64,000 bases of DNA. It comes from a bacterium (lineage in GTDB: Bacteria > Actinomycetota > Acidimicrobiia > Acidimicrobiales > Bin134). The position numbers and the translations under genes are program-made. The notes under the pieces are model-generated. The model worked only from the letters and a program-made list of their open reading frames with translations. It did no database searches and had not been told where the DNA came from. Positions 1 to 64,000 of this stretch are shown one piece after another (the first letter of the stretch is position 1; every line of letters begins with the position of its first letter). The stretch covers positions 1 to 64,000 of the forward strand of contig JAPPMA010000106.1 of the NCBI GenBank assembly GCA_028819295.1, read 5' to 3'.

Positions 1-94
1 CCATACTCCCAGTGTACGGCAAGGAGGCGCAACGCCGCGAGGGGCGTCGATGCCTGGCAGGACACGCGCGAATAAACCCAAGACACACCACTAG
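1..94 (-). repeat. Dispersed ~110-bp intergenic repeat, copy 1 (cut by window edge)
   Basis: The same sequence occurs at 27180-27288 and 41256-41362 on the other strand. Read on the minus strand it begins with CTAGTGGTGTGTC at 94 and runs off the window at position 1. The CTAG end lies 5 bp after the stop codon (100-102) of the minus-strand acyl-CoA dehydrogenase, the same spacing seen at copy 2. No conserved protein is encoded. Function unknown; it behaves like a REP/MITE-type or 3'-end element. Confidence 0.85.
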
Positions 95-99
95 CCGCC

Positions 100-1407
100 T
101 CAGAGGTTTGCTATCTCGTTCTCGATTCGGGATTCGATGTAGGACCGGGCGGTGGCCACGCGGGTGGGGAGGTGGGCAGAGGGGAAGAGGCCGTCGGAGG
201 GCTTGTAGGTTTTGAGGAGCTGCTTGGCCACAGTGTCTTTGTGGACTTCGGTGGGACCGTCGACGATGCCCATGATCGGGGCGTACTGCCACATGGCCGT
301 CAGGGGCATGTGGTTGGACACCCCGAGGGAGCCGTGGGCGTGCATGGCCCGATGCACAACGTCGATCAGCACTTTGGGGGTGGCCACCTTGACCCCGGCG
401 ATGTAGTGGCGGACCTTGGAGTAGTCGCCCTCTTTGTCGATCATCCAGGCGCAATGGAGCACTTGGAGTCGGAACTGCTGGATCTGGATCCAAGAGTCGG
501 CGATCCAATGCTGGATGGACTGCTTCTCTCCGATGAGCGAGCCCTTCGTCTCGCGCGACAGCACCCGCTCGCACATCATGTCGAGGGCCTGCTGGGCCAC
601 GCCCACCGAGCGCATGGCGTGGTGGACCCGGCCGCCGCCGAGCCGGGTCTGGGCGATCTTGAATCCCGACCCCTCCTCGCCCAGCAGGTTCTCGGCCGGA
701 ACCCGCACGTCGTTGAACCTCAGGTAGGCATGATCTCCCCCATCTATCGGCTCGGTGCCGAGGCCCACATCGGCCACAACCTCTATGCCGGGGGTGTCGC
801 TGGGCACCAGCATCATCGACGATCCCCGGTAAACCGGCACGTCGGGGTTGGTGATCACCATGGCGATCGTGAACTCCGAATAATTGAAGTTGGATGCGAA
901 CCACTTCTCGCCGTTGATCACCCACTCGTCGCCGTCGCGGTGGGCCCGGCAGGTGAAGTAGTTGGGATCGGACCCTGCCTGGGGCTCGGTCATGGCGTAG
1001 GTGGAGGAGATCTTGCCGTCGAGCAGCGGTTGGAGATACCGCTCCTTCTGCTCGTCGGTGCCGTAGTGGGCGACGATCTCGGCATTGCCGGAATCGGGGG
1101 CCTGGCAGCCGAACACAATCTGGGCCCACAGCACCCGTCCCAGAATCTCGTTCATCAGCGCCAGCTTCACCTGGCCGTAGCCAGCGCCGCCGAGGTGGGG
1201 TCCCACGTGGCAGGCCCACAGCCCCTGCTCTTTGACCTTCTCTTGGAGCGGGCGGATGAGGGCGTTGGCCGTCTCGTTGCTGCGGTCGAAGGGGTTCACT
1301 TCGGATTGGAAGTACAGGTCGATGGGCTCGATCTCGTTGGTTACGAAAGCGTCCATCCAGTCGAGCTTCTCTTGGAATTCGGGGTCTACAGAAAAGTCAA
1401 TTGCCAT
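100..1407 (-). CDS. Acyl-CoA dehydrogenase, ACAD10/11-like
   Basis: A 435-residue FAD flavoprotein of the acyl-CoA dehydrogenase superfamily, expected to oxidise or eliminate at the alpha-beta carbons of an acyl-CoA in the cytoplasm. Visible family marks are TEPQAGSDP near residue 140 (middle beta domain), the GEKWF stretch that follows, and a C-terminal helical domain with HGSLGVSNHMPL and GPTEVHKDTVAKQLL, which resembles the ACAD domain of the ACAD10/ACAD11 type. The ATG at 1407 has an AAGGTAAGG ribosome binding site. It is divergent from the P450 at 1450 with 42 bp between them. An APH-type kinase, the other half of ACAD10/11 proteins, lies at 2752-3801. The exact substrate is unknown. Confidence 0.9.
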   Translation of the reverse strand: MAIDFSVDPEFQEKLDWMDAFVTNEIEPIDLYFQSEVNPFDRSNETANALIRPLQEKVKEQGLWACHVGPHLGGAGYGQVKLALMNEILGRVLWAQIVFGCQAPDSGNAEIVAHYGTDEQKERYLQPLLDGKISSTYAMTEPQAGSDPNYFTCRAHRDGDEWVINGEKWFASNFNYSEFTIAMVITNPDVPVYRGSSMMLVPSDTPGIEVVADVGLGTEPIDGGDHAYLRFNDVRVPAENLLGEEGSGFKIAQTRLGGGRVHHAMRSVGVAQQALDMMCERVLSRETKGSLIGEKQSIQHWIADSWIQIQQFRLQVLHCAWMIDKEGDYSKVRHYIAGVKVATPKVLIDVVHRAMHAHGSLGVSNHMPLTAMWQYAPIMGIVDGPTEVHKDTVAKQLLKTYKPSDGLFPSAHLPTRVATARSYIESRIENEIANL

Positions 1408-1449
1408 GGGACTACCTTACCTTTGAGTCGGTGATTATGATAACTGCCC

Positions 1450-2736
1450 ATGAAGTTCACAATGACCCCAGCAGAGACCTTGGCCGCCGCACGGGCCCCC
1501 GAGCCCGGAGACGAGGGCTACGACCCCTTCGAGGCCTTTGACGTAGGGCAGGGCGCTGAGGCGGTGGCCGACCCCTATCCGATCTTCACCGAGGTGTTGG
1601 CCGAGTGCCCTGTACACCACGGCAGCATGGAGGACTGGTTCGGCATCGAGTCGGTGAGCGATGTGATAGCCGCAGGGCGGCCGATTGCCAACATCTATTC
1701 CTACACCGGGGTGGAGTCGGTGCTGCGCGACGGCGAGACATTCTCCTCCTCGGGTTATGCGGAGTCGATGGGCGAGGTGATGGGGCACACCATCTTGGAG
1801 ATGGACGAGCCCGAGCACGGGCAGTACCGGGCGCTGTTGCAGCATGCGTTCTCACGCCGGGAGATGGATCGCTGGGAGAACGACATAGTAAACCCGGTGG
1901 TAGACCACTACATCGACGCTTTCGCCGCTCGGGGCCGGGCCGACCTGGTGCCCGAGCTCATGTTCATGTTCCCGGTTCATGTGATCGCCATTGCGCTGGG
2001 GCTGCCGGAGGCCGACCTGCCGGTGTTCTACCGCAAGACGGTGGAGCTCATAAACATGGCCAAGGGGCCCGAGCGGGGTTACGTGGCCTCGAAGTGGCTG
2101 TACGACTATCTGGAGCCGGTGGTGAAAGAGCGCCGGGCCAACCCGCAAGACGACCTGTTCAGCATCCTGGTCAAAGCAGAGCTGGAGGACGGGAAGCGGC
2201 TGACCGACGACGAGATCATCGGCTTCGGCCGGCTGCTTTTGCCCACAGGCGCGGAGACCACCTACCGGGCGTCCAGCAACATGATGGTGGGGCTGCTTTC
2301 GAACCCCGACCAGTTTGAAGCCGTCCGGGCCGACCGCTCCCTGATAAACGCCGCAATCGAGGAGACCTTGCGGTGGGAGACCCCTTTGACCGGAATCACC
2401 AGGATGTGCATGACCGATTCCGAGGTGGAGGGCGAGGCGGTGGCTGCCGGTTCGTTCGTGGACGTAAGCCTGGGATCGGCCAACCACGACCCATCCCGGT
2501 GGGAATCCCCCGATCGCTTCGACATCTTCCGCCAAAAGAAGGTCAGCATGTCTTTCGGCGCCGGGCCGCATTTGTGCTTGGGCATAAACCTGGCCCGCAT
2601 GGAGATGCGCGTGGTGCTGGAACGCCTGCTCGACCGCCTGCCTGGGCTGCGGTTCGATCCCGATGCCGAATCGCCGGAGATCGTCGGCCTCGGATTCCGC
2701 TCCCCCGCCTCACTCAATGTGATGTGGGACGTTTGA
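1450..2736 (+). CDS. Cytochrome P450
   Basis: A 428-residue soluble bacterial P450 monooxygenase. The haem loop FGAGPHLCLGINLAR carries the axial cysteine at residue 376; the I-helix has TGAETT near residue 270 and the K-helix has the ExxR motif in EETLRWE. Length is normal for actinobacterial class I enzymes, which need a ferredoxin and reductase; none is adjacent here, though a 3Fe-4S ferredoxin is encoded with another P450 at 32258-32458. It is divergent from the acyl-CoA dehydrogenase and convergent with the kinase gene 15 bp downstream. Substrate not predictable from sequence; fatty-acid, steroid or terpenoid hydroxylation are all possible. Confidence 0.95.
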   Translation: MKFTMTPAETLAAARAPEPGDEGYDPFEAFDVGQGAEAVADPYPIFTEVLAECPVHHGSMEDWFGIESVSDVIAAGRPIANIYSYTGVESVLRDGETFSSSGYAESMGEVMGHTILEMDEPEHGQYRALLQHAFSRREMDRWENDIVNPVVDHYIDAFAARGRADLVPELMFMFPVHVIAIALGLPEADLPVFYRKTVELINMAKGPERGYVASKWLYDYLEPVVKERRANPQDDLFSILVKAELEDGKRLTDDEIIGFGRLLLPTGAETTYRASSNMMVGLLSNPDQFEAVRADRSLINAAIEETLRWETPLTGITRMCMTDSEVEGEAVAAGSFVDVSLGSANHDPSRWESPDRFDIFRQKKVSMSFGAGPHLCLGINLARMEMRVVLERLLDRLPGLRFDPDAESPEIVGLGFRSPASLNVMWDV

Positions 2737-2751
2737 GCTGCCAGTGAGCCG

Positions 2752-3801
2752 CTAGAGCTTGGTGGTTTGGGCCAAGGCGGCGGCGTCGCGGGCCAAATCC
2801 AGCACGATCTGGCCGAAGCCCTCCAAGCGGGGGTTGTCGGCTTCGCCCGAGACGTGGCGGGCGTAGCCGCCCTCGAGCACTATGGCCAGCTTGAATCGGG
2901 CCAAGATCACGTAATAGTCGATCTCGTCCACATCGCGGCCCGACATGGCGGCGTAGCGCTCCAGCAGGTCGTGGGCAAAAGGCAGGCCCTCGTAGTCGAC
3001 GTAGCCCACTGAGGGCCGGTCGGCCTCGCTTTCGGGCCAGTTCATTACCACCCAGGCCAGGTCTAGGAGAGGGTCGCCCACCGTGCCCATCTCCCAGTCG
3101 ACGATGGCGGCCATCCGAGCCGGGGCGCCGTGGTGGAACATGACGTTGGCGAACTGGTAGTCGCCGTGCATGATGCCCGGAACGTAGCTGCGGGGAACGC
3201 GTCCCCGGAGCCAGTTGCCGGCTTCGGCGAGGCCGGGGATGTCGCGGAACTTGAACCGGCTGAGATGGGCGTACCAGCGGTCGACCTGGCGTTCGTGGAA
3301 CCCGTCGGGCCGCCCCAGGCCCTCCAGCCCCCTGGCCTTCCAGTCCACCTTGGACAGCTTGGCGATGGCGTCGACCAGCTCGTGGGCCAAGCCGGGGCGG
3401 GCGGTGAGGTCGGAGGCGAACGGCTCCGGCCAGCCCTGGGTGCTGATGGGCGACCAGCCGTCGACGAATTCCATGAGGTAGAAGGCCGCCCCGATCACGC
3501 TGGTGTCGTTGGTGCCGCCGGCGGCCCGGGTGTGGGGCACGTCGGTGTCGGCCAGCGCCGAGATGATGCGGTACTCCCGCATCATGGTCTCGTTGCGGCC
3601 CTCGGGCACGTCGCGGGGTGGGCGGCGCAGGGCCCAGCGGTGCTCGCCCCGGCGGATCTCGAAGATCTCGTTGGAGGCCCCGCCGGAGACGAACCGGCTG
3701 GTGACGGGCTCTCCCCGACCGGGCAGGCCCTGCTCGTCCATCCACCGGCCCAGCGCGACCGGCTCGATGAGGCCCGTGGTGCGCTCAGCCTCGTCGCTCA
3801 T
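2752..3801 (-). CDS. Phosphotransferase family protein (APH fold, ACAD10/11 kinase-like)
   Basis: A 349-residue aminoglycoside-phosphotransferase-fold kinase. The catalytic loop HGDYQFANVMF (near residue 195) and the metal-binding IVDWEMGTVGDP follow the standard APH layout, and the N-terminal ATP-binding part has SGGASNEIFEI. Such proteins in actinobacterial fatty-acid clusters resemble the kinase half of ACAD10/11, which phosphorylates hydroxyacyl substrates; drug phosphorylation is less likely in this setting. The ATG at 3801 overlaps the stop of the upstream amidohydrolase by four bases (ATGA), indicating translational coupling. The substrate is inferred, not shown. Confidence 0.88.
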   Translation of the reverse strand: MSDEAERTTGLIEPVALGRWMDEQGLPGRGEPVTSRFVSGGASNEIFEIRRGEHRWALRRPPRDVPEGRNETMMREYRIISALADTDVPHTRAAGGTNDTSVIGAAFYLMEFVDGWSPISTQGWPEPFASDLTARPGLAHELVDAIAKLSKVDWKARGLEGLGRPDGFHERQVDRWYAHLSRFKFRDIPGLAEAGNWLRGRVPRSYVPGIMHGDYQFANVMFHHGAPARMAAIVDWEMGTVGDPLLDLAWVVMNWPESEADRPSVGYVDYEGLPFAHDLLERYAAMSGRDVDEIDYYVILARFKLAIVLEGGYARHVSGEADNPRLEGFGQIVLDLARDAAALAQTTKL

Positions 3802-4982
3802 GCCGCCGGTCTCAGGGTGAGCAGCTCCTTCAAGTTCTCCGACATCACCTTGCGCCGGTCTTCGGGGCTGCGGTCGGCCACTTCGTTGATGTAGTCGAGC
3901 GGCTTGCCGAGCCCCTCGGGATGGGGGTAGTCGGATCCGAACAGCACCCGGTCGATGCCGATGTCGTCGATGAGGCCGGGGATGTCCTCCTCATAGAAGG
4001 GGCTCACCGAGATGTGGCGGCGGAATGTCTCAAGCGGGTCTTCGGCGAATTCTTGAGGCATCTTGCCGTAGGTGAGGGAGAGTTCGAGCAACAGCGAGGC
4101 CACCCAGGTGGAGCCATTCTCGATGGAGGCCACCCGCACGGCGGGGTGGCGCGCGAACAGGCCGTGGCAGATCATCGACGCCAGGGTGTCGTAGATGTCG
4201 CGCCGATAGTTGACGACCAGGCGGAATGGGGAGAGCTTGAAGGGCAGGAACTCGCCGCTGCCGCCCTCCCAGTGGTTGGTGTAGGCGTCGTAGCCGCTGT
4301 CGGATGAGTGGCAGGTGACCAGGATCCCGGTCTGCTCCACCGCATTCCAGAAGTCGTCGAACTCGGGCAGGGCCATGGAGCGGGAACCCCGCAGGCCGGG
4401 CACCGGGGCGGGGCGTATCAGCACGACCCGGGCGCCGTTCTCCACGCACCATTCCAGCTCCTCGATGGCTTTTCGGGGGTCGGGCAGCGTGATGATCGGT
4501 GTGGGGAAGATGCGGCCTTGGTAGTTGAAGCTCCACTCGTCGAGCATCCACCGGTTGAACGACGAGATCGCGGCGTGGGTCAGCTCGATGTCGTCCTTCA
4601 TGCGCTCTTCGAGCAGCGAGGCCAGGGTGGGAAACATCAAAGTGGCATACACCCCCTGCTCGTCGAGCAGCTTGATGCGGTCGTCGGGGTGGCGGAAGGC
4701 GGGCTCGCAGCGGATGGGCTTGCCGGTGAACTCCCGGAGGGTCTTGCCATCGGGGTTGTTGCCCCGGTAGTACTCTTCCCAAGCCCCCGGGCCCGCCACC
4801 ACCTCGAAGGTGGGGTTAGGTATGTACTCGCTGATCTTGTTGTTGATGGCGATCTTGGTGCGGCCGTCGATGTCGACATAGCGGATGGCGCCGCTGTATC
4901 GCTCGGGAAGGTGCCGGGTGAAGGCATCGATGGGCTCGTAGAAGTGGTTGTCGGCGTCGTATACATCGAAGTCGAGGTTCAT
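3798..4982 (-). CDS. Amidohydrolase family protein (amidohydrolase_2)
   Basis: A 394-residue metal-dependent hydrolase of the amidohydrolase_2 (ACMSD-like) family with a TIM-barrel fold. The N-terminal DADNHFYEP takes the place of the usual DxHxH metal site and the C-terminal GSDYPHPEG carries the conserved aspartate. Family members hydrolyse or decarboxylate ring-derived acids and related compounds. It is the first gene of a two-gene unit with the APH-type kinase, overlapping by four bases. The first histidine pair is DADNH rather than DxHxH, which is common in this actinobacterial subgroup. Substrate unknown. Confidence 0.88.
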   Translation of the reverse strand: MNLDFDVYDADNHFYEPIDAFTRHLPERYSGAIRYVDIDGRTKIAINNKISEYIPNPTFEVVAGPGAWEEYYRGNNPDGKTLREFTGKPIRCEPAFRHPDDRIKLLDEQGVYATLMFPTLASLLEERMKDDIELTHAAISSFNRWMLDEWSFNYQGRIFPTPIITLPDPRKAIEELEWCVENGARVVLIRPAPVPGLRGSRSMALPEFDDFWNAVEQTGILVTCHSSDSGYDAYTNHWEGGSGEFLPFKLSPFRLVVNYRRDIYDTLASMICHGLFARHPAVRVASIENGSTWVASLLLELSLTYGKMPQEFAEDPLETFRRHISVSPFYEEDIPGLIDDIGIDRVLFGSDYPHPEGLGKPLDYINEVADRSPEDRRKVMSENLKELLTLRPAA

Positions 4983-5111
4983 GGTGGCTCCAAGGTGGTG
5001 ATGTCGGAACCCTGCTCAGTTGCAAGGACGGTGTTGTGAGTATATTCGGCATCGGCAGCATTGCTCACGCTGAGCACCCTGCGGGCTTCAAGAAATTCGC
5101 CCGCTCTCGCC

Positions 5112-7418
5112 TCACTCGAAGCGGGCGCCCATTTGTTTGAGGATTTGGGTGGTGTGGACGGCGGCCATGCGGCCTTGTTGGCCGGGGGTGTAGGTGACGG
5201 CCTCGATGGCGTTGGTGTAGGGGAAGGGGCCGTGGCGCTGGTAGACGTCCCACGAGACGGGGGAGCGGCGGTCGATGCCCACGTCGATGCCCTCGAACGG
5301 GGCCATGGTCCACATGCCGGTGAAGCCATCGCCGTCGGCCTTCTCGACGCCGTCCACCAGTATCCGCAGATCCCAGGCGAAACCGTCGGTGATGGTGAAG
5401 TCGAGCCGCACGGCGCGCCGGCCCTCGTCCAGCAAGCCGCCCGACAGGTGCCGCATGTGGCCGTAGCCGTTGTGGGCGTAGACCACCTTGCCGCCCTCCA
5501 CATAGCAGGCGTAGCCGCCGCCCTGGTCGCCGTGGGCCACCAGCATTCCCTGGTCGCCCGAGGCGTGGTGGAACTCGATGTCCACGGTGAACGACCGGGC
5601 CTGGATCAGCTTCATGCTGCGATAGCGCTCCAGGGTGTCGGTGCCGGGCACGATCCGCACCGGCGTCTCGTACACCTCCTCCGAGGGAGGCCGCTGCACG
5701 TACTTGAGCATCGACCCCTCGTCCAGCGGGTACACCTGGTAGCGGTGGGCGGCCTGTTCCCACGCGTCGATCAGCTCTTGGCGCTTGGCGGTCTCGGCCT
5801 CCGAGAGGTCCACCGTCTCGGTGGGGTCGTCGGCCAGGTTGTACACCTCCCACTCGTGGTCGCCGAACGAGGTCATCGGAAGGTGCAGGGTGACCGCCTC
5901 CCAGCCGTCGCGGTAGAAACCCCGGTGACCGCCCTGCTCGTAGTACTGCTCGCTGTGGTGCTCGGGGGCGTCGGCGCCGTCGAGCGTGGGGGCGAAGCTG
6001 GCCCCGGCCAGCGGCCCCTTCAGCGGTTGGCCGTTGCGCTCGGTGGGGGCCTGAAGCCCCGCGATGTCGAGCACGGTGGGCAGCACGTCGGTGATGTGCA
6101 GGTACTGGCGGCGGAATCCGCCGGGATCAGTGATCCGCTGGGGCCACGATGCGATCATGGCCACCTGGTGGCCCCCGGCGTGGGTGTTGATCTTGTACAG
6201 CCGGAAGGGGGTGTTGCCGGCCATGGCCCAGCCCCGGGGATAGTGGGCCAGGGTCTGGGGGCCGCCCAGCAGGTCGAGGCGGGCATGGTCGGCCTCGATG
6301 TCGCCCTGGGTGGGCGACAAGACCTCGAAGTACTGCGAGCAGCCGGTGTCCTCGCCCTCTCGAGAGGCACCGTTGTCGGAGGTGAACAGCACCAGCGTGT
6401 TGTCCCACTCGCCCAGCTCTTCGAGAGCGGCCCGCAGCCGCCCGAAGTTCTGGTCGACGTTGTCCACCATGGCGGCGAACACCTCCATGTAACGGGCGAA
6501 CACCTCCTTTTGGGTGGCCGAGAGCTCGTCCCAGGGCGGAACGTCGTTGCGCTCCTCGGAGTTGCGGGGCGGCAGGGCGGTGTCGGCGTCGAAGATGCCC
6601 ATCTCTATCTGGCGGCGGAAGCGGCGCTCTCTGATCTCGTCCCAGCCGGCGCCGTAGGCGCCCCGGTACTTTTCGATGTCTTCGGCTTTGGCCTGGAGAG
6701 GGGCGTGGACCGCGCCGTGGGACAGGTACAGGAAGAACGGCTGGTCGGGCCGGGCCGCCTTCTGCTCCCGCACCATGCCGATGGCCTCGTCGGTGATGTC
6801 GTCGGTGAAGTAGTAGTCGTCGGGGTACTGGTCGGTGCGCACCACGCTGTTGTCGCGGATCAGCCGGTGGGGGTGGTGGAAGTTGGTGAACCCGTCGAGG
6901 AAGCCGTAGTAGTGGTCGAATCCCCGCTGGAGCGGCCACGAGTGCCGGGGGCCCACCAGGTTGGAGTCTTTGCACAGGTGCCACTTGCCCACCATCAAGG
7001 TGGCGTAGCCCGCTGACCGCAGGATCTCGGCCACCGTGGCGCAGTGCTCGGTGAGCTCGGAGGTGTAGCCGGGGAAGCCGGGATCGGAGTGGCATACGTG
7101 GCCCACTCCCACGTCGTGGTGGTTCAGCCCGGTGAGCAGCGACGCCCGGGTGGGCGAGCACATGGGGTTGACGTGGAAGTTCAGGTAGCGCAGCCCCTCG
7201 TCGGCCATCCGGTCGATGTGGGGGGTTTCGATCTCCGAGCCGTAGCAGCCCAAGTCGGCAAACCCCAGGTCGTCCACCAGCACCACCACGATGTTGGGCG
7301 CCCCCTGCGGCGCCCGCACCGCCTCAGGCCACCACGGATCCGACCCCGCTATGGTCCGCCCCACCCGCCCCTCCCAGCCCTCATAGGGTTCGTGCCTGCC
7401 TGCGGTGTCGTTGCTCAT
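5112..7418 (-). CDS. Arylsulfatase (formylglycine-dependent sulfatase)
   Basis: A 768-residue type I sulfatase. The metal-binding DD pair is at residues 49-50 and the sulfatase signature CSPTRASLLTG begins at Cys87, the residue converted to formylglycine by FGE or anSME. No signal peptide is evident, so it probably acts in the cytoplasm. The C-terminal ~200 residues extend beyond the catalytic domain with a beta-rich region seen in other long arylsulfatases of this group. It hydrolyses sulfate esters, with an unidentified natural substrate. It stands alone, 129 bp upstream of the amidohydrolase-kinase pair on the same strand; no maturase is in the window. Confidence 0.93.
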   Translation of the reverse strand: MSNDTAGRHEPYEGWEGRVGRTIAGSDPWWPEAVRAPQGAPNIVVVLVDDLGFADLGCYGSEIETPHIDRMADEGLRYLNFHVNPMCSPTRASLLTGLNHHDVGVGHVCHSDPGFPGYTSELTEHCATVAEILRSAGYATLMVGKWHLCKDSNLVGPRHSWPLQRGFDHYYGFLDGFTNFHHPHRLIRDNSVVRTDQYPDDYYFTDDITDEAIGMVREQKAARPDQPFFLYLSHGAVHAPLQAKAEDIEKYRGAYGAGWDEIRERRFRRQIEMGIFDADTALPPRNSEERNDVPPWDELSATQKEVFARYMEVFAAMVDNVDQNFGRLRAALEELGEWDNTLVLFTSDNGASREGEDTGCSQYFEVLSPTQGDIEADHARLDLLGGPQTLAHYPRGWAMAGNTPFRLYKINTHAGGHQVAMIASWPQRITDPGGFRRQYLHITDVLPTVLDIAGLQAPTERNGQPLKGPLAGASFAPTLDGADAPEHHSEQYYEQGGHRGFYRDGWEAVTLHLPMTSFGDHEWEVYNLADDPTETVDLSEAETAKRQELIDAWEQAAHRYQVYPLDEGSMLKYVQRPPSEEVYETPVRIVPGTDTLERYRSMKLIQARSFTVDIEFHHASGDQGMLVAHGDQGGGYACYVEGGKVVYAHNGYGHMRHLSGGLLDEGRRAVRLDFTITDGFAWDLRILVDGVEKADGDGFTGMWTMAPFEGIDVGIDRRSPVSWDVYQRHGPFPYTNAIEAVTYTPGQQGRMAAVHTTQILKQMGARFE

Positions 7419-7544
7419 CGGAGCCTCCTGCGGGGTGGTATCGGATCAGCGTGCCAGCCTATGCGGAGTCGCTGCTTGCGATCCGCCTTGAAGAATTCTT
7501 AACTCGCGATCCGTGCGCTTCTCTCTAGAACTACAGTGCTGACA

Positions 7545-7578
7545 TTCCCGATTTGGCAGATCGCGCCCAAATCGGGAA
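7545..7578. promoter_or_regulatory. Perfect 12-bp inverted repeat upstream of TIGR04255 cassette
   Basis: The arms TTCCCGATTTGG (7545-7556) and CCAAATCGGGAA (7567-7578) are perfectly complementary with a 10-nt centre. It ends 28 bp before the ATG at 7607. It could be a repressor operator or a leader hairpin controlling the three-gene cassette. No poly-T follows, so a simple intrinsic terminator is less likely. Confidence 0.65.
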
Positions 7579-7606
7579 CATTTGCACTATCGTGAAGGAA
7601 ATCGAG

Positions 7607-8410
7607 ATGGCACAAGTCGGAGCTTTCCCTGCCTACGATCAGCCTCCAGTTGCTGAGGTTGCCTTGGCTATCCAGTTGGAGTCGGCCATCGGCTTCCGGT
7701 CGTTCCAACTTGGCCAAATTGCCGAAAATTGGACGAGCGAACTCCCCATAGTGCAGGAACGACCAGCATTGCCCCCTATGGTGATCCAGCCAGAGGCCCC
7801 TTCGTTGGCATTGCACGTGAGCGGCGAAGCTGAAACACCTCGTTTATGGCTCATGAGTGAAGCAGGAGATCGCCTAGTCCAAATTCAGCAGGATCGTCTG
7901 GTTGTCAATTGGCGAAAGCTTCCGATTGACACCCCGTATCCCCACTACTCGGCGATTCGGGAATTCCTAGTTGATACATGGCAGAAATTAGGAAGGACAA
8001 CAGAGAGAATGGGGCTAGTAGTTCCTCAACCTTCGGTTTGTGAAGTCGTGTATGTAAATCACATTGGCGTGGAAAGTGATTGGAATTCAGCGGCTGATAC
8101 CTCTACGGTTATAGCACCGTGGAGTGGCTTGATGAGTGACGACTTTCTCCCTCCAGTCAGTCAAGCAGGGTTCTTCTTGCGGTATCAGCTCCCGGACGGG
8201 TATGGATGGCTGACTATTGATGGCCAGTCTGTGTCAGTGAACAACAATGAAGACCAATTTGTCGTGAATATGGTTTCTCGCGGTCCAGCCATTTCCCCTG
8301 ACCTCAATGGTGCTCTTGGGTTTATGGATATTGCTCATGAATGGATAGTTCGAGGATTCACTTCAGTTACCACACCAGAAGCACATGAAGCTTGGAGGCG
8401 TACGATATGA
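7607..8410 (+). CDS. TIGR04255 family protein
   Basis: A protein of 267 residues resembling the sporadically distributed TIGR04255 family: the N-terminal PPVAEVALAIQLE opening and the overall length match. Biochemical function is unknown. The ATG at 7607 is chosen over an upstream ATG at 7553 because GAAGGAA lies just before it and the upstream extension lies inside the inverted repeat. It is the first gene of three that overlap by four bases each. The stretch from about 7.5 to 9.3 kb is clearly AT-richer than its surroundings, a sign of horizontal acquisition. Confidence 0.7.
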   Translation: MAQVGAFPAYDQPPVAEVALAIQLESAIGFRSFQLGQIAENWTSELPIVQERPALPPMVIQPEAPSLALHVSGEAETPRLWLMSEAGDRLVQIQQDRLVVNWRKLPIDTPYPHYSAIREFLVDTWQKLGRTTERMGLVVPQPSVCEVVYVNHIGVESDWNSAADTSTVIAPWSGLMSDDFLPPVSQAGFFLRYQLPDGYGWLTIDGQSVSVNNNEDQFVVNMVSRGPAISPDLNGALGFMDIAHEWIVRGFTSVTTPEAHEAWRRTI

Positions 8411-8937
8411 GCGTTATAGAACAAGAGTTGCTCACTAGGTCGAGCTTGTCGTCATCATTGTGGCATGCCCAGGCCAGATCCGGCATTTCAGAAGCGATTA
8501 CATCGGCAGATGCGCCCGTTTTTGGACCGGAGAGGCGCGAGATCTCATTCGAAGTTTCAGCCATTTTGGCTAATCAACTCTGGTTTCGCCCGACTCTTGA
8601 AAATCTCTTGGAGTTTCTCTCACTTGGGGAAAATTGGAACGGTTATGGAGAACGTCCAATTCACGAAGGGGCGATCAAGAAAGCTGTTGCCATCTTGAAC
8701 GCCGTATGTAGAGAAGGTCCTGCACCCCATGTCGTTCCTACATCAGATGGAGGGGTACAAATTGAATGGGAAGCATATCAATACGAAATCGAGATCGAGA
8801 TTCCACCAGTCGGACCTGCTCTTATTCTTATTGTCGATCCTTCAGGTGAAGAGAAGGAAGTCTCTGCGGGGTCAAACAGTGAGGTGTGGATCCACATTCG
8901 TGATCTTCTAACCCAGTTGAGGGGTGCGGTTGATTGA
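8407..8937 (+). CDS. Hypothetical protein, second gene of TIGR04255 cassette
   Basis: A 176-residue protein without a recognised domain. The middle contains SLGENWNGYGERPI, a WNGYG-type stretch often seen in small proteins of unknown function encoded next to accessory genes. No signal peptide or membrane segment. The ATG at 8407 overlaps the previous stop (ATGA) and is preferred over 8392. Its base composition is as AT-rich as the first gene, so the cassette probably moved as a unit. It may act with the TIGR04255 protein. Confidence 0.6.
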   Translation: MSVIEQELLTRSSLSSSLWHAQARSGISEAITSADAPVFGPERREISFEVSAILANQLWFRPTLENLLEFLSLGENWNGYGERPIHEGAIKKAVAILNAVCREGPAPHVVPTSDGGVQIEWEAYQYEIEIEIPPVGPALILIVDPSGEEKEVSAGSNSEVWIHIRDLLTQLRGAVD

Positions 8938-9275
8938 TCGATCGCGAGCCACTTGACAGTGGCGAAACCTTATGGAGGCGAATCCACAAAAGTCACCTTC
9001 TTGCAAACGGAAAGGTGTCTTCTATGGCGTTTTCGGATTTTGAATTGTCGGTTGATGTTGCCAGAATTCAAAAGGATATTTCAATAACTCTACAGGATGG
9101 TGTTGGAGTAGCACAGTTCGTAGCGGGAGAGGCGCAGAATCTGGGTCAGCAGACTGTGGCTAATCCACTAGAAGAAAACCCTTCCCATGCCCTTGTCATC
9201 GGAAAGAAGACAAAGGCAGTCAAGCGAAAGATCCGCAACGCCTCCACATTTACAATGAGAGAGGAATTTTCTTGA
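8934..9275 (+). CDS. Small conserved-looking hypothetical protein, third gene of TIGR04255 cassette
   Basis: A 113-residue protein read from a TTG start that overlaps the previous stop (TTGA). It contains LWRRIHKSHLL, then SSMAFSDFELSVDVAR, and later NPSHALVIGKKTK followed by a basic tail; this order of short motifs gives the impression of a conserved family but I cannot name it. No membrane segment. Coupling to the two upstream genes suggests a joint function. AT-rich like its neighbours. Confidence 0.55.
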   Translation: MIDREPLDSGETLWRRIHKSHLLANGKVSSMAFSDFELSVDVARIQKDISITLQDGVGVAQFVAGEAQNLGQQTVANPLEENPSHALVIGKKTKAVKRKIRNASTFTMREEFS

Positions 9276-9316
9276 ATCTTGACTAGGCCACGTGCCCGGT
9301 CATGGCTTAGGCTGTG

Positions 9317-10183
9317 TCAGTCGTCCAGCTTGAACACCCGCAGGGCATTCTCCCGGAGGAACTTGGGCCATACGTGGTCGCGGAACGGCACGTTGGGCAG
9401 CTCGGTGAAGATGCGCTCCAGGGTGAGCCCGGCGGGGAAGTACCCGGCGTACATGATCTTGTCGGCGCCCCGGGTGTTGGCGTAGTCGATGATGGCCTTG
9501 GGGTAGTGCTTGGGGGCGAAGGCCGAGGGCATATAGTAGAGGTTGGGTCACTTCAACATGAGCTTCATGACCAGCTTCTCCCACGGCTCAGCCCCGTGGC
9601 GCATCACCAGGCGCAGCTCGGGGAAGTCGTAGCACACCTGGTCGAAGTGCTCGACGTGCTGGGGTGCGCTGGGGAACCGGGGTCCGGCGATGCCGGCGTT
9701 GGCGATCACCGGGATATCGAGCTTGATGGCGGTGGCGTACAGCGGGTACATGAGCGGGCTAGACACCGCCACCTGGGGGACGAGGCCCGAGGGGAACACG
9801 CTGATGGCCTTGAGATCGTGTTCGGCCTTCTTGGCCTTCATGAGCCGGACGGTGCCCATCACGTCGTTGGGGTCCACCTCGGTCACGAAGTACACCCGGC
9901 TGGGGTGGCGGCGCTTGGCCTCGATGGACATCTCTGACAGCCCGAACAGCCCTTTGTCGATGCCCCAGCGGTCCATCTCGGCGATGGTGTACTCGATGGG
10001 GTCGGAGCCCTCCTCGGCCTCGTCGGGGATGCCTTTGAACATGTACTCCACCGGCATCACGAACTCGTCGGTGGACTGGCTGTCTTTCAGCCTGGCCTGG
10101 AGGTTGGCGTACACCTGCTTCTTGTCGGCGAACGGGAACCCGATCATCAGGTCCACCACGCCGATCCCCTCGGGCATTGCCAT
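9317..10183 (-). pseudogene. Amidohydrolase_2 gene interrupted by an in-frame TGA
   Basis: Reading from the ATG at 10183 (AAGGAAG ribosome site 7 bp upstream) gives a typical amidohydrolase_2 protein that stops at TGA 9548-9550 after KLVMKLMLK. Translation continues in the same frame after the TGA as PNLYYMPSAFAPKHYPK through ALRVFKLDD to a second stop at 9317-9319, and this distal part is clearly the normal family C-terminus. The TGA stands where TGG (Trp, KWPNLYY) is expected, a single G-to-A change. Full length would be 288 residues. Either recent nonsense inactivation, a population variant, a sequencing error or readthrough. It follows the VOC gene by 20 bp. Confidence 0.85.
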
Positions 10184-10203
10184 GGCGTGCTTCCTTGTGT
10201 GGT

Positions 10204-10986
10204 CTAGATGGGAGAGAAGGTGGGGTCGGGGGTGATGACCCAGAACATGGCGCCGGCGTTGTCCACCAACTGGGCCATGCGCCCCGGCGGAGTGTCCATG
10301 GGCGGCACCACCACGTGGCCGTCCAGCTCCAGGCACTGCGCGGCGGTGGCATCGCAGTCGTCCACCGCGAAGTACACCGCCCAGTGGGAGGGGATGGCCG
10401 GCGCGGGTAAGGGCCCCGCGCTGGCGATCATCTCGCCGCCCCGCATGATGCCCGTCGAGTCGTCCATGTCGAGGGGCACTCGTGTCCAGCCCAGCACCTC
10501 GGAGTAGAAGCCCAGGGCCTTGTCGACATCGGACGAGAGGAGCTGGTTCCAGCACAGCGTGCCGTGCTCGCCCTTCAGAGCGGCACCGTCCTGGCCCACC
10601 GCCTCCCACAGCACCACTACGGCGCCGGAGGGGTCGGCCGCCACCAGCATCCTCCCGGCGCCCGACGGCTCCATCACCGGTCCCATCGGCGTGCCTCCGG
10701 CGGGCCTCACCTTGGCTAGAGCCTCGTCGGCGCTGTCCACGGTGATGTAGGTCTCCCACACGTTGGGGATGCCCATCTCGCGCATCTGCTGGGGCTTCTC
10801 CATGAGCCCCAAAACCGGCTTATCACCCTTCAGCCCCAGGGTGTAGACCGCCTGGCCGCCCTCGAGCTCGTCGTGAAAGCTCAGCCCGAACAGCGCCGAG
10901 TAGAACTCCCTGGCCTTGTCGGGCGCATCGGTACACAAGTCGACCCAGCTGAAATCCCCATGGGCGTAACCGTCTATCTCAGGCAT
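10204..10986 (-). CDS. VOC family protein (glyoxalase/bleomycin-resistance fold)
   Basis: A 260-residue protein with two tandem vicinal-oxygen-chelate domains: the first begins DFSWVDLCTDAPDKAREFYSA, the second begins NQLLSSDVDKALGFYSEV. Members are metal-dependent lyases, dioxygenases or binding proteins; this subtype is usually annotated only as VOC. Start is taken as the ATG at 10986, which has AGAGGAGAA upstream, rather than the ATG at 11022. It lies 20 bp upstream of the broken amidohydrolase and likely shares its transcript. Confidence 0.85.
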   Translation of the reverse strand: MPEIDGYAHGDFSWVDLCTDAPDKAREFYSALFGLSFHDELEGGQAVYTLGLKGDKPVLGLMEKPQQMREMGIPNVWETYITVDSADEALAKVRPAGGTPMGPVMEPSGAGRMLVAADPSGAVVVLWEAVGQDGAALKGEHGTLCWNQLLSSDVDKALGFYSEVLGWTRVPLDMDDSTGIMRGGEMIASAGPLPAPAIPSHWAVYFAVDDCDATAAQCLELDGHVVVPPMDTPPGRMAQLVDNAGAMFWVITPDPTFSPI

Positions 10987-11053
10987 GGTCGTTCTCCTCT
11001 CTCGGTCTTCTTCAGGAAACACGCCACTCTATTTCTGCCCGGGTGCCCTCCGG

Positions 11054-12697
11054 TCAATCAACCGGGAAATACCTCCTGCCCCTAGTCTGCCCCTCAGCCC
11101 GGACGAGGCCGTCTTGCGCTAGTTCATTCAGCAATTTACGAACAACTCGCGAATCTTCACCCAGCAAATTGGCAGCCTCTGCGGTAGAAATACTCCCTAG
11201 GCGGTTGATTTCGTCGAGCAGGGATTGCTGTCGGCGACCGCTGGTCAATATGCCTTCGCTCCCGGCTCGAAGCACTATCTCGCGTGAGAGCACATAACGG
11301 GAGCCACCGCGGGTGCCCTCGCGCACCAAGAGCCCCTTCTTCGTCGCTTCGGCGAGGAGCGATGAGACGTCTGCATCGGGCATTAGCTGGCGCAAACGCC
11401 GAGGAGCAACCCATCCCTCATGACGGACAACCACGAGAGCCCGGCGTTCCCCAAGCGTGATTCGGTTGTCGACAAAGTGCCGGAGCCACACCTGGTCGTC
11501 CAAGCTGACCTGAGAGTGGTTGTTCAATGTGACCGTTACAGAATCTGCCGATGCATCAAATTTCGGGGGTGCAAGCAGTCGAGACTCCATGATTTGGATC
11601 ATTCGGTCGATCCCCTCGCCGAATTCTTCGACTACGCCCATGGTCCTTAGCACCCTCATGATCCGGCGGTTTCTGCTGAAATGATCGTCCCGCAAGTTGT
11701 CGACGGTGATGTGGCCAGGCAGGCTTCCCGGACTCTTGACCTCGACCCGGTCATCCCAGATGGTTACGTCGACAGTAGAACCGACTAAGCCGTAGTCCCG
11801 GTGAGCCAGCGCATTGACAAGTGCTTCACGTAGAGCTTCAACCGGGTATTCGGGGATCGACTCTCTGAATAGTCCAGTTACCGCTTCGTGTTGCTGGGAA
11901 TGATTGGCGATGAAGTCCAGGCATTGATCGACAACGGTTATCAGGGGTCCACAGATCTCATTCCTGGCTATGGCTGGGCCAGGACCAGGCCCGACCCCAT
12001 TGCGTCGGACAAGTTGTACCCTTGCGCCTCCGATGTACTGGGTGGGGTCTTTGGCGAACAACACCGCAGCCGCCTGCATCACCCCTATCCCTTGCGGGTA
12101 GCCTTTGGGAATGGCCACCCCGAGATCGATGAGTGCTCGACCCAAGGTTGATAGACGGGCAGGCCGTTTACCCTCGGCTCGGAGCGTGTCGCTGATCATC
12201 TTCAAGTCGAAGTCGCCTGGGTTGAACTTGGCCAGGACAATTTCTTCAGCCGGGTGTTCAGTGCGGGCCATAACGAATCGAACGAGAGCGTCGCCGCGCA
12301 ATGGTTGCGAGTCTCCCCCAACGCGGCGAAGGAGGCGGCCGTCAGGAGTAGTGACGACCCGACCGGTTGTTTCCGGTACGGCGGTGATGGCGAGTTCCTT
12401 GTTGTCGACGCAGACCGCTTTGACCTCGACCTCGACATCGCACTCATTTGCGAACCGGGTGATTCGGTCTTGAGTGTTCTAGCTGAGGGTGCAGCCGATG
12501 ATGTTCAGATCCTTATCCACGCCATGAACGATCAGTCCACCGGAGGTCATGGCCATCGCTGGAATTGCATCAAGCACGCTATTGCCTACCCCGCGTTTGA
12601 AGCCCAGGCCGGCGTGCTCGATCTTGCCGAGTAGGCTCCAGAATTCGTCAGCGGTCATCTCGTTGGGGATGGCGTCGAGACTTAGCACCGTTGACAT
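11054..12697 (-). pseudogene. AlbA_2 (Schlafen-like) / HATPase_c_4 putative transcriptional regulator with in-frame TAG
   Basis: The frame from ATG 12697 encodes an AlbA_2 DNA-binding start (TADEFWSLLGKIEHAGLGFK ... GGLIVHGVDKDLNIIGCTLS) and meets TAG at 12479-12481. The same frame continues NTQDRITRFANECDVEVEV, then the HATPase_c_4-like region (REALVNALAHRDYG, FGEGIDRM) and a C-terminal winged-helix part ending at 11054. The TAG stands where CAG (Gln) fits, a single C-to-T change. The intact protein would be about 547 residues, typical of RecG-like/AlbA_2 regulators. An internal start could still give a 415-residue C-terminal protein. Base composition is lower in GC than neighbours, suggesting acquired DNA. 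Confidence 0.85.
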
Positions 12698-13136
12698 GGG
12701 GGAATAGATATCACAATCTTTCCTATATCACAATAGAATTCCTGTAGTTTGTGCGAAAGATTGTCAAAATGGAAGGTTAGAGGAAAACCCCTGGTCAAAG
12801 ACGTGTAGGAGTAAGCAATGACGCTCTAGGCACTTCAAAGCCCCTCAGAGCCTGTTTGCAAAATGGGACTCATTCGCGGAATTAGAAGTCCGGAGTGAAC
12901 AGTCGTGGGTCGTAGTCCCAAACAGTTGCTATCTCACGTGCCCCCAGTGCTAACGGCATAATCGTTTTCTCCGCATCCGGATCGCACGCCCTTCCCATGA
13001 ATTGGTGGCGCTTATGAACCTGTCCGTAGTGTTGCCCGTTGCATTGTGTGTTCCGTTTGACGGAGTGTGCCGCCCGTGAGTGCGTACCCCTTTGCCTAGG
13101 GGCTGAATCCAAATCGACCAAAAGGCGATTGGTTGC
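12698..13136. other. Gene-free 439-bp region
   Basis: No convincing gene. Just upstream of the AlbA_2 start, ATATCACAAT occurs twice (12709-12718 and 12725-12734, 16 bp apart), which may be an operator or promoter for that gene; the region is AT-rich. A 79-codon minus-strand frame at 12882-13121 has no recognisable similarity and poor codon bias, so it is not called. The rest shows nothing I can name. Confidence 0.5.
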
Positions 13137-13721
13137 TCAGATGGCGTCGCCCACATTGGTGCGGCGGGCGGCCGAGGCCCAGATCAACAGGGACAGGATG
13201 ATCAGGGGATCGAGGACGTTCCAGGCGCCGTCATCGTTGGTGAAGTAGGCGTTGACGAACACGGCCACGGCCATCCCCGAGGCGATGACGGCGGCGATGA
13301 GCACGAACGGGTTGGCCGGTTCCATGCCTTGGCGCTGGGCCATAATCCGGCGCCATCCGGTGCAGATGGCCACGGTGGCGCAGGCGATGAATATCGGGTT
13401 GACGGTGTTCCAGATATTCCCGCTGTGCTTGAAGACATCGGTGTAGCGGTTGAGCAGGTAGGCCACGGCCAAGGCCGTCAGGCACACCGTGCGCACCCAC
13501 GGCACCTTGCTGGTGTTGCGCCACATCAGCCATACGCCGATGATGGCCAACACGACGGTGCCCATCTGCCAGAGCCGCCACTTCCAGTTGTCAGCCCCCC
13601 CGGCGACTGTCACCGATCGCTCGGCCCACATGAAGACGACGACAGCCAGCATGCCTGCCCCGATCAGGGAGTCGATGATTCCCAGATCGCGCCGTCGGCA
13701 GATGTGCTCAATCATGCTCAT
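13137..13721 (-). CDS. Integral membrane protein of unknown function
   Basis: A 194-residue protein with about five to six hydrophobic segments: around residues 12-30, 48-62, 72-90, 105-120, 138-155 and 172-186. Nothing in the sequence points to a transport or enzymatic family. The ATG at 13721 is used because the much longer open frame upstream overlaps the oxidoreductase gene on the other strand. It is a single gene flanked by divergent neighbours. Confidence 0.6.
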   Translation of the reverse strand: MSMIEHICRRRDLGIIDSLIGAGMLAVVVFMWAERSVTVAGGADNWKWRLWQMGTVVLAIIGVWLMWRNTSKVPWVRTVCLTALAVAYLLNRYTDVFKHSGNIWNTVNPIFIACATVAICTGWRRIMAQRQGMEPANPFVLIAAVIASGMAVAVFVNAYFTNDDGAWNVLDPLIILSLLIWASAARRTNVGDAI

Positions 13722-13830
13722 GCCATATTGAACACCCGCAGGGCGCCGCCTCGCGGGAATTGGGGTCAGAAATGGTTGCACCTCTGAGGTTGGCTGGTCT
13801 CTTGGTGCTTGCTGGAGCTGCGTCGATAAC

Positions 13831-14703
13831 GTGAACCGGGTGAGCGTATGCGCATTCATCGGGCTGGGCAACATGGGATTCCCCATGGCTGGACATCTGG
13901 CGACCGCGGGCCACGAGGTGCGGGTGTTCAACCGGACTTCGGCGGTGGCCGAGCGCTGGGGCGAGCAACACCGCGGGACGGTTTGCGCCACCCCCGCCGA
14001 AGCGGCCGACGGGGCCGGGTTCGTGTTCACCTGCGTGGGGGCCGACGACGATCTGCGGGCGGTGGTGCTGGGCGATGACGGCGCCCTGAGGACGATGGCC
14101 GCGGGATCGGTGCTGGTGGACCACACCACCGCATCGGCCCAAGTGGCCCGGGAGCTGGCCGAGGTGTGCGCCAGCCGGGGGATCGGCTGGCTCGACGCCC
14201 CCATCTCCGGCGGCCAGGCCGGGGCCGAGAACGGCGTGCTCACCGTGATGTGCGGCGGCGAGCCCGGCCACTTCGAGGCCGCCCGCCCAGTGATGGATGC
14301 CTATTCCTCCGCGGTCACCCTCATGGGCCCGGCCGGGAGCGGCCAGCTCACCAAGATGGTGAACCAGATCCTGTGCGCCGGCGCGGTGCAGGGCGCGGCC
14401 GAGGCGCTGGCCTTCGGCGAGCGGGCCGGACTCGACATGGAGAAGGTGCTGGCCGCGGTCACCAAGGGAGCAGCCGGGTCGTGGTACCTCCAGAACCGGG
14501 GTCACACCATGGTGGCCGACGAGTTCGACTTCGGCTTCGCCATCGACTGGATGGTCAAAGACCTGGGCCTGGTGGCCGACGCCGCCGCCGAGCTCGGCGC
14601 CCCCATCCCCCTAGTAGAACTCTGCCAGCGCTACACCGAGGAGACGGCCGCCGCCGGCGAAAACCGCCTCGACACCACCTCCATAATCCGCCGCTACCGC
14701 TAG
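13831..14703 (+). CDS. NAD(P)-dependent 3-hydroxyisobutyrate dehydrogenase-family protein
   Basis: A 290-residue beta-hydroxyacid dehydrogenase. The N-terminal Rossmann motif is FIGLGNMGFPMAGHL, the substrate loop is DAPISGGQAGAENG near residue 127, and the catalytic lysine sits in GSGQLTKMVNQIL near residue 174. Such enzymes oxidise 3-hydroxyisobutyrate, tartronate semialdehyde or related acids. The start is GTG at 13831; a GTG four codons later is possible. Its last 93 bp overlap antisense with the 3' end of the DNA methyltransferase gene, an unusually long convergent overlap. Confidence 0.88.
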   Translation: MNRVSVCAFIGLGNMGFPMAGHLATAGHEVRVFNRTSAVAERWGEQHRGTVCATPAEAADGAGFVFTCVGADDDLRAVVLGDDGALRTMAAGSVLVDHTTASAQVARELAEVCASRGIGWLDAPISGGQAGAENGVLTVMCGGEPGHFEAARPVMDAYSSAVTLMGPAGSGQLTKMVNQILCAGAVQGAAEALAFGERAGLDMEKVLAAVTKGAAGSWYLQNRGHTMVADEFDFGFAIDWMVKDLGLVADAAAELGAPIPLVELCQRYTEETAAAGENRLDTTSIIRRYR

Positions 14704-15600
14704 GACCACCTCTTCCTGGACAAAATCGCTGGCCAGGCGTTCTTTGGCGACCGCTGCGTACTCGGCGTGCAGTTCTATACCACCGGAGCGCCGCCCGTGT
14801 CGGCGGGCAACGGTGACTGTCGTACCCGAACCTGCAAATGGGTCGATCACGATTCCATCGGGCGGGCAGACCGTTTGGACGAAGAACTCGGCCAAGCCTT
14901 CGGGCATGACTGCCGTGTGCTGTCCGGCAGGGCCCTTGTGTTGGTTATAGGTCTGGCCCACAGTGATCACATTCCCAGGGTCGGCACCGCCTCGGCCATA
15001 GGTCCGAGTGCGATCGCGTCCAAAACCGGCATCGGTGTTTCGCCTGCCGTTGGTGTCCTTTAGCCGTCGCTTGATCTCAGCTTCGTCCGCTCGATACGGC
15101 ACCCGCACCGGGTCCAAGTCGAAGTAAGGATTGGACCCCTTGGCGAAGTGGTATACGTACTCGAACGCATCCTTGGTCCGGGGTCCGAAACGACCGGGGA
15201 TCGCATTGGGCTTACTCCAGATGTATGTCTCAGTCCAACGCCACCCCATGTCTTGCAGGGCGATCACCAACTGGTAAACGTACGGATGGCGCTGGCCCCG
15301 CAGCGGCCCTGACTTGGCCACCCGGTTCTTGATGTTGAGCACGAAGGAGCCGGTCTCTTCGGTGGCCATGAGCATGGCCTCCGCAAACGGCAGGAACCAC
15401 TCCACGTACCTGTCCGGGCTGATCTTGGAGTAAGCCCTAGCATCAGCGTACGGCGGTGACATGAAGAACAAGTCCACCGACTCCTTCGGCAGCCTCGGCA
15501 GCCACTCAGCAGCATCCCCCCAAACCACCCCTTCTTCAAGCAGCACATCCAGTGCCTCGTCTCCCTCCACAGAAGGCACCGGAGCCACCTGACCAGCCAT
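14611..15600 (-). CDS. Site-specific DNA methyltransferase (N4-cytosine/N6-adenine, beta-type order)
   Basis: A 329-residue amino-methyltransferase. Catalytic motif IV is SPPY near residue 49 (FFMSPPYADARAY) and the SAM motif I is DPFAGSGTT near residue 255, so catalytic motif precedes SAM motif as in beta-class enzymes. SPPY often goes with N4-cytosine methylation but N6-adenine is possible. No restriction enzyme is next to it, so it appears to be an orphan methyltransferase. The C-terminal ~25 residues after KERLASDFVQEEVVL look low-complexity and lie antisense to the oxidoreductase, so the original stop may have been lost. Confidence 0.88.
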   Translation of the reverse strand: MAGQVAPVPSVEGDEALDVLLEEGVVWGDAAEWLPRLPKESVDLFFMSPPYADARAYSKISPDRYVEWFLPFAEAMLMATEETGSFVLNIKNRVAKSGPLRGQRHPYVYQLVIALQDMGWRWTETYIWSKPNAIPGRFGPRTKDAFEYVYHFAKGSNPYFDLDPVRVPYRADEAEIKRRLKDTNGRRNTDAGFGRDRTRTYGRGGADPGNVITVGQTYNQHKGPAGQHTAVMPEGLAEFFVQTVCPPDGIVIDPFAGSGTTVTVARRHGRRSGGIELHAEYAAVAKERLASDFVQEEVVLAVAADYGGGVEAVFAGGGRLLGVALAEFY

Positions 15601-15702
15601 AACCAGAGAATACCCACCCCCAGTGACACCGTTGTGATTCCCCGCGGTTCTATGTCGACAAGGCGACTGTGAGGGATGCGGGCTGAAATCTCTTCTAACT
15701 TG

Positions 15703-16527
15703 TCAGTAGAGGGACTCGTCGCCAGCATCGCCGCTGGCAGGGGCGGTGCCGCTGAGGGCATCTAATACCGATTGGCGGTGGGCGGTGACGCCCGCGGAGA
15801 GGGCGGCGTTGTCGGCGGTGACGGTTACCAGGCGGAAGCCCTGGGCGACCCGGGTGGGGGTGAGGGTGGGGGTGGAGTGGATGCCGGGGACAACGCCGTG
15901 GTTTTGGCAGGCGGCCACGATGGCCGCCAGGGCGTCGTCGAAGGCGGCGGTTCCGTCGTTGTTGCCGGGGGGGAGGCCCAGGCTTACGGACAGGTCGGCG
16001 GGGCCGACGTAGACGGCATCAACACCTGGGGTGGACACGATGTCGTCAAGGTTCTCCAGGGCGGCCACCGTCTCCACCATGGGGATGCATTTCACCGCCT
16101 GGTTGGCGCCGGCGAAGTAGCCGGGGCCGTCGCGCTGCGCCACTCGGGTGGGGCCGAAGCTGCGCGATCCCTCGGGGGCGTAGCGGCACGACCGCACCGC
16201 GGTTTCGGCCTCCTCACGGCTGTTGACCATGGGGATGATGATGCCCATGGCCCCGGCGTCGAGCACCCGCCCGATGATGCCCTGCTCGTTCCACGGCACC
16301 CGCACCACCGGGGTGGAGGTGCCCAGGTCGATGGCGACCAGCATCGCCAGCGCGTCGGAGTAGCCGGCCAGGCCGTGCTGCATGTCGATGCACACGTAGT
16401 CGAACCCGGCTCGGGACATGATCTCGCAGCTCATCGCGGTGGGCAGGCCGGCCCAGGCGCCCAGCGCGGGGCGCCCAGAAGAAAAGGCCTCAGCCAGCGG
16501 GTGGGATGTGGATGCCGCGTCGCTCAT
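15703..16527 (-). CDS. HpcH/HpaI aldolase family protein
   Basis: A 274-residue class II (metal-dependent) pyruvate aldolase. DMQHG supplies the catalytic histidine, RVPWNE the conserved arginine, VETVAALENLDDI the metal-binding glutamate and VGPADLSVSLG the metal-binding aspartate. Homologues cleave 2-keto-3-deoxy acids such as 4-hydroxy-2-oxoheptanedioate or 2-keto-3-deoxy-rhamnonate. It lies about 55 bp downstream of the substrate-binding lipoprotein gene on the same strand and may share its transcript. Substrate not determined. Confidence 0.9.
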   Translation of the reverse strand: MSDAASTSHPLAEAFSSGRPALGAWAGLPTAMSCEIMSRAGFDYVCIDMQHGLAGYSDALAMLVAIDLGTSTPVVRVPWNEQGIIGRVLDAGAMGIIIPMVNSREEAETAVRSCRYAPEGSRSFGPTRVAQRDGPGYFAGANQAVKCIPMVETVAALENLDDIVSTPGVDAVYVGPADLSVSLGLPPGNNDGTAAFDDALAAIVAACQNHGVVPGIHSTPTLTPTRVAQGFRLVTVTADNAALSAGVTAHRQSVLDALSGTAPASGDAGDESLY

Positions 16528-16581
16528 GGCCGCAACCGTATCCCCCGATATGGGGTTTCGATCAGTCCGATACCGGGCCGT

Positions 16582-18054
16582 TTACGGGGTGGCGTCCCGC
16601 ATCGGGCCGGCCGGAACCAGCAGCCCCCGTGCCCCCAGTTCGGGGTCTTGCTCCAAGAGTTGGAAGGAGTCGCTGCTGGAGAGCTTGTTTGGCCCCAACG
16701 ATGCGTAGGGCTGGCCGGCAATCGAGAACTCTCCGGCGTTGGCGATGGCCTCGGCGAAGGTCTCATGGGTCAGGTTTGGACCGGCTGAGGTGACCAGCAA
16801 CTCGAAGAGCTGGAAGAACCGGCAGTGGGCGGACAGGGCGGTATACCAATTCGGTTCGCCCTCTTCGAGGGAGTCGGGGTGTTTGACCTCGATATCGGGA
16901 TGCTTGGCATTGAACGCGTCCAGGCATTCCTTGAATCGGGGATCGGTCTCGAATATCTGGGCATCTGTCATGGCTCCCACGGTGATAACACCCCGGGCCG
17001 ACTCAGGGTCGACGTTGCTGCCGATGTTGCTGCCCAGCCCGGAGGCGTCGGTGGCCCAGATATCCACCTCGAGACCGTTGAGCCTGGCATTCTCGATGCC
17101 GGCCGAGGCGTTGCCGACGAGCAGAAGGGTGTCGGCACCAGTCGCCCTGATGCGCTCCGACAATGTGGCCCACTCCTGGTTTTGGGCAATGAGGTCGGCT
17201 ACTTGGGATGAGGTGGCGACTTCGAGCACCGGCTCGACTCCACGTTCCCGCAGCAGGCCGGCAACCTCTTCGAGTTGCGGGGCGGCAGGAAGGTCGGCGA
17301 CTATCGCAATCGACCTTCCCTCAAGCATTCCCTCCGCTTCGAGCAGGGTGAACAGAGCGCCAGTGCTGACCTCCCGCGTTACCCGCTCGTTGACCCAAGG
17401 GGCCCGGGCAGTGGCCAGACGCTCCTCCGTAATGGTCCCGCCGACCAGAATTGTCTCCTGTTGGTCGACGATACAGGTGTTGGCCACCTCGGCCGGACCG
17501 AGGAACCCGAACAGCACAGCGAACACCTCGTTGTCTTCGGTAATGCGGAGGCAGGCGGCCTCGGCCTCGGTGGCGCCGATGGGGTTGTACTTGTCCGTGA
17601 TGACTTCCAACCGGCGGCCGTTGACACCGCCCCGATCATTTATGTCGTCCGCCAGCGCTTGGATCACCAGCTCTTGGTCGCCCCAAGTGGCCTGCGAGAA
17701 GCCGAGCTCCACCAGTTGCTCGATGTCGAGGTAGGTGACGCCGATGGTGATGGTGTCGGCGGTGACCCCTCGCCATGTGGCAGTGAGGGGTATCTCGGGC
17801 TCCGGCTCCTCGGTAGGGGCCGGTTCGAACACGGGCTCTTCGGTTTCAGGAGCCCCTTCCAGCTCGGTTTCAGCGGGAGCGGCTTCTTCGGGCTCGGGTT
17901 CGGGCTCCGGCTCGGGCGCGGCCGGCGCCTCAGTGGCGGGCGCCGGACCTGGGGCGTCGGCATCGCCGTCGTCGTTGTCGCCACCGCACGCCGCGGCGAA
18001 CATGGCCAGCACTACCAGCATGGTGATCAGCCGACGTGTGTTCATGATGTTCAT
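16582..18054 (-). CDS. ABC transporter substrate-binding lipoprotein (branched-chain amino acid type)
   Basis: A 490-residue periplasmic-binding protein of the LivJ/Peripla_BP_6 type. A lipoprotein signal peptide ends at FAAAC (Cys23), followed by a Pro/Glu/Ala-rich linker to about residue 90 and then the type I binding fold (ITIGVTYLDIEQLVELGF and NDRGGVNGR). It captures a small ligand outside the membrane. No permease or ATPase genes are adjacent, so partners lie elsewhere. ATG 18054 has AAGGGAA just upstream; a second ATG at 18045 is possible. Upstream on the same strand is tRNA-Ala. Confidence 0.9.
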   Translation of the reverse strand: MNIMNTRRLITMLVVLAMFAAACGGDNDDGDADAPGPAPATEAPAAPEPEPEPEPEEAAPAETELEGAPETEEPVFEPAPTEEPEPEIPLTATWRGVTADTITIGVTYLDIEQLVELGFSQATWGDQELVIQALADDINDRGGVNGRRLEVITDKYNPIGATEAEAACLRITEDNEVFAVLFGFLGPAEVANTCIVDQQETILVGGTITEERLATARAPWVNERVTREVSTGALFTLLEAEGMLEGRSIAIVADLPAAPQLEEVAGLLRERGVEPVLEVATSSQVADLIAQNQEWATLSERIRATGADTLLLVGNASAGIENARLNGLEVDIWATDASGLGSNIGSNVDPESARGVITVGAMTDAQIFETDPRFKECLDAFNAKHPDIEVKHPDSLEEGEPNWYTALSAHCRFFQLFELLVTSAGPNLTHETFAEAIANAGEFSIAGQPYASLGPNKLSSSDSFQLLEQDPELGARGLLVPAGPMRDATP

Positions 18055-18220
18055 GATGTTCCCTTCTGCGTCCCTCGCTGCGCCGAACTCGGGTCAGCCC
18101 AAGCCGCCCGACCGGCGAAGGGATCATATTCGACAGCCCCGCGATTGGCCGGGAGGACCGAAGGGCAATTGGCGGCTGTCGTGTGCGGCGGGAGCCATGG
18201 TGAGCATCGTCGCCAGGAGT

Positions 18221-18293
18221 GGAGCTGATGGGACTCGAACCCACGACCCCCTGCTTGCAAAGCAGGTGCTCTAGCCAGCTGAGCTACAGCCCC
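18221..18293 (-). tRNA. tRNA-Ala (anticodon TGC)
   Basis: The minus strand folds as a standard tRNA: acceptor GGGGCTG pairs with CAGCTCC, including the G3-U70 pair that identifies alanine tRNAs. The anticodon loop is TTTGCAA with TGC, and the T-arm has GGTTCGAGTCC. CCA is not encoded. No remnants lie directly next to this tRNA. Confidence 0.95.
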
Positions 18294-18399
18294 GGATTGC
18301 CCAAGCGTACCGGGCGCCTTGTTGAGCAGACGACCCAATTCGCCGGTCTATAGCGCTCCCGGTAGGCCCGCTGCGCGCCATTGTGGTGGAATTGTCCCG

Positions 18400-19524
18400 G
18401 TGCGTTTCGATTTGAGCGACGATCAGGAGTTCTTCCGGGAAACGACACGGCGGTTCATTGAGACCGAGGCGCCGGTCAGCGTGGTGCGGGAGTGGCACGA
18501 CCACCCCGATGGCTGCCCTCCGAGCTGGTGGCGGGCCGCAGCCGAGCTGGGCTGGACATCGCTGATGGTGCCCGAGTCGCTGGGTGGGGGCAGCATCTCA
18601 GGGCGCCCGATTGTGGATCTCACCATCGTGGCCGACGAGATGGGCCGGGGGGTGACGCCGGGGCCGTTCATGCCCACCAACGCAGTGGCCGACACCCTGG
18701 GCCGGTCGGGCTCCTCCGACCAGCAGGCGCTGCTCGAAGGGGTGATGGCTGGCGAGGTGGTGCTGGGGTGGGCGTTCTGCGAGCCCGGCGGCGACTGGGC
18801 AGCTACCCGGCTTGCAACCGAGGCCGCGCCGGCCGACGGCGGCTATGTGCTCAGCGGCACCAAGACCGCGGTCGAGGCCGGGGCTCAGGCCCATCACCTG
18901 CTGGTCACCGCTCAGAGCCCGGAGGGTTTGGCCCAGTTCTTGGTGCCGTCCGACGTCGGCGGGCTGACCATCACCCCCCAGGAATCACTGGATTTGGGCC
19001 GGCGCTTCGCCGAGGTGCGCCTCGACAATGTCTTGGTGGGGGCGGAGGCATTGGTGGGTGCGCCGGGCGCGGCCACCGTCGCCGATGTGGAGCGCCAATG
19101 CCAGGTGATGGTGGTGCTCCAGTGCGCCGACAGCGCCGGATCGGCGGACAGGGTGCTGGAGTTCACCGCCGAGTATGCCTTCGACCGCTATTCGTTCGGG
19201 CGGCCCCTGGCGTCGTACCAGGCTCTCAAGCACCGCTTCGCCGACATGAAGATGTGGTCGGAGGCATCCCAGGCAGCGGCCGACGCCGCGGCTGATGCGC
19301 TGGCCGACGCCAATGACGAGGCTCGCATGGTGAGCGTGGCCAAGTCTTATGTGGGTGACCGCTCGGTGGAGATCATGCAGGACTGCGTGCAGCTCCACGG
19401 CGGCATCGGTGTTACCTGGGAGCACGACCTGCATCTGTACTTGCGGCGGGCCACCGTCAACCGGGGGTTGTTCGGAACTCCGGCCGACCACCGGGAATGC
19501 CTGTCGGAGCTGTTGGGATATTAG
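18400..19524 (+). CDS. Acyl-CoA dehydrogenase (FadE-type)
   Basis: A protein of about 374 residues with the three acyl-CoA dehydrogenase domains: N-terminal helical (FDLSDDQEFFRETTRRF), middle (GWAFCEPGGDW) and C-terminal (SFGRPLASYQALKHRFADM; CVQLHGGIGVTWEHDLHLY). The GTG at 18400 is chosen because the family N-terminus starts there; the open frame extends upstream to 18319 without similarity. It is followed 8 bp later by a second acyl-CoA dehydrogenase; such pairs often form a heteromeric FadE1-FadE2-type enzyme in actinobacteria that oxidises steroid or other bulky side chains. Heteromer formation is inferred. Confidence 0.88.
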   Translation: MRFDLSDDQEFFRETTRRFIETEAPVSVVREWHDHPDGCPPSWWRAAAELGWTSLMVPESLGGGSISGRPIVDLTIVADEMGRGVTPGPFMPTNAVADTLGRSGSSDQQALLEGVMAGEVVLGWAFCEPGGDWAATRLATEAAPADGGYVLSGTKTAVEAGAQAHHLLVTAQSPEGLAQFLVPSDVGGLTITPQESLDLGRRFAEVRLDNVLVGAEALVGAPGAATVADVERQCQVMVVLQCADSAGSADRVLEFTAEYAFDRYSFGRPLASYQALKHRFADMKMWSEASQAAADAAADALADANDEARMVSVAKSYVGDRSVEIMQDCVQLHGGIGVTWEHDLHLYLRRATVNRGLFGTPADHRECLSELLGY

Positions 19525-19532
19525 GGGGAGCG

Positions 19533-20786
19533 ATGGAAGACTTCGTGTACGCCGAGACCGACCCCGCCGAGCTGGCCAGATACCGAGAGGAGGTGGAGGC
19601 GTGGATGGGCGAGAACATGCCCCGGAGCGACCCCGCCAATCCCTGGCATGCCATCCAAGACGATGACGACAGGAGCACTCGCAACCGGGAGCTTCAGCGG
19701 CGGCTGTACGACGGGGGGTACGCCGCGGTGTGCTACCCCAAGGAGTACGGCGGGCAGAGCCTGACTGTCGCCCATCAGAAGATCGTCGACGAAGCGAGCA
19801 TGGACTTCGACATGCCCATCTTGTTCAGCGTGCCCACACTGTCGATCTGCGGTCCCACCATTTTGGAGTTCGGCACTGAGGAGCAGAAGCAGCGCTACAT
19901 CCCGGCATGGATCCGGGGTGATGAGCTGTGGGTGCAGTTCATGTCGGAGCCCAGTGGCGGTTCCGATATGGCCGGCGCGTTGACCCGGGCCGACCGGGAC
20001 GGCGACGCGTTCATCATCAACGGCTCCAAGATATGGAGCACATTCGCCCAGCGCTCCGACTACGCCCTCATGCTGGCCCGGACCAACTGGGAGGTGCCCA
20101 AGCACCGGGGGCTGACCATGTTCATCGTCCCAATCCACCATCCCGACATCGAGATACACACCATCAAGATGGCGGACCGCACCGAGGAGTTCTGCCAGGA
20201 GTTCTTCAACGATGTGATCATTCCTGCTGAGAACGTGCTTGGCGATGTCGACGACGGTTGGACGGTGGCCAGCCGCCTCTTGTTCCACGAGCGGGCCGCG
20301 GTGGGCAACGCCTCCCCCTACACGCAGGGCCGCTACCGGAGCAGATCGGCCGGTGGGGTGAGGGATCTGGCGGCGATAGCCCTCGACCGGCGCGGCGCCG
20401 AGGCGGGCCGCCACCGTCAGGGGCTGGGCCATGTGGAGACGCTTGTGCGAGTGGAGGAGCTGCTGTCGGACCGGGTGGTGAAGGGCATCGAGGGCGGTTT
20501 TTTGCCTGCTCCGGCCGGATCGCTGGTGCGATTGTTCCACGGCTTGGCGCGCAACGAGCGGCACACGGTGGGCTTGGATGTGCAAGGCGACAGCGCCCTG
20601 GTGTGGAACCAGGGCGAGCCCACCGGCGCTTTCGGCATGGAGTATGTGCAGCGGCAACAGGGCTGCATCGGCGGGGGCACCACCGAGATGGCCCGCAACA
20701 TCATCAGCGAGCGCGTGCTCGGAATGCCTCGAGAGCCCGCGGCCGACCGCGACCTGCCTTTCAACCAGGTTCCCCGCAGCGGCTGA
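19533..20786 (+). CDS. Acyl-CoA dehydrogenase (FadE-type), second subunit
   Basis: A 417-residue acyl-CoA dehydrogenase: YPKEYGGQSLTVAHQKIV (N-terminal domain), QFMSEPSGGSDMAG (flavin/substrate region) and GGGTTEMARNIISERVLGMPRE (C-terminal). The ATG at 19533 sits after GGGGGAG, 8 bp after the preceding stop; an upstream ATG at 19497 is inside the previous gene. The tight pairing with the gene before it suggests the alpha2-beta2 acyl-CoA dehydrogenase arrangement known from mycobacterial steroid catabolism. Its gene end is 21 bp from the convergent dehydrogenase-like gene. Confidence 0.9.
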   Translation: MEDFVYAETDPAELARYREEVEAWMGENMPRSDPANPWHAIQDDDDRSTRNRELQRRLYDGGYAAVCYPKEYGGQSLTVAHQKIVDEASMDFDMPILFSVPTLSICGPTILEFGTEEQKQRYIPAWIRGDELWVQFMSEPSGGSDMAGALTRADRDGDAFIINGSKIWSTFAQRSDYALMLARTNWEVPKHRGLTMFIVPIHHPDIEIHTIKMADRTEEFCQEFFNDVIIPAENVLGDVDDGWTVASRLLFHERAAVGNASPYTQGRYRSRSAGGVRDLAAIALDRRGAEAGRHRQGLGHVETLVRVEELLSDRVVKGIEGGFLPAPAGSLVRLFHGLARNERHTVGLDVQGDSALVWNQGEPTGAFGMEYVQRQQGCIGGGTTEMARNIISERVLGMPREPAADRDLPFNQVPRSG

Positions 20787-20807
20787 TCCGCCCGTGCTGC
20801 CCCCGCG

Positions 20808-21695
20808 CTACGACGCCAGGGGACGGCCGAAGGGAAGGGGGTCTCGCCAGGTGGCGAGGAAGGACTCGGCCCGGTAGGAGGCGGCCAGGAAGAGGCCGTC
20901 GGGGTGGTTGGCGATCTCTTCCAGGGAGGCAGTTATCTGGACGGCGGCGTCGTGGGAGACGGCTTCGGGCGAGGGGTCGCCGGAGGGCCACCAGGCGAAG
21001 AGCGGTCCTGCGGTGGAGATGAAGTCGGGCACCACGGTGGTGCCGGCTCGGCCGAGCACGGCCAGCGCCCGGGCGGTGACCGGGATCGGGCCGTAGGGGA
21101 CCAGGGTGCCCACTTGGAACTGTTCGGCCACGGCATGATCAACCGCACCCATCTTGGAGCCGGCGAACAGCACGTCGGCTTGGCCGTTCATTGCCACAAT
21201 CGTGCCGCCCCGATCCTCAACCGCGAGAGTCAAAGCGTCGCAAATCGGCCCTGAGCCCTCGATGGCCACGGTGCGGCCGTCCAACCCGCCGGCCGCAGTT
21301 GCCGCGGCGGCCACCACCCCGGCAACGGTCGCCTGATCGGCCACGTCGCCTATCGCGGCCCGGGAGTCGGCCTCGGCCAGCGACTCCAATGCGGTTCGGG
21401 GCACTCGGGTGCCGGGCTCGGGCAGAAAGCGGCCCGAGGCCACCATGGGTGCGATCTCGGCGGTGAACTTGGCCACCGCGTCGGCCCGGTCGTCGTCGAC
21501 GGCATTGATCCCTGCCGAGGCCCCGCTGCGTTGCATCTCGAAGGTGGCGAAGGCGTAGGTCATAGACCGGGCCAGGTCGCCGGCCCCGCCCGGCAGGATC
21601 TTGCGGGCCGACCGGACGATGCCCACCGACTCGGGCGCGTCGTCCAAATCGAAGACGATGAAGGCGTCGACCGTGTCGAGTTTCTCTACGGGCAA
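20808..21695 (-). CDS. Glu/Leu/Phe/Val dehydrogenase-like protein
   Basis: A protein of about 295 residues read from a TTG start at 21695 that overlaps the 3' end of xseB. It begins VEKLDTVDAFIVFDLDDAP and contains RKILPGGAGDLARSMTYAF, similar in layout to the substrate domain of ELFV dehydrogenases, then a Rossmann-like region TVAIEGSGPICDALTLAVEDRGG. It lacks the usual lysine-rich K-x-GG-x-K catalytic stretch, so catalysis as a glutamate dehydrogenase is doubtful. It is the last gene of the ABC-xseA-xseB series. Function uncertain. Confidence 0.6.
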   Translation of the reverse strand: MPVEKLDTVDAFIVFDLDDAPESVGIVRSARKILPGGAGDLARSMTYAFATFEMQRSGASAGINAVDDDRADAVAKFTAEIAPMVASGRFLPEPGTRVPRTALESLAEADSRAAIGDVADQATVAGVVAAAATAAGGLDGRTVAIEGSGPICDALTLAVEDRGGTIVAMNGQADVLFAGSKMGAVDHAVAEQFQVGTLVPYGPIPVTARALAVLGRAGTTVVPDFISTAGPLFAWWPSGDPSPEAVSHDAAVQITASLEEIANHPDGLFLAASYRAESFLATWRDPLPFGRPLAS

Positions 21696-21931
21696 GGCTC
21701 GTTCACCTCGCTCGGGGAGGGCTCGTCTTCCTCGTGGTCTAGTCCGGCCACGATCTCCTTCACCCGCACCTCGGCGTCGTTGATCCGCCCCCGGCACACC
21801 CGGATCAGCGCCGCGGCCCGCTCGACCTTCACCGCCAGCACGTCGATGTCGATGTCCTCAGCCTCAAGCTCGCCCAAAATCTGCTGAAGTTCGCCAAGGG
21901 CGTCGGCATAGCCGATCTCTGGTGTGCTCAT
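21686..21931 (-). CDS. xseB: Exodeoxyribonuclease VII small subunit
   Basis: An 81-residue subunit of exonuclease VII, which degrades single-stranded DNA to oligonucleotides together with XseA. The helical core YADALGELQQILGELE followed by a charged region and a second helix matches the XseB fold. It lies 13 bp after xseA, and its 3' end overlaps the next gene's TTG start. The acidic C-terminal tail is normal. Confidence 0.92.
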   Translation of the reverse strand: MSTPEIGYADALGELQQILGELEAEDIDIDVLAVKVERAAALIRVCRGRINDAEVRVKEIVAGLDHEEDEPSPSEVNEPCP

Positions 21932-21944
21932 TGTCTCGTACTCC

Positions 21945-23357
21945 TCATTTGCCTTCCGACACGGTGCTGTGCAGATTGCCTTCCGCCAGGGTGGTCACCA
22001 GCTCATCCCCTGTGGTTACCGAAGCTGGGTTGCGCACCACTTTGCCGTCATGCCGGGTGATCGACCAACCGCGGGCCAAGATTGCCCGGGGGTCGAGCAG
22101 GCGAGCCCGGTCCTCCAGGTTGGCCAGCTCCTTGGCTGCCGTCCTCGGGATTCGCAGAGCCTGGACAGCCAGGCCCGACTTCTTCCGCTCCAGGGTGTGC
22201 CGCCCGCCGGCAATGGCCGCCGCGGCCCGGTGGCGCATGGTTCCCGCACAGTCGTCCACTTTGCGGGTCTCCCCCCGGGTGCGGGTCTTGGCCAGGTCTC
22301 GGACCCGCCCCGCCCGTCCTTCCAGCCGGCTGCCGGCGCGATGCAGATGGCCTTCGGCGATTCGAGCAGTGGTCTGGCTCACCGCCAGCAGCCGCCGGTC
22401 GGCATCGGCCGCCAGTCGCCGGGCCCAACCGGCGATTGCCTCCCACGCCTGCTCGGCTGTTTCCAAGTGGGTCCGGGCCGCGCCCACGATGAACACCGCC
22501 GCTGCGGTGGGCGTTTTCTGGGCTTCGTGGGCCACCTCGTCTACGATGGTCCGGTCTATCTCGTGGCCCACACCGGTCACCACCGGCACGGGAGCATCGG
22601 CGACGGCCCGGGCCACGGCCTCGTTGTCGAAGGCCACCAGATCGGTGCGGGACCCGCCCCCTCGAACCACCGCGATCACGTCCACGCCCACTCGCCCCAC
22701 TGCGGCGATGGCCGCGGCGATGCACGGAGGAGCGTCGGCCCCCTGCACCGGGGTATCGGCCAGCACCACTTCCCAGGCCAGGCTGCTGGCCGCCAGCTCG
22801 TCGCAGAAGTCGTGGTGGGCGGCGCTGCCCTTGGAGGTGACCAGCCCGATCCGCAGCGGGGTCACCGGGAAGGGCACGGCTTGGTTCTTGGTCAACAAGC
22901 CCTCGTCGCGCAGTTTCTTCAAGAGGCGCTGTCGTTCGGCCTCCAGTTCGCCCAGGGTGAAGTTGGGGTCAATGCCCGACATGTAGATCTGGAGTCGGCC
23001 TCCGGGAGGCCAGAAGTCCAGCTTGCCCTGGATGCGGACCTTCATTCCGTCTTCCATGGCCATGCCGCCATGGCGTCGCAGCGTGTCCTCCACCCGCTCG
23101 CGGTTGAACCGGAACAGCGCCACCGACACCGACGCCTCGGGCTGTTTGCCGGCGCCGCTGTCGGGGCCGGGCTCCACCAAGTCGAAATACACATGTCCGC
23201 TGCGGGCCCGGCCCAGGTTGCGGATCTCGCCCTCCACCCACAGCTCGTCGCCGAAGGCGTCGCTCAGCACCTGCTTGAGCCGGTCGGCCAGCTCGGCGAC
23301 GGTACACGTCATCGGCTCGGTGAACGCCTCCCGCTCAGCCGAGCCGAACAGGCTCAT
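21945..23357 (-). CDS. xseA: Exodeoxyribonuclease VII large subunit
   Basis: A 470-residue catalytic subunit of exonuclease VII. The N-terminal OB-fold (LWVEGEIRNLGRARSGHVYF) is followed by the catalytic domain with VTSKGSAAHHDF and the hallmark RGGGSRTDLVAFDNEAVARAV near residue 235, and a long helical C-terminus. Acts in mismatch and damage repair. Its ATG overlaps the stop of the ABC exporter upstream by four bases and xseB follows 13 bp later. Slightly longer than the usual 400-450 residues because of the helical region. Confidence 0.95.
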   Translation of the reverse strand: MSLFGSAEREAFTEPMTCTVAELADRLKQVLSDAFGDELWVEGEIRNLGRARSGHVYFDLVEPGPDSGAGKQPEASVSVALFRFNRERVEDTLRRHGGMAMEDGMKVRIQGKLDFWPPGGRLQIYMSGIDPNFTLGELEAERQRLLKKLRDEGLLTKNQAVPFPVTPLRIGLVTSKGSAAHHDFCDELAASSLAWEVVLADTPVQGADAPPCIAAAIAAVGRVGVDVIAVVRGGGSRTDLVAFDNEAVARAVADAPVPVVTGVGHEIDRTIVDEVAHEAQKTPTAAAVFIVGAARTHLETAEQAWEAIAGWARRLAADADRRLLAVSQTTARIAEGHLHRAGSRLEGRAGRVRDLAKTRTRGETRKVDDCAGTMRHRAAAAIAGGRHTLERKKSGLAVQALRIPRTAAKELANLEDRARLLDPRAILARGWSITRHDGKVVRNPASVTTGDELVTTLAEGNLHSTVSEGK

Positions 23358-25246
23358 AGCGCGCTCTTCGCGGGCGACCGCTGCTCGTTTCGCACCAGGG
23401 TGCGGTACAGCTCTGCGTACAGTCCGTCGGCGGCCAGCAGATCGTCGTGCCGCCCCGATTCCACCAGCTCCCCGCGATCAAGCACCAGGATCAAATCGGC
23501 GTTGGCCACCGTGGACAGCCGATGGGCGATCACCACCGCGGTGCGGCCCCGTAGGGCAATCCCCAGGGCCTGCTGCACCAGCGCCTCGTTCTCGCTGTCG
23601 AGGTGGCTGGTGGCCTCGTCCAGCACCACGATTGCCGGGTCCTTCAGCAGCACCCGGGCGATGGCCAGCCGCTGCTTCTCGCCGCCCGACAGGCGGTAGC
23701 CCCGCTCGCCCACCACGGTGTCGTATCCCTGGGGCAGCGAGGCGATGAGGTCGTGGATATGGGCCGAGCGGCAGGCGGCCTCCATTTCGGCGTCGGTGGC
23801 GCCAGGGCGGGCGTAGCGCAGGTTGTCGGCCACCGTCTCGTGGAACAGGTGGGGATCCTGGGGCACCACCCCCATGGAGGTCCGCAGCGACTCCTGGGCC
23901 ACATCCCGCACGTCGGTGCCGTCTATCAGCACCGCGCCGGTGTCCACGTCGTACAGCCGGGTCAACAGCGCGGCCAAGGTGGTTTTGCCGGCCCCCGACG
24001 GCCCCACCAGCGCCACCAACTGTCCCGGCTCGATCACTGTCGATACGTGGCGCAGCACCGGCTGGCCGGTGGCCTCCGGGGCGGCGGCGTCGGTTTGCAG
24101 CGAGGCCAACCGGTCGTCGCTCGGCGGGTAGGTGAATGTCACATCGGCCAGCTCGATGCGCCCCTTGGGCTGTTGCAATGCCACTGCATTGGGCCGGTCG
24201 GCGATGGGGTTGGGGGTGTCCAGCACCTCGAACACCCGCTCGAACGACACCAGCGCGGTCATCACGTCCACCCGGGCATTGGTCAGGCTGGTGAGCGGGG
24301 TGTAGATCCGCACCACCATCAGCCCCATGGCGGCCAGGGTTCCCACCGTGATGGCCCCGGAGATCACCAGCTGGGCGCCCACCCAGTACAGCACCGCCGC
24401 GCCCACCGCCCCCACCAGGCTCAAGGCTATGAAAAAGGTCCGCCCGTACATCGCGCTGCGCACACCGATGTCTCGCACCCGTCCGGCGGTTGCCCCAAAC
24501 CCGTCCCGCTCCTGGTTGTGTCGCCCGAACAGCTTCACCAGCAGCGCCCCCGACACGTTCAGCCGCTCGGTCATCACCGTGTTCATGGAGGCATTGTGCT
24601 CCATGGACTCCCGGGTGAGGGCCTGGAGCTTCCGGCCCACCCGCTTGGTGGGCAGGATGAACACCGGCAACAAGGCCAGCGCCAGCAATGTGAGCCGCCA
24701 CTCCAGCAGGAACATGGCCACCAGCGTGGTGGCCAGCACGATGGTGTTGGACACCACCGATCCCAGCGTGCCGGTGAACGCCCGCTGGGCGCCGATCACG
24801 TCGTTGTTCATGCGGCTGATGAGCGATCCGGTTTGCACCCGGGTGAAGAACGCCATCGGCATTCGCTGCACGTGGTCGTACAGCTTCACCCGCAGGTCGT
24901 GGATCAGCCCCTCGCCGATGCGGGCCGACCAGTAGCGCTCGATGAACGAGAGCGCCGCCTCGCCGAAGGCGGCCAGCACGATGATCCCGGCCAGCAGGTG
25001 TACCTGGCCCCGGTCGCGGTTCTCGATGGCCTCATCGATGATCTGGCGGAACAGCAGCGGAGGCACCAGCGACAACAGCGCCCCCAGCAGCAGCACCACC
25101 ACGAACCCGATGAGCATGGCCCGGTAGGGGCGCGCAAAACCCGCCACCCGGCGGATCGTCTGCCCGGCTATCTGCTTGCCCTTGACCCCGGTTGGGTCGT
25201 GGCCGATGGCGCCGTGGGCGCCGCCCATCGCATGCATTTCCTGCAC
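23354..25246 (-). CDS. ABC transporter ATP-binding protein/permease (exporter half-transporter)
   Basis: A 630-residue fused exporter: about 45 cytoplasmic residues, six membrane helices between roughly residues 45 and 330, and an ATPase domain with Walker A GPSGAGKTT, signature LSGGE and Walker B IVVLDEAT followed by the H-loop IAHRLS. Lipid, peptide or drug efflux are the usual roles for such MsbA/MDR-like proteins. The ATG at 25246 has no strong Shine-Dalgarno; ATGs at residues 4 and 7 are alternatives. It is the first gene before xseA and xseB. Confidence 0.93.
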   Translation of the reverse strand: MQEMHAMGGAHGAIGHDPTGVKGKQIAGQTIRRVAGFARPYRAMLIGFVVVLLLGALLSLVPPLLFRQIIDEAIENRDRGQVHLLAGIIVLAAFGEAALSFIERYWSARIGEGLIHDLRVKLYDHVQRMPMAFFTRVQTGSLISRMNNDVIGAQRAFTGTLGSVVSNTIVLATTLVAMFLLEWRLTLLALALLPVFILPTKRVGRKLQALTRESMEHNASMNTVMTERLNVSGALLVKLFGRHNQERDGFGATAGRVRDIGVRSAMYGRTFFIALSLVGAVGAAVLYWVGAQLVISGAITVGTLAAMGLMVVRIYTPLTSLTNARVDVMTALVSFERVFEVLDTPNPIADRPNAVALQQPKGRIELADVTFTYPPSDDRLASLQTDAAAPEATGQPVLRHVSTVIEPGQLVALVGPSGAGKTTLAALLTRLYDVDTGAVLIDGTDVRDVAQESLRTSMGVVPQDPHLFHETVADNLRYARPGATDAEMEAACRSAHIHDLIASLPQGYDTVVGERGYRLSGGEKQRLAIARVLLKDPAIVVLDEATSHLDSENEALVQQALGIALRGRTAVVIAHRLSTVANADLILVLDRGELVESGRHDDLLAADGLYAELYRTLVRNEQRSPAKSAL

Positions 25247-25308
25247 GATACGCCCCGCCAGTGACAGTCGGCTGTTTGGAGGGACAAGTTGAGCCGTAGG
25301 GGTGCGGT

Positions 25309-25443
25309 ATGCGGGCTAGGACCCAAAGGGCAGTGGTGAAAACATTGGCGCTGGTGGTGGTCGTCCCTGTGGCCGTGGTGTTGGTCGCCCGGCTGTTGTG
25401 GCTCCGCCGCCGGGCCAGCCGGGGCGGCAAGAAGCGCCGCTGA
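25309..25443 (+). CDS. 44-residue single-span membrane miniprotein resembling a deleted CopC-like protein
   Basis: The ATG at 25309 opens a 44-codon frame ending TGA at 25443. Its start (MRARTQRAV) resembles the N-terminus of the CopC-like protein at 32591 (VRVRTRKAV), and its centre (VVPVAVVLVARLLW) resembles that protein's C-terminal membrane span (IIPVAVVLAGWLFW); the DNA upstream is also similar. It therefore looks like a paralogue that lost its whole extracellular CopC domain by an in-frame deletion. Whether it is translated is unknown. It is convergent with tadA, 1 bp away. Confidence 0.5.
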   Translation: MRARTQRAVVKTLALVVVVPVAVVLVARLLWLRRRASRGGKKRR

Positions 25444-25444
25444 T

Positions 25445-25894
25445 TCAGCGGCGTTCGGCGAAGAACTCCCGGAGCAGGGCGGCGGACTCGTCTCGGCCCA
25501 CCCCGGCCACCACTTCGAAGTTGTGGTTGAGCCGGGGGTCGGCACCCAGGTTGTAGAGGGTTCCGCAGGCGCCGGCCTTGGGGTCCTCTGCGGCGAACAC
25601 CACCCGGGCCACCCGGGCCATCACCGCCGCGCCGGCGCACATCGGGCACGGCTCCAGGGTTGTGGCCAGCACCGCCCCGTCGAGCCGTGACGAACCCTGG
25701 ACTGCGGCCGCATCCCGCAGAGCCAGTATCTCGGCGTGGGCGGTGGGATCGTTGGTGCTCTCCCGCTCGTTGTGGCGGGTCGCCACCACTTTCCCGTCGA
25801 TGGCCACTACTGCGCCGATGGGCACCTCGCCGCCTTCAGCGGCCTGCCGAGCCTCGGCCAACGCCAAGTCCATGAGCCGGCGATCATCGATCAC
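25445..25894 (-). CDS. tadA: tRNA-specific adenosine deaminase (A34 to inosine)
   Basis: A 149-residue cytidine/adenosine-deaminase-fold enzyme that converts A34 of tRNA-Arg(ACG) to inosine. Zinc ligands are in HAEIL (near residue 53, with catalytic Glu) and PCPMCAG (near residue 84). Its tRNA substrate, tRNA-Arg(ACG), is encoded at 33346-33420 in this window. Length is typical. Upstream lies tRNA-Ser on the opposite strand. Confidence 0.95.
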   Translation of the reverse strand: MIDDRRLMDLALAEARQAAEGGEVPIGAVVAIDGKVVATRHNERESTNDPTAHAEILALRDAAAVQGSSRLDGAVLATTLEPCPMCAGAAVMARVARVVFAAEDPKAGACGTLYNLGADPRLNHNFEVVAGVGRDESAALLREFFAERR

Positions 25895-25948
25895 GGGGTC
25901 AGGATATGGGCTGGGAGGCCGCCGACACCGCTCACTATCCTGAAGGGC

Positions 25949-26038
25949 GGAAGGTTGCCAGAGCGGACGAATGGGGCGGCCTCGAAAGCCGTTGTGGCCT
26001 CCGGGTCACCGTGGGTTCGAATCCCACACCTTCCGCCA
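25949..26038 (+). tRNA. tRNA-Ser (anticodon CGA)
   Basis: A class II tRNA with a long variable arm. Acceptor GGAAGGT pairs with ACCTTCC, the anticodon loop is CTCGAAA (CGA), the T-arm is GGGTTCGAATCCC, and CCA is encoded at 26036-26038. The next gene downstream is a metallophosphoesterase fragment. Confidence 0.95.
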
Positions 26039-26149
26039 GTCAGAAACGGGTTATCTGATGTGTTGATGTTTGGTGGTTGATCGGTTCATTGAGCGGCTGG
26101 TTCTGGGTTGGTGGTGAGGCACTCAGACACGATGCCTGCTGGAACTCAG

Positions 26150-26452
26150 TCAGGCTTGCTCGGCGGCCAGTTGGGCCTTCATCTCCTCGTAGCTGATCTC
26201 GCCGCGGAGCATGCGCCGGGAGATCTCGGGAAGCGGGCTGCTCGGCCACCGGTCTTCCCCAACGAGGTGGGCCTCGCTGGTGACCGAGCCGTCGTCGGCA
26301 ATGTCTCCGGTGATCACCACCAAATCGGCAAGTGGCCGGCCTGAATCGAACGCATCAGCGAACACCGCGTCCCAAGTGCCATCGGTATTTCGGGACGCGG
26401 CCTCAGGGTCGGTACAAAAGTGCATATCCGAAAACTGAGTCACCCGAAACAT
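26150..26452 (-). pseudogene. Metallophosphoesterase N-terminal fragment with unrelated tail
   Basis: Residues 1-54 from the ATG at 26452 match the start of a calcineurin-like phosphoesterase: MFRVTQFSDMHFC (usually DxH) and LADLVVITGDIADDG (the GD motif). The remaining ~45 residues, ending ISYEEMKAQLAAEQA, do not continue the phosphoesterase fold, and the later GNHD and GH motifs are absent. It is about 100 residues against 250-300 for the family. Deletion with fusion to another frame is the simplest reading. The frame could start further upstream at 26485. Confidence 0.6.
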
Positions 26453-26700
26453 GCCCCGAGTATCCCAAACCTTGGCCGTCGTCAACCACGCACCATTGCT
26501 CGTCGTCGAACTCGAGGACGGTGTCGATCGTCACGCCACCGGGCGGGCCGGGCTCCCGGGGATCCACCCGCTCAACCTGGTGGTGCATGAAGTCGTTGTC
26601 ACCCACCACCGCCATCCGTCCCACACAGTGGGTGTGGACTGCGGTGCAGGGGTAGCCTCACCGGCGTGGACCCGACCGACAACGAGGAAAGACGGGCGCC

Positions 26701-27174
26701 GTGCCAATCGCTGAATCTGAGTTGAACGCGGCCCGACGAGCTTGGGGAATCGGTCTGGTTGCAATCGCTCGGGCCTACGAAGCCGACGGGATCGATGGTG
26801 CCCGTGCGGTCGCGTCTCGCTTCCTGGATGAGGCTTACGGGTACGACATGGGGCCGGTGCTGTTCAAGCCGACGATGGCGAGCGGCGAGCTGACGTTCCG
26901 GCCCACCAAACGGGGAGCGCTGTCGTACTTCGTCGGCCACGACCCGGAGTACCCCCTCGACGGCGGGTTCGGCCTCAAGGGATGGCGAGACGTCCAGTCG
27001 GAGACCGCGGCAACCTTCATCGACGGCGATGTCGCCATGTGGATGGGGTCGGTGACGATGACCAACAAAGACGGCCAGGTCACCAAGGTGGACAAGAGCT
27101 TCGGCTACAAGAAGGACACCAGCGGTGTGTTGCGCATCGTGCTGCATCATTCGTCGCTGCCGTACCAGCCGTAG
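26701..27174 (+). CDS. Conserved hypothetical protein, NTF2/SnoaL-like fold suspected
   Basis: A 157-residue protein from GTG 26701 with GAGGAAAG about 10 bp upstream. The helical N-terminus, RFLDEAYGYDMGPVLFKPT, TFRPTKRGALSYFVGHD and the C-terminal LRIVLHHSSLPYQP recall small NTF2-like proteins that carry a DUF4440/CaMKII-association-type fold; some homologues are found with other labels. No catalytic site can be pointed to. The repeat element copy 2 begins 5 bp after its stop codon. Confidence 0.65.
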   Translation: MPIAESELNAARRAWGIGLVAIARAYEADGIDGARAVASRFLDEAYGYDMGPVLFKPTMASGELTFRPTKRGALSYFVGHDPEYPLDGGFGLKGWRDVQSETAATFIDGDVAMWMGSVTMTNKDGQVTKVDKSFGYKKDTSGVLRIVLHHSSLPYQP

Positions 27175-27179
27175 ATTGC

Positions 27180-27288
27180 CTAGTGGTGTGTCTTGGGTTT
27201 ATTCGCGCGTGTCCTGCTAGGCATCGACGCCCCTCGCTGCGTTGCGCCTCCTTGCCGTACACTGGGAGTATGGCTGCGTCGGCGCGCC
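27180..27288 (+). repeat. Dispersed ~110-bp intergenic repeat, copy 2 (complete)
   Basis: Begins CTAGTGGTGTGTCTTGGG and ends GGCGCGCC. Near-identical to copy 1 at 1-94 and copy 3 at 41256-41362. It starts exactly 5 bp after the stop codon of the gene ending at 27174, in the same orientation relative to that gene as copy 1 is to the acyl-CoA dehydrogenase. It contains no good hairpin with a T-run. Confidence 0.9.
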
Positions 27289-27457
27289 CCGGGGGCCGAT
27301 CGACATGCCCGACGGCGATGGCGCGGGCTGGTGGTCCATCGACCTCGACACCTTCGAATTCGACCTCTCGCAGTTGATGCCATCGCCGTCGGGCATGATG
27401 ATCGACGCCCGCGACTGGCTTGCCGGGGTTCTCTGAACCCACCAGCGAACCGCCCTA

Positions 27458-28474
27458 TCAGACGGTGAGCTTGACGACGCCTCCGTCGGCCCGCCCTATC
27501 AGAAGGTCGTCGTCGCTAACCCACTGAATCCGGCTGGTCGAGACATCGGACTCGACCGAAGTTGCTGGAGAGAGATCCTGGCCGGCGCGCGTCGGGGCGG
27601 CCCAGACGATGGTGCGACCATCGCCTCCCCCCGTAGCGATGTACGCCCCGGATGGGTCCCATGCGAGATCCTCAATGTGCTTGTCGTGACCGGATGAGGA
27701 TGCCGGAACTGTGCCGGCGGGTCCGCTACCGCCGAAGTCCCAGACAGTGAGTTCGCCCAGGCACGCCACCGCGAGCCAACGGCCGTCGTCCCGGAACGCA
27801 AGTCGCTCGATCTTTGACGGGTAGCCATCCATGGAGAGTTCCCGACCGCTCCACAGCTTCCACAGATGGACAGTCGAGTCTTGTGCACCGGCGCAGGCCC
27901 ATTTTCCATCGGGCGACAGTGCGAGCGCGAGCAGCGACCCCTTCCAGTCGAAGCGCCGGCTACGCCCGCTCCGCGGTCCGACAACGTCGTGCCAGGCGAC
28001 GCCGCCGTACGCCGCTGCACCTACACGCGTGCCGTCAGCCGACCAGGCAACCGCTGTGACCGTGGAGGGTTGATCGTCGAAGTCGTGGAGAACCGCACCT
28101 TTCTCGTCGGCGATGAGCAGGCGACGGCCGGCACCGATCGCCAGCAGAGGGACATCTGGCGACCAGGCCAGCGCCGTCGCCCACGCAGACCCTGCGACGA
28201 CCCCCGAAGGGACCCCTGCGTGGTCGTAGATGCGGACATGTCCGTCCTGGCCTCCGACCGCGAAGTGGTCCCCATCAGAAGACCACGCCGCGCTCAGAGC
28301 ACCCATTTCATGGCGTTCCAACGCTTTGGCTGAGCCGTCAGCGGTGTCGATGAGGACCACGTCTCCGCCCAAGGACCCGGCTACGGCCTGGCCGCGGGGC
28401 GGCGAGACTCTGAGCACGCTCACGTAGTCTTCAAGGTCCACCCGCCATTGTGCGGCGGGCGACGTGTCGGTCAT
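27458..28474 (-). CDS. WD40 repeat protein
   Basis: A 338-residue beta-propeller protein with about seven WD40-type blades, for example [40 protein letters not shown] and [20 protein letters not shown]. No signal peptide, so cytoplasmic. The ATG at 28474 overlaps the stop of the COG0523 GTPase by four bases, so the two are translationally coupled and probably partners. It may be a scaffold for the metal chaperone. The role is inferred from linkage. Confidence 0.9.
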
Positions 28475-29448
28475 ACGAGGCAAGACCGGAAGCTTGCCTC
28501 AAGCGACGCCCGGTCGAGATTGCGCCCGATGAACACGAGGCGATTGCGCCGCTCTTCTGAACCCCATGTCCCGTGGGCCTGACCATCAAGGAGCATGTGA
28601 ACGCCCTGGAACACATACCGCTCCTCCCACCCGGCGATAGACAAGATGCCCTTTGAGCGGAAAATGTCGGTGCCCTTCGTACCCAAGAGATTGCCCATCC
28701 ACTCGTTTAGCCGGTCAATGTCGAGGTCGCCATCCACCTCGATGCCAACCGACGTGACCGTCAGGTCGTGCTGGTGCTCGGCGTCGGGATCCAGGAACTC
28801 GGGATCATCGGCCAACACCCGGTCGAGCGAAAAGGCGCCGACCTCGAGGATCGCATCTAAGTCCACCTTTCCATGCTGGGTCCGGATGATCGGAGCGAGC
28901 GGGTTGACCTCCCGAATCCGGGACTCGACCTCATCAAGCTCGCCATCGTCGGCGAGGTCAATCTTGTTGAGCACAATCCGATCGGCGAAGGCCAACTGCT
29001 CGACAGCTTCGTTCTCCACACCCTCGGGCTTCTCTTCGTCCAGATGGGGTAGCAGGTGCTTGGCGTCAACCACGGTAACGATGGCGTCGAGCCGCAACTG
29101 GTCAGCCATCTCGTCGTCAACGAAGAACGTCTGGGCCACCGGCGCAGGGTCAGCAAGCCCGGTCGTCTCAATGAGGATCTGGTCGAACCGGTCTTTGCGT
29201 CGCATCAGATTGCCGAGGATGCGGATCAGATCGCCTCGCACGGTGCAGCAGATGCAGCCGTTGTTCATCTCGAAGATTTCTTCTTCGGCATCGAGCACGA
29301 TCGCATCGTCGATGCCGACCTCGCCGAACTCGTTCTCGATTACCGCAATCCGCTTCCCGTGCTGCTCGGTGAGAATGTGGTTCAACAACGTGGTCTTGCC
29401 CGCGCCCAAGAACCCTGTCAGCACCGTCACAGGAACTCGCTCACGCAC
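28471..29448 (-). CDS. CobW/COG0523 family GTP-binding metallochaperone
   Basis: A 325-residue GTPase. P-loop [15 protein letters not shown] starts at residue 12, the metal motif GCICC has cysteines at 65, 67 and 68, [10 protein letters not shown] precedes it, and NKID near residue 160 is the guanine-specificity motif. The CobW C-terminal domain follows. Such proteins deliver zinc (ZNG1/YciC/ZigA type) or cobalt. The lack of linkage to the B12 genes and the palindromic sites upstream favour zinc. First gene of a two-gene unit with the WD40 protein. Confidence 0.92.
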
Positions 29449-29528
29449 GCAACAGACTCCTTACTGTCAGTTGACACCCGGTCTCGGGGACCGTGCCCCT
29501 TTGGCGAATCCCGCACCCCATGTGCCAA

Positions 29529-29543
29529 GAATGATTCTCATTC
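29529..29543. promoter_or_regulatory. Zur/Fur-like palindrome, site 1
   Basis: GAATGATTCTCATTC has six-base arms GAATGA/TCATTC around a three-base centre, resembling Zur boxes of actinobacteria. It lies 81 bp before the ATG of the COG0523 gene, in the divergent intergenic region. Assignment to Zur rather than Fur/IdeR is inferred from the target genes. Confidence 0.55.
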
Positions 29544-29605
29544 CTACAATACTCAGGGAGGGCACCCAGACCAACTCACAACAAGACCAGCGCAGGCCAG
29601 TGTAG

Positions 29606-29620
29606 GAGCAATTCTCGTTC
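29606..29620. promoter_or_regulatory. Zur/Fur-like site 2 (degenerate)
   Basis: GAGCAATTCTCGTTC shares 11 of 15 positions with site 1 and lies 64 bp before the iron alcohol dehydrogenase ATG. Its symmetry is weaker. The two sites together flank the divergent promoters. Confidence 0.4.
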
Positions 29621-29683
29621 TTGCTAGCCTGGGTCTCGGAGGTGCGGCCCGCCGTCACCGCATCTAAGAGAGAACCAAACAAT

Positions 29684-30871
29684 ATGACTTCCTTCACCCT
29701 TAACCCCATGCCGATTACGAACGTCGGCGAGGGCAGTGTCGCGGCCCTCGCCCAACACGTCCGAGCCCACGGCGACCGTGCCTTTGTCGTCAGCGACCCT
29801 GGCATCAGTGCAGCCGGCATCCTCGAAACCGCCACCGGTGCCCTCACTAACGACGGCATCGAATGGACAGCCTTCACCGGCGTCGACCCCAACCCGAGCG
29901 ACGCGAACGTCGCTGCTGGGGTCGCAGCCATTCGGGACTTCGGCACCGACGACGTCGTGGTCGTGCTTGTGGGAGGCGGATCGGTCATGGACTGCGGCAA
30001 GTACGTCGCCATGGCCGCACCGTCAGGCGTCAACGACTTGCGACTCACGATCTCGCCCGAGCTCGACGCGGCGGACTACATCGATCTCACCACCCTGGCG
30101 CCAACAGCGACGCCCACCGCGCGGTGCCTGCCGACCGTTGCCGTTCCGACGACCTCGGGCACCGCATCCGAAACCAACGGCGGCGGGCTCATCACCCGCA
30201 GCGAAGACCACCGCAAGCTGCTATTCAGCCATCCTGACGTGCAGCCCCGTGTCGTCGTGCTCGACCCGGCGTTGACCGTCGGACTTCCGGCGCGGGCTAC
30301 CGCAGCATGCGGAATGGACGTTCTCACGCACGCCATCGAGGCGTACACGTCCAACGCCTCGAACCCCTACGCCGACGGCCTCGCCCTCCATGCCATTCGC
30401 CTCACCGGCCGTGCCCTCCCTCGAGTGGTCGACGATGGCAGCGATCTCGAAGCGCGCGCAACCATGCAAATCGCCTCACACCTGGCCGGCCGCGCCTTCT
30501 CATCCGGGCCACTCCTAGGCCTCGTCCACGCCACCGGTCACCCCATCTCGGGCACCTTCGGAATCGCCCACGGACAGACGCTCGCAACCATGCTCCCCCA
30601 GGTGATGCGATTCAACCTCGAAGCCGTCGCCGACCGCTACGCAGATGTCGGCGCCGCCCTCGGTGTCACGCCCGACCCGACGGCGGCCATCGAGGCGGTC
30701 GAGGCGCTGTCCGCAACGGTCGGCACCAACCGCCGTCTCAGCGAGTTCGGCGCCACACCCGACGACCTCGACTCACTGACCACCGACGCCCTACGCGACC
30801 TCATCATCTTGAACACGCCGCGCTACCCCAGCCGCGGCGACGTCCATGGGCTCTACGAACAAGCCATGTGA
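29684..30871 (+). CDS. Iron-containing alcohol dehydrogenase
   Basis: A 395-residue group III alcohol dehydrogenase. VLVGGGSVMDCGKYVA holds the NAD-binding GGGS motif, PTTSGTASETNGGG follows, and metal ligands are in GMDVLTHAIEAY and GHPISGTFGIAHG. It reduces or oxidises an unidentified alcohol or aldehyde using NAD(P)H and Fe2+. ATG at 29684 is preferred to the ORF start at 29621 because family similarity starts at TLNPMPIT. Divergent from the COG0523 GTPase with palindromic sites between; it may replace a zinc enzyme in zinc starvation. Confidence 0.9.
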   Translation: MTSFTLNPMPITNVGEGSVAALAQHVRAHGDRAFVVSDPGISAAGILETATGALTNDGIEWTAFTGVDPNPSDANVAAGVAAIRDFGTDDVVVVLVGGGSVMDCGKYVAMAAPSGVNDLRLTISPELDAADYIDLTTLAPTATPTARCLPTVAVPTTSGTASETNGGGLITRSEDHRKLLFSHPDVQPRVVVLDPALTVGLPARATAACGMDVLTHAIEAYTSNASNPYADGLALHAIRLTGRALPRVVDDGSDLEARATMQIASHLAGRAFSSGPLLGLVHATGHPISGTFGIAHGQTLATMLPQVMRFNLEAVADRYADVGAALGVTPDPTAAIEAVEALSATVGTNRRLSEFGATPDDLDSLTTDALRDLIILNTPRYPSRGDVHGLYEQAM

Positions 30872-30875
30872 CCCA

Positions 30876-31004
30876 GGTGTTATCGATCGCCTCGAGGGGT
30901 GGCTTGTGCTCGATGGTGAATTCGAACTGAGGGGCGCCGTATTCGCTGGCAATAGTCTTCAACCCGATCCCCGCGGTCGCGAACGCGCCGTTGGTGCCCC
31001 CCCG
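30876..31004 (-). pseudogene. Glutamine synthetase-like remnant
   Basis: In one minus-strand frame this stretch reads AGIGLKTIASEYGAPQFEF followed by TIEHKPPLEAIDNT, which fits the conserved EYGPGQFE...PLxAADN segment of glutamine synthetase-family proteins. An in-frame TGA lies at 31005-31007 and the similarity ends where the alcohol dehydrogenase gene begins. Only about 40 residues remain of a ~450-residue protein. Identification rests on one motif block. Confidence 0.45.
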
Positions 31005-31085
31005 TCATGCTGCAATAGCCCACGCCTCTGAGCCGTCCGGCAACACCCGCTGGGATCTCGCCTGTTTTCGGGGCGGTGTTCTCGC

Positions 31086-32258
31086 TCACCACACCAGCTT
31101 CAGGTTGTCGATCTGGCGAATGCCTTGGCTGAACTGCAACTCCAATCCGTCGGCCAGGCGGTAGTGGGGAACCCGGGCGTGCCATTCTTCGAGCGCTACC
31201 CGAAGCTCCATGCGGGCCAGGTGGGATCCCAGGCAGCGGTGGACACCGGCCCCGAAGGCGATGTGCTTCTTGGACTCCCGGTCGAAGTCCACTTCATCGG
31301 GCCCATCCCAGGCTCGCTCGTCGGTGTTGGCCGAGCCGATGAGGACCTGGATGCGGGTGCCGGCGGAGATGGGACAGCCGTTGACCTCGGTGTCGATGGC
31401 GGTGATGCGGGCCGCGCTGGCCACCGGGCTCTCGTAGCGCAGCATCTCCTCCACTGCGTGGGGGATCACCTCGGGCTCGTCCACCAGCCGCTGGCGGTGG
31501 CCGGGATTCTGGGCCAGAAACGCCACCATGCACTCCAGGGAGGCCGACACGGTGTCGAGCCCGGCCAGGAAGAACAGGTAGCCGATGTCGACCACGTCGT
31601 CGCGGCTGAGGGGCTGGCCCTCGACCTCGGCGTCGATGAGGGTGGACAGGAAGTCGTCTTCGCGCTGGGCCATGCGGGCCTCCACCACCTCTTCAAGGGC
31701 GGCGTATATCTTCTGGCCGGTGGCCTTCACCTTCTCCTGGCGCTCTTCCATGGAGCGGGCCGGCGGGCGGATGATGCCGTCCTTGAGGGCCAGGAACTCG
31801 TCCACCCGGCTCACCGGCAGGCCGAGCAGCTCCAAGAAGATGGTGGAGGGCAGGGGCTCGGCGATGTCGTCGTGGAAGTTGCAGTGGCCCTGGTCGACCA
31901 CCTTGTCGATGAGGTCGCGGATAAGCTCCCGCACCCGGGGCTCGTGCTTGGACATCTGCTTGGGGGCGAACAGCGGGTCGAGCGCCTTGCGGTGCTTGCG
32001 GTGGTGGGGTGGGTCGATCTGGAGGGGCACCAGGGGGCGGATGTTGCCGATTTCGATGGCGCCGGGGTCGGAGGAGAACACCTCGGGGGTCTGGAATGCC
32101 CGCATCACGTCTTCGTGGCGGCTCAGGGTGACTGCTCCGGTTTGGCTTCGGCCGGCCAGCTCGGCCACCGGGGCGTTGTCTCGGATCTCCCGGTAGGTGT
32201 CGTGGGGATTGCGGGCCACCTCGGGGGGCTCGAGCGAGTATTTTTTGGCATCGGTCAT
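31086..32258 (-). CDS. Cytochrome P450 with adjacent ferredoxin
   Basis: A 390-residue P450. The haem loop FGAGVHRCLGSHLAR has the axial cysteine near residue 341, the I-helix reads FFLAGLDTVSASL (AGLDT in place of AGxET) and ExxR is in EEMLRYE. Start codon overlaps the stop of the ferredoxin gene by one base (TGATG), so both proteins are made together and form a class I electron chain lacking only the reductase. Substrate unknown; CYP families with this linkage act on terpenes, fatty acids and steroids. Confidence 0.95.
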   Translation of the reverse strand: MTDAKKYSLEPPEVARNPHDTYREIRDNAPVAELAGRSQTGAVTLSRHEDVMRAFQTPEVFSSDPGAIEIGNIRPLVPLQIDPPHHRKHRKALDPLFAPKQMSKHEPRVRELIRDLIDKVVDQGHCNFHDDIAEPLPSTIFLELLGLPVSRVDEFLALKDGIIRPPARSMEERQEKVKATGQKIYAALEEVVEARMAQREDDFLSTLIDAEVEGQPLSRDDVVDIGYLFFLAGLDTVSASLECMVAFLAQNPGHRQRLVDEPEVIPHAVEEMLRYESPVASAARITAIDTEVNGCPISAGTRIQVLIGSANTDERAWDGPDEVDFDRESKKHIAFGAGVHRCLGSHLARMELRVALEEWHARVPHYRLADGLELQFSQGIRQIDNLKLVW

Positions 32259-32458
32259 CAGGTCTCCTCGGTCAGGATGATGGCGTCTTCGGGGCAGTTC
32301 ATGAGCGCCCGGCGTGCTTGGTCGGCCAGCTCGGCGGGCACGGTGCGCTCGCCGGTGGGATGGCAGTAGCCGTCGTCGTCGGCGTAGAACAGGTCGGGGG
32401 CCAGCATGTAGCAGCGGCCGTGGCCCTGGCAGAGCTCGGTTTCCACCCGGATGCGCAT
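32258..32458 (-). CDS. [3Fe-4S] ferredoxin, P450 partner
   Basis: A 66-residue ferredoxin. Cysteines are arranged C10-x2-H-x2-C16 ... C54-P (ELCQGHGRC and NCPEDAI), with the second cysteine position replaced by histidine, typical of actinobacterial 3Fe-4S ferredoxins feeding P450s. The ATG at 32458 is at the family start; a longer upstream frame lacks similarity. It is the first gene of the P450 unit and divergent from the CopC-like gene. Confidence 0.92.
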   Translation of the reverse strand: MRIRVETELCQGHGRCYMLAPDLFYADDDGYCHPTGERTVPAELADQARRALMNCPEDAIILTEET

Positions 32459-32590
32459 CAGCGCGAAGCGTAGGCCAAGCGGCCGGCGCGGCTCACAGCG
32501 ACGGTCAATCGCCTCGGCGGTCTCAGCCTCGGCAGTTCTATATTTCCACCCAGTGGCCATGGGCGGTTTGTCGGGCCATAGGGTAGGAGT

Positions 32591-33145
32591 GTGCGGGTTC
32601 GGACCCGGAAAGCAGTGGCGCTGGTGGTGGCGATCGCCATCGTGCTGGCCCTGCTGTTCTCGCTTCTGGCCGTGTTCAACGACACCGCCGCGGCCCATGC
32701 CGAGATGCGCCGGTCGGGGCCGAAGCCCGATCAAGTGGTGGGGGGAATGGTCGACCGGGTGGAGATGGAGTTCCGAGAGCCCATTCAGCCCCACGATTCC
32801 AATGGAGTGGCGCTGCAATATCCCGACGGCACCCTCACCCTGACGGCGATAGAGGTGGACGGCCACCTGGTGTGGGGCAGCTTCGATCCGCTGACTGAGC
32901 CTGGCCGGTACAAAGTGATCTGGGAGCTGCTGGACCAAAGCGATGGGGACTGGGCCACCGAGGTGTGGGAGTTCACCTACGACCCGGCGGCAGCTCCACC
33001 GGAGTGGCTCCCCGAGTCCGCCGCCGAAGGCTCAGGCGGCGATGGCGGCATCAGCGGGGGCACCGTGGCGCTGATTGTGATCATCCCCGTGGCCGTGGTT
33101 CTAGCCGGATGGCTCTTCTGGCCCCGCCAGGGCATCGCTCGTTGA
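32591..33145 (+). CDS. CopC domain-containing membrane-anchored protein
   Basis: A 184-residue exported protein starting with GTG: signal/anchor helix at residues 8-28, then HAEMRRSGPKPDQVV, the start of the CopC beta-sandwich whose first histidine is a copper ligand, and a C-terminal membrane span ALIVIIPVAVVLAGWLFW. CopC proteins bind copper outside the membrane and are often paired with CopD, which is not next to it. A deleted paralogue appears at 25309-25443. Role in copper handling is inferred from the fold. Confidence 0.85.
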   Translation: MRVRTRKAVALVVAIAIVLALLFSLLAVFNDTAAAHAEMRRSGPKPDQVVGGMVDRVEMEFREPIQPHDSNGVALQYPDGTLTLTAIEVDGHLVWGSFDPLTEPGRYKVIWELLDQSDGDWATEVWEFTYDPAAAPPEWLPESAAEGSGGDGGISGGTVALIVIIPVAVVLAGWLFWPRQGIAR

Positions 33146-33306
33146 TTGTCGATGCGGGCCCATTGATCGCCGATGGCGAGAACCTCAATTCCCGGCTTTG
33201 GGCGCTCATCAAGAGAGCCCTAGAACGCGGCGACGAGTTGCACACGACGGGGTGGCGACATCATCTGCGCTTCGATCAGGGAGGCCTGATCGCGCTAATC
33301 CAGTAG
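33142..33306 (+). pseudogene. PIN-domain (VapC-like) N-terminal remnant
   Basis: A short frame with SLIVDAGPLIADGENLNSRL and WALIKRALERGDELHTT, matching the first strand (DAGPL with the catalytic aspartate) and first helix of a VapC toxin. After about 40 residues the similarity is lost and the frame ends at 33306, about 55 residues instead of ~130. No antitoxin gene is adjacent. It lies 39 bp before tRNA-Arg. Confidence 0.55.
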
Positions 33307-33345
33307 CAACCGAATCCAGGGGGCCGGGTACACTGGACGCGGCCC

Positions 33346-33420
33346 GCGCTTGTAGCTCAGTTGGATTAGAGCGTCTGACTACGGATCAGAAGGCCGGGGG
33401 TTCGAGTCCCTCCAAGCGCG
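33346..33420 (+). tRNA. tRNA-Arg (anticodon ACG)
   Basis: Acceptor GCGCTTG pairs with CAAGCGC, D-arm GCTCAGTTGGATTAGAGC, anticodon loop CTACGGA (ACG, read as ICG after TadA deamination), T-arm GGGGGTTCGAGTCCCTC, discriminator G. CCA is not encoded. Remnants of a PIN gene and a PhyH gene flank it on both sides. Confidence 0.95.
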
Positions 33421-33435
33421 CTGAGGGGAGCGAGC

Positions 33436-34101
33436 ATGACCACTACACCGCTCGGCCCTGGCCGAATCGCCGCGGGGGAGGCTGCGGTTACAAGCCGGCA
33501 GGGGTTCGATCTCGACGATCTGCGCTCGGTTGTGGAGGTCGAGATTGCTCTGGAGGAGTACCCCCTGGCCGACGCAGTGGTCGACCGGGCGCTGGTGTAC
33601 CGCACCGAGGAATTGCGATCTCATTTGCTTGACCTCGACCAGGCCGCCGCGGCTCGCAGCGAGCTGACTCGGGCGCTTCATGATGGGCCGGGGGTGATCG
33701 TGATCACTGGGGCCATCGAGCCCGCGGTGATGGGCCGGGCCACCGAGGCCGTGGACCGGGAGCGCATCGTCAACGCCATCTACCCCGCTCTGTTGCGCCG
33801 CCAGGAGGAGGGGCTTGATCCCACGGTCATCGCCTGTGCGGTGGCGGCCAGCGCCGAGGGCTACGCCTTTCCCACCAACCTCGACCGCGACGTGCCCATC
33901 GGCGGCCTCACTCCTCCGTCACAGCAAGACTTGGTGCTCGAAGCCCTGGCCAACAAGACAACCCCCGACGAGCTGGCCGCTCAACTGGCCGCCCACCGCC
34001 ACCGGAGGGAAACGCACTATCCCATGAGCGTTAGCCGGCGATGGCTTGGGAGATGGAGAGGTCGACTCGGCGGCGCTTGCGGTCCACGGCCAGCACCTTG
34101 A
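33436..34101 (+). pseudogene. Phytanoyl-CoA dioxygenase (PhyH) family gene with internal in-frame deletion
   Basis: The N-terminal part (LTRALHDGPGVIVITGAIEP) and C-terminal part (DRERIVNAIYPALLRRQ, AEGYAFPTNLDRDVPIGG) match the two ends of actinobacterial PhyH-family oxygenases. The ~200 residues between them, which carry the HxD...H iron site, are missing; the parts meet near MGRATEAVDRE. About 195 residues remain against ~390. The frame then runs past 34030 antisense into the rpsA 3' end, so the original stop may be gone. A made but inactive protein is possible. Confidence 0.65.
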
Positions 34102-35257
34102 CCCAGACCTCTTCGCCGGGGAGGACCACCTCTTCGGGGTGGTACACCCGGTACTCGGCCATCTCGGTGATGTGGACCAGGCCCTCGATGTCGTCGCTCA
34201 CGGCCACGAAGGCGCCGAAGTCTGCCAGTCGGGTAACCCGGCCGGCCATCAAGCCGCCCACTTCGAGATCACCCAGCGGGTCGGGGGTGAGCTTCATGGT
34301 GAGGTTCACTCTCTGCTTGGGCTTCTGCACCGACTTGACCCGCACCTGCACCTCGTCGCCCACGCTAACCACCTCATTGGGGTGCTGCACCCGCTTCCAG
34401 CCCAGTTCGGTGGCGTGTACCAGTCCCCGCACGCCGTTGATGTCCACAAACGCGCCGAAGTCCTGAATGTCCACCACCTTGCCGGTGTGCTCGTCGCCTG
34501 CCGACATGGTCTCCAGGAACGCCTTGGCCGCCTTGCGCTGCTCGGCCCGGACCACCGCCTTGCGGGAGAGCACCAGACGGCCCGACACCTGATCGGCCTC
34601 TACTACCTTGCATTGCACTTCTCGCCCGACCAGCGCCTGGAGGTTCTCCACCGGCTCCACATCGATCAGCGACGACGGGATGAACCCCCGCACGCCCACG
34701 TCGCACGAGAGCCCGCCCTTCACCACCGCGGTGATGGTGCCGGTGACCGGCTCGTTGGCCGCCGAAGCCCGGGCGATGTCAACCCAGGCAATCTGCTGCA
34801 TGGCCCAGAGGCGGGACAACACGATGCGGCCTTTGTGGTCTTCCCTCACCAGCACGGCGGCGTTGACCACCTCGCCCAGCACGCACTCTCGGGTCAGGTC
34901 GGCAGCAGGGTTGTCGCCCCAGTAGCGCTGGCTGATGACCCCGATCCGTCCTCCGCCCAGATCCAGCTCGATTTCGTGGGCAGCCTTGGTCTTGACCGTT
35001 CCGGACACGATGGTCCCTCCAGTCAACCCGTCCACCGTGGGCGATGCCGGCTCCCCCGGCGGTGCCTGAGGCTTGCCTTCCGCGGCGGCGGCCTCGGGTT
35101 CTTCGGCGGCGGCCTCGGGTTCTTCGGCCTCGGGTTCTTCGGCCTCGGGTTCCGCGGCGGCGGCCTCGGGTTCTTCGGCGGCGGCCTCGGGTTCTGGTTC
35201 CGCGGCAGGTTCAGGCTCGTCCACAAGTTCTTCGGCAGTGGCCTCTACCTCAGACAT
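34031..35257 (-). CDS. rpsA: 30S ribosomal protein S1-like protein with acidic N-terminal extension
   Basis: A 408-residue RNA-binding protein with four S1 domains starting near residues 85, 170, 255 and 340 (for example GKVVDIQDFGAFVDINGVRGLVH and GRVTRLADFGAFVAVSDDIEGLVH). S1 helps mRNA bind the ribosome. The first ~75 residues are a Glu/Ala/Pro low-complexity extension built from repeated EEPEAAA units. Four domains are fewer than the six of E. coli S1 but usual for actinobacteria. Its 3' end overlaps antisense with the PhyH remnant. Confidence 0.92.
   Translation of the reverse strand: MSEVEATAEELVDEPEPAAEPEPEAAAEEPEAAAAEPEAEEPEAEEPEAAAEEPEAAAAEGKPQAPPGEPASPTVDGLTGGTIVSGTVKTKAAHEIELDLGGGRIGVISQRYWGDNPAADLTRECVLGEVVNAAVLVREDHKGRIVLSRLWAMQQIAWVDIARASAANEPVTGTITAVVKGGLSCDVGVRGFIPSSLIDVEPVENLQALVGREVQCKVVEADQVSGRLVLSRKAVVRAEQRKAAKAFLETMSAGDEHTGKVVDIQDFGAFVDINGVRGLVHATELGWKRVQHPNEVVSVGDEVQVRVKSVQKPKQRVNLTMKLTPDPLGDLEVGGLMAGRVTRLADFGAFVAVSDDIEGLVHITEMAEYRVYHPEEVVLPGEEVWVKVLAVDRKRRRVDLSISQAIAG
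35085..35215 (-). repeat. Short tandem repeats encoding the acidic S1 extension
   Basis: Units such as GCGGCGGCCTCGGGTTCTTC (plus strand) recur with small changes, encoding repeated (A)EEPEAA(A)E. Such arrays expand and contract by slippage, so copy number may vary between strains. Confidence 0.75.
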
Positions 35258-35305
35258 AGGGGCATTAACACTAATGGGCTGGACCGGAATACCGATAAGG
35301 CAAAC

Positions 35306-35566
35306 TCAGGTTCCGGCCAGGCGGGCCACTACCGGGGCCATGTCCTCCATGGACTCGATCGGCAGGCCGATGTGGCTGATGCCCAGCTCCTCGCGCTGGC
35401 GAACCAACTTGTCCACCACTTCATCCACGGTTCCGATCATGCTGTGAGGCGACTCCACCGCCTGGTCGGCTTCCAGCCCCAAGGCCGGGGCCAGCGCTCC
35501 GGCAAAGCTCTGCTCGTCGTCGGTGATCGAGGCCACATGCGCCCGGCTGTGGCCGACTCCCGCCAT
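35306..35566 (-). pseudogene. LLM-class flavin oxidoreductase, C-terminal fragment
   Basis: Eighty-six residues matching only the last part of luciferase-like (F420/FMN) oxidoreductases: ALAPALGLEADQAVESPHSM, then GTVDEVVDKLVRQREELGIS and the usual ending MEDMAPVVARLAGT. The ~200-residue N-terminal barrel is absent upstream, where the secreted-protein gene's 3' end lies close by. It is a 5'-truncated remnant. Confidence 0.7.
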
Positions 35567-35656
35567 CCCTCGGCGTCAGTCATACCCCCAGCTTGCACGC
35601 CAAATCGGAACCTGTGCATCCAGGCGGCACTACCCGTCCTGGTGCAATGGGGGTCT

Positions 35657-36931
35657 TCAGTCGACGATCTTGATCCGGATGCGCTGATTGCCCAAAGCGA
35701 TGCCCTCCGCGACACCCGCCGAAGCCGGCTTGCGTTTGCCTTTGCCAAAAGCGATCTTGATCGTGCGATCCCCATCGCCGTCATCGGGCCTGCCGATCAG
35801 CACCAGCGTCGCAGTCTGGCCGCCCTCGGTGAACAGCAGTTCACTGAAGGAACCGACCTCAGTTCGCTTGACGCCGGGGCTGCTCTCACTAGCGCGTAAG
35901 CGTATGTTCCAGTCGCGGTGAGCGCGCCCGCCGGTCACCCGCAGCGGCACCCTCACGGCCTCTCCTTTGGACAGCGGACGGCTCAACGACACCGTGAACC
36001 TCGCCTTGCCGTTGTTCTCCGACACTCGCTTCTTCTGCGCAGCAACCGTCACCGTCACCGGCGGGCGGCCATCGCCACCGCCCGACGAATCGACACCCGC
36101 TTCTTGGGCTGTGTTGTGCGACGGATAATCCTCGCTGAACACCGAGGACCGACCGTTAGCGTTGTCCTTCAGCCAGAAGTCCAAATGGCTCTGGTTGCCA
36201 TCGTTATCGGTGAACTGGATTCTGATCTTCGCTTGGATGCAAGCCTTGGTGCGGCCAGCGGCCTGGTCGGGGTAGCGGCCCCAGAAGTAGCCGGAGCTGT
36301 CGTAGTTCAAGCTCGAACCGAACTTTCCGAGCTGACACAGAGCCCCATCGGTGAACCTGATCATGAATTGCTTATCACCCGCAGTGAAGCCGGTCTCCAC
36401 CAACTTTTCAGCCGCACTAGAGGTGCTGCCGCTGGCGGTCTTGATGGCATACAGGATGGAGTCGCCTGAATAGACGCTGCCCGTAGACGACAGCCAGACT
36501 TCTCCACTAGAGCTGCGTGACACGAAGTGGGTGCTGTCGTAGAACACCCGCCGAGACTGGAGTGACTCTGCCGAGATGTCCATGCCACCCAGAACCATCT
36601 CGGGGTCCACGAACACCGACTCCGGGGTCACATCGGGCGACAAGCGCGCGTTCTGCATGTATATGTCATCAATGCTCGAAATGGTGTGCCCGTCCTCCGC
36701 GTAGATGATGCACCCATCCTCTGTCGTGATGTAGAGGTGCTCGTCTATGCACGCAAGCGGGTGATCGTGCCCTTGGTCTCCAGCGGTGTGGGCCATTGCG
36801 ACGGTGCTGGTGGCGACCACGGCAGTTGCCGAGGCAAGGGCGAGCACGCCGAGCAAAGCCGCGATTGCTGCACGGCGAGAAGCCGTTCGCTCTGAGAGCC
36901 CGCTGTGGTGAAATACAACCTTGGTATGCAT
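35657..36931 (-). CDS. Secreted protein with C-terminal Calx-beta-like domain
   Basis: A 424-residue exported protein. Signal peptide: basic start, hydrophobic residues 20-42 and AMA-HTAGD cleavage region. The middle has no known domain but several cysteines (CIDEHLY, DGCIIY, ALCQLG, KACIQ) and DFWLKDNANGRS. Residues ~310-420 (VTVAAQKKRVSENNGKARFT ... TEGGQTATLVLIGRPDDGDGDRTIKIAF) follow the Calx-beta pattern. Likely a surface or extracellular protein with calcium-binding beta-sandwich. ATG 36931 is used since the longer frame has no signal. Divergent from pcrA with 100 bp between. Confidence 0.75.
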   Translation of the reverse strand: MHTKVVFHHSGLSERTASRRAAIAALLGVLALASATAVVATSTVAMAHTAGDQGHDHPLACIDEHLYITTEDGCIIYAEDGHTISSIDDIYMQNARLSPDVTPESVFVDPEMVLGGMDISAESLQSRRVFYDSTHFVSRSSSGEVWLSSTGSVYSGDSILYAIKTASGSTSSAAEKLVETGFTAGDKQFMIRFTDGALCQLGKFGSSLNYDSSGYFWGRYPDQAAGRTKACIQAKIRIQFTDNDGNQSHLDFWLKDNANGRSSVFSEDYPSHNTAQEAGVDSSGGGDGRPPVTVTVAAQKKRVSENNGKARFTVSLSRPLSKGEAVRVPLRVTGGRAHRDWNIRLRASESSPGVKRTEVGSFSELLFTEGGQTATLVLIGRPDDGDGDRTIKIAFGKGKRKPASAGVAEGIALGNQRIRIKIVD

Positions 36932-37031
36932 AAGAGCGCGACAGTAATGGGGCTCGAGGTAGTAATGGCAAATCTGTTTTCCCGCAACTTCGTGACGTAG
37001 CGGGTGCTCGGGCTGTGGGTAGTGTGGCCGA

Positions 37032-39263
37032 GTGTCACCGGCTGCGCTTACCGAGGGCCTGAACCCGGCCCAGATCGACGCGGTCACTCATCCCGGAGGC
37101 CCCATTCTGGTGGTCGCCGGTGCCGGCTCGGGCAAGACCCGCGTCCTCACCCACCGCATTGCCTACCTCATCGACCAACAGCACGTTTCCCCCTTCGCCC
37201 TCCTCGCCATCACCTTCACCAACAAGGCGGCCCAGGAGATGAAGCACCGGGTGGGCGCCCTCGTGGGCCCGGTGGCCGACAAGATGTGGGTGAGCACCTT
37301 CCACTCGGCCTGCGCCCGGATTCTGCGCTACGAGGCCGAGGCCATCGGCTTCCCCTCCAGCTTCACCATCTACGACCAGGCCGACTCGGTGAGGCTCACT
37401 CGCTACATCTGCCGGGATTTCAACCTCGACCCAAAGCGGATGCCGCCCCGGTCAATCCATGCCGCCATCAGCGCGGCCAAGAACGAGATGATCGGCGTGG
37501 CCCAGTACAAGGACCGAGCCTCCAACCTGTTCGAGCGCCGCATCGGCGAGGTCTACGACGAGTACCAGCAGCGCCTGCGCCGGGCCGGGGCCATGGACTT
37601 CGACGATCTCCTGGGCACCACGGTCGACCTCTTCCGACAGCAGCCCGACGTGCTGGACCGCTACCGCCGCCGATTCGAGCATGTGCTGGTGGACGAGTAC
37701 CAGGACACCAACCAGGTGCAGAACCAGCTCGTGCTGCTGCTGGGCCAAAAGCACCGCAATGTGTTCGTGGTGGGCGACGCCGACCAGTCGGTGTACCGCT
37801 TCCGGGGGGCCGACATCCGCAACATCTTGGAGTTCGAGCGGGCCTTCGAGGACGCCACCGTGGTGCTGCTGGAGCAGAACTACCGCTCCACCCAGCGCAT
37901 TCTGAGTGCGGCCAACGCGGTGATCGCCCACAACCTCAGCCGCAAGCCCAAGAACCTGTGGACCGACCAGACCGGCGGCGAGCCCATCGTGCGCTTCTGC
38001 GCCTCCGATGAGTATGAGGAGGCTCGCTGGGTGGCGCGCGAGGCGTTCCGGCTCCACGACGACGAGCAGTTCCGCTGGGATGAGATGGCCGTCTTCTACC
38101 GCACCAACGCCCAGAGCCGGGTGGTGGAGGAGCTGCTGATGGAGGCCGGCGTTCCCTACCAGATCATCGGCGGCACCCGGTTCTACGACCGCCGGGAGAT
38201 CAAGGATGCGCTGGCTTATCTGCGGGTGACAGTGAATCCCGGTGACGCAGTCAGCCTGCTCCGAGCGCTGAACACCCCTAAGCGGGGGGTGGGCGACGGG
38301 TCGGTGGCCAAGCTGGTGGCATGGGCCGATGCCCATGGCCTCACGTTGATGGACTCCTTGGCCCACGCCCCGGAAGCCGGTGTGAGGGGGCGGGCCCTGA
38401 GCGGCATCAACGCCTTTCTGAAGGTGATCGCCGAGGCCCGCGAGAAGCTGGACGACGGCCCGGTCGCGGTGCTGGAGCACTTGCTGGAAGCCAGCGGGTA
38501 CCTTGATCAATTAGAGGCCGAGGCGGCCAGCGAGACCACGGGGGAGACCGATGTGAGCGTGCAGGCCCAGGGGAGGCTGGAGAATCTCGACGAGCTGATC
38601 AGCGTGGCCTCAGAAAGCGACAACGTGAGCGACTTCCTCGAGCTGGTCAGCCTGGTGTCAGACACCGACGAGATGACCGACGATTCCATGCTGACGCTTA
38701 TGACCCTGCACTCGGCCAAAGGCCTTGAGTATCCGGTGGTGTTCTTGATCGGCATGGAGGAGGGCATATTCCCCCACATCCGCTCAATCACCGAGCCCGA
38801 CGAGCTGGAGGAGGAGCGCCGCCTCGCCTATGTGGGCATTACCCGAGCCCGCCAGCGGCTGTACCTGACCCACGCCTGGACCCGCAACGTCCATGGCGCA
38901 TCGATGTACAACGCGCCTTCCCGGTTCTTGGAAGAGATCCCCGAAGAGCTAGTCGACAACCGGGGCAGCAGCCGATCCCGCATGCGCCAGTCTGGATATG
39001 GCCGCGCAACCGACCAGGAAGCCCGCGTCTTCGCCGGGCGGGAGCGGGCGGTGGATGCCGCCCTGGTCGCTCGCCCCCCAGTTGAAGCCGACCCCAACCC
39101 GGCCCATCTCGCGGTAGGCGACGACGTAAACCACTCCACCTTCGGCCTCGGGGTGGTCACCGACGTGAAGGGGACCGGCGGCGACGCCGAGATCACCGTC
39201 AATTTCACCACCGCCGGCTCCAAAGTACTCATGGCCTCTTATGCCCGCCTGGAAAAAGTCTGA
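37032..39263 (+). CDS. pcrA: ATP-dependent DNA helicase PcrA/UvrD
   Basis: A 743-residue superfamily I 3'-5' helicase used in excision repair and replication-fork maintenance. It shows Q motif LNPAQIDAV, motif I VVAGAGSGKTRVL, motif II VDEYQDTN, motif III VGDADQSVYRFRGA, motif IV LEQNYRST, motif V TLHSAKGLEYPVVFLIGMEEG and motif VI RLAYVGITRARQRLYL. The C-terminal end has the Tudor-like VGDDVNHSTFGLGVV region. GTG start at 37032. Length typical. Confidence 0.96.
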   Translation: MSPAALTEGLNPAQIDAVTHPGGPILVVAGAGSGKTRVLTHRIAYLIDQQHVSPFALLAITFTNKAAQEMKHRVGALVGPVADKMWVSTFHSACARILRYEAEAIGFPSSFTIYDQADSVRLTRYICRDFNLDPKRMPPRSIHAAISAAKNEMIGVAQYKDRASNLFERRIGEVYDEYQQRLRRAGAMDFDDLLGTTVDLFRQQPDVLDRYRRRFEHVLVDEYQDTNQVQNQLVLLLGQKHRNVFVVGDADQSVYRFRGADIRNILEFERAFEDATVVLLEQNYRSTQRILSAANAVIAHNLSRKPKNLWTDQTGGEPIVRFCASDEYEEARWVAREAFRLHDDEQFRWDEMAVFYRTNAQSRVVEELLMEAGVPYQIIGGTRFYDRREIKDALAYLRVTVNPGDAVSLLRALNTPKRGVGDGSVAKLVAWADAHGLTLMDSLAHAPEAGVRGRALSGINAFLKVIAEAREKLDDGPVAVLEHLLEASGYLDQLEAEAASETTGETDVSVQAQGRLENLDELISVASESDNVSDFLELVSLVSDTDEMTDDSMLTLMTLHSAKGLEYPVVFLIGMEEGIFPHIRSITEPDELEEERRLAYVGITRARQRLYLTHAWTRNVHGASMYNAPSRFLEEIPEELVDNRGSSRSRMRQSGYGRATDQEARVFAGRERAVDAALVARPPVEADPNPAHLAVGDDVNHSTFGLGVVTDVKGTGGDAEITVNFTTAGSKVLMASYARLEKV

Positions 39264-39344
39264 GTTTCTCCATGTTGCTTTCCTTGTTTGGGACAAGAGG
39301 AGTGGGAAGGCTCGCAGAGCGCAACGGCTTGCTACGGTGGCGTT

Positions 39345-40055
39345 GTGGAGTTGAGCCAGGCGCAGTGGGGGTCAGTCAGCTCGTTTGCCGTGAGAATTGC
39401 CCACTTTACGGGGTGCGTAGCGGAGGCTCACCGTTTGGGGCATGGGCCCGGGGAGTCTCGGAAGCCTTGGGGGATGGGTTTCCAGCGTCGTGCCTGCTTG
39501 ATCTACGCGCAAACGCTGCGAGCCGAGTATCTGCGGGGCGTCGCCGATGTGAGCGGGTACTGCGGTGGGCTGATGGAGAGCGCCGAGCTGGAAGATGGGA
39601 TCGCAGCCGATTGGAAGATCACCGCGGAGTTCCTGCGCTCCACATCGGCGGCCTTGCTGGAGATGCCGGAGGTGGCGAAGGTTGTGCGTGTGACGGGCAC
39701 CGCGGAGATCGGGTCGGTGTCTCCGGCGGTATTGCGGTATGAGCAGTTTGCCGATTTGCTGCATCCGGCGGGCGTCGCCCGGCTGGAGGAGGCGGCCGAG
39801 GCGGTGGCGCGCTTTTGCAAGCTGCGATTGGAGGTGGTGCCAACCGCCCAGGAGGTGGAATGGCTCATCTCTGTAGCCGCCCAAGAGCCGGTAGCGGAAC
39901 TCGCTGAGCGCAACTCGACGTCGGTCAGGGGCATGTACCGGCTCTTGGAGGCCATGTGGTCCCGACTCGGTGTCAACAACCAGGTTCAAGGGGTGGCATT
40001 GGCAGTCCAGCAGGGCTGGATTGCTCCGCCTCCGGCAGAGGTTCGCGACTCCTGA
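39345..40055 (+). CDS. LuxR-type HTH protein, tandem paralogue 1
   Basis: A 236-residue protein from GTG 39345. The C-terminal ~65 residues (EVEWLISVAAQEPVAELAER ... LGVNNQVQGVALAVQQGWI) follow the LuxR/GerE helix-turn-helix. The N-terminal ~150 residues have no known sensor domain but share with its neighbour the motif EAHRLGHGPG followed by a helix with QRRA. It is 35 bp upstream of the related gene. Likely a transcription regulator with an undescribed N-terminal domain. Confidence 0.65.
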   Translation: MELSQAQWGSVSSFAVRIAHFTGCVAEAHRLGHGPGESRKPWGMGFQRRACLIYAQTLRAEYLRGVADVSGYCGGLMESAELEDGIAADWKITAEFLRSTSAALLEMPEVAKVVRVTGTAEIGSVSPAVLRYEQFADLLHPAGVARLEEAAEAVARFCKLRLEVVPTAQEVEWLISVAAQEPVAELAERNSTSVRGMYRLLEAMWSRLGVNNQVQGVALAVQQGWIAPPPAEVRDS

Positions 40056-40090
40056 CTGCCCGCCTCGTTGCAGGGGCCTATGCTTGGTGG

Positions 40091-40798
40091 GTGCGCGTCG
40101 GCGACCGGCAGTTCGAAGTGATTCTGAGGCATGCTGTCCCTATCGAGCGGTACGCCACTCGGATTTCCGAGGCGCACGGACTGGGGCACGGCCCTGGCAG
40201 CTATGCGAACATCTGCGATCTGGAGCTTCAGCGCAAGGCCCGAGAAGTGTGGAAGGAGACGCTCCCGCCGCCTTTTCTGAGCAGTGTGGGCGACTCCTAT
40301 GGGCGTTGCGCACAGCTTATGGGCGCAGTGCTGCCCGATGGCTCTGCCGAAGGTGATTGGGACGTCGTGTGCCGGTACTTGGGGGCGGTCGCGACCGTGA
40401 TGGCTGAAGACTCCGACCTTGGGATACCCGAGGTGCCGCCCGGGAGCGCCGATATCAGGGAGATGCCGGCCGTGATCCACTACGAGAGTCTGGCCGAGCT
40501 GATGCACCCCGATGCTGCGGTTGGGCTGCGGTCGGCATCTGCGGCTGTGGGGCGATATTGCCGATTCGCCGGACAGTCAGCACCCGATGAGACGCAACTC
40601 GCCTGTTTGCAGGGATTGGCCAACGGGGAGAAGCACGCCGACCTCGCCGTGCGGCTGGGATACTCAGAGCGTCATCTCCAGCGGATCCTCGCCGACATGT
40701 GGCACCAGTTCGGCGTAAACGGCACCATAGAAGGCGTGGCACACGCCGTCGCCCAAGGATGGGTAACGGTGCCCGAGTCGTCGCCCAAGGATGGGTAA
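40091..40798 (+). CDS. LuxR-type HTH protein, tandem paralogue 2
   Basis: A 235-residue protein from GTG 40091, paralogous to the gene before it: EAHGLGHGPG near residue 27, and a C-terminal LuxR-type HTH (LACLQGLANGEKHADLAVRL, GYSERHLQRILADMWHQFGV). This HTH is closer to the family consensus than that of the first paralogue. The last codons lie in a 32-bp tandem repeat, which sets the current stop. Function as a regulator is inferred from the HTH. Confidence 0.68.
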   Translation: MRVGDRQFEVILRHAVPIERYATRISEAHGLGHGPGSYANICDLELQRKAREVWKETLPPPFLSSVGDSYGRCAQLMGAVLPDGSAEGDWDVVCRYLGAVATVMAEDSDLGIPEVPPGSADIREMPAVIHYESLAELMHPDAAVGLRSASAAVGRYCRFAGQSAPDETQLACLQGLANGEKHADLAVRLGYSERHLQRILADMWHQFGVNGTIEGVAHAVAQGWVTVPESSPKDG

Positions 40799-40844
40799 CG
40801 GTGCCCGAGTCGTCGCCCAAGGATGGGTAACGGTGCCCAAGTCG
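40754..40844 (+). repeat. 32-bp tandem repeat, nearly three copies
   Basis: Units beginning CAAGGATGGGTAACGG start at 40754, 40786 and 40818; the first two are identical and the third diverges at its end. Because 32 is not a multiple of three, the second unit is read in another frame and supplies the TAA stop of the upstream gene. There are no spacers, so it is not a CRISPR. Confidence 0.92.
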
Positions 40845-40845
40845 T

Positions 40846-40989
40846 TCAATTAACACTCCGAATGGAGCGAACCATATTGGCAGTATCTGGAACGACAATA
40901 AAGGCGAGCAGCACGACGACGATTGCCAAAGCCGCGAGCAGCACGAAGAGAATTGTCAAAGCACCTGTTTGTTGTCTGGTGACGGTCAT
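40846..40989 (-). CDS. Small single-span membrane protein
   Basis: A 47-residue protein starting at ATG 40989 after a strong GGAGGA site 7 bp away; an upstream ATG at 41049 is in the same frame. One long hydrophobic helix (LTILFVLLAALAIVVVLLAF) with short polar ends. No known family. A paired palindrome lies 126 bp upstream and is duplicated before the next minus-strand gene, suggesting common control. Confidence 0.6.
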   Translation of the reverse strand: MTVTRQQTGALTILFVLLAALAIVVVLLAFIVVPDTANMVRSIRSVN

Positions 40990-41114
40990 GGATTGTCCTC
41001 CACTGGATTTTTTTGACGATCGTGTTCGTCTGAGTGTGTAATTTGCCATTTGTCTACCATTCCCTATCTACTTGAATCATACAGGGGCTGTGCGTCGGTG
41101 TTAGCCAAAAATGT

Positions 41115-41150
41115 TGTCAAAACATGACAAGTTTATGTCATGTTTTGACA
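41115..41150. promoter_or_regulatory. Paired palindrome, copy A (TGTCA-N5-TGACA twice, 21 bp apart)
   Basis: Two TGTCA-N5-TGACA palindromes at 41115-41129 and 41136-41150. Each is symmetrical by itself and they are also inverted relative to each other, so the whole 36 bp forms a perfect 15-bp-arm hairpin with loop AGTTTA. The start-to-start spacing of 21 bp is two helical turns, as for side-by-side repressor dimers. It lies upstream of the small membrane protein gene. Confidence 0.75.
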
Positions 41151-41218
41151 AAACGAGGTTGAGGAAAAGGCAAAAGAGCGGCTGGTTTTGCGGATACTGC
41201 TCAGGGCCAGCGGGCAGC

Positions 41219-41362
41219 CTAGTGGTGTGTCGCAGAAATAATCGCGCGTGTCCTGCTAGTGGTGTGTCTTGGGTTTAGTCGCGCGTGTCCTGCTAGGCAT
41301 CGCCGCCCCTCGCTGCGTTGCGCCTCCTTGCCTAGACTGGGGTATGGCTGCGTCGGCGCGCC
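41219..41362 (+). repeat. Dispersed repeat, copy 3, with partial tandem duplication
   Basis: A full unit (41256-41362) preceded by a second partial unit (41219-41259) sharing the CTAG junction. It ends GGCGCGCC like copy 2. It supplies the C-terminal codons and stop of the minus-strand gene at 41256-41687. Confidence 0.88.
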
Positions 41363-41687
41363 TTGCGAGGAACGCCGCTGCCGTCGCAATCCACGGCGCT
41401 AAACAGTGAAGATGTGTGCGGGGCGGGCCGTCGGCGTCAAGGGCCCAGGGAGCGAGTATTGATCCGATCACCAGGTTGTCGTTGCTGACGAAGACGGCTC
41501 CACCGTTGTCCAAGCTCACCACAGAGATGTCTTGGTCGAGGTCGAGTTTCACGGTGTAGGACTTCGGTGCTTGGGTGTTTTCGAAAACGGCCATCATCCT
41601 TTGTTCTGGCTGTGTGGCGGATTCCTGCGGGCAGGACTCCGGCCAGATGTAGCGTTCATTCGAAGATACCGAGAATCGAATTGGCAT
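41256..41687 (-). CDS. Hypothetical protein whose 3' end runs into the dispersed repeat
   Basis: A 143-residue frame from ATG 41687. The first ~85 residues look like genuine coding sequence (MPIRFSVSSNERYIWPES, KLDLDQDISVVSLDNGGAVF, NDNLVIGSILAPWAL); the last ~40 are translated from the repeat and are not protein-like, so the gene appears truncated by the repeat. No known domain. An ATG at 41738 inside the paired palindrome is a less likely start. The paired palindrome copy B lies 15 bp upstream, well placed as an operator. Confidence 0.45.
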   Translation of the reverse strand: MPIRFSVSSNERYIWPESCPQESATQPEQRMMAVFENTQAPKSYTVKLDLDQDISVVSLDNGGAVFVSNDNLVIGSILAPWALDADGPPRTHLHCLAPWIATAAAFLARRADAAIPQSRQGGATQRGAAMPSRTRATKPKTHH

Positions 41688-41701
41688 GGGACTAAAACGA
41701 G

Positions 41702-41737
41702 TGTCAAAACATGACAAGTTTTTGTCATGTTTTGACA
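41702..41737. promoter_or_regulatory. Paired palindrome, copy B
   Basis: Same structure as the element at 41115-41150: TGTCA-N5-TGACA at 41702-41716 and 41723-41737, again 21 bp apart. Thirty-five of 36 bases match copy A (loop AGTTTT instead of AGTTTA). It lies 15 bp upstream of the minus-strand ATG at 41687. Confidence 0.75.
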
Positions 41738-41786
41738 CTTGACAAGGCTGAGACCAGGGTATAGGGAGCGTGTTCTGCTGATTTGC

Positions 41787-42257
41787 TCAGGGGCCGTCGT
41801 TGGCGTTCACATCCACGATGAGGTCGCCGTCGTCCACCCACACCCCGAACTGGGTCAGGCCCTCGCCGGTGGCCGAGTACACCAGGGTGGGATCGCAGGT
41901 GTCCACGAACAGCCGCCGCTTGGCGTTCCAATCGACCACGCAATCACCGCTCGCCCCGGGCGACTGCACGTCGAAGGCGAACCACCCAACCTCGGGATCG
42001 CCGCCGATGTGGTTGATCCAGATGCTGCGCCCCCGGCTCAGCGGGGCCCACGGCACCGGCCCCCGGTTGGTGATCTCGGTGGCCAGGTTCTCGGCGTCGC
42101 CGGCGTTGAAGTCGTCGTCGCCCAGCTTCACCTCGATCTGGTCGGAGCCGGCCAGCGACACCACGGCGAACACAAGCCCCACCCCCAGCCCGATGCTGAT
42201 CACGGAGTAGACAACCGCTCGCAGCGGTGTGATCTTGGGGCCAGATGCGACGGGCAC
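41787..42257 (-). CDS. Membrane-anchored hypothetical protein
   Basis: A 156-residue protein with one membrane helix at residues 15-36 (VVYSVISIGLGVGLVFAVVS) and an outward-facing domain rich in Asp and Gly with two cysteines (GDCVVDW and VDTCDPT) that may form a disulphide. FNAGDAENLATEITNRGPVPW recalls small actinobacterial proteins of unknown role encoded beside central-metabolism genes. Divergent from sucC, 123 bp away. Confidence 0.7.
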   Translation of the reverse strand: MPVASGPKITPLRAVVYSVISIGLGVGLVFAVVSLAGSDQIEVKLGDDDFNAGDAENLATEITNRGPVPWAPLSRGRSIWINHIGGDPEVGWFAFDVQSPGASGDCVVDWNAKRRLFVDTCDPTLVYSATGEGLTQFGVWVDDGDLIVDVNANDGP

Positions 42258-42380
42258 GAGTCCTTCCTCGGTTCGTTCCAGTAGACGACGTTGCTCCTAG
42301 TATCGCGGCGAAGCAACGGCGGAACGAACCACCGCTGAACCACACCGCAAACTTGGCCATAGCGCTGCATTGGGGAGTCC

Positions 42381-43529
42381 GTGGATCTATTTGAATATCA
42401 GGGAAAACAGTTCTTCGCGTCGTACGGGATGTCGGTGTCGCCCGGTGAGGCAGTTACCACCGTGGCCGATGCGGTGGCCGCCGCCGAGCGGTTGGGGGTG
42501 CCGGTGATGGTGAAGGCGCAAGTGCATACCGGCGGGCGAGGCAAGGCCGGGGGCGTCAAGTTCGCCGCCGACATCGATGCCGTCCGCACTCATGCGGCCA
42601 ACATCCTGGGCCTCGACATCCGAGGCCACATTGTGGAAAACCTGTGGATTGAGAAGGCCTCCGACATCGCCGAGGAGTACTACGCGAGCTTCACCCTCGA
42701 CCGGTCGGCCAAACAGCACCTGGGGATGCTGTCGGCCGAGGGCGGGGTGGAGATCGAGGCGGTGGCCGAGGATAACCCCGATGCCATCGCCACGATCTGG
42801 GTCGATCCGGTGGATGGGCTCACCGAAGACCAGTGCCGCCAGTGGGTGCTGTCCGCCAACCTTAATCCCGGCGTGACCGACCAGACGGTGGAGCTGCTGC
42901 TGAAGCTGTATGAGGCCTACACCCGAGGCGACGCCGATCTGGTGGAGATCAACCCGTTGATCGTGACCCCCGAGGGCCGGGTGCATGTGCTGGACGCCAA
43001 GGTCACCCTCGACGGCAACGCCGGCTTCCGCCACGACCTGGCCCCCTTCGACACCACCCAGCCCCGGGATGAGCGGGAGGCCGCGGCCCACGCCAAGGGC
43101 CTGCAATATGTGGGCCTGGAGGGCTCGGTGGGAGTGATCGCCAACGGCGCCGGCTTGGCCATGAGCACGGTGGACGTGGTGAACCAGGCGGGGGGCCGCC
43201 CGGCCAACTTCTTGGACATCGGCGGGGGCGCCAATGCCGATGTGATGGCCAGTGCGCTGGAGGTGATCAACAACGATCCCGATGTGCAGTCCATATTCAT
43301 CAACATCTTCGGGGGCATCACCCGGGGCGAGGAGGTGGCCAACGGCATCATCGAGGCCATGAGCCGGGTGGACATCGCCTCGCCCATCGTGATCCGACTC
43401 GACGGCACCAATGCCGTCTTGGGCTGGCATTTGTTGGAACCGTATCTCAGCGACCGGCTGGTGATTCTGCCCACCATGTTGGAAGCGGCCCGAGAAGCCG
43501 TCGCTCTCGCAGAAGGGGCCGCATCATGA
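42381..43529 (+). CDS. sucC: Succinate-CoA ligase, beta subunit
   Basis: A 382-residue ATP-grasp subunit of succinyl-CoA synthetase, which makes ATP or GTP from succinyl-CoA in the TCA cycle. VKAQVHTGGRGKAGGVK marks the nucleotide site, EINPLIV the metal ligands and NIFGGITRGEEVANGI the CoA-ligase part. GTG start at 42381 (VDLFEYQGKQFFASYG). Overlaps sucD by four bases. Typical length. Confidence 0.97.
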   Translation: MDLFEYQGKQFFASYGMSVSPGEAVTTVADAVAAAERLGVPVMVKAQVHTGGRGKAGGVKFAADIDAVRTHAANILGLDIRGHIVENLWIEKASDIAEEYYASFTLDRSAKQHLGMLSAEGGVEIEAVAEDNPDAIATIWVDPVDGLTEDQCRQWVLSANLNPGVTDQTVELLLKLYEAYTRGDADLVEINPLIVTPEGRVHVLDAKVTLDGNAGFRHDLAPFDTTQPRDEREAAAHAKGLQYVGLEGSVGVIANGAGLAMSTVDVVNQAGGRPANFLDIGGGANADVMASALEVINNDPDVQSIFINIFGGITRGEEVANGIIEAMSRVDIASPIVIRLDGTNAVLGWHLLEPYLSDRLVILPTMLEAAREAVALAEGAAS

Positions 43530-44410
43530 GCATCTTCATCGATGAGAGCACCAAGGTGGTCTACCAGGGCCTCACCGGGAGCCAGGGCCGGTACTACGGC
43601 ATGCTGAACCGGGACTACGGCACCCAGGTGGTGGCCGGCACCAACCCCAAGAAGGCGGGCACCGACGTGGGGGGCGTGCCCGTCTTCGCCACCGTGGCCG
43701 ACGCCGTGGACGCCACCGGCGCCAACGCGTCATGCGTGTTCATCCCCGCCGCCGGTGTGCGCAGCGCAGTGCTCGAGGCCGCCGAGGGCGGGGTGGAGCT
43801 GATCGTTGTCATCACCGAGGGCGTGCCCATGCACGACGAGGCCTACTTCTACAACAAGCTCAAGGCCGACTACCCCGGTGTGCGGCTGCTCGGCCCCAAC
43901 TGTCCCGGCCTCATCAGTCCCGGCAAGGCCAACATCGGCATCACCGCCGGCCACATCGCCAAAGAGGGAGGCCCGGTGGGCATCGTGAGCCGCTCGGGCA
44001 CCCTCACCTACCAGGCGCTCTACGAGCTGAAGCAAAAGGACATCGGCTGCACCACCTGTGTGGGTATCGGCGGCGACCCGGTGCCGGGAACCTCGTTCAT
44101 CGACTGCCTGGCCGCCTTCGAGGACGATCCCGAGACCGAGGCGGTGATGATGATCGGCGAGATCGGCGGGTCGGCCGAGGAGGAGGCCGCCGAGTTCATC
44201 GCCGCCAACGTGTCCAAGCCGGTGGTGGCCTACATCGCCGGCCTCACCGCCCCGCCGGGCAAGAAGATGGGCCACGCCGGGGCCATCGTGTCGGGAGGCA
44301 AGGGCACCGCCCAGGCCAAAATGGACGCCTTGGCCGCCGTCGGCGTCCACATCGGCCAGAGCCCCAGCGAAGCCGGCGACATCATGGCCGAGGTGGTCGC
44401 CACCCTCTGA
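43526..44410 (+). CDS. sucD: Succinate-CoA ligase, alpha subunit
   Basis: A 294-residue CoA-binding subunit. LTGSQGRYYG is the CoA-binding start, LLGPNCPGLISPGK and the active-site phosphohistidine region KKMGHAGAIVSGGKG are present. It completes the heteromer with SucC, to which it is coupled by an ATGA overlap. Confidence 0.97.
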   Translation: MSIFIDESTKVVYQGLTGSQGRYYGMLNRDYGTQVVAGTNPKKAGTDVGGVPVFATVADAVDATGANASCVFIPAAGVRSAVLEAAEGGVELIVVITEGVPMHDEAYFYNKLKADYPGVRLLGPNCPGLISPGKANIGITAGHIAKEGGPVGIVSRSGTLTYQALYELKQKDIGCTTCVGIGGDPVPGTSFIDCLAAFEDDPETEAVMMIGEIGGSAEEEAAEFIAANVSKPVVAYIAGLTAPPGKKMGHAGAIVSGGKGTAQAKMDALAAVGVHIGQSPSEAGDIMAEVVATL

Positions 44411-44434
44411 AAGCCTGGGGCTTGACGCAGCGTG

Positions 44435-44626
44435 TCAGCCGCCCAGCAATTCGCGTTGGCGTCGCTCGTTGATCGGCATGGCGTGGAACACCACTGGATG
44501 GTCCTGGCGCTCCATGTCGATCATGACATCGATTAGCAGTCCGCTGCTGTTCGGGCCCATCACAGTCACGATTCCAGGACGTGGTTGGTCAATGTTAGTC
44601 GTCAGCGGAAAGGCGAGAGCATTCAA
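44435..44626 (-). CDS. Small hypothetical protein
   Basis: A 63-residue frame from TTG 44626 that ends HPVVFHAMPINERRQRELLG, a tail resembling small toxin-like or DUF proteins that close with an FHAMP motif. No ribosome site is clear and the frame is open for a further ten codons upstream, so the start is uncertain and it may be a gene remnant. It lies convergent to sucD. Confidence 0.4.
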   Translation of the reverse strand: MNALAFPLTTNIDQPRPGIVTVMGPNSSGLLIDVMIDMERQDHPVVFHAMPINERRQRELLGG

Positions 44627-44698
44627 GATGCGCGGTGCTTTTGCCCGTGCTTCTCAGCCGAATTCAGAATCGGAATCCGGCTGAGATCGACCGGAAAA

Positions 44699-44980
44699 TC
44701 AGGGCACGGTGAGGGTCAAGAGGCGCTCCCGCTGTTCTTCGGGAAGTTCGGCCAATAGTTCATCGCGGTTGGCTTGCGGCCAGCTGTTCAATATCTCAGC
44801 CTGCTCGGCGGTGGGCAGGCTAACAATGTGGGCAACCACCGCCTTGCGTAGTGCTTCCACGAATTCGGGCGGGGCTTCTTTTGCATCTTTGGGGATTGGG
44901 TAGGGGGCACCGTCCGAGATGGTTTGCAACTCGGCTAGGCGCTCGGGCGAGATGTAGAAGTCGTCTTGGTCGGTGCCCAC
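44699..44980 (-). CDS. Small hypothetical protein, predicted helical
   Basis: A 93-residue acidic protein, almost entirely helical by composition: SPERLAELQTISDGAPYPIP, then FVEALRKAVVAHIVSLPTAEQ and ANRDELLAELPEEQRERLL. No known domain or membrane segment. Divergent from purN with 54 bp between. Confidence 0.55.
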   Translation of the reverse strand: MGTDQDDFYISPERLAELQTISDGAPYPIPKDAKEAPPEFVEALRKAVVAHIVSLPTAEQAEILNSWPQANRDELLAELPEEQRERLLTLTVP

Positions 44981-45034
44981 TGAATTCCCAGCTTACCCAT
45001 CTGATGGGCAAATTGACATGGTACTTTTCCGGCG

Positions 45035-45598
45035 ATGCGACTAGCGGTGCTGGCCTCGGGCGGTGGGACGATTCTCGATGCCATGGCCCGCAGCGGATTG
45101 CCCATCTCGCTGGTACTGGTGGACCGGCCCTGCAAGGCCGAGAAGGTGGCGGCCGATCATGGCCTGGCCTGTGAGCTGGTGGAGCGGACCAGCTTCGGCC
45201 CCGACTTCGACCGTGTCCACTACACCCGCCAGGTGACCGAGCGCCTCCAAGCCGCCCAGATTGAGTTGGTGGCCATGGCCGGGTTCGGCACGGTTCTGGA
45301 TCAGCCCATCCAAGACGCATACGAGGGTCGGATCTTGAACACCCACCCTTCGCTGTTGCCCGCCTTCCCCGGCTGGCACGCGGTGGACGATGCCATGGAC
45401 TACGGGGTGAAGGTCACCGGCTGCACCGTTCATGTGGCCACCTTGGAGGTGGACGCCGGGCCGATCCTGGCTCAGCAGGCCGTGGCCGTGGAGACCGGAG
45501 ACACCGTGGACACGCTGCACGAGCGCATCAAGACGGTGGAGCGCGATCTCTACGTTCGCACCGTCAGTGAGATCATCGACCGGGGATATGTCCTATGA
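45035..45598 (+). CDS. purN: Phosphoribosylglycinamide formyltransferase
   Basis: A 187-residue folate-dependent GAR transformylase of purine synthesis. LNTHPSLLPAFPG holds the catalytic Asn and His, and TGCTVHVATLEVDAGPIL the catalytic Asp. Slightly shorter than the ~200-residue norm because of a compact N-terminus (LAVLASGGGT). Overlaps purH by four bases. Confidence 0.95.
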   Translation: MRLAVLASGGGTILDAMARSGLPISLVLVDRPCKAEKVAADHGLACELVERTSFGPDFDRVHYTRQVTERLQAAQIELVAMAGFGTVLDQPIQDAYEGRILNTHPSLLPAFPGWHAVDDAMDYGVKVTGCTVHVATLEVDAGPILAQQAVAVETGDTVDTLHERIKTVERDLYVRTVSEIIDRGYVL

Positions 45599-47118
45599 GC
45601 CAGGGAGCTGACCAGCCGCCCCGGGCGCTGGTGTCGGTGTACGACAAGGCCGGGGTGATCGATCTGGCCCAGCGGTTGGTGGCCCTGGGGTGGGAGATCA
45701 TCTCCAGCGGCGGTACGTCCGCCGCCTTGGCCGACGCCGGGATACCCGTAACCCCGGTAGAGCAGGTGACCGGGGCACCCGAGATGCTGGACGGGCGCGT
45801 GAAGACCGTCCACCCCGTGATTCACGGGGGCTTATTGGCCGACTTGACGAACCCCGGCCATGTGAAGGATCTGATCGACCGGGGCATCGTGCCCATCGAC
45901 TTGGTGGTGTGCAACCTGTATCCGTTCCGCTCCGATCCCTCGGTGGAGCTGATCGACATCGGCGGACCGGCCATGGTGAGGGCCGCGGCCAAGAACCATG
46001 AGCGGGTCGGTGTGGTGGTGCGGCCCGACGACTATGACGCTGTGCTGGAGGAGTTGGAGCGCGATGGCGCGCTGTCGGATGCCACCCGGCGGCGGCTGGC
46101 CCGGGCGGCCTACGCCCATACCAGCGCCTACGACGCGGAGATCGTCGACTGGCTCAGCGACACTGCTGACGCAGAAGAACTCCCCCCGACCGTGGCGCTG
46201 ACCCTGGAGCGACAAGAGGTGCTGCGCTACGGCGAGAACCCCCACCAGACTGGGGCCCGCTATCGGATCGCCGGCCAGTCGAGCTGGTGGGATGAGGCAA
46301 CCCAGCTTCAGGGCAAAGCCATGTCGTACCTCAACGTGTTCGACGCCGATGCCGCCTGGCGTTTGGCCCAATCGCTGGGCGACGACCCGGCCGCCGCGGT
46401 GATGAAGCATGCCAATCCGTGCGGGGCGGCCGTGGCCGCCGACATCGCCACCGCCTATCGGCGGGCCCACGAGTGCGATCCGGTGTCGGCCTTCGGGGGG
46501 ATCGTGGCCGTGAACCGCCCGGTCACTGTCGAGATGGCTGAGGCCATGGCCGACGTGTTCACCGAGGTGCTCATCGCCCCCGACTACGAAGAAGCTGCCC
46601 TGGCCCTGCTGGCCAAGAAAAAGAACCTGCGGGTGCTCCACGCCCCACCGCCCGAGGCTTCGGCGCTGGAGATCCGCACCCTCGGCGGCGCCGCTCTGGT
46701 GCAGACCCCCGACACCGTGACCATGGACCGCTCAACCTGGCAGGTGGTCACCGAGCGGGCACCCACCGACGAGCAGTGGGCCGACCTGGAGCTAGCCTGG
46801 CGGGTGGCGGCCCGGGTCGGGTCCAACTGCATCGTGCTGGCCAAAGACCGCCAGGCGGTGGGCATCGGCGCCGGCCAGCAGAACCGGCGCGACGCGGGGC
46901 GCATCGCGGCCGAGAAAGCCGCCGGTCGGGCCGCGGGCGGGGCCTGCGCCAGCGATGCCTTCTTCCCGTTCCGCGACGGCCTCGACGCCGCCGCCGAAGC
47001 CGGCTGCGCCACCGTCATCCAACCCGGCGGCTCGGTACGCGACCAAGAGGTGATCGACGCCGCCAACGAGCACGGCATGTCAATGGTGTTCACCGGCGAA
47101 CGCCACTTCCGCCACTAG
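45595..47118 (+). CDS. purH: Bifunctional AICAR transformylase/IMP cyclohydrolase
   Basis: A 507-residue enzyme for the last two steps of IMP synthesis. The N-terminal MGS-like cyclohydrolase starts LVSVYDKAGVIDLA with MLDGRVKTVHPVIHGGLL, and the C-terminal transformylase has RYGENPHQTGARY, MKHANPCGAA and SDAFFPFRDGLDAAAEAG. It is coupled to purN. Its TAG and the metF stop on the other strand share one CTAG palindrome. Confidence 0.97.
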   Translation: MSQGADQPPRALVSVYDKAGVIDLAQRLVALGWEIISSGGTSAALADAGIPVTPVEQVTGAPEMLDGRVKTVHPVIHGGLLADLTNPGHVKDLIDRGIVPIDLVVCNLYPFRSDPSVELIDIGGPAMVRAAAKNHERVGVVVRPDDYDAVLEELERDGALSDATRRRLARAAYAHTSAYDAEIVDWLSDTADAEELPPTVALTLERQEVLRYGENPHQTGARYRIAGQSSWWDEATQLQGKAMSYLNVFDADAAWRLAQSLGDDPAAAVMKHANPCGAAVAADIATAYRRAHECDPVSAFGGIVAVNRPVTVEMAEAMADVFTEVLIAPDYEEAALALLAKKKNLRVLHAPPPEASALEIRTLGGAALVQTPDTVTMDRSTWQVVTERAPTDEQWADLELAWRVAARVGSNCIVLAKDRQAVGIGAGQQNRRDAGRIAAEKAAGRAAGGACASDAFFPFRDGLDAAAEAGCATVIQPGGSVRDQEVIDAANEHGMSMVFTGERHFRH

Positions 47119-47963
47119 TGGCTGAGCAACTCGGCAATCAGGGTTGAAGCCTCCGCCCGGTTCAAGGTGTAGAGGTGGATGCCGGGAGCTCCGGCGTCTA
47201 GGAGCGACTGGGATAGCTCGGCGGTAGCTTCGGCGGCGGCCTTTATGCGGTGGGGGGCAGGCAAGGACTCGAGGCGGGTGAACAGGGCCTCGGGCACCGT
47301 GGAGCCATTCATGGCGGCATAGCGGCGGATGCTCTTGGGCCAGATCACGGGCATGACACCGGGGATCACTGGGCGATGGCACCCCAAGTCGGCCAGCTCG
47401 TTGCGCAGCCGGGTGTAGTCGGCGGGGTCGAAGAAGAACTGGGTGATGGCGAAGTCGGCCTGGTCCAACTTGCTAGCCAGAAACGCCCGGTCGGAGGCGC
47501 GATTCACCGAGCGGGGGTGGACCTCGGGGTGGGCGGCCACTCCCACGCTGAACCCGGCCGGGTGGGCCCGCACCACCTCCACCAACTCGGAGGCGTAGCG
47601 GAAGTCGCCGCTGATGGCCGACCCGTCGGGCGGGTCGCCGGCCAGGGCCAAGATGTTGACCACCCCAGCGGCGGCGTAGTCGTCGAGCAGGCCGGCGACG
47701 CCCTGTCGGGTGTGGCCGACGCAGGTCAGGTGGGCCATGGCCGGGAAGGGCCGATGGCGGCAGATGTCGGTCACGATGTCGCGGGTGCGATCATGGCCGT
47801 CGCCCCCCACCCCGCAGGTCACCGACACGAACGAGGGGGCTAGCTCAGCGAGTTCGTTCAGGGTCTCGTCGAGCTGCTTGGCAGCAACCTCGTCGGCTGG
47901 GGGGAAGAACTCGAACGACAGCGTCGGCTGATCGCCCAAGAGGTCGACAATCTGGGTCATCAA
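47115..47963 (-). CDS. metF: Methylenetetrahydrofolate reductase
   Basis: A 282-residue FAD-dependent TIM-barrel enzyme making 5-methyl-THF for methionine synthesis. [11 protein letters not shown] near residue 14 holds the catalytic Glu, [13 protein letters not shown] and [11 protein letters not shown] follow, and [10 protein letters not shown] and [11 protein letters not shown] are family marks. Convergent with purH, stop codons overlapping in CTAG. Divergent from icd. Confidence 0.95.
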
Positions 47964-48085
47964 AGGGCAGCGTATGGCCCGGTTCCCTGCGTCTCGGCAT
48001 TGTTTGCCGAAGCCTCAGGAGCCCTTGCTGCTACTTGTTTCCTGGCTTCGTTGGGTACAAAGGCCCATCGGTATGCTCGCCTCAT

Positions 48086-49282
<1,197 letters not shown>

Positions 49283-49344
49283 CCGACAACTCCCAGGCCG
49301 CTGATTTACCTTCCTGACCCTTCACGCACAAAGGAGACCTGCCG

Positions 49345-50331
49345 GTGAACGATCCCAAACGAGTGGCGGTAACCGGCGCGGCCGGCCAGATCGGCTACAG
49401 CCTGCTGTTCCGCATCGCCAGCGGGCAGATGCTCGGCCCTGACGTGCCGGTGGTGCTCCAGATGCTGGAGATCCCCCCGGCCATGGACGCCCTGGCCGGT
49501 GTGGCCATGGAGTTGGACGACTGCGCCTTCCCTCTATTGGCCGGCAAGGTGTGTACCGACGATCCCAACGAGGCGTTCGACGGGGTGGACTATGCCCTGT
49601 TGGTGGGGTCGCGGCCTAGGGGCAAGGGCATGGAGCGCCGCGACCTGCTGGAGGCCAACGGCGCCATCTTCACCACCCAGGGGCGGGCGCTGTCCGCTGG
49701 CGCAGCCGACGATGTGCGGGTGCTGGTGGTGGGCAATCCGGCCAACACCAACTGCCTCATCGCCATGAACAACGCGGAGGGGATCCCCGCTGAGCGGTTC
49801 ACCGCCATGACCCGCCTCGACCACAACCGGGCGGTGGCCCAGCTCTCGGCCAGGCTGGGGGTGACCGTGGGCGAGGTGAGCCGCATGACGATTTGGGGCA
49901 ACCACTCGGCCACCCAGTATCCCGACCTGTTCAACTGTCGGGTGGGCGGCCAGTCGGCCGCCGATGCGGTAGGCGACCAGGCGTGGATCGCCGACGAGTT
50001 CATCCCCGCGGTGCAGCAGCGGGGCGCGGCCATCATCGAGGCCCGGGGCCTGTCCAGCGCGGCTTCAGCCGCCAACGCGGCCATCGATCACGTCCACGAC
50101 TGGGTCCACGGCACGTCGGCGGGCGACTGGGTGAGCATGGCCGTGCCCTCCGACGGCTCCTACGGCGTGCCCGAAGGCCTCATCTCGTCGTTCCCCTGCA
50201 CCACCGCCGACGGCCAGTGGTCGATTGTGGACGGTGTGGACCTGAACGAATTCTCCCAGGCCCGCCTCGACGCCACCGTGGCCGAGCTGGCCATAGAGCG
50301 CGAAACAGTTGCTGATTTGGGCCTGATCTAG
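49345..50331 (+). CDS. mdh: Malate dehydrogenase
   Basis: A 328-residue NAD-dependent enzyme of the cytosolic-type MDH group. [17 protein letters not shown] is the Rossmann motif, [15 protein letters not shown] the mobile loop with substrate arginines, TRLDHNRA another substrate segment and [15 protein letters not shown] holds the catalytic His. GTG start with AAGGAGA upstream. The cobC-like gene starts immediately at the next base after its stop. Confidence 0.95.
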
Positions 50332-51231
50332 TTGGCCGACATCCCTCCCGCCGGTCGTCACGGCGGAGACGGCCCCCGTATTGCCCGAGCTCTGGGCATC
50401 GACCTCCGAACCATTCTGGATCTGTCGCAGAGCCCCAACCCGTTCGCCCCCGATGTGGTTTCGATGTTGGCTGGCCATCTGGATTCGGTACGCCGGTATC
50501 CCGAGACAGCCGATGTGGCCCGGGAATTGGCCGACGCCATCGGAGTAGAAGCCGAGCGACTGATTCTTACCAATGGGGGAAGCGAGGCGATCTCCCTGGC
50601 GGCTCGGGAGATAGGGGGGCGGGTGCGCTCTGAGCCTGAGTTCGGGCTGCACCCCCGCAATCTCGCTGGGCCGATCTGGCGCAGCGACCCGCACAATCCC
50701 AGTGGTCACTTGGCTGGGGCTGAAGAGTCGGCTGATGTGTGGGATGAGGCGTTCTACCCGCTGGCCACCGGGCGGTGGACGGCCGGTCGGTCCGGCGTAG
50801 TCGTGGGGTCGCTGACCAAGGTGTTCGCCTCTCCCGGGCTACGACTCGGCTACATCATCTCCGACGAGGTGGAGCGGTTCACCCGTCATCAGCCCCAGTG
50901 GTCGGTGAACTCGCTTGCATTGTCCGTGCTGCCGGAGCTTCTGGATTTGGCCGATCTGCCGGCCTGGTCGGAGGCCGTCGCCACGGCGCGCAAGGAGTTG
51001 TCCGAGTTGCTGAGCCGATTCGGCTTCGCGGTGGAGGCGGCCGATGCGCCCTGGGTGCTGGTTCATGCCCCCGGATTGCGGGAGCGCTTGGCCCCCTACG
51101 GGGTGGTTGTGCGGGATTGCTCTAGCTTCGGCATGCCGGGATACACGCGGGTTGGGGTGCCCGATTCTGATGGGCTGGCTCGGTTGGAGTCAGCTATGCT
51201 GCTGAGCGGCGTGGAGGCGAAGTCCGGTTAG
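50332..51231 (+). CDS. CobC/CobD-like PLP-dependent threonine-phosphate decarboxylase
   Basis: A 299-residue fold-type I aminotransferase-like enzyme, read from TTG 50332. GRHGGDGPRIARALGID is the HGG start typical of L-threonine-O-3-phosphate decarboxylases, which make aminopropanol phosphate for the cobalamin lower arm, and GSLTKVFASPGLRLGYI holds the PLP lysine. It is shorter than the usual ~350 residues, mainly in the centre. Histidinol-phosphate aminotransferase is an alternative, but it sits just before the B12 operon. Its last ten codons overlap the start of the cobalamin riboswitch. Confidence 0.78.
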   Translation: MADIPPAGRHGGDGPRIARALGIDLRTILDLSQSPNPFAPDVVSMLAGHLDSVRRYPETADVARELADAIGVEAERLILTNGGSEAISLAAREIGGRVRSEPEFGLHPRNLAGPIWRSDPHNPSGHLAGAEESADVWDEAFYPLATGRWTAGRSGVVVGSLTKVFASPGLRLGYIISDEVERFTRHQPQWSVNSLALSVLPELLDLADLPAWSEAVATARKELSELLSRFGFAVEAADAPWVLVHAPGLRERLAPYGVVVRDCSSFGMPGYTRVGVPDSDGLARLESAMLLSGVEAKSG

Positions 51232-51365
51232 ATCCCGGCACTGCCCCGCAACGGTGAACTGGCCCTGAGCCAGCGAGTCCGGTCGAGCTTTGCGCCGAAA
51301 CGAGCCATAAAGCCCCGAGGGTTGGGTTGGCTCGAGGGCAGAGCACCTGCCGATCGAGCTTCCGT
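51205..51365 (+). promoter_or_regulatory. Cobalamin riboswitch (B12 element)
   Basis: The core AGTCCGGTTAGATCCCGGCA, then CTGCCCCGCAACGGTGAA, matches the conserved B12-element core, followed by GAGCCAGCGAGTCCGG and, after an insertion, GCACCTGCCGATCGAG, a B12-box-like part. A hairpin GATCGAG/CTCGATC (51352-51372) lies just before the AGGAGG site of btuF and could hide it. It starts inside the 3' end of the cobC-like gene. It should switch off the transporter and salvage operon when adenosylcobalamin is plentiful. Exact ends are approximate. Confidence 0.85.
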
Positions 51366-51389
51366 TCCTCGATCTACAGGAGGTGTTTA

Positions 51390-52448
51390 ATGCCCCGACG
51401 TTTGTTCCGACTTTTCTTTGCGCTGCTGCTCGCCCTTTTCCTGGTTGCGAGCAGTTGCGGCAACGATGACGATGGCCCCGCGCCCCAGGCGGCCGAGGCG
51501 CCTGAGCCAGCGCCAACCGAAGCGCCAACGCAACCGGCACCGGCGTCCACCGAGGCGCCCGAGCCTGAGTCGGCGCCGACCGAGATGCCGACGGAGCCAG
51601 AGCCGGCACCGACTGAAGCTGCCCCCTCGCCAACCGAAGCGCCTGCTCCTGCTCCGGAGCCGACAGAAGCCGCCCCCGACAGGCCCCAGCGGATCGTGTC
51701 GCTCTCGCCCACTGCCACTGAGATCTTGTTTGCCATCGGCGCAGGAGAACAGGTGGTGGCGGTGGACGAATACTCCTACTACCCACCGGAAACTCCGGTG
51801 ACCGACTTGTCGGGGTGGGACCCCAACGTGGAGGCCGTGCTGTCGTATGAGCCTGACATGGTGGTGATCTCCAACGACGCCAACGACCTCATGGCCGCCA
51901 TGGACGCTGTCGGCGTAGAAGTGCACTTGAATTCGGCACCGGGGGATATTGAGGGCGGCTATGCCTCAATCGCCGAATTGGGAATTGCCGTTGGCCGAGT
52001 GGACGAGGCGGCTGCGCTGGTGGCCGATCTGAGAGCGGAGATCGATGCCGCCCTGGCTGCGGCCCCTGATGTGGAAGTGCGGGTGTACCACGAGTTGGGC
52101 GAGACCCATTACTCGGCCAGCTCCAACAGCTTCATAGGGGCGGTCTACGCCGCCATGGGTGCCATCAACATCGCCGACGAAGCCGATGTCGACGGCTACG
52201 GGTTCCCCCAGCTCACCGAGGAGTACATCGTGGAGGCCGACCCCGAACTGATCGTGATCACCGATCAGGTGTCCTACACCGCCGAAGACGTGGCTGCCCG
52301 GCCCGGGTGGGGCGAGGTGTCGGCAGTGCGCAACGGCAACATCGTGGTGGTCAACGCCGACGTCGCGTCCCGATGGGGACCGCGGCTGCCCCAGTTCATC
52401 AACGCAGTGGCCGAGGCTCTCAATTCGGTGGCCTCCCCGGTTTCGTAA
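51390..52448 (+). CDS. btuF: Cobalamin ABC transporter substrate-binding lipoprotein (BtuF-like)
   Basis: A 352-residue class III binding protein. Lipoprotein signal ends LLALFLVASSC (cysteine near residue 23), then a Pro/Thr/Glu/Ala linker of ~65 residues, then PQRIVSLSPTATEILFAIGAG, the BtuF/FhuD start, and VYHELGETHYSASSNSF later. It captures corrinoids outside the membrane. ATG 51390 has AGGAGG 8 bp before it. First gene after the riboswitch. Confidence 0.9.
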   Translation: MPRRLFRLFFALLLALFLVASSCGNDDDGPAPQAAEAPEPAPTEAPTQPAPASTEAPEPESAPTEMPTEPEPAPTEAAPSPTEAPAPAPEPTEAAPDRPQRIVSLSPTATEILFAIGAGEQVVAVDEYSYYPPETPVTDLSGWDPNVEAVLSYEPDMVVISNDANDLMAAMDAVGVEVHLNSAPGDIEGGYASIAELGIAVGRVDEAAALVADLRAEIDAALAAAPDVEVRVYHELGETHYSASSNSFIGAVYAAMGAINIADEADVDGYGFPQLTEEYIVEADPELIVITDQVSYTAEDVAARPGWGEVSAVRNGNIVVVNADVASRWGPRLPQFINAVAEALNSVASPVS

Positions 52449-52466
52449 CCCACCGCGGGCACTGCG

Positions 52467-53564
52467 ATGGCCGACGCCTCCCTCCCGACTACCGCTTTGC
52501 CGGACGCCGATGCCGCCCACTCGGCGGTACGGCGGGCGTTTGGGATGTCGATTGGGGCCGCCGTTGTTGGGGTTGTGGTCCTCGTGGCGGTGGGACTGTT
52601 CAGCGCCACCAGCGGAGCTGCGGGGCTGCCGGTCAAAGGAGTGTTGGGCGCCTTGTTCGACTGGGTTCCGCTGATCGGTGTCGACTCGTCGCTGTCGACC
52701 ACACAAGAGAACATCTTGTTTGAGATCCGGCTTCCCCGACTGGTTCTCGGGATGCTGGTAGGGGGGTCGTTGGGGGTGGCCGGAGCCTCCTATCAGGGGG
52801 TGTTCCGCAATCCGCTGGCCGACCCCTACCTGCTGGGCGTATCGGCCGGTGCGGGTTTCGGCGCGGTGCTGGCTCTGGGGTTCGGCCTCGACTTGAGCTG
52901 GGGACCGTTCGACACCGTGCCTGCCGCTGCGTTTGCGGGGGCGCTGGTGGCGGTGCTGGCATCGATGGCCATCGCCCGGGGCGGAGGCGCGTCGCCGGCA
53001 ACCCTGCTTTTGGGTGGGGTGGCCATGGCTGCCTTGTTCTCAGCAGCGCAGACCTATGCCATCCAGCAGTTGAATGAGACCAGAGCCCGAGAAGTGCTGT
53101 CGTGGCTGTTCGGACAGCTCAACACCACCGGCTGGAAGCAGGTCGGGCTCCTGCTGCCCTACGTAGTGGTATGCGGGGTGGTGCTGTTCATTCACCGGAG
53201 GCATCTCGATGTGTTGCGGGTGGGTGACGACGAAGCCCGCTCACTGGGACTGGATCCGGCTCGCTCCCGCCTTGTGGTGATCGTGGCCGCCTCACTGCTG
53301 ACTGCGGCCGCGGTGTCGGTGAGCGGGTTGATCGCCTTCGTGGGCCTGGTGGTGCCTCACATAGTCCGCCTTCTCATCAGCCACAGCTATCGGGTGATCG
53401 TGCCGCTGTCCGCTCTGGTGGGGGCGACGTTTCTGGCCTTCGTGGACATCGGCGCTCGCACCCTATTGGCGCCATCAGAGTTGCCGGTGGGTGTCATCAC
53501 CGCATTTGTGGGAGCGCCGTTCTTCGCCGTAGTGCTGTGGCGAGACCGGTGGAGCACGACATGA
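52467..53564 (+). CDS. btuC: Cobalamin ABC transporter permease (BtuC/FecCD family)
   Basis: A 365-residue membrane protein with about ten helices. EIRLPRLVLGMLVGGSLGVA and ASYQGVFRNPLADPYLLGVS are the FecCD signature, and GLIAFVGLVVPHIVRLL is the coupling region near the C-terminus. Works with BtuF and BtuD. Overlaps btuD by four bases. Confidence 0.93.
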   Translation: MADASLPTTALPDADAAHSAVRRAFGMSIGAAVVGVVVLVAVGLFSATSGAAGLPVKGVLGALFDWVPLIGVDSSLSTTQENILFEIRLPRLVLGMLVGGSLGVAGASYQGVFRNPLADPYLLGVSAGAGFGAVLALGFGLDLSWGPFDTVPAAAFAGALVAVLASMAIARGGGASPATLLLGGVAMAALFSAAQTYAIQQLNETRAREVLSWLFGQLNTTGWKQVGLLLPYVVVCGVVLFIHRRHLDVLRVGDDEARSLGLDPARSRLVVIVAASLLTAAAVSVSGLIAFVGLVVPHIVRLLISHSYRVIVPLSALVGATFLAFVDIGARTLLAPSELPVGVITAFVGAPFFAVVLWRDRWSTT

Positions 53565-54397
53565 GCCCCGTCCTAACGGCTTCGACGCAGGGTTCGGAGA
53601 GCGCGATCCGGTCGGCGCCCGCACTGTCGTGTCGTGATGTGAGGGTGAGCTTCCGGGATCAAGAGGTGGTCTGCGGTGTAAACCTGGAGTTGGACACCGG
53701 GCAATGGCTGGGCATCATCGGTCCGAACGGGGCCGGCAAGTCCACATTGCTGAGGTCGATTGTGGGATTGGCCTACTACTCCGGGGCGATTGCCCTGGGT
53801 GATGGACGAACGCCGGCAGCAGCCGACGTAGCCCTGGTACCGCAGGCTCCGATTATGCCCAAGGGCATGACCGTGGCTGAGTACGTGCTGTTGGGGCGCA
53901 CGGCACACTTGGGCTGGCTGGCCCGCGAGTCGCGAGCCGACCGCGAGATTGCGTCTTCGGTGCTGAATCGCCTGGAGCTCACGGCCTTCGCCGACCGCTT
54001 TGTGTCCACCCTGTCGGGAGGGGAGGCCCAGCAAGTGGTGGTGGCGCGGGCGCTGGCCCAGCAGTGCCCGGTGCTGCTGTTGGACGAGCCCACCAGCGCC
54101 CTCGATTTGGGTCATCAGGTGTCGGTGCTGGAGTTGGTGGATGATCTGCGCCGCACCGAGGGGCTGAGCGTGCTGGCCGCCATGCACGACCTCAGCGCCG
54201 CGGCCCGATTCGCCGACCGGCTCATCCTCATCGACCACGGACGTATCGTTGCTGAGGGCCGCCCCGCAGCCGTGTTGCAGCCAGATCTATTGTCGGCGGT
54301 GTACGGCACGCCGCTTACTGTTCAACCAATCGACGGCGAGTTGGTGGTACTGCCCGAGCCTCGCCGTCGGGCCAAACCCCCCAAGGAGGCTCCATGA
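53561..54397 (+). CDS. btuD: Cobalamin ABC transporter ATP-binding protein
   Basis: A 278-residue ATPase: Walker A GPNGAGKSTLL, signature LSGGEAQQVVVARAL, Walker B VLLLDEPTSALDLG and H-loop AAMHDLSAAAR. Start at ATG 53561 overlaps the btuC stop (ATGA). FecE/BtuD type; drives corrinoid import. Confidence 0.93.
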   Translation: MSPVLTASTQGSESAIRSAPALSCRDVRVSFRDQEVVCGVNLELDTGQWLGIIGPNGAGKSTLLRSIVGLAYYSGAIALGDGRTPAAADVALVPQAPIMPKGMTVAEYVLLGRTAHLGWLARESRADREIASSVLNRLELTAFADRFVSTLSGGEAQQVVVARALAQQCPVLLLDEPTSALDLGHQVSVLELVDDLRRTEGLSVLAAMHDLSAAARFADRLILIDHGRIVAEGRPAAVLQPDLLSAVYGTPLTVQPIDGELVVLPEPRRRAKPPKEAP

Positions 54398-54969
54398 GCA
54401 CTGAATCGGCCCCGCGAGACAAGCGTCCCTACGATCCTTCCGAGCTTCGGTCGGCTCCCTCGCTGGTGATGGTCAACACCGGTCACGGCAAGGGCAAGTC
54501 GACTGCGGCCTTTGGAACCGTGCTGCGGGCGGTCGCCCGAGGCTGGCCCACTGCGGTGGTGCAGTTTCTCAAGAGCGGTAATTGGAACACCGGCGAGGAG
54601 AAAGTGTGCCGAGAGCTCGGCGTGCAGTGGTTTTCGGCGGGCGACGGGTTTACTTGGGAATCCGACGATCTGGACGAATCCCAGGCCAAGGCCGTGGCTG
54701 CCTGGGAGTTCTCGGCCCAGCTCATCGCCGATGGCGAATACCGGTTGGTGGTATTGGATGAGATCAGCTACGCCATGACCTGGGATTGGATCGATGCCGC
54801 CGATGTGGCCTCAATGCTTGGGTCTCGGCCCGAACAGGTGAGCGTGATATTGACTGGCCGGGACATGGCCGATGAGGTGATCGAGGTGGCCGATACCGTC
54901 ACTGAGATGACCAAGATCAAGCACGCCTTCGACCGCCAAATCAGAGCCAAGAAAGGTCTCGATTATTGA
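54394..54969 (+). CDS. cobO: Cob(I)yrinic acid a,c-diamide adenosyltransferase
   Basis: A 191-residue BtuR/CobO-type corrinoid adenosyltransferase adding the 5'-deoxyadenosyl ligand. P-loop variant VNTGHGKGKSTAAFG binds ATP, AVVQFLKSGNWNTGEE follows and LVVLDEISYAMTWDWI is typical. In this operon it activates imported corrinoids before remodelling. Overlaps both neighbours by four bases. Confidence 0.95.
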   Translation: MSTESAPRDKRPYDPSELRSAPSLVMVNTGHGKGKSTAAFGTVLRAVARGWPTAVVQFLKSGNWNTGEEKVCRELGVQWFSAGDGFTWESDDLDESQAKAVAAWEFSAQLIADGEYRLVVLDEISYAMTWDWIDAADVASMLGSRPEQVSVILTGRDMADEVIEVADTVTEMTKIKHAFDRQIRAKKGLDY

Positions 54970-55601
54970 CTAGTCCGGTTAGCCCCCTCCTGCATCCAGC
55001 CGCACCTGGCCATCGCGGGGTACTGGTGTGGCGCTGGGACACTCCAATGATGTCGATGTCGTCGGCCGCGGTCGGCGGGGGGTTCACCGAGATCGGCTGG
55101 GCCTTCAATATCGGCGTGTCCTCTGACTATGGCCGAACCGACTTGTCCGATCACGCTGGCGAGGTGGCTGCCGAACTCGGATTAACTGGTGCTGGCATGG
55201 CCCTCTTCACTGCGGCGGCGGTTGATGAGGTGTGTCGGTCTGAGTGCGGCGGTGTGGTGGTTGACGCAACCGTGGGGGTCACTCACCCCACTTGGGCAGC
55301 CGACCCCGCTGCCGTGGGGAGGGAGTGGACCCCGGGCACAATCAACCTCGTTGCGCAGTTGCCAGTTGGACTGGAGCCAGCCGCAGCGGTCAACGCGGTG
55401 GTGACCGCCACTGAGGCCAAGAGCCAGGCGTTGATGGCTTGCGGGATTGCGGGAACTGGTACGGCCAGCGATGCAGTAGGCATTGTGTGGCCCATTGAAG
55501 CCGAAACAGAGCGGTTTGCCGGACCCCGCTCGGAGTGGGGAAGCAAGATCGCCAAAGCCATCTACCAGGTTGTCTGGGGATGTGCCCGGAAGGCCTCATG
55601 A
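54966..55601 (+). CDS. cbiZ: Adenosylcobinamide amidohydrolase
   Basis: A 211-residue CbiZ-family enzyme that cuts adenosylcobinamide (and in some bacteria adenosylpseudocobalamin) to adenosylcobyric acid. Typical segments are SSAAVGGGFTEIGWAFNIGV, GMALFTAAAVDEV, TINLVAQLPVGLEPAAAVNA and MACGIAGTGTASDAVGIVWP. Starts with TTG 54966 overlapping the cobO stop. CbiZ is mainly archaeal and patchy in bacteria, so its operon place points to corrinoid remodelling and possible lateral origin. Confidence 0.9.
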   Translation: MTSPVSPLLHPAAPGHRGVLVWRWDTPMMSMSSAAVGGGFTEIGWAFNIGVSSDYGRTDLSDHAGEVAAELGLTGAGMALFTAAAVDEVCRSECGGVVVDATVGVTHPTWAADPAAVGREWTPGTINLVAQLPVGLEPAAAVNAVVTATEAKSQALMACGIAGTGTASDAVGIVWPIEAETERFAGPRSEWGSKIAKAIYQVVWGCARKAS

Positions 55602-56110
55602 TCTTTTTGGTGTTGGGCGGGACCCGATCAGGGAAGTCGGAAGCGGCTGAATCGATTGCTGCTTCCCTAGGTTCGACGGTGGCCTACGTGGCCACCGCGG
55701 CGGTCGATCCAAGCGACGCCGACCACACCACCCGAGTGGCGGCTCATCGAGCCCGTCGTCCTGCCCACTGGAGCACCATCGAATGCGAGGCGTACGCTGA
55801 CCTACCCAGGGTGCTTAGGGAGATCGACAGCCCGGTCTTGGTGGATTCGCTGGGCACCTGGGTCACCAAGCACCCTGAGATGAACGTGGAAAGCAGCGAT
55901 CTATTGGACGCTTTGGCCAGTCGAGTCGCCCCCGCGGTCATCGTCTCCGAGGAGGTGGGGCTGGCGGTTCACCCTCCCAGCGAGATGGGACGTCGCTATG
56001 TAGACGCGCTGGGGATTCTCAATCAGCAGATTGCTGAGGTCGCCGACCGAGTGCTGCTGGTAGTGGCTGGCCGTATTCTGGAATTGCCCCATCCCGATGA
56101 GTTGGTGTGA
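55598..56110 (+). CDS. cobU: Adenosylcobinamide kinase/guanylyltransferase
   Basis: A 170-residue enzyme phosphorylating and guanylylating adenosylcobinamide for nucleotide-loop assembly. P-loop LVLGGTRSGKSEAAE at the N-terminus, VAYVATAAVDPSD, HRARRP with the guanylylated-histidine region, and VSEEVGLAVHPPSEMGRRY. ATG 55598 overlaps the cbiZ stop. Confidence 0.95.
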   Translation: MIFLVLGGTRSGKSEAAESIAASLGSTVAYVATAAVDPSDADHTTRVAAHRARRPAHWSTIECEAYADLPRVLREIDSPVLVDSLGTWVTKHPEMNVESSDLLDALASRVAPAVIVSEEVGLAVHPPSEMGRRYVDALGILNQQIAEVADRVLLVVAGRILELPHPDELV

Positions 56111-56829
56111 AGGCGATGAAGCGACCGGCGGTCATGGGTGCGGTGGCATTTCTGACCGTTGCAGGGCGTGGCCAAGCACCCCAAGCTCGGGCGTTGTGGT
56201 GGTTCCCGGTAGTTGGTGCCGGGCTTGGTGGGGTGCTGGCGGCCGCCCACTGGGGGGCGGGTGAGCTGTGGCCGCTGCTGGTAGTCGGGATCCTGGTAGT
56301 GGCCGCCGACGTGGTGCTCACCGGCGGACTGCACCTCGACGGTCTGGCTGACAGCGCCGACGGCCTCCTGCCCCACATGGAGAGGGATCGGCGGCTGGCG
56401 GTGATGGCCCGACCCGATGTGGGAGCGTTCGCCATTGCCGCGGTTGTGGTTGTGGTGGCGGCCCGGTGGGCGGCGTTATCGATTGACGGCATCGAGTCGT
56501 TAGCGTTGATTCCGATCTGGGCCGGCAGCCGTGCCGTGGTCGCCATGATCCCGGCCATCGTCCCCTACGCCCGGCCCGGTGGTCTAGCTGCCCCGTTTCT
56601 CGATGGGGCACGGTTGTGGCTGGCGTTGTGGTTGGCACCCGCAGTGGCCGCGCTGGTGCTGATCGAAGGGGTGTCGGGTGCGGTAGCGGCCGGAGTCATG
56701 GTGGTGGCATCCGGTGGTGTGGTGGCATTGGCGTGGCGTCGGCTGGGCGGATTCACCGGTGATGTGCTGGGCGCGGTGATCATGGTGGCAGAAACCGCCG
56801 CCCTGCTCACCCTGGTGGCCGATCCATGA
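56107..56829 (+). CDS. cobS: Adenosylcobinamide-GDP ribazoletransferase
   Basis: A 240-residue membrane enzyme that joins adenosylcobinamide-GDP with alpha-ribazole. It has about six hydrophobic segments and the polar catalytic loop GGLHLDGLADSADGLLPH near residue 75. GTG start overlaps the cobU stop (GTGA). Confidence 0.94.
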   Translation: MKAMKRPAVMGAVAFLTVAGRGQAPQARALWWFPVVGAGLGGVLAAAHWGAGELWPLLVVGILVVAADVVLTGGLHLDGLADSADGLLPHMERDRRLAVMARPDVGAFAIAAVVVVVAARWAALSIDGIESLALIPIWAGSRAVVAMIPAIVPYARPGGLAAPFLDGARLWLALWLAPAVAALVLIEGVSGAVAAGVMVVASGGVVALAWRRLGGFTGDVLGAVIMVAETAALLTLVADP

Positions 56830-57743
56830 GCCGGCTCGGGCGGAGATGCCTGGGTGCAGCAGCGGGTCTGGTGATCGATCGTGTGGTGGGCGAGCCGCCC
56901 GCCGACGCCCATCCGGTGGCCGAATTCGGGAGGGTCATGAAGCGCGTCGAACAGGCCCTCTGGGCCGACCGGCGATTGGCAGGAGTGGCATATACCGCGG
57001 TGGGAGTGGCCATCGGCACCGCCGGAGGCCGAATGATGAAATCCACCGCTGCGGCGGTGGCTATTGCCGCCGCGGGCCGTGAGCTTCGGCGGGTGGCGAT
57101 GCGCATCGGAGAAGCGGTCGCCGACGATGATCTTCCGGCAGCCCGTACCCAGTTGCCCACCCTGGTAGGGCGCGATCCAGCGGAGCTCAACGGGTCCGGC
57201 ATCGCCGCCGCGGTCATCGAGTCGGTGGCCGAGAACAGCGTTGACGCGGTGATAGCCCCTGCTTTCTGGGGCGCGGTGGCCGGTGCCCCCGGTGCCGCGG
57301 CTTATCGGGCGATCAACACCATGGACGCCATGGTCGGTCGGCGCAATGAGCGGTATCGCAATTTCGGCTGGGCCGCAGCCCGCCTGGACGATGCCGCCAA
57401 CTACATCCCGGCCCGAGTTTTTGCCGTACTGGTCGCTGCGCTGAGCCAGGCCCGGGCTCGCCAGATTGTCGATGCAGTGCGTCTAGATGCTCCTGCCCAC
57501 CCTTCTCCCAATGCCGGTGTTGCCGAGGCTGCGGTGGCCGCCGCACTGGATCGCAAACTCGGCGGTCCGCTCAGCTACGAAGGGGTGGCCGAACCGCGCC
57601 CGTTTCTTGGCACCGGCTCCCGACCAGAGGCCGGTGACATCGAAGCCACCGTCCGGCTGGCCGACCGGGTGGAGATTGCCGCGGTTGGCCTGTTGGTGAT
57701 GGTCGGGATCATTGACTGGCTCATGGATAGAAGTGGCGGCTGA
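56826..57743 (+). CDS. cbiB: Adenosylcobinamide-phosphate synthase
   Basis: A 305-residue membrane protein attaching aminopropanol (phosphate) to adenosylcobyric acid. Family marks are GEPPADAHPVAEFGR, VIESVAENSVDAVIAPAFWG, AAYRAINTMDAMVG and RRNERYRNFGWAAARLDD. It rebuilds the arm removed by CbiZ, using the product of the CobC/CobD-like enzyme upstream. Confidence 0.94.
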   Translation: MSRLGRRCLGAAAGLVIDRVVGEPPADAHPVAEFGRVMKRVEQALWADRRLAGVAYTAVGVAIGTAGGRMMKSTAAAVAIAAAGRELRRVAMRIGEAVADDDLPAARTQLPTLVGRDPAELNGSGIAAAVIESVAENSVDAVIAPAFWGAVAGAPGAAAYRAINTMDAMVGRRNERYRNFGWAAARLDDAANYIPARVFAVLVAALSQARARQIVDAVRLDAPAHPSPNAGVAEAAVAAALDRKLGGPLSYEGVAEPRPFLGTGSRPEAGDIEATVRLADRVEIAAVGLLVMVGIIDWLMDRSGG

Positions 57744-57744
57744 T

Positions 57745-58779
57745 ATGGATTCGGGTTCGTTTCCAACGATTCCCCCTCTCGACGTGCAGGCCATGGAACA
57801 GGCCCAGGCTCGATGGGCTACTCGGGCCATGCCCCCGGGCGCGCTGGGGCGATTACAAGACCTGGGCGTTCACTTGGCCGGAATCGCCGGCGTTTGCCCA
57901 CCTCCCGCGCCCTGCAACCCAGTGGTGGTGGTATTCGCCGGGGACCACGGCGTGGTGGCCGACGGGGCCAGCGCTTGGCCGTCAGAGATCACCGCGGCCA
58001 TGGTGGCCACGGTGAGCGACGGCGGGGCCGCCATTTCGGTGTTCGCCGAGGTGGTGGGCGCTCAGGTGGTCATGGTGGACGTCGGTGTGAAAACCCCGCT
58101 GCCCCCGGACCCCGGAGTAAGAGATGAGCGGGTGGCCGACGGGACCGCCAGCATCGCCACTGGGGCGGCGATGTCGCGGGGCCAGGCCGAGGCCGCGCTC
58201 GACGTCGGTTGTCGGATCGCATCAGAGCTGCTGGATCGGGGCGCCGACTGCCTGATTGGCGGAGACTTGGGTATCGGCAACACAACGCCGGCGGCCGCGC
58301 TGATCGGCGCGTTCACCGGCCGGTCGGCCCAAGAGGTAACTGGAGCAGGAGCTGGGGTTCCCGCCGGAGGCCTTGACCACAAGCGCCAGTTGGTGGGCAT
58401 TGCCATCGAGAGAGCCAAAGCCTGCACCGAGCCCCTCGAAGTGCTGGCTACGGCGGGGGGACTGGAGATCGCGGCCCTGGCCGGTCTGTACATCACCGCC
58501 GCCGAGCACTGGATTCCCTTCATCGTGGACGGCGTGATTGCCGGGGCCGCGCTGTGCGCCGCCGATGCTCTGGCCCCTGGCACCGCAGCCCGCGCCATCG
58601 CCGGTCATCGCTCCAGCGAGCCGGCCGCCTCCATCGTCCTCGGCTACTTGGGCTTGGACCCTCTGCTTGACCTGGACCTCCGACTCGGCGAGGGAACCGG
58701 CGCCTGCCTGGCCTTTCCCTTGGTCCAAGCCGCGGCCACGGCCCTGGCCGACATGGCTGATTTGCCCGAACCCGGTTAG
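57745..58779 (+). CDS. cobT: Nicotinate-nucleotide-dimethylbenzimidazole phosphoribosyltransferase
   Basis: A 344-residue enzyme making alpha-ribazole phosphate. FAGDHGVVADGASAWPSEIT, LIGGDLGIGNTTPAAALIGA and the C-terminal LRLGEGTGACLAFPLVQAAA with the catalytic Glu are clear. ATG 57745 comes one base after the cbiB stop and is preferred to 57712. Last gene of the B12 operon. Confidence 0.95.
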   Translation: MDSGSFPTIPPLDVQAMEQAQARWATRAMPPGALGRLQDLGVHLAGIAGVCPPPAPCNPVVVVFAGDHGVVADGASAWPSEITAAMVATVSDGGAAISVFAEVVGAQVVMVDVGVKTPLPPDPGVRDERVADGTASIATGAAMSRGQAEAALDVGCRIASELLDRGADCLIGGDLGIGNTTPAAALIGAFTGRSAQEVTGAGAGVPAGGLDHKRQLVGIAIERAKACTEPLEVLATAGGLEIAALAGLYITAAEHWIPFIVDGVIAGAALCAADALAPGTAARAIAGHRSSEPAASIVLGYLGLDPLLDLDLRLGEGTGACLAFPLVQAAATALADMADLPEPG

Positions 58780-58807
58780 TCCTGAATGGGAGTCGGGGAC
58801 TGCACTG

Positions 58808-59212
58808 TTATCGGTCCCAGTCAGTGCTGGCCCGCACGTTGGCGAACACATCTTCGGCTTTGGCCAGCAGTCGGCGGTGGGTCAAGAGGGCCATGGGGTC
58901 GCCCTCAAAGGTGACTTCTCCGTTCAGCACTGCCTCCTCGGCCGATAGCTCCCCTTGGGCAATCGCTACGGCAATGTCCCAGCTCTGACAAAAGACCACC
59001 GCGGGTTCGGTGGCTGGCCCGGAGGACACACGGGCCCCTTCTTCGTCGAACACCATGTGGAACACCACCTCGCCAACCTGCTGTTCCACTGCGAATCGCT
59101 CGCCATCGGGAGCGCGCAGCCCCGATGCCCGAAGCGCGGCTTCGGCCTCTTGGATCCACTCATCGCTCAAGTACTCCAGCACCAAACCTCTACGGTACTG
59201 AGTGTCCCTCAT
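58808..59212 (-). CDS. SCP2 sterol-binding domain-like protein
   Basis: A 134-residue protein. The stretch EVVFHMVFDEEGARVSSGPA, followed by SWDIAVAIAQGELSAEEAVL and EGDPMALLTHRRLL, follows the SCP2 fold, which binds lipids or acyl-CoA. No enzyme site is known. Divergent from the next gene with overlapping start codons: the shared CATG at 59210-59213 gives ATG on both strands. Confidence 0.7.
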   Translation of the reverse strand: MRDTQYRRGLVLEYLSDEWIQEAEAALRASGLRAPDGERFAVEQQVGEVVFHMVFDEEGARVSSGPATEPAVVFCQSWDIAVAIAQGELSAEEAVLNGEVTFEGDPMALLTHRRLLAKAEDVFANVRASTDWDR

Positions 59213-59864
59213 GGCAGCAGCACCGACACACCGACTGTGGGCCGAATCGTGGTACGGCGATTTTGCCGCGCCCGACGGCTCGCTAGGGGGCTACGCGCAG
59301 CTCACGCTGTGGCCCAACCTGGGGAAGAGCTGGTTCTGGTCGGCCCTGGTCGGTCCCGACCGACAGCCGGTGTATCTGGTGGAGACCGACGCTCCGCTGC
59401 CCCGGCCGTCCACTTTGGAGCTGCGCGCCCCTGGTCTGTGGACCGAGTTCATCGAGCAGATCCCCGACGAGCACTTCACCGTGGATCTAGAAGCGTTCGC
59501 CGTGGCCCTCGACGATCCCGAAGAAATCTTCGGATTGGGCTGGGGCGACCGGGTTCCCTACGGACTGGAACTGGAGTGGGAGGCTGAGGCCGGCACGCTG
59601 GACGTGGTCCATGGCCAAGTGCTGGTGAGCGACGAAGTCATCGAGATAGACGGCCGGGGTCGTCGCTTCCACTGGGAGGGCCTGCCCGCCTGGTGGGACC
59701 AAGAGTGGACCAACGGCCCCACCGACGGCATCGTGGTTGCCTCCGCCCCCCTCCCCGTCGACCACCCCGACACCGCCCAGCGCACCCGCCTCGAGCGCAC
59801 CTTGGTCGCTACTCACACGGATTCCGCCTGGTCTGAACAGAATTCCCTGCTAAGACCAAGTTGA
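59211..59864 (+). CDS. Hypothetical protein
   Basis: A 217-residue soluble protein with many tryptophans (SWYGDFAAPDGSLGGYAQL, WPNLGKSWFWSALVG, EGLPAWWDQEWTNGP), giving it a beta-rich look like small actinobacterial proteins of unknown role near SCP2 genes. Start ATG 59211 (or GTG 59202). No catalytic motif seen. Its stop lies in the first 21-bp direct repeat. Confidence 0.65.
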   Translation: MAAAPTHRLWAESWYGDFAAPDGSLGGYAQLTLWPNLGKSWFWSALVGPDRQPVYLVETDAPLPRPSTLELRAPGLWTEFIEQIPDEHFTVDLEAFAVALDDPEEIFGLGWGDRVPYGLELEWEAEAGTLDVVHGQVLVSDEVIEIDGRGRRFHWEGLPAWWDQEWTNGPTDGIVVASAPLPVDHPDTAQRTRLERTLVATHTDSAWSEQNSLLRPS

Positions 59865-59880
59865 AGCAACGACCTCGAAT
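59860..59880 (+). repeat. 21-bp direct repeat, copy 1
   Basis: GTTGAAGCAACGACCTCGAAT, matching 19 of 21 bases of 60604-60624. It lies 50 bp before the vapB start and overlaps the stop of the previous gene. Confidence 0.75.
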
Positions 59881-59930
59881 CTCAGCCTGCACTGTTGCAT
59901 GCGGCTTCCTGGCGATAGCATAATGCAAGC

Positions 59931-60161
59931 ATGGTGAATGTACTGGTCCGCAACCTGCCCGACGAGGTGCACGTGCTGCTCCAGCAGCGCGCTGCCCGCG
60001 AGGGGAAGTCGCTCCAACAGTTCCTGGCGGCAGAGTTGCAACGGCTCGCCGAACGGCCATCAGTCCAAGAGGTGCTGGAACGGGCCAGCCAGCAGAGTGG
60101 TGGGCGGATCGGCCTCGCCGAAGCCGCCGAACATCTGGCCGAGGAGCGCCGACAGCGATGA
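59931..60161 (+). CDS. FitA/VapB-like ribbon-helix-helix antitoxin
   Basis: A 76-residue antitoxin: the N-terminal VNVLVRNLPDEVHVLLQQRA is a ribbon-helix-helix DNA-binding part, and the C-terminal helices (VLERASQQSGGRIGLAEAAE) neutralise the toxin. It overlaps the PIN toxin gene by four bases and probably represses its own promoter. Confidence 0.85.
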   Translation: MVNVLVRNLPDEVHVLLQQRAAREGKSLQQFLAAELQRLAERPSVQEVLERASQQSGGRIGLAEAAEHLAEERRQR

Positions 60162-60568
60162 TCGTGGTGGACGCGTCGGTGGCGGTGAACGCCCTAGCCG
60201 ACAACACGTCCGATGGCGACCAGGCGCGGGCCGCTCTGCTGGCAGATCCCGACCTGGCCGCCCCTGATCTCATAAACGTGGAGGTCGTGTCTGTCCTCCG
60301 CAAGTGGTGGCAAAAGGGACACCTGAGCGATGAGAACATGCGAGAAGCCATCGCGAACCTGACCGCACTGGATGTTGCCCGCTATCCCACGCTGCCGCTC
60401 ATGTCTCGCGCCTTTGAGCTTCGCGCCAATCTCGCGCCCTACGCCGCCGCCTATGCGGCACTCGCCGAGATGCTCGACTGCCCCCTTCTGACCGCCGACG
60501 CCAGAATGGCGAATGCTCCGGGACCCAACTGCGAATTCAACGTCATCCAGCCTTCAAGACGGCAATGA
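60158..60568 (+). CDS. VapC-like PIN-domain toxin
   Basis: A 136-residue PIN ribonuclease. VVDASVAVNAL holds the first catalytic Asp, INVEVVSVL the Glu, and LLTADARMANA the C-terminal Asp. VapC toxins cut tRNA or rRNA when the antitoxin is lost. Paired with the antitoxin by an ATGA overlap. Confidence 0.88.
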   Translation: MIVVDASVAVNALADNTSDGDQARAALLADPDLAAPDLINVEVVSVLRKWWQKGHLSDENMREAIANLTALDVARYPTLPLMSRAFELRANLAPYAAAYAALAEMLDCPLLTADARMANAPGPNCEFNVIQPSRRQ

Positions 60569-60603
60569 GCCCGACGGATGTCAAAGTACCTCAGCCCTGA
60601 CCC

Positions 60604-60624
60604 GTTGAAGCAACGATCCCGAAT
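60604..60624 (+). repeat. 21-bp direct repeat, copy 2
   Basis: GTTGAAGCAACGATCCCGAAT, 19/21 identical to 59860-59880. It lies 62 bp before the next small-gene pair. The two copies bracket the VapBC pair. Confidence 0.75.
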
Positions 60625-60686
60625 TGTTGTTTGTGATCGGTCGCAGGCTGGGGTACTGTGCCTGCATTGGCACTGCATTTTGAGGA

Positions 60687-60917
60687 ATGTCAATGACTGT
60701 TGTCCATCCGCAACATTGGCGCCTGTGGCTCCGCAAGCAGGTTAGGAAGGCGCTGCGGAAGAACGACCGACCAGATTCAGTGACCGTAGATGACTTGAAG
60801 TCCAGTATCGGCAAGGGACCGAATCTGAGTTCCGATGACATTGCCCACACCTACCACAACAGCGAGGAATTCTTGGCCTCTTTTGGAGAGGCTCGCGACA
60901 ACGCTTCATCTTCATAG
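60687..60917 (+). CDS. Putative antitoxin of RelE/ParE-like pair
   Basis: A 76-residue hydrophilic protein (RLWLRKQVRKALRKNDRPDS, VDDLKSSIGKGPNLSSDDIA) with no clear DNA-binding motif, ending in a flexible tail. Its place 11 bp before the RelE-like gene suggests an antitoxin. Lower GC than its surroundings. Identity uncertain. Confidence 0.5.
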   Translation: MSMTVVHPQHWRLWLRKQVRKALRKNDRPDSVTVDDLKSSIGKGPNLSSDDIAHTYHNSEEFLASFGEARDNASSS

Positions 60918-60928
60918 CCGTCCCCGTC

Positions 60929-61231
60929 TTGCCGACGTACGACATATCGACGGCGTTTGAACGCAGTTGGGGAAAGCTAACGCCCAACCAAACACATCGA
61001 TTTCGAATTCAACTGGAGAAGTTCGTTGAAGACCTGACCGCAATGGAGGAGGGCAGGCGAACTGCGTTCCGCAAGGGCTTGCGTGTCAAGAAGTTGAGGG
61101 GGGCGAATGATGTGTACGAGATGACTTGGGACTCTGACGGAAGAGCGACTTTTGCCATGGGAAGTCCGATACAGGAGGGAAGGTTCCATATCGTTTGGTT
61201 GGACATCGGTGGCCACGAGATTCTGCCCTGA
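60929..61231 (+). CDS. RelE/ParE-like toxin
   Basis: A 100-residue basic protein from TTG 60929: TAFERSWGKLTPNQTHRFRI and FRKGLRVKKLRGANDVYEMT, then WDSDGRATFAMG and HIVWLDIGGHEIL follow the RelE fold (helices, then a beta-sheet with basic residues and a final IGGHEIL strand). It may cleave mRNA or block gyrase. Lower GC than neighbours. Confidence 0.65.
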   Translation: MPTYDISTAFERSWGKLTPNQTHRFRIQLEKFVEDLTAMEEGRRTAFRKGLRVKKLRGANDVYEMTWDSDGRATFAMGSPIQEGRFHIVWLDIGGHEILP

Positions 61232-61240
61232 CCGCCGGGA

Positions 61241-62164
61241 TCAGGTGCGGGAGCGGGCCAGGTGGGAGAGAACGAGGGCTAGAGAGGCGGCGGCTAAGGC
61301 CAGGATGGCGGGGAGCCACAGGTCGGCGGCGGGGGCCCAGCCCAGGCCGGTGCCGTCGATGGCTTCCTCGGTGTGGCGGCTGATCACGCCCACTCCGGCG
61401 GGCCAGGGCCACAGAACCCGCAGCGATCCCAACAGCAACCCGACCATTACTGCCAGGGTGGGATCGTGCCAACGGTTGAGCACGCGGCCTATCACGTTGG
61501 AGAACAGGGCCAGTCCCAGCACCGCTCCCGTGGCCAGCGCAGCCAGATCAGCCCAAACCCAATCGTCCACTGCGGCGATCGCCGCCGGGTACACCCCCAG
61601 CATCAACAGGATGAACGACCCAGAGATGCCGGGCAGCAGCATGGCGCACACCGCCACGAGCCCCGAGCCGAACAGCGCGATCTCCGTCTGGTCGGCCACC
61701 GGTGCCGACTGGAGTCCCAGCAGCCAAAAGAACAGCCCGCCCACCGCCAGCGCCGTCACCGCCAACCCCGCACCGGGCTTCTCCACCAGTTTCCAGGCCA
61801 CCACCACCGATGCCGCCACCAGGCCGAAGAACAGCCCGGCCATGGCCTCGGGCTCGTCAACCAACAGCTCGTCGATCACCGATGCCAGGGCCGCGACGGC
61901 GACCACGATGCCGGCAACAAGCGGCACGGCAAACCACCAGTCGAAGCTCCGCAGCCGATCCCACGCGTCTCGCCAGTTCCCCCGCAGCAAAGCGCCCACC
62001 ACTCCGGCCCCGGCCCGCACGGTGTCGATCAGTCGGGTATAGATCCCCAGCAGCAGCGCCACCGTGCCCCCCGACACGCCGGGCACCACGTCGGCCGCGC
62101 CCATGAGCAAACCCCGCGCTGCGTGGCGGACGACGTCGTTTGTCTTGCCGATGGCCGACATCAA
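61241..62164 (-). CDS. DUF368 domain-containing membrane protein
   Basis: A 307-residue protein with eight to nine membrane helices; the start RGLLMGAADVVPGVSGGTVALLLGIY and later MLLPGISGSFILLMLGVYPA are the twin PG(V/I)SG motifs of DUF368. Family members include undecaprenyl-phosphate flippases (PopT type), a role assigned from the literature on this family. Convergent with the RelE-like gene. Confidence 0.9.
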   Translation of the reverse strand: MMSAIGKTNDVVRHAARGLLMGAADVVPGVSGGTVALLLGIYTRLIDTVRAGAGVVGALLRGNWRDAWDRLRSFDWWFAVPLVAGIVVAVAALASVIDELLVDEPEAMAGLFFGLVAASVVVAWKLVEKPGAGLAVTALAVGGLFFWLLGLQSAPVADQTEIALFGSGLVAVCAMLLPGISGSFILLMLGVYPAAIAAVDDWVWADLAALATGAVLGLALFSNVIGRVLNRWHDPTLAVMVGLLLGSLRVLWPWPAGVGVISRHTEEAIDGTGLGWAPAADLWLPAILALAAASLALVLSHLARSRT

Positions 62165-62176
62165 CCGGGTTGGGCG

Positions 62177-62620
62177 TCAGCCCGCGAACACCGCTTCGGT
62201 GGTGAAGGACATGCCGCCTTCGAGGGTCCGGCGCACTGGGCAGCGGCGGGCGATGTCCTCCAAGCGGGCGCGCTGGCCGTCGTCGAAGTCGCCTTCAATG
62301 AAAATCTGGCTGCGGACCCGGTCGATGAAGCCCGAAGCGTCGGTTTCGCAGTCGTCGCAATCGCGGGCATGAACCCGATCGTGCTCGAACCGGGCCGAAA
62401 TCGAGTGGAGCTTCCACCCCTTGCGCTGGCAATACATCGACAGGGTGATGCACGTGCAGGCCGCCACCGACGAAAGGAGGATCTCATAGGGATTCGGGCC
62501 GGTGTCGCCCCCTCCCAGGTCTTCGGGCTCGTCAGCGCCCCACTGATGCGAGCCTGAATGGAGCTCGACAGCGAAGTCTTGGCCGCTTTCGACCACGAGG
62601 TCGGCGGTGATGGTGGTCAT
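62177..62620 (-). CDS. OsmC family protein
   Basis: A 147-residue protein with NPYEILLSSVAACTCITLSM, holding the first redox Cys region, and a C-terminal RRCPVRRTLEGGM with the second Cys. OsmC/Ohr proteins reduce peroxides. The two key cysteines are at about 55 and 127. Divergent gene none; it follows sdhB by 15 bp on the same strand. Confidence 0.88.
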   Translation of the reverse strand: MTTITADLVVESGQDFAVELHSGSHQWGADEPEDLGGGDTGPNPYEILLSSVAACTCITLSMYCQRKGWKLHSISARFEHDRVHARDCDDCETDASGFIDRVRSQIFIEGDFDDGQRARLEDIARRCPVRRTLEGGMSFTTEAVFAG

Positions 62621-62635
62621 GCTTTGAAGATATCG

Positions 62636-63403
62636 CTAACCGACGAGTTTGCGGTTCTTTACCTTGGCCTTGATGTAGTCGCGGTTGGTCCAGGCGATGA
62701 AGTCGATGGGGATCTCCTTGGGGCAAGCCTCTTCGCATTCGCCGTGGTTGGTGCAGGAGCCGAAGAACTCCTCCATGGTCTCCACCATGGCCTCGGTGCG
62801 GGCCCACCGCTCGGCCTGGCCCTGGGGGAGCAGGTTCAGGTGCTGCACTTTGGCCGCGGCGAACAGCTGGGCCGCGCTGTTGGGACAGGCGGCCACACAG
62901 GCCCCGCAGCCGATGCAGGCCGCCGCGTCGAAGGCGGTGTCGGCCGTCTCCTTGGGCACCGGGGTGAGGTTGGCATCGGGGGCGGCGCCGGTGTTCACCG
63001 AGATGTAGCCCCCGGCGGCCACGATGGCGTCCATGGCCCGGCGGTCCACCGCCAAGTCCCGCAGCACGGGGAACGATGTGGCCCGCCACGGCTCGATCAC
63101 GATGTGGTCGCCGTCGCTGAAGCTGCGCATGTGGAGCTGGCAGGTGGCCGTGCCCTTCTGGGGGCCGTGGGCTTGGCCGTTGATCATCAGCCCGCAGGTG
63201 CCGCAGATGCCCTCCCGGCAGTCGGACTCGAACACGATGGGCTCCTCGCCCGCCTCGATGAGCCGCTCGTTGACGATGTCGAGCATCTCCAAGAACGACG
63301 CATCGGTGCTGATGCCGTCGGCCTCATAGGTCACGAAGCGGCCCTCGGCGCTGGGGCCGTCTTGGCGCCACACCTTGAGCGTGAGGTTGATCTCGGCGCT
63401 CAC
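62636..63403 (-). CDS. sdhB: Succinate dehydrogenase/fumarate reductase iron-sulfur subunit
   Basis: A 255-residue subunit. The [2Fe-2S] ligands are in [15 protein letters not shown], the [4Fe-4S] ligands in [12 protein letters not shown] and the [3Fe-4S] ligands in [12 protein letters not shown]. It carries electrons from SdhA to the quinone site. GTG start at 63403 overlaps the sdhA stop (GTGA). Confidence 0.96.
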
Positions 63404-64000
63404 TTGTAGCTCCTCTGGGTCAGCTCCACGTTGTCGAACTCCAGTTCCTCCCGGTGGCGGGTTTGGGGGGTGCCCTCGCCGTTCCACTCCCAGGCGGCCA
63501 CGTGGGTGAAGTTGTCGTCGTCGCGCATGGCCTCGCCGTCGGCGGTCTGGTGCTCCTCCCGGAAGTGGCCGCCGCAGGACTCCTCCCGGGTCAGGGCGTC
63601 TCGGGCCATGAGCTCGGCCAGCTCGAACAGGTCGGCCACCCGGCCGGCCTTCTCCAGCGATTGGTTGAGCGTGTCGGCCGAGCCCAGCACCCGCACGTTG
63701 CGGTGGTACTCCTCGCGCAGGGCGGGGATCTCCGACAGGGCCTTCTCCAAGCCGGTCTTGTTGCGGGCCATGCCGATGTAGTCCCACACCAGTTTGCCCA
63801 GCTCCCGGTGGTAGTGGTCCACCGAGCGGGTGCCGCCGATCGACAGCCAGCGGCTCATCTCGTCGGCCACCGCCTGCTCGGCGGCGGCGAAAACCGGCTC
63901 GGTGGTGCCCAGCGCCGGGTCGCCCAAGAAGTCCGACAGGTAGTTGCCGATGGTGTAGGGCAGGATGAAATAGCCGTCGGCCAGCCCTTGCATGAGGGCC
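63400..64000 (-). CDS. sdhA: Succinate dehydrogenase flavoprotein subunit, C-terminal part
   Basis: About 200 C-terminal residues; the gene continues beyond the window. [40 protein letters not shown] and [20 protein letters not shown], where the last holds the substrate-binding HFRxExP-like motif, fit the actinobacterial SdhA. Coupled to sdhB. Confidence 0.93.

Follow-up and report, generated by a model that had tools for sequence, protein, structure and literature searches.

The locus raises the question of what two almost identical palindromic elements are for. In the window, i.e. the complete stretch of 64,000 nucleotides that was analysed, element 1 (PAL1; positions 41115–41150, minus strand) and element 2 (PAL2; positions 41702–41737, minus strand) differ at a single one of their 36 positions, located in the spacer (AGTTTA/AGTTTT). 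Each element consists of a perfect 15-bp inverted repeat, composed of TGTCAAAACATGACA, a 6-nt spacer and the reverse complement, and the arms reach 16–18 bp when the inverted repeat is extended. The motif TGTCA-N5-TGACA starts at positions 41115, 41136, 41702 and 41723, which is a distance of 21 bp within each element. These coordinates confirm the sequence-only reading of the locus, which had described two 36-bp elements, identical at 35 positions, with paired sites 21 bp apart. It had overlooked that each site of a pair reads as the reverse complement of the other, so that each element is one larger dyad: every 15-bp arm is itself a TGTCA-N5-TGACA dyad, nested in the larger one. In a scan of the window allowing one mismatch, all four matches were exact, while shuffled sequences led to an expectation of 1.4 at ≤1 mismatch.

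The full site pair was found at only two places in the 3.56-Mb assembly (108 contigs), even when three mismatches were allowed, and a reversed-pattern control gave no match in the whole 3.56-Mb genome; therefore, the pair is not a random genomic feature. Random occurrence over the genome, named in the sequence-only reading as the first part of what would speak against it, is thus false. Rfam covariance models applied to the 64-kb window detected three tRNAs only, and the elements matched no known RNA element. When 84,980 species genomes were scanned for the exact site, the only records returned were consistent with the genus of the window (Acidimicrobiia, Acidimicrobiales, 'marine group bacterium Sva0996' and one bacterium MAG record), and viral contigs gave no match and hence no sign of a phage site. 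Within the genus, the exact form (≤1 mismatch) is present in 8 of 22 genomes. Including variants, 30 element loci were collected from this one genus (Sva0996-type Acidimicrobiia), and the arms are kept in them although the flanks drop below 65% identity and the spacer ranges from 5 to 7 nt.

In the window, both elements lie in an island between pcrA and geneX (39263–41787), which is variable within the genus. Several members lack the luxR pair and the elements there, other members carry different secreted-protein genes between pcrA and geneX, and in several genomes without the luxR pair at this place, pcrA and geneX are close together with no element between them. The position of element 2 is common to most island-bearing members. 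At L077, L078, L081 and L088, elements are located directly upstream of luxR1 in divergent orientation. Near-identical pairs of secreted-protein genes were also observed at different loci of two genomes (L069:4953-6270 in G021 and L065:5230-6547 in G003), which suggests a recent transfer or duplication of modules.

Element 1 precedes a small membrane protein gene (40846–40989, minus strand; 47 aa, single-pass), of which it is the predicted operator. The placement before this gene, given in the sequence-only reading, could be confirmed, with an ATG at 40989 and the ribosome binding site GGAGGA (40996–41001, minus strand) upstream of it. Relatives of this protein exist in G004 and G010 (78.6% and 59.5% identical), one of them encoded directly behind an element. 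Element 2, the same predicted operator, had been placed before a hypothetical gene. It does head a gene, a phospholipase-like one, but this gene is decayed: positions 41600–41427 (minus strand) are 89.7% identical to codons 159–216 of an intact phospholipase-like protein of G004, so that the open reading frame 41256–41738 was rejected as an intact gene. What is left of this secreted phospholipase-A2-like gene has lost the signal peptide region by deletion and also lacks the 3′ end. The remnant is truncated by a copy of a MITE-like dispersed repeat (41256–41404) of about 150–170 bp with the inverted ends CTAGTGGTGTGTCTTGGGTTTA...TAAACCCAAGACACACCACTAG. Using positions 40850–41780 as query, 59 DNA matches were obtained in the own genome, nearly all of them to this repeat.

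For the analysis of the flanking regions, elements were oriented by a conserved CTTGACA on one flank, while element 1 of the window, which does not have CTTGACA, was oriented by its gene. On the gene side, a sigma70-like promoter is present at a fixed distance (TTGnnn at +11 to +16, a 17-bp spacer and TAnnnT at +34 to +39). Among 19 non-redundant flanks (<65% shared identity), TAnnnT was found at offset 34 in 16 and at any other of 52 offsets in at most one, and TTG at offset 11, giving the 17-bp spacer to TAnnnT, was found in 10 of them. The sequence TTTT at +5 to +8 is also conserved. For element 1, these positions correspond to a −35-like hexamer CTAACA (41099–41104, minus strand; +11 to +16) and a −10 hexamer TATGAT (41076–41081, minus strand; +34 to +39) with a predicted transcription start near 41069, and a separate consensus promoter scan called the same promoter (41104–41076). 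The −10 hexamer of element 2 is TATCTT (41663–41668, minus strand; +34 to +39); the start at 41687, which had been proposed for the hypothetical gene, falls between the predicted −35 and −10 of this promoter and is not a real gene start. The gene-side promoter has a weak −35 and a good −10. Assuming a start 7 bp after the −10, simple arithmetic places the dyad centre at −63.5 and the arm centres at −53 and −74. The element is located wholly upstream of the −35 and overlaps neither the −35 nor the −10 nor the predicted start, and fixed distance, helical phase and position fit an activator operator of the class I type.

The outward flank of element 2 (41738–41767, plus strand) contains C-TTGACA-N17-TAnnnN, which is present in most copies; in the form C-TTGACA-N17-TAnnnG, this flank could act as a promoter in the divergent direction. 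At four loci it points toward luxR1, but in the window toward the 3′ end of geneX, where it would transcribe antisense to geneX, toward sucCD. As an ancestral pcrA promoter it was rejected, since TTGACA...TAnnnG is absent upstream of pcrA in relatives without an element there.

The genes behind the elements encode one kind of product. The nearest promoter-side gene specifies an N-terminal hydrophobic segment (signal-peptide-like or membrane) in 24 of 24 distinct cases, with start codons picked by eye, compared with 10 of 43 genes of the window (p = 1e-10). Among these products are HExxH proteins similar to M10/M12 metalloproteases, for which the Pfam matches stay below the cut-off, trypsin-like proteins that carry a GDSGGP motif, a protein with a prokaryotic phospholipase A2 domain (PF09056, E 1.8e-7), lipoproteins and small membrane proteins such as that of the window.

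A candidate for the regulator, already suggested from the sequence, is encoded next to the elements. luxR1 (39345–40055, plus strand), with a LuxR/NarL-type C-terminal HTH, and its paralogue luxR2 (40091–40798, plus strand; 31% identical) are arranged in tandem. Three copies of a 32-bp tandem repeat (40747–40845) extend across the 3′ end of luxR2 and duplicate C-terminal codons. In a PDB profile search with the LuxR-like family, all 12 matches were LuxR/NarL regulators, with weak scores (best E 0.006), and the C-terminal domain of an AlphaFold model matched GerE/VraR/LiaR domains (TM 0.7–0.8 of the target, Foldseek probability 1.0). The Pfam GerE model scored below its cut-off and was reached by just 2 of 12 family members at E values up to 0.5. 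According to the profile search and the structural model, the pair is a member of the LuxR/NarL family by its GerE-type tetrahelical HTH. The N-terminal part is modelled as all-helical with moderate confidence and without a recognised fold; its 160 residues gave no Pfam match and no receiver or autoinducer-domain match, and a whole-chain Foldseek search gave no full-chain match (E values >0.4). Therefore, the pair was classified neither with the quorum-sensing LuxR proteins nor with the response regulators.

Comparison of 22 genomes of the genus connects this pair to the elements. luxR genes or fragments are present in 13 of them, and the main form of the element occurs in 10 of these 13 but in none of the 9 genomes without luxR (Fisher p = 4e-4, ignoring phylogeny). 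With all variants counted, the numbers are 11 of 13 and 0 of 9 (Fisher p = 1e-4, again ignoring phylogeny). In G001 and G014, which have luxR genes or fragments and no element, contigs are short or the genes are broken. Full-length, solitary luxR relatives in other families of the order have no such element nearby, which speaks against the assignment, and 15 loci with full-length homologues outside the genus contained no related element above a reversed-sequence control. A regulator encoded elsewhere could equally co-occur with the element.

Also, divergent luxR pairs are accompanied by elements that are altered symmetrically on both arms, with CACGAC in G004 and G016, GACGAC in G009 and G011, and GAGGAC/CCGGAC in G016 and G019. 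The CAT, CAC and GAC classes retain the inverted repeat, with 12 double-change cells and none of 500 shuffles as high, a count that is inflated by related rows. In the GAG/CCG class (G016/G019) the middle of the stem is unpaired, while TGTC-N7-GAC is kept in each arm, a pattern that speaks for two dyads bound by protein rather than for a hairpin. The recognition helix of LuxR2 reads RH(L/F)QR with CAT, RH(V/I)QR with CAC and GAC, and RQLRR with GAG. With the few classes available, this tracking of luxR lineages and LuxR2 recognition helices by operator sequences is suggestive only. At L062:5564-6280 in G016, the pair has given way to a single gene that begins like luxR1 and continues like luxR2, and the accompanying element has a 5-nt spacer and CACGAC arms.

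Taking these comparisons as a basis, the elements are probably a class-I-type activator operator of a predicted LuxR1/LuxR2 regulon. Support was computed from the repeat architecture, the restriction to one genus, the fixed promoter spacing, the exported products, the co-occurrence with luxR and the symmetric variants. The element qualifies as a regulon operator, since it recurs before genes that are unlinked yet related in function, and in genomes that also have the regulator. The proposals of the sequence-only reading that it is a protein-binding site with helical phasing and that the LuxR pair is a candidate regulator thereby gain comparative support, the latter from co-occurrence in the 22 genomes and from operator variants that go with regulator clades. 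Binding by LuxR1/LuxR2, activation and dimer stoichiometry are what we infer from these patterns. Two LuxR-like dimers, either homodimers or a LuxR1/LuxR2 heterodimer, would bind the two 15-bp arms with the core TGTC-N7-GAC, which would sit on the same face of the DNA two helical turns apart. Bound near −63.5, the regulators would bring RNA polymerase to a promoter whose −10 is good but whose −35 is weak. Exported proteins would make up the regulon, namely proteases, a phospholipase-like protein, lipoproteins and small membrane proteins. In the window, element 1 would control the gene of the 47-aa membrane protein, and element 2 would be an operator-promoter that has outlasted the decay of its secreted-enzyme gene.

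The sequence-only reading had named a repressor as one possibility, and silencing of the exported-protein genes by the LuxR pair or another protein is the alternative that survives best, although we regard it as unlikely. Palindromic sites often bind repressors, an upstream roadblock or loop is possible, and the element abuts the outward TTGACA, so that outward transcription could be repressed. The gene-side −35, −10 and start are nevertheless clear of the element, the weak −35 resembles that of activator-dependent promoters, and a dyad centre near −63.5, wholly upstream of the −35, is the position of an activator. LuxR/NarL proteins mostly activate from such upstream positions.

It is improbable, more so than repression, that the elements act as intrinsic terminators or insulators in which a 16–18-bp hairpin and a short T run stop read-through from upstream. 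A hairpin had been considered from the sequence, and the RNA fold is indeed strong (−29.5 kcal/mol, z = −6.7). Under a loose rule both elements are called terminator-like on the minus strand, the TTTT downstream of them is conserved, and the end of geneX lies some 50 bp upstream of element 2. Intrinsic terminators, however, have a G+C-rich stem followed by at least about six T and stand at gene ends, whereas here only 5–6 of 16–18 pairs are G-C and the T run, just 4–5 long, begins 5 nt past the 15-bp repeat. The stem sequence is conserved at about 30 sites despite diverged flanks, which is unlike terminators, and its middle is unpaired in the G016/G019 class. The transcript predicted for its gene does not include the element, copies of which also stand between divergent genes (L077, L078, L081 and L087), where there is nothing to terminate, and exact promoter spacing would not be expected of a terminator. 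Mobile-element ends or insertion relics, with matching hairpins bounding 41115–41737 as had also been proposed, are very improbable: several relatives have nothing between pcrA and geneX, and modules of element and gene are seen at several loci, but at most of these unrelated loci the element stands alone, always before an exported-protein gene in one orientation relative to it and with no partner at the other boundary, an unsystematic look revealed no transposase or target duplication, and what separates the two elements of the window is the remnant of a gene together with an unrelated MITE-like repeat.

The proposed activator operator shares several features with known systems. LuxR/NarL activators with lux-box-like operators (TraR, LuxR, DosR, VraR) have the same kind of C-terminal HTH and short dyads upstream of sigma70-like promoters, and are often activators. 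In contrast to these, the pair described here consists of two ancient paralogues in tandem without a receiver or autoinducer-domain match, and its operator is not a lux box at −42.5 but a pair of dyads nested in a larger one, with the centre at −63.5. To our knowledge, TGTC-N7-GACA differs from known lux boxes. Class I activator-dependent promoters (CRP at −61.5) are alike in a palindrome at nearly equal distance, a fixed helical phase and a weak −35, but involve another protein family and one dyad instead of two 21 bp apart, and the start used for comparison here is a predicted one. In exoenzyme regulons of the LuxR type, too, one regulator family governs secreted proteases and lipases along with further exported proteins. 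These regulons differ in that the host here is an uncultured member of the Acidimicrobiia, the regulon varies between species, its modules are scattered and partly decayed, and no autoinducer synthase was identified in a search not targeted at it. No relevant description of a matching LuxR operator for secreted proteins came up in searches of the literature.

A tentative extension, which we consider conceivable and somewhat doubtful, is that operator, promoter and leader spread together as a cassette and thereby bring new exported-protein genes under the control of one regulon, that a LuxR1/LuxR2 heterodimer reads the nested four-half-site operator, and that parallel rewiring of regulator and operator specificity (CAT, CAC, GAC, GAG) allows one genome to run two insulated copies of the system (G009, G011, G016).

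For an uncultured marine lineage of actinobacteria associated with sponges and sediments, the analysis provides a concrete, testable regulon consisting of a predicted regulator pair, an operator with its natural variants and exported hydrolases. Thereby, operator-based discovery of exported enzymes in symbiont genomes becomes possible, and the natural series of co-varying regulator-operator pairs can be used for work on specificity.
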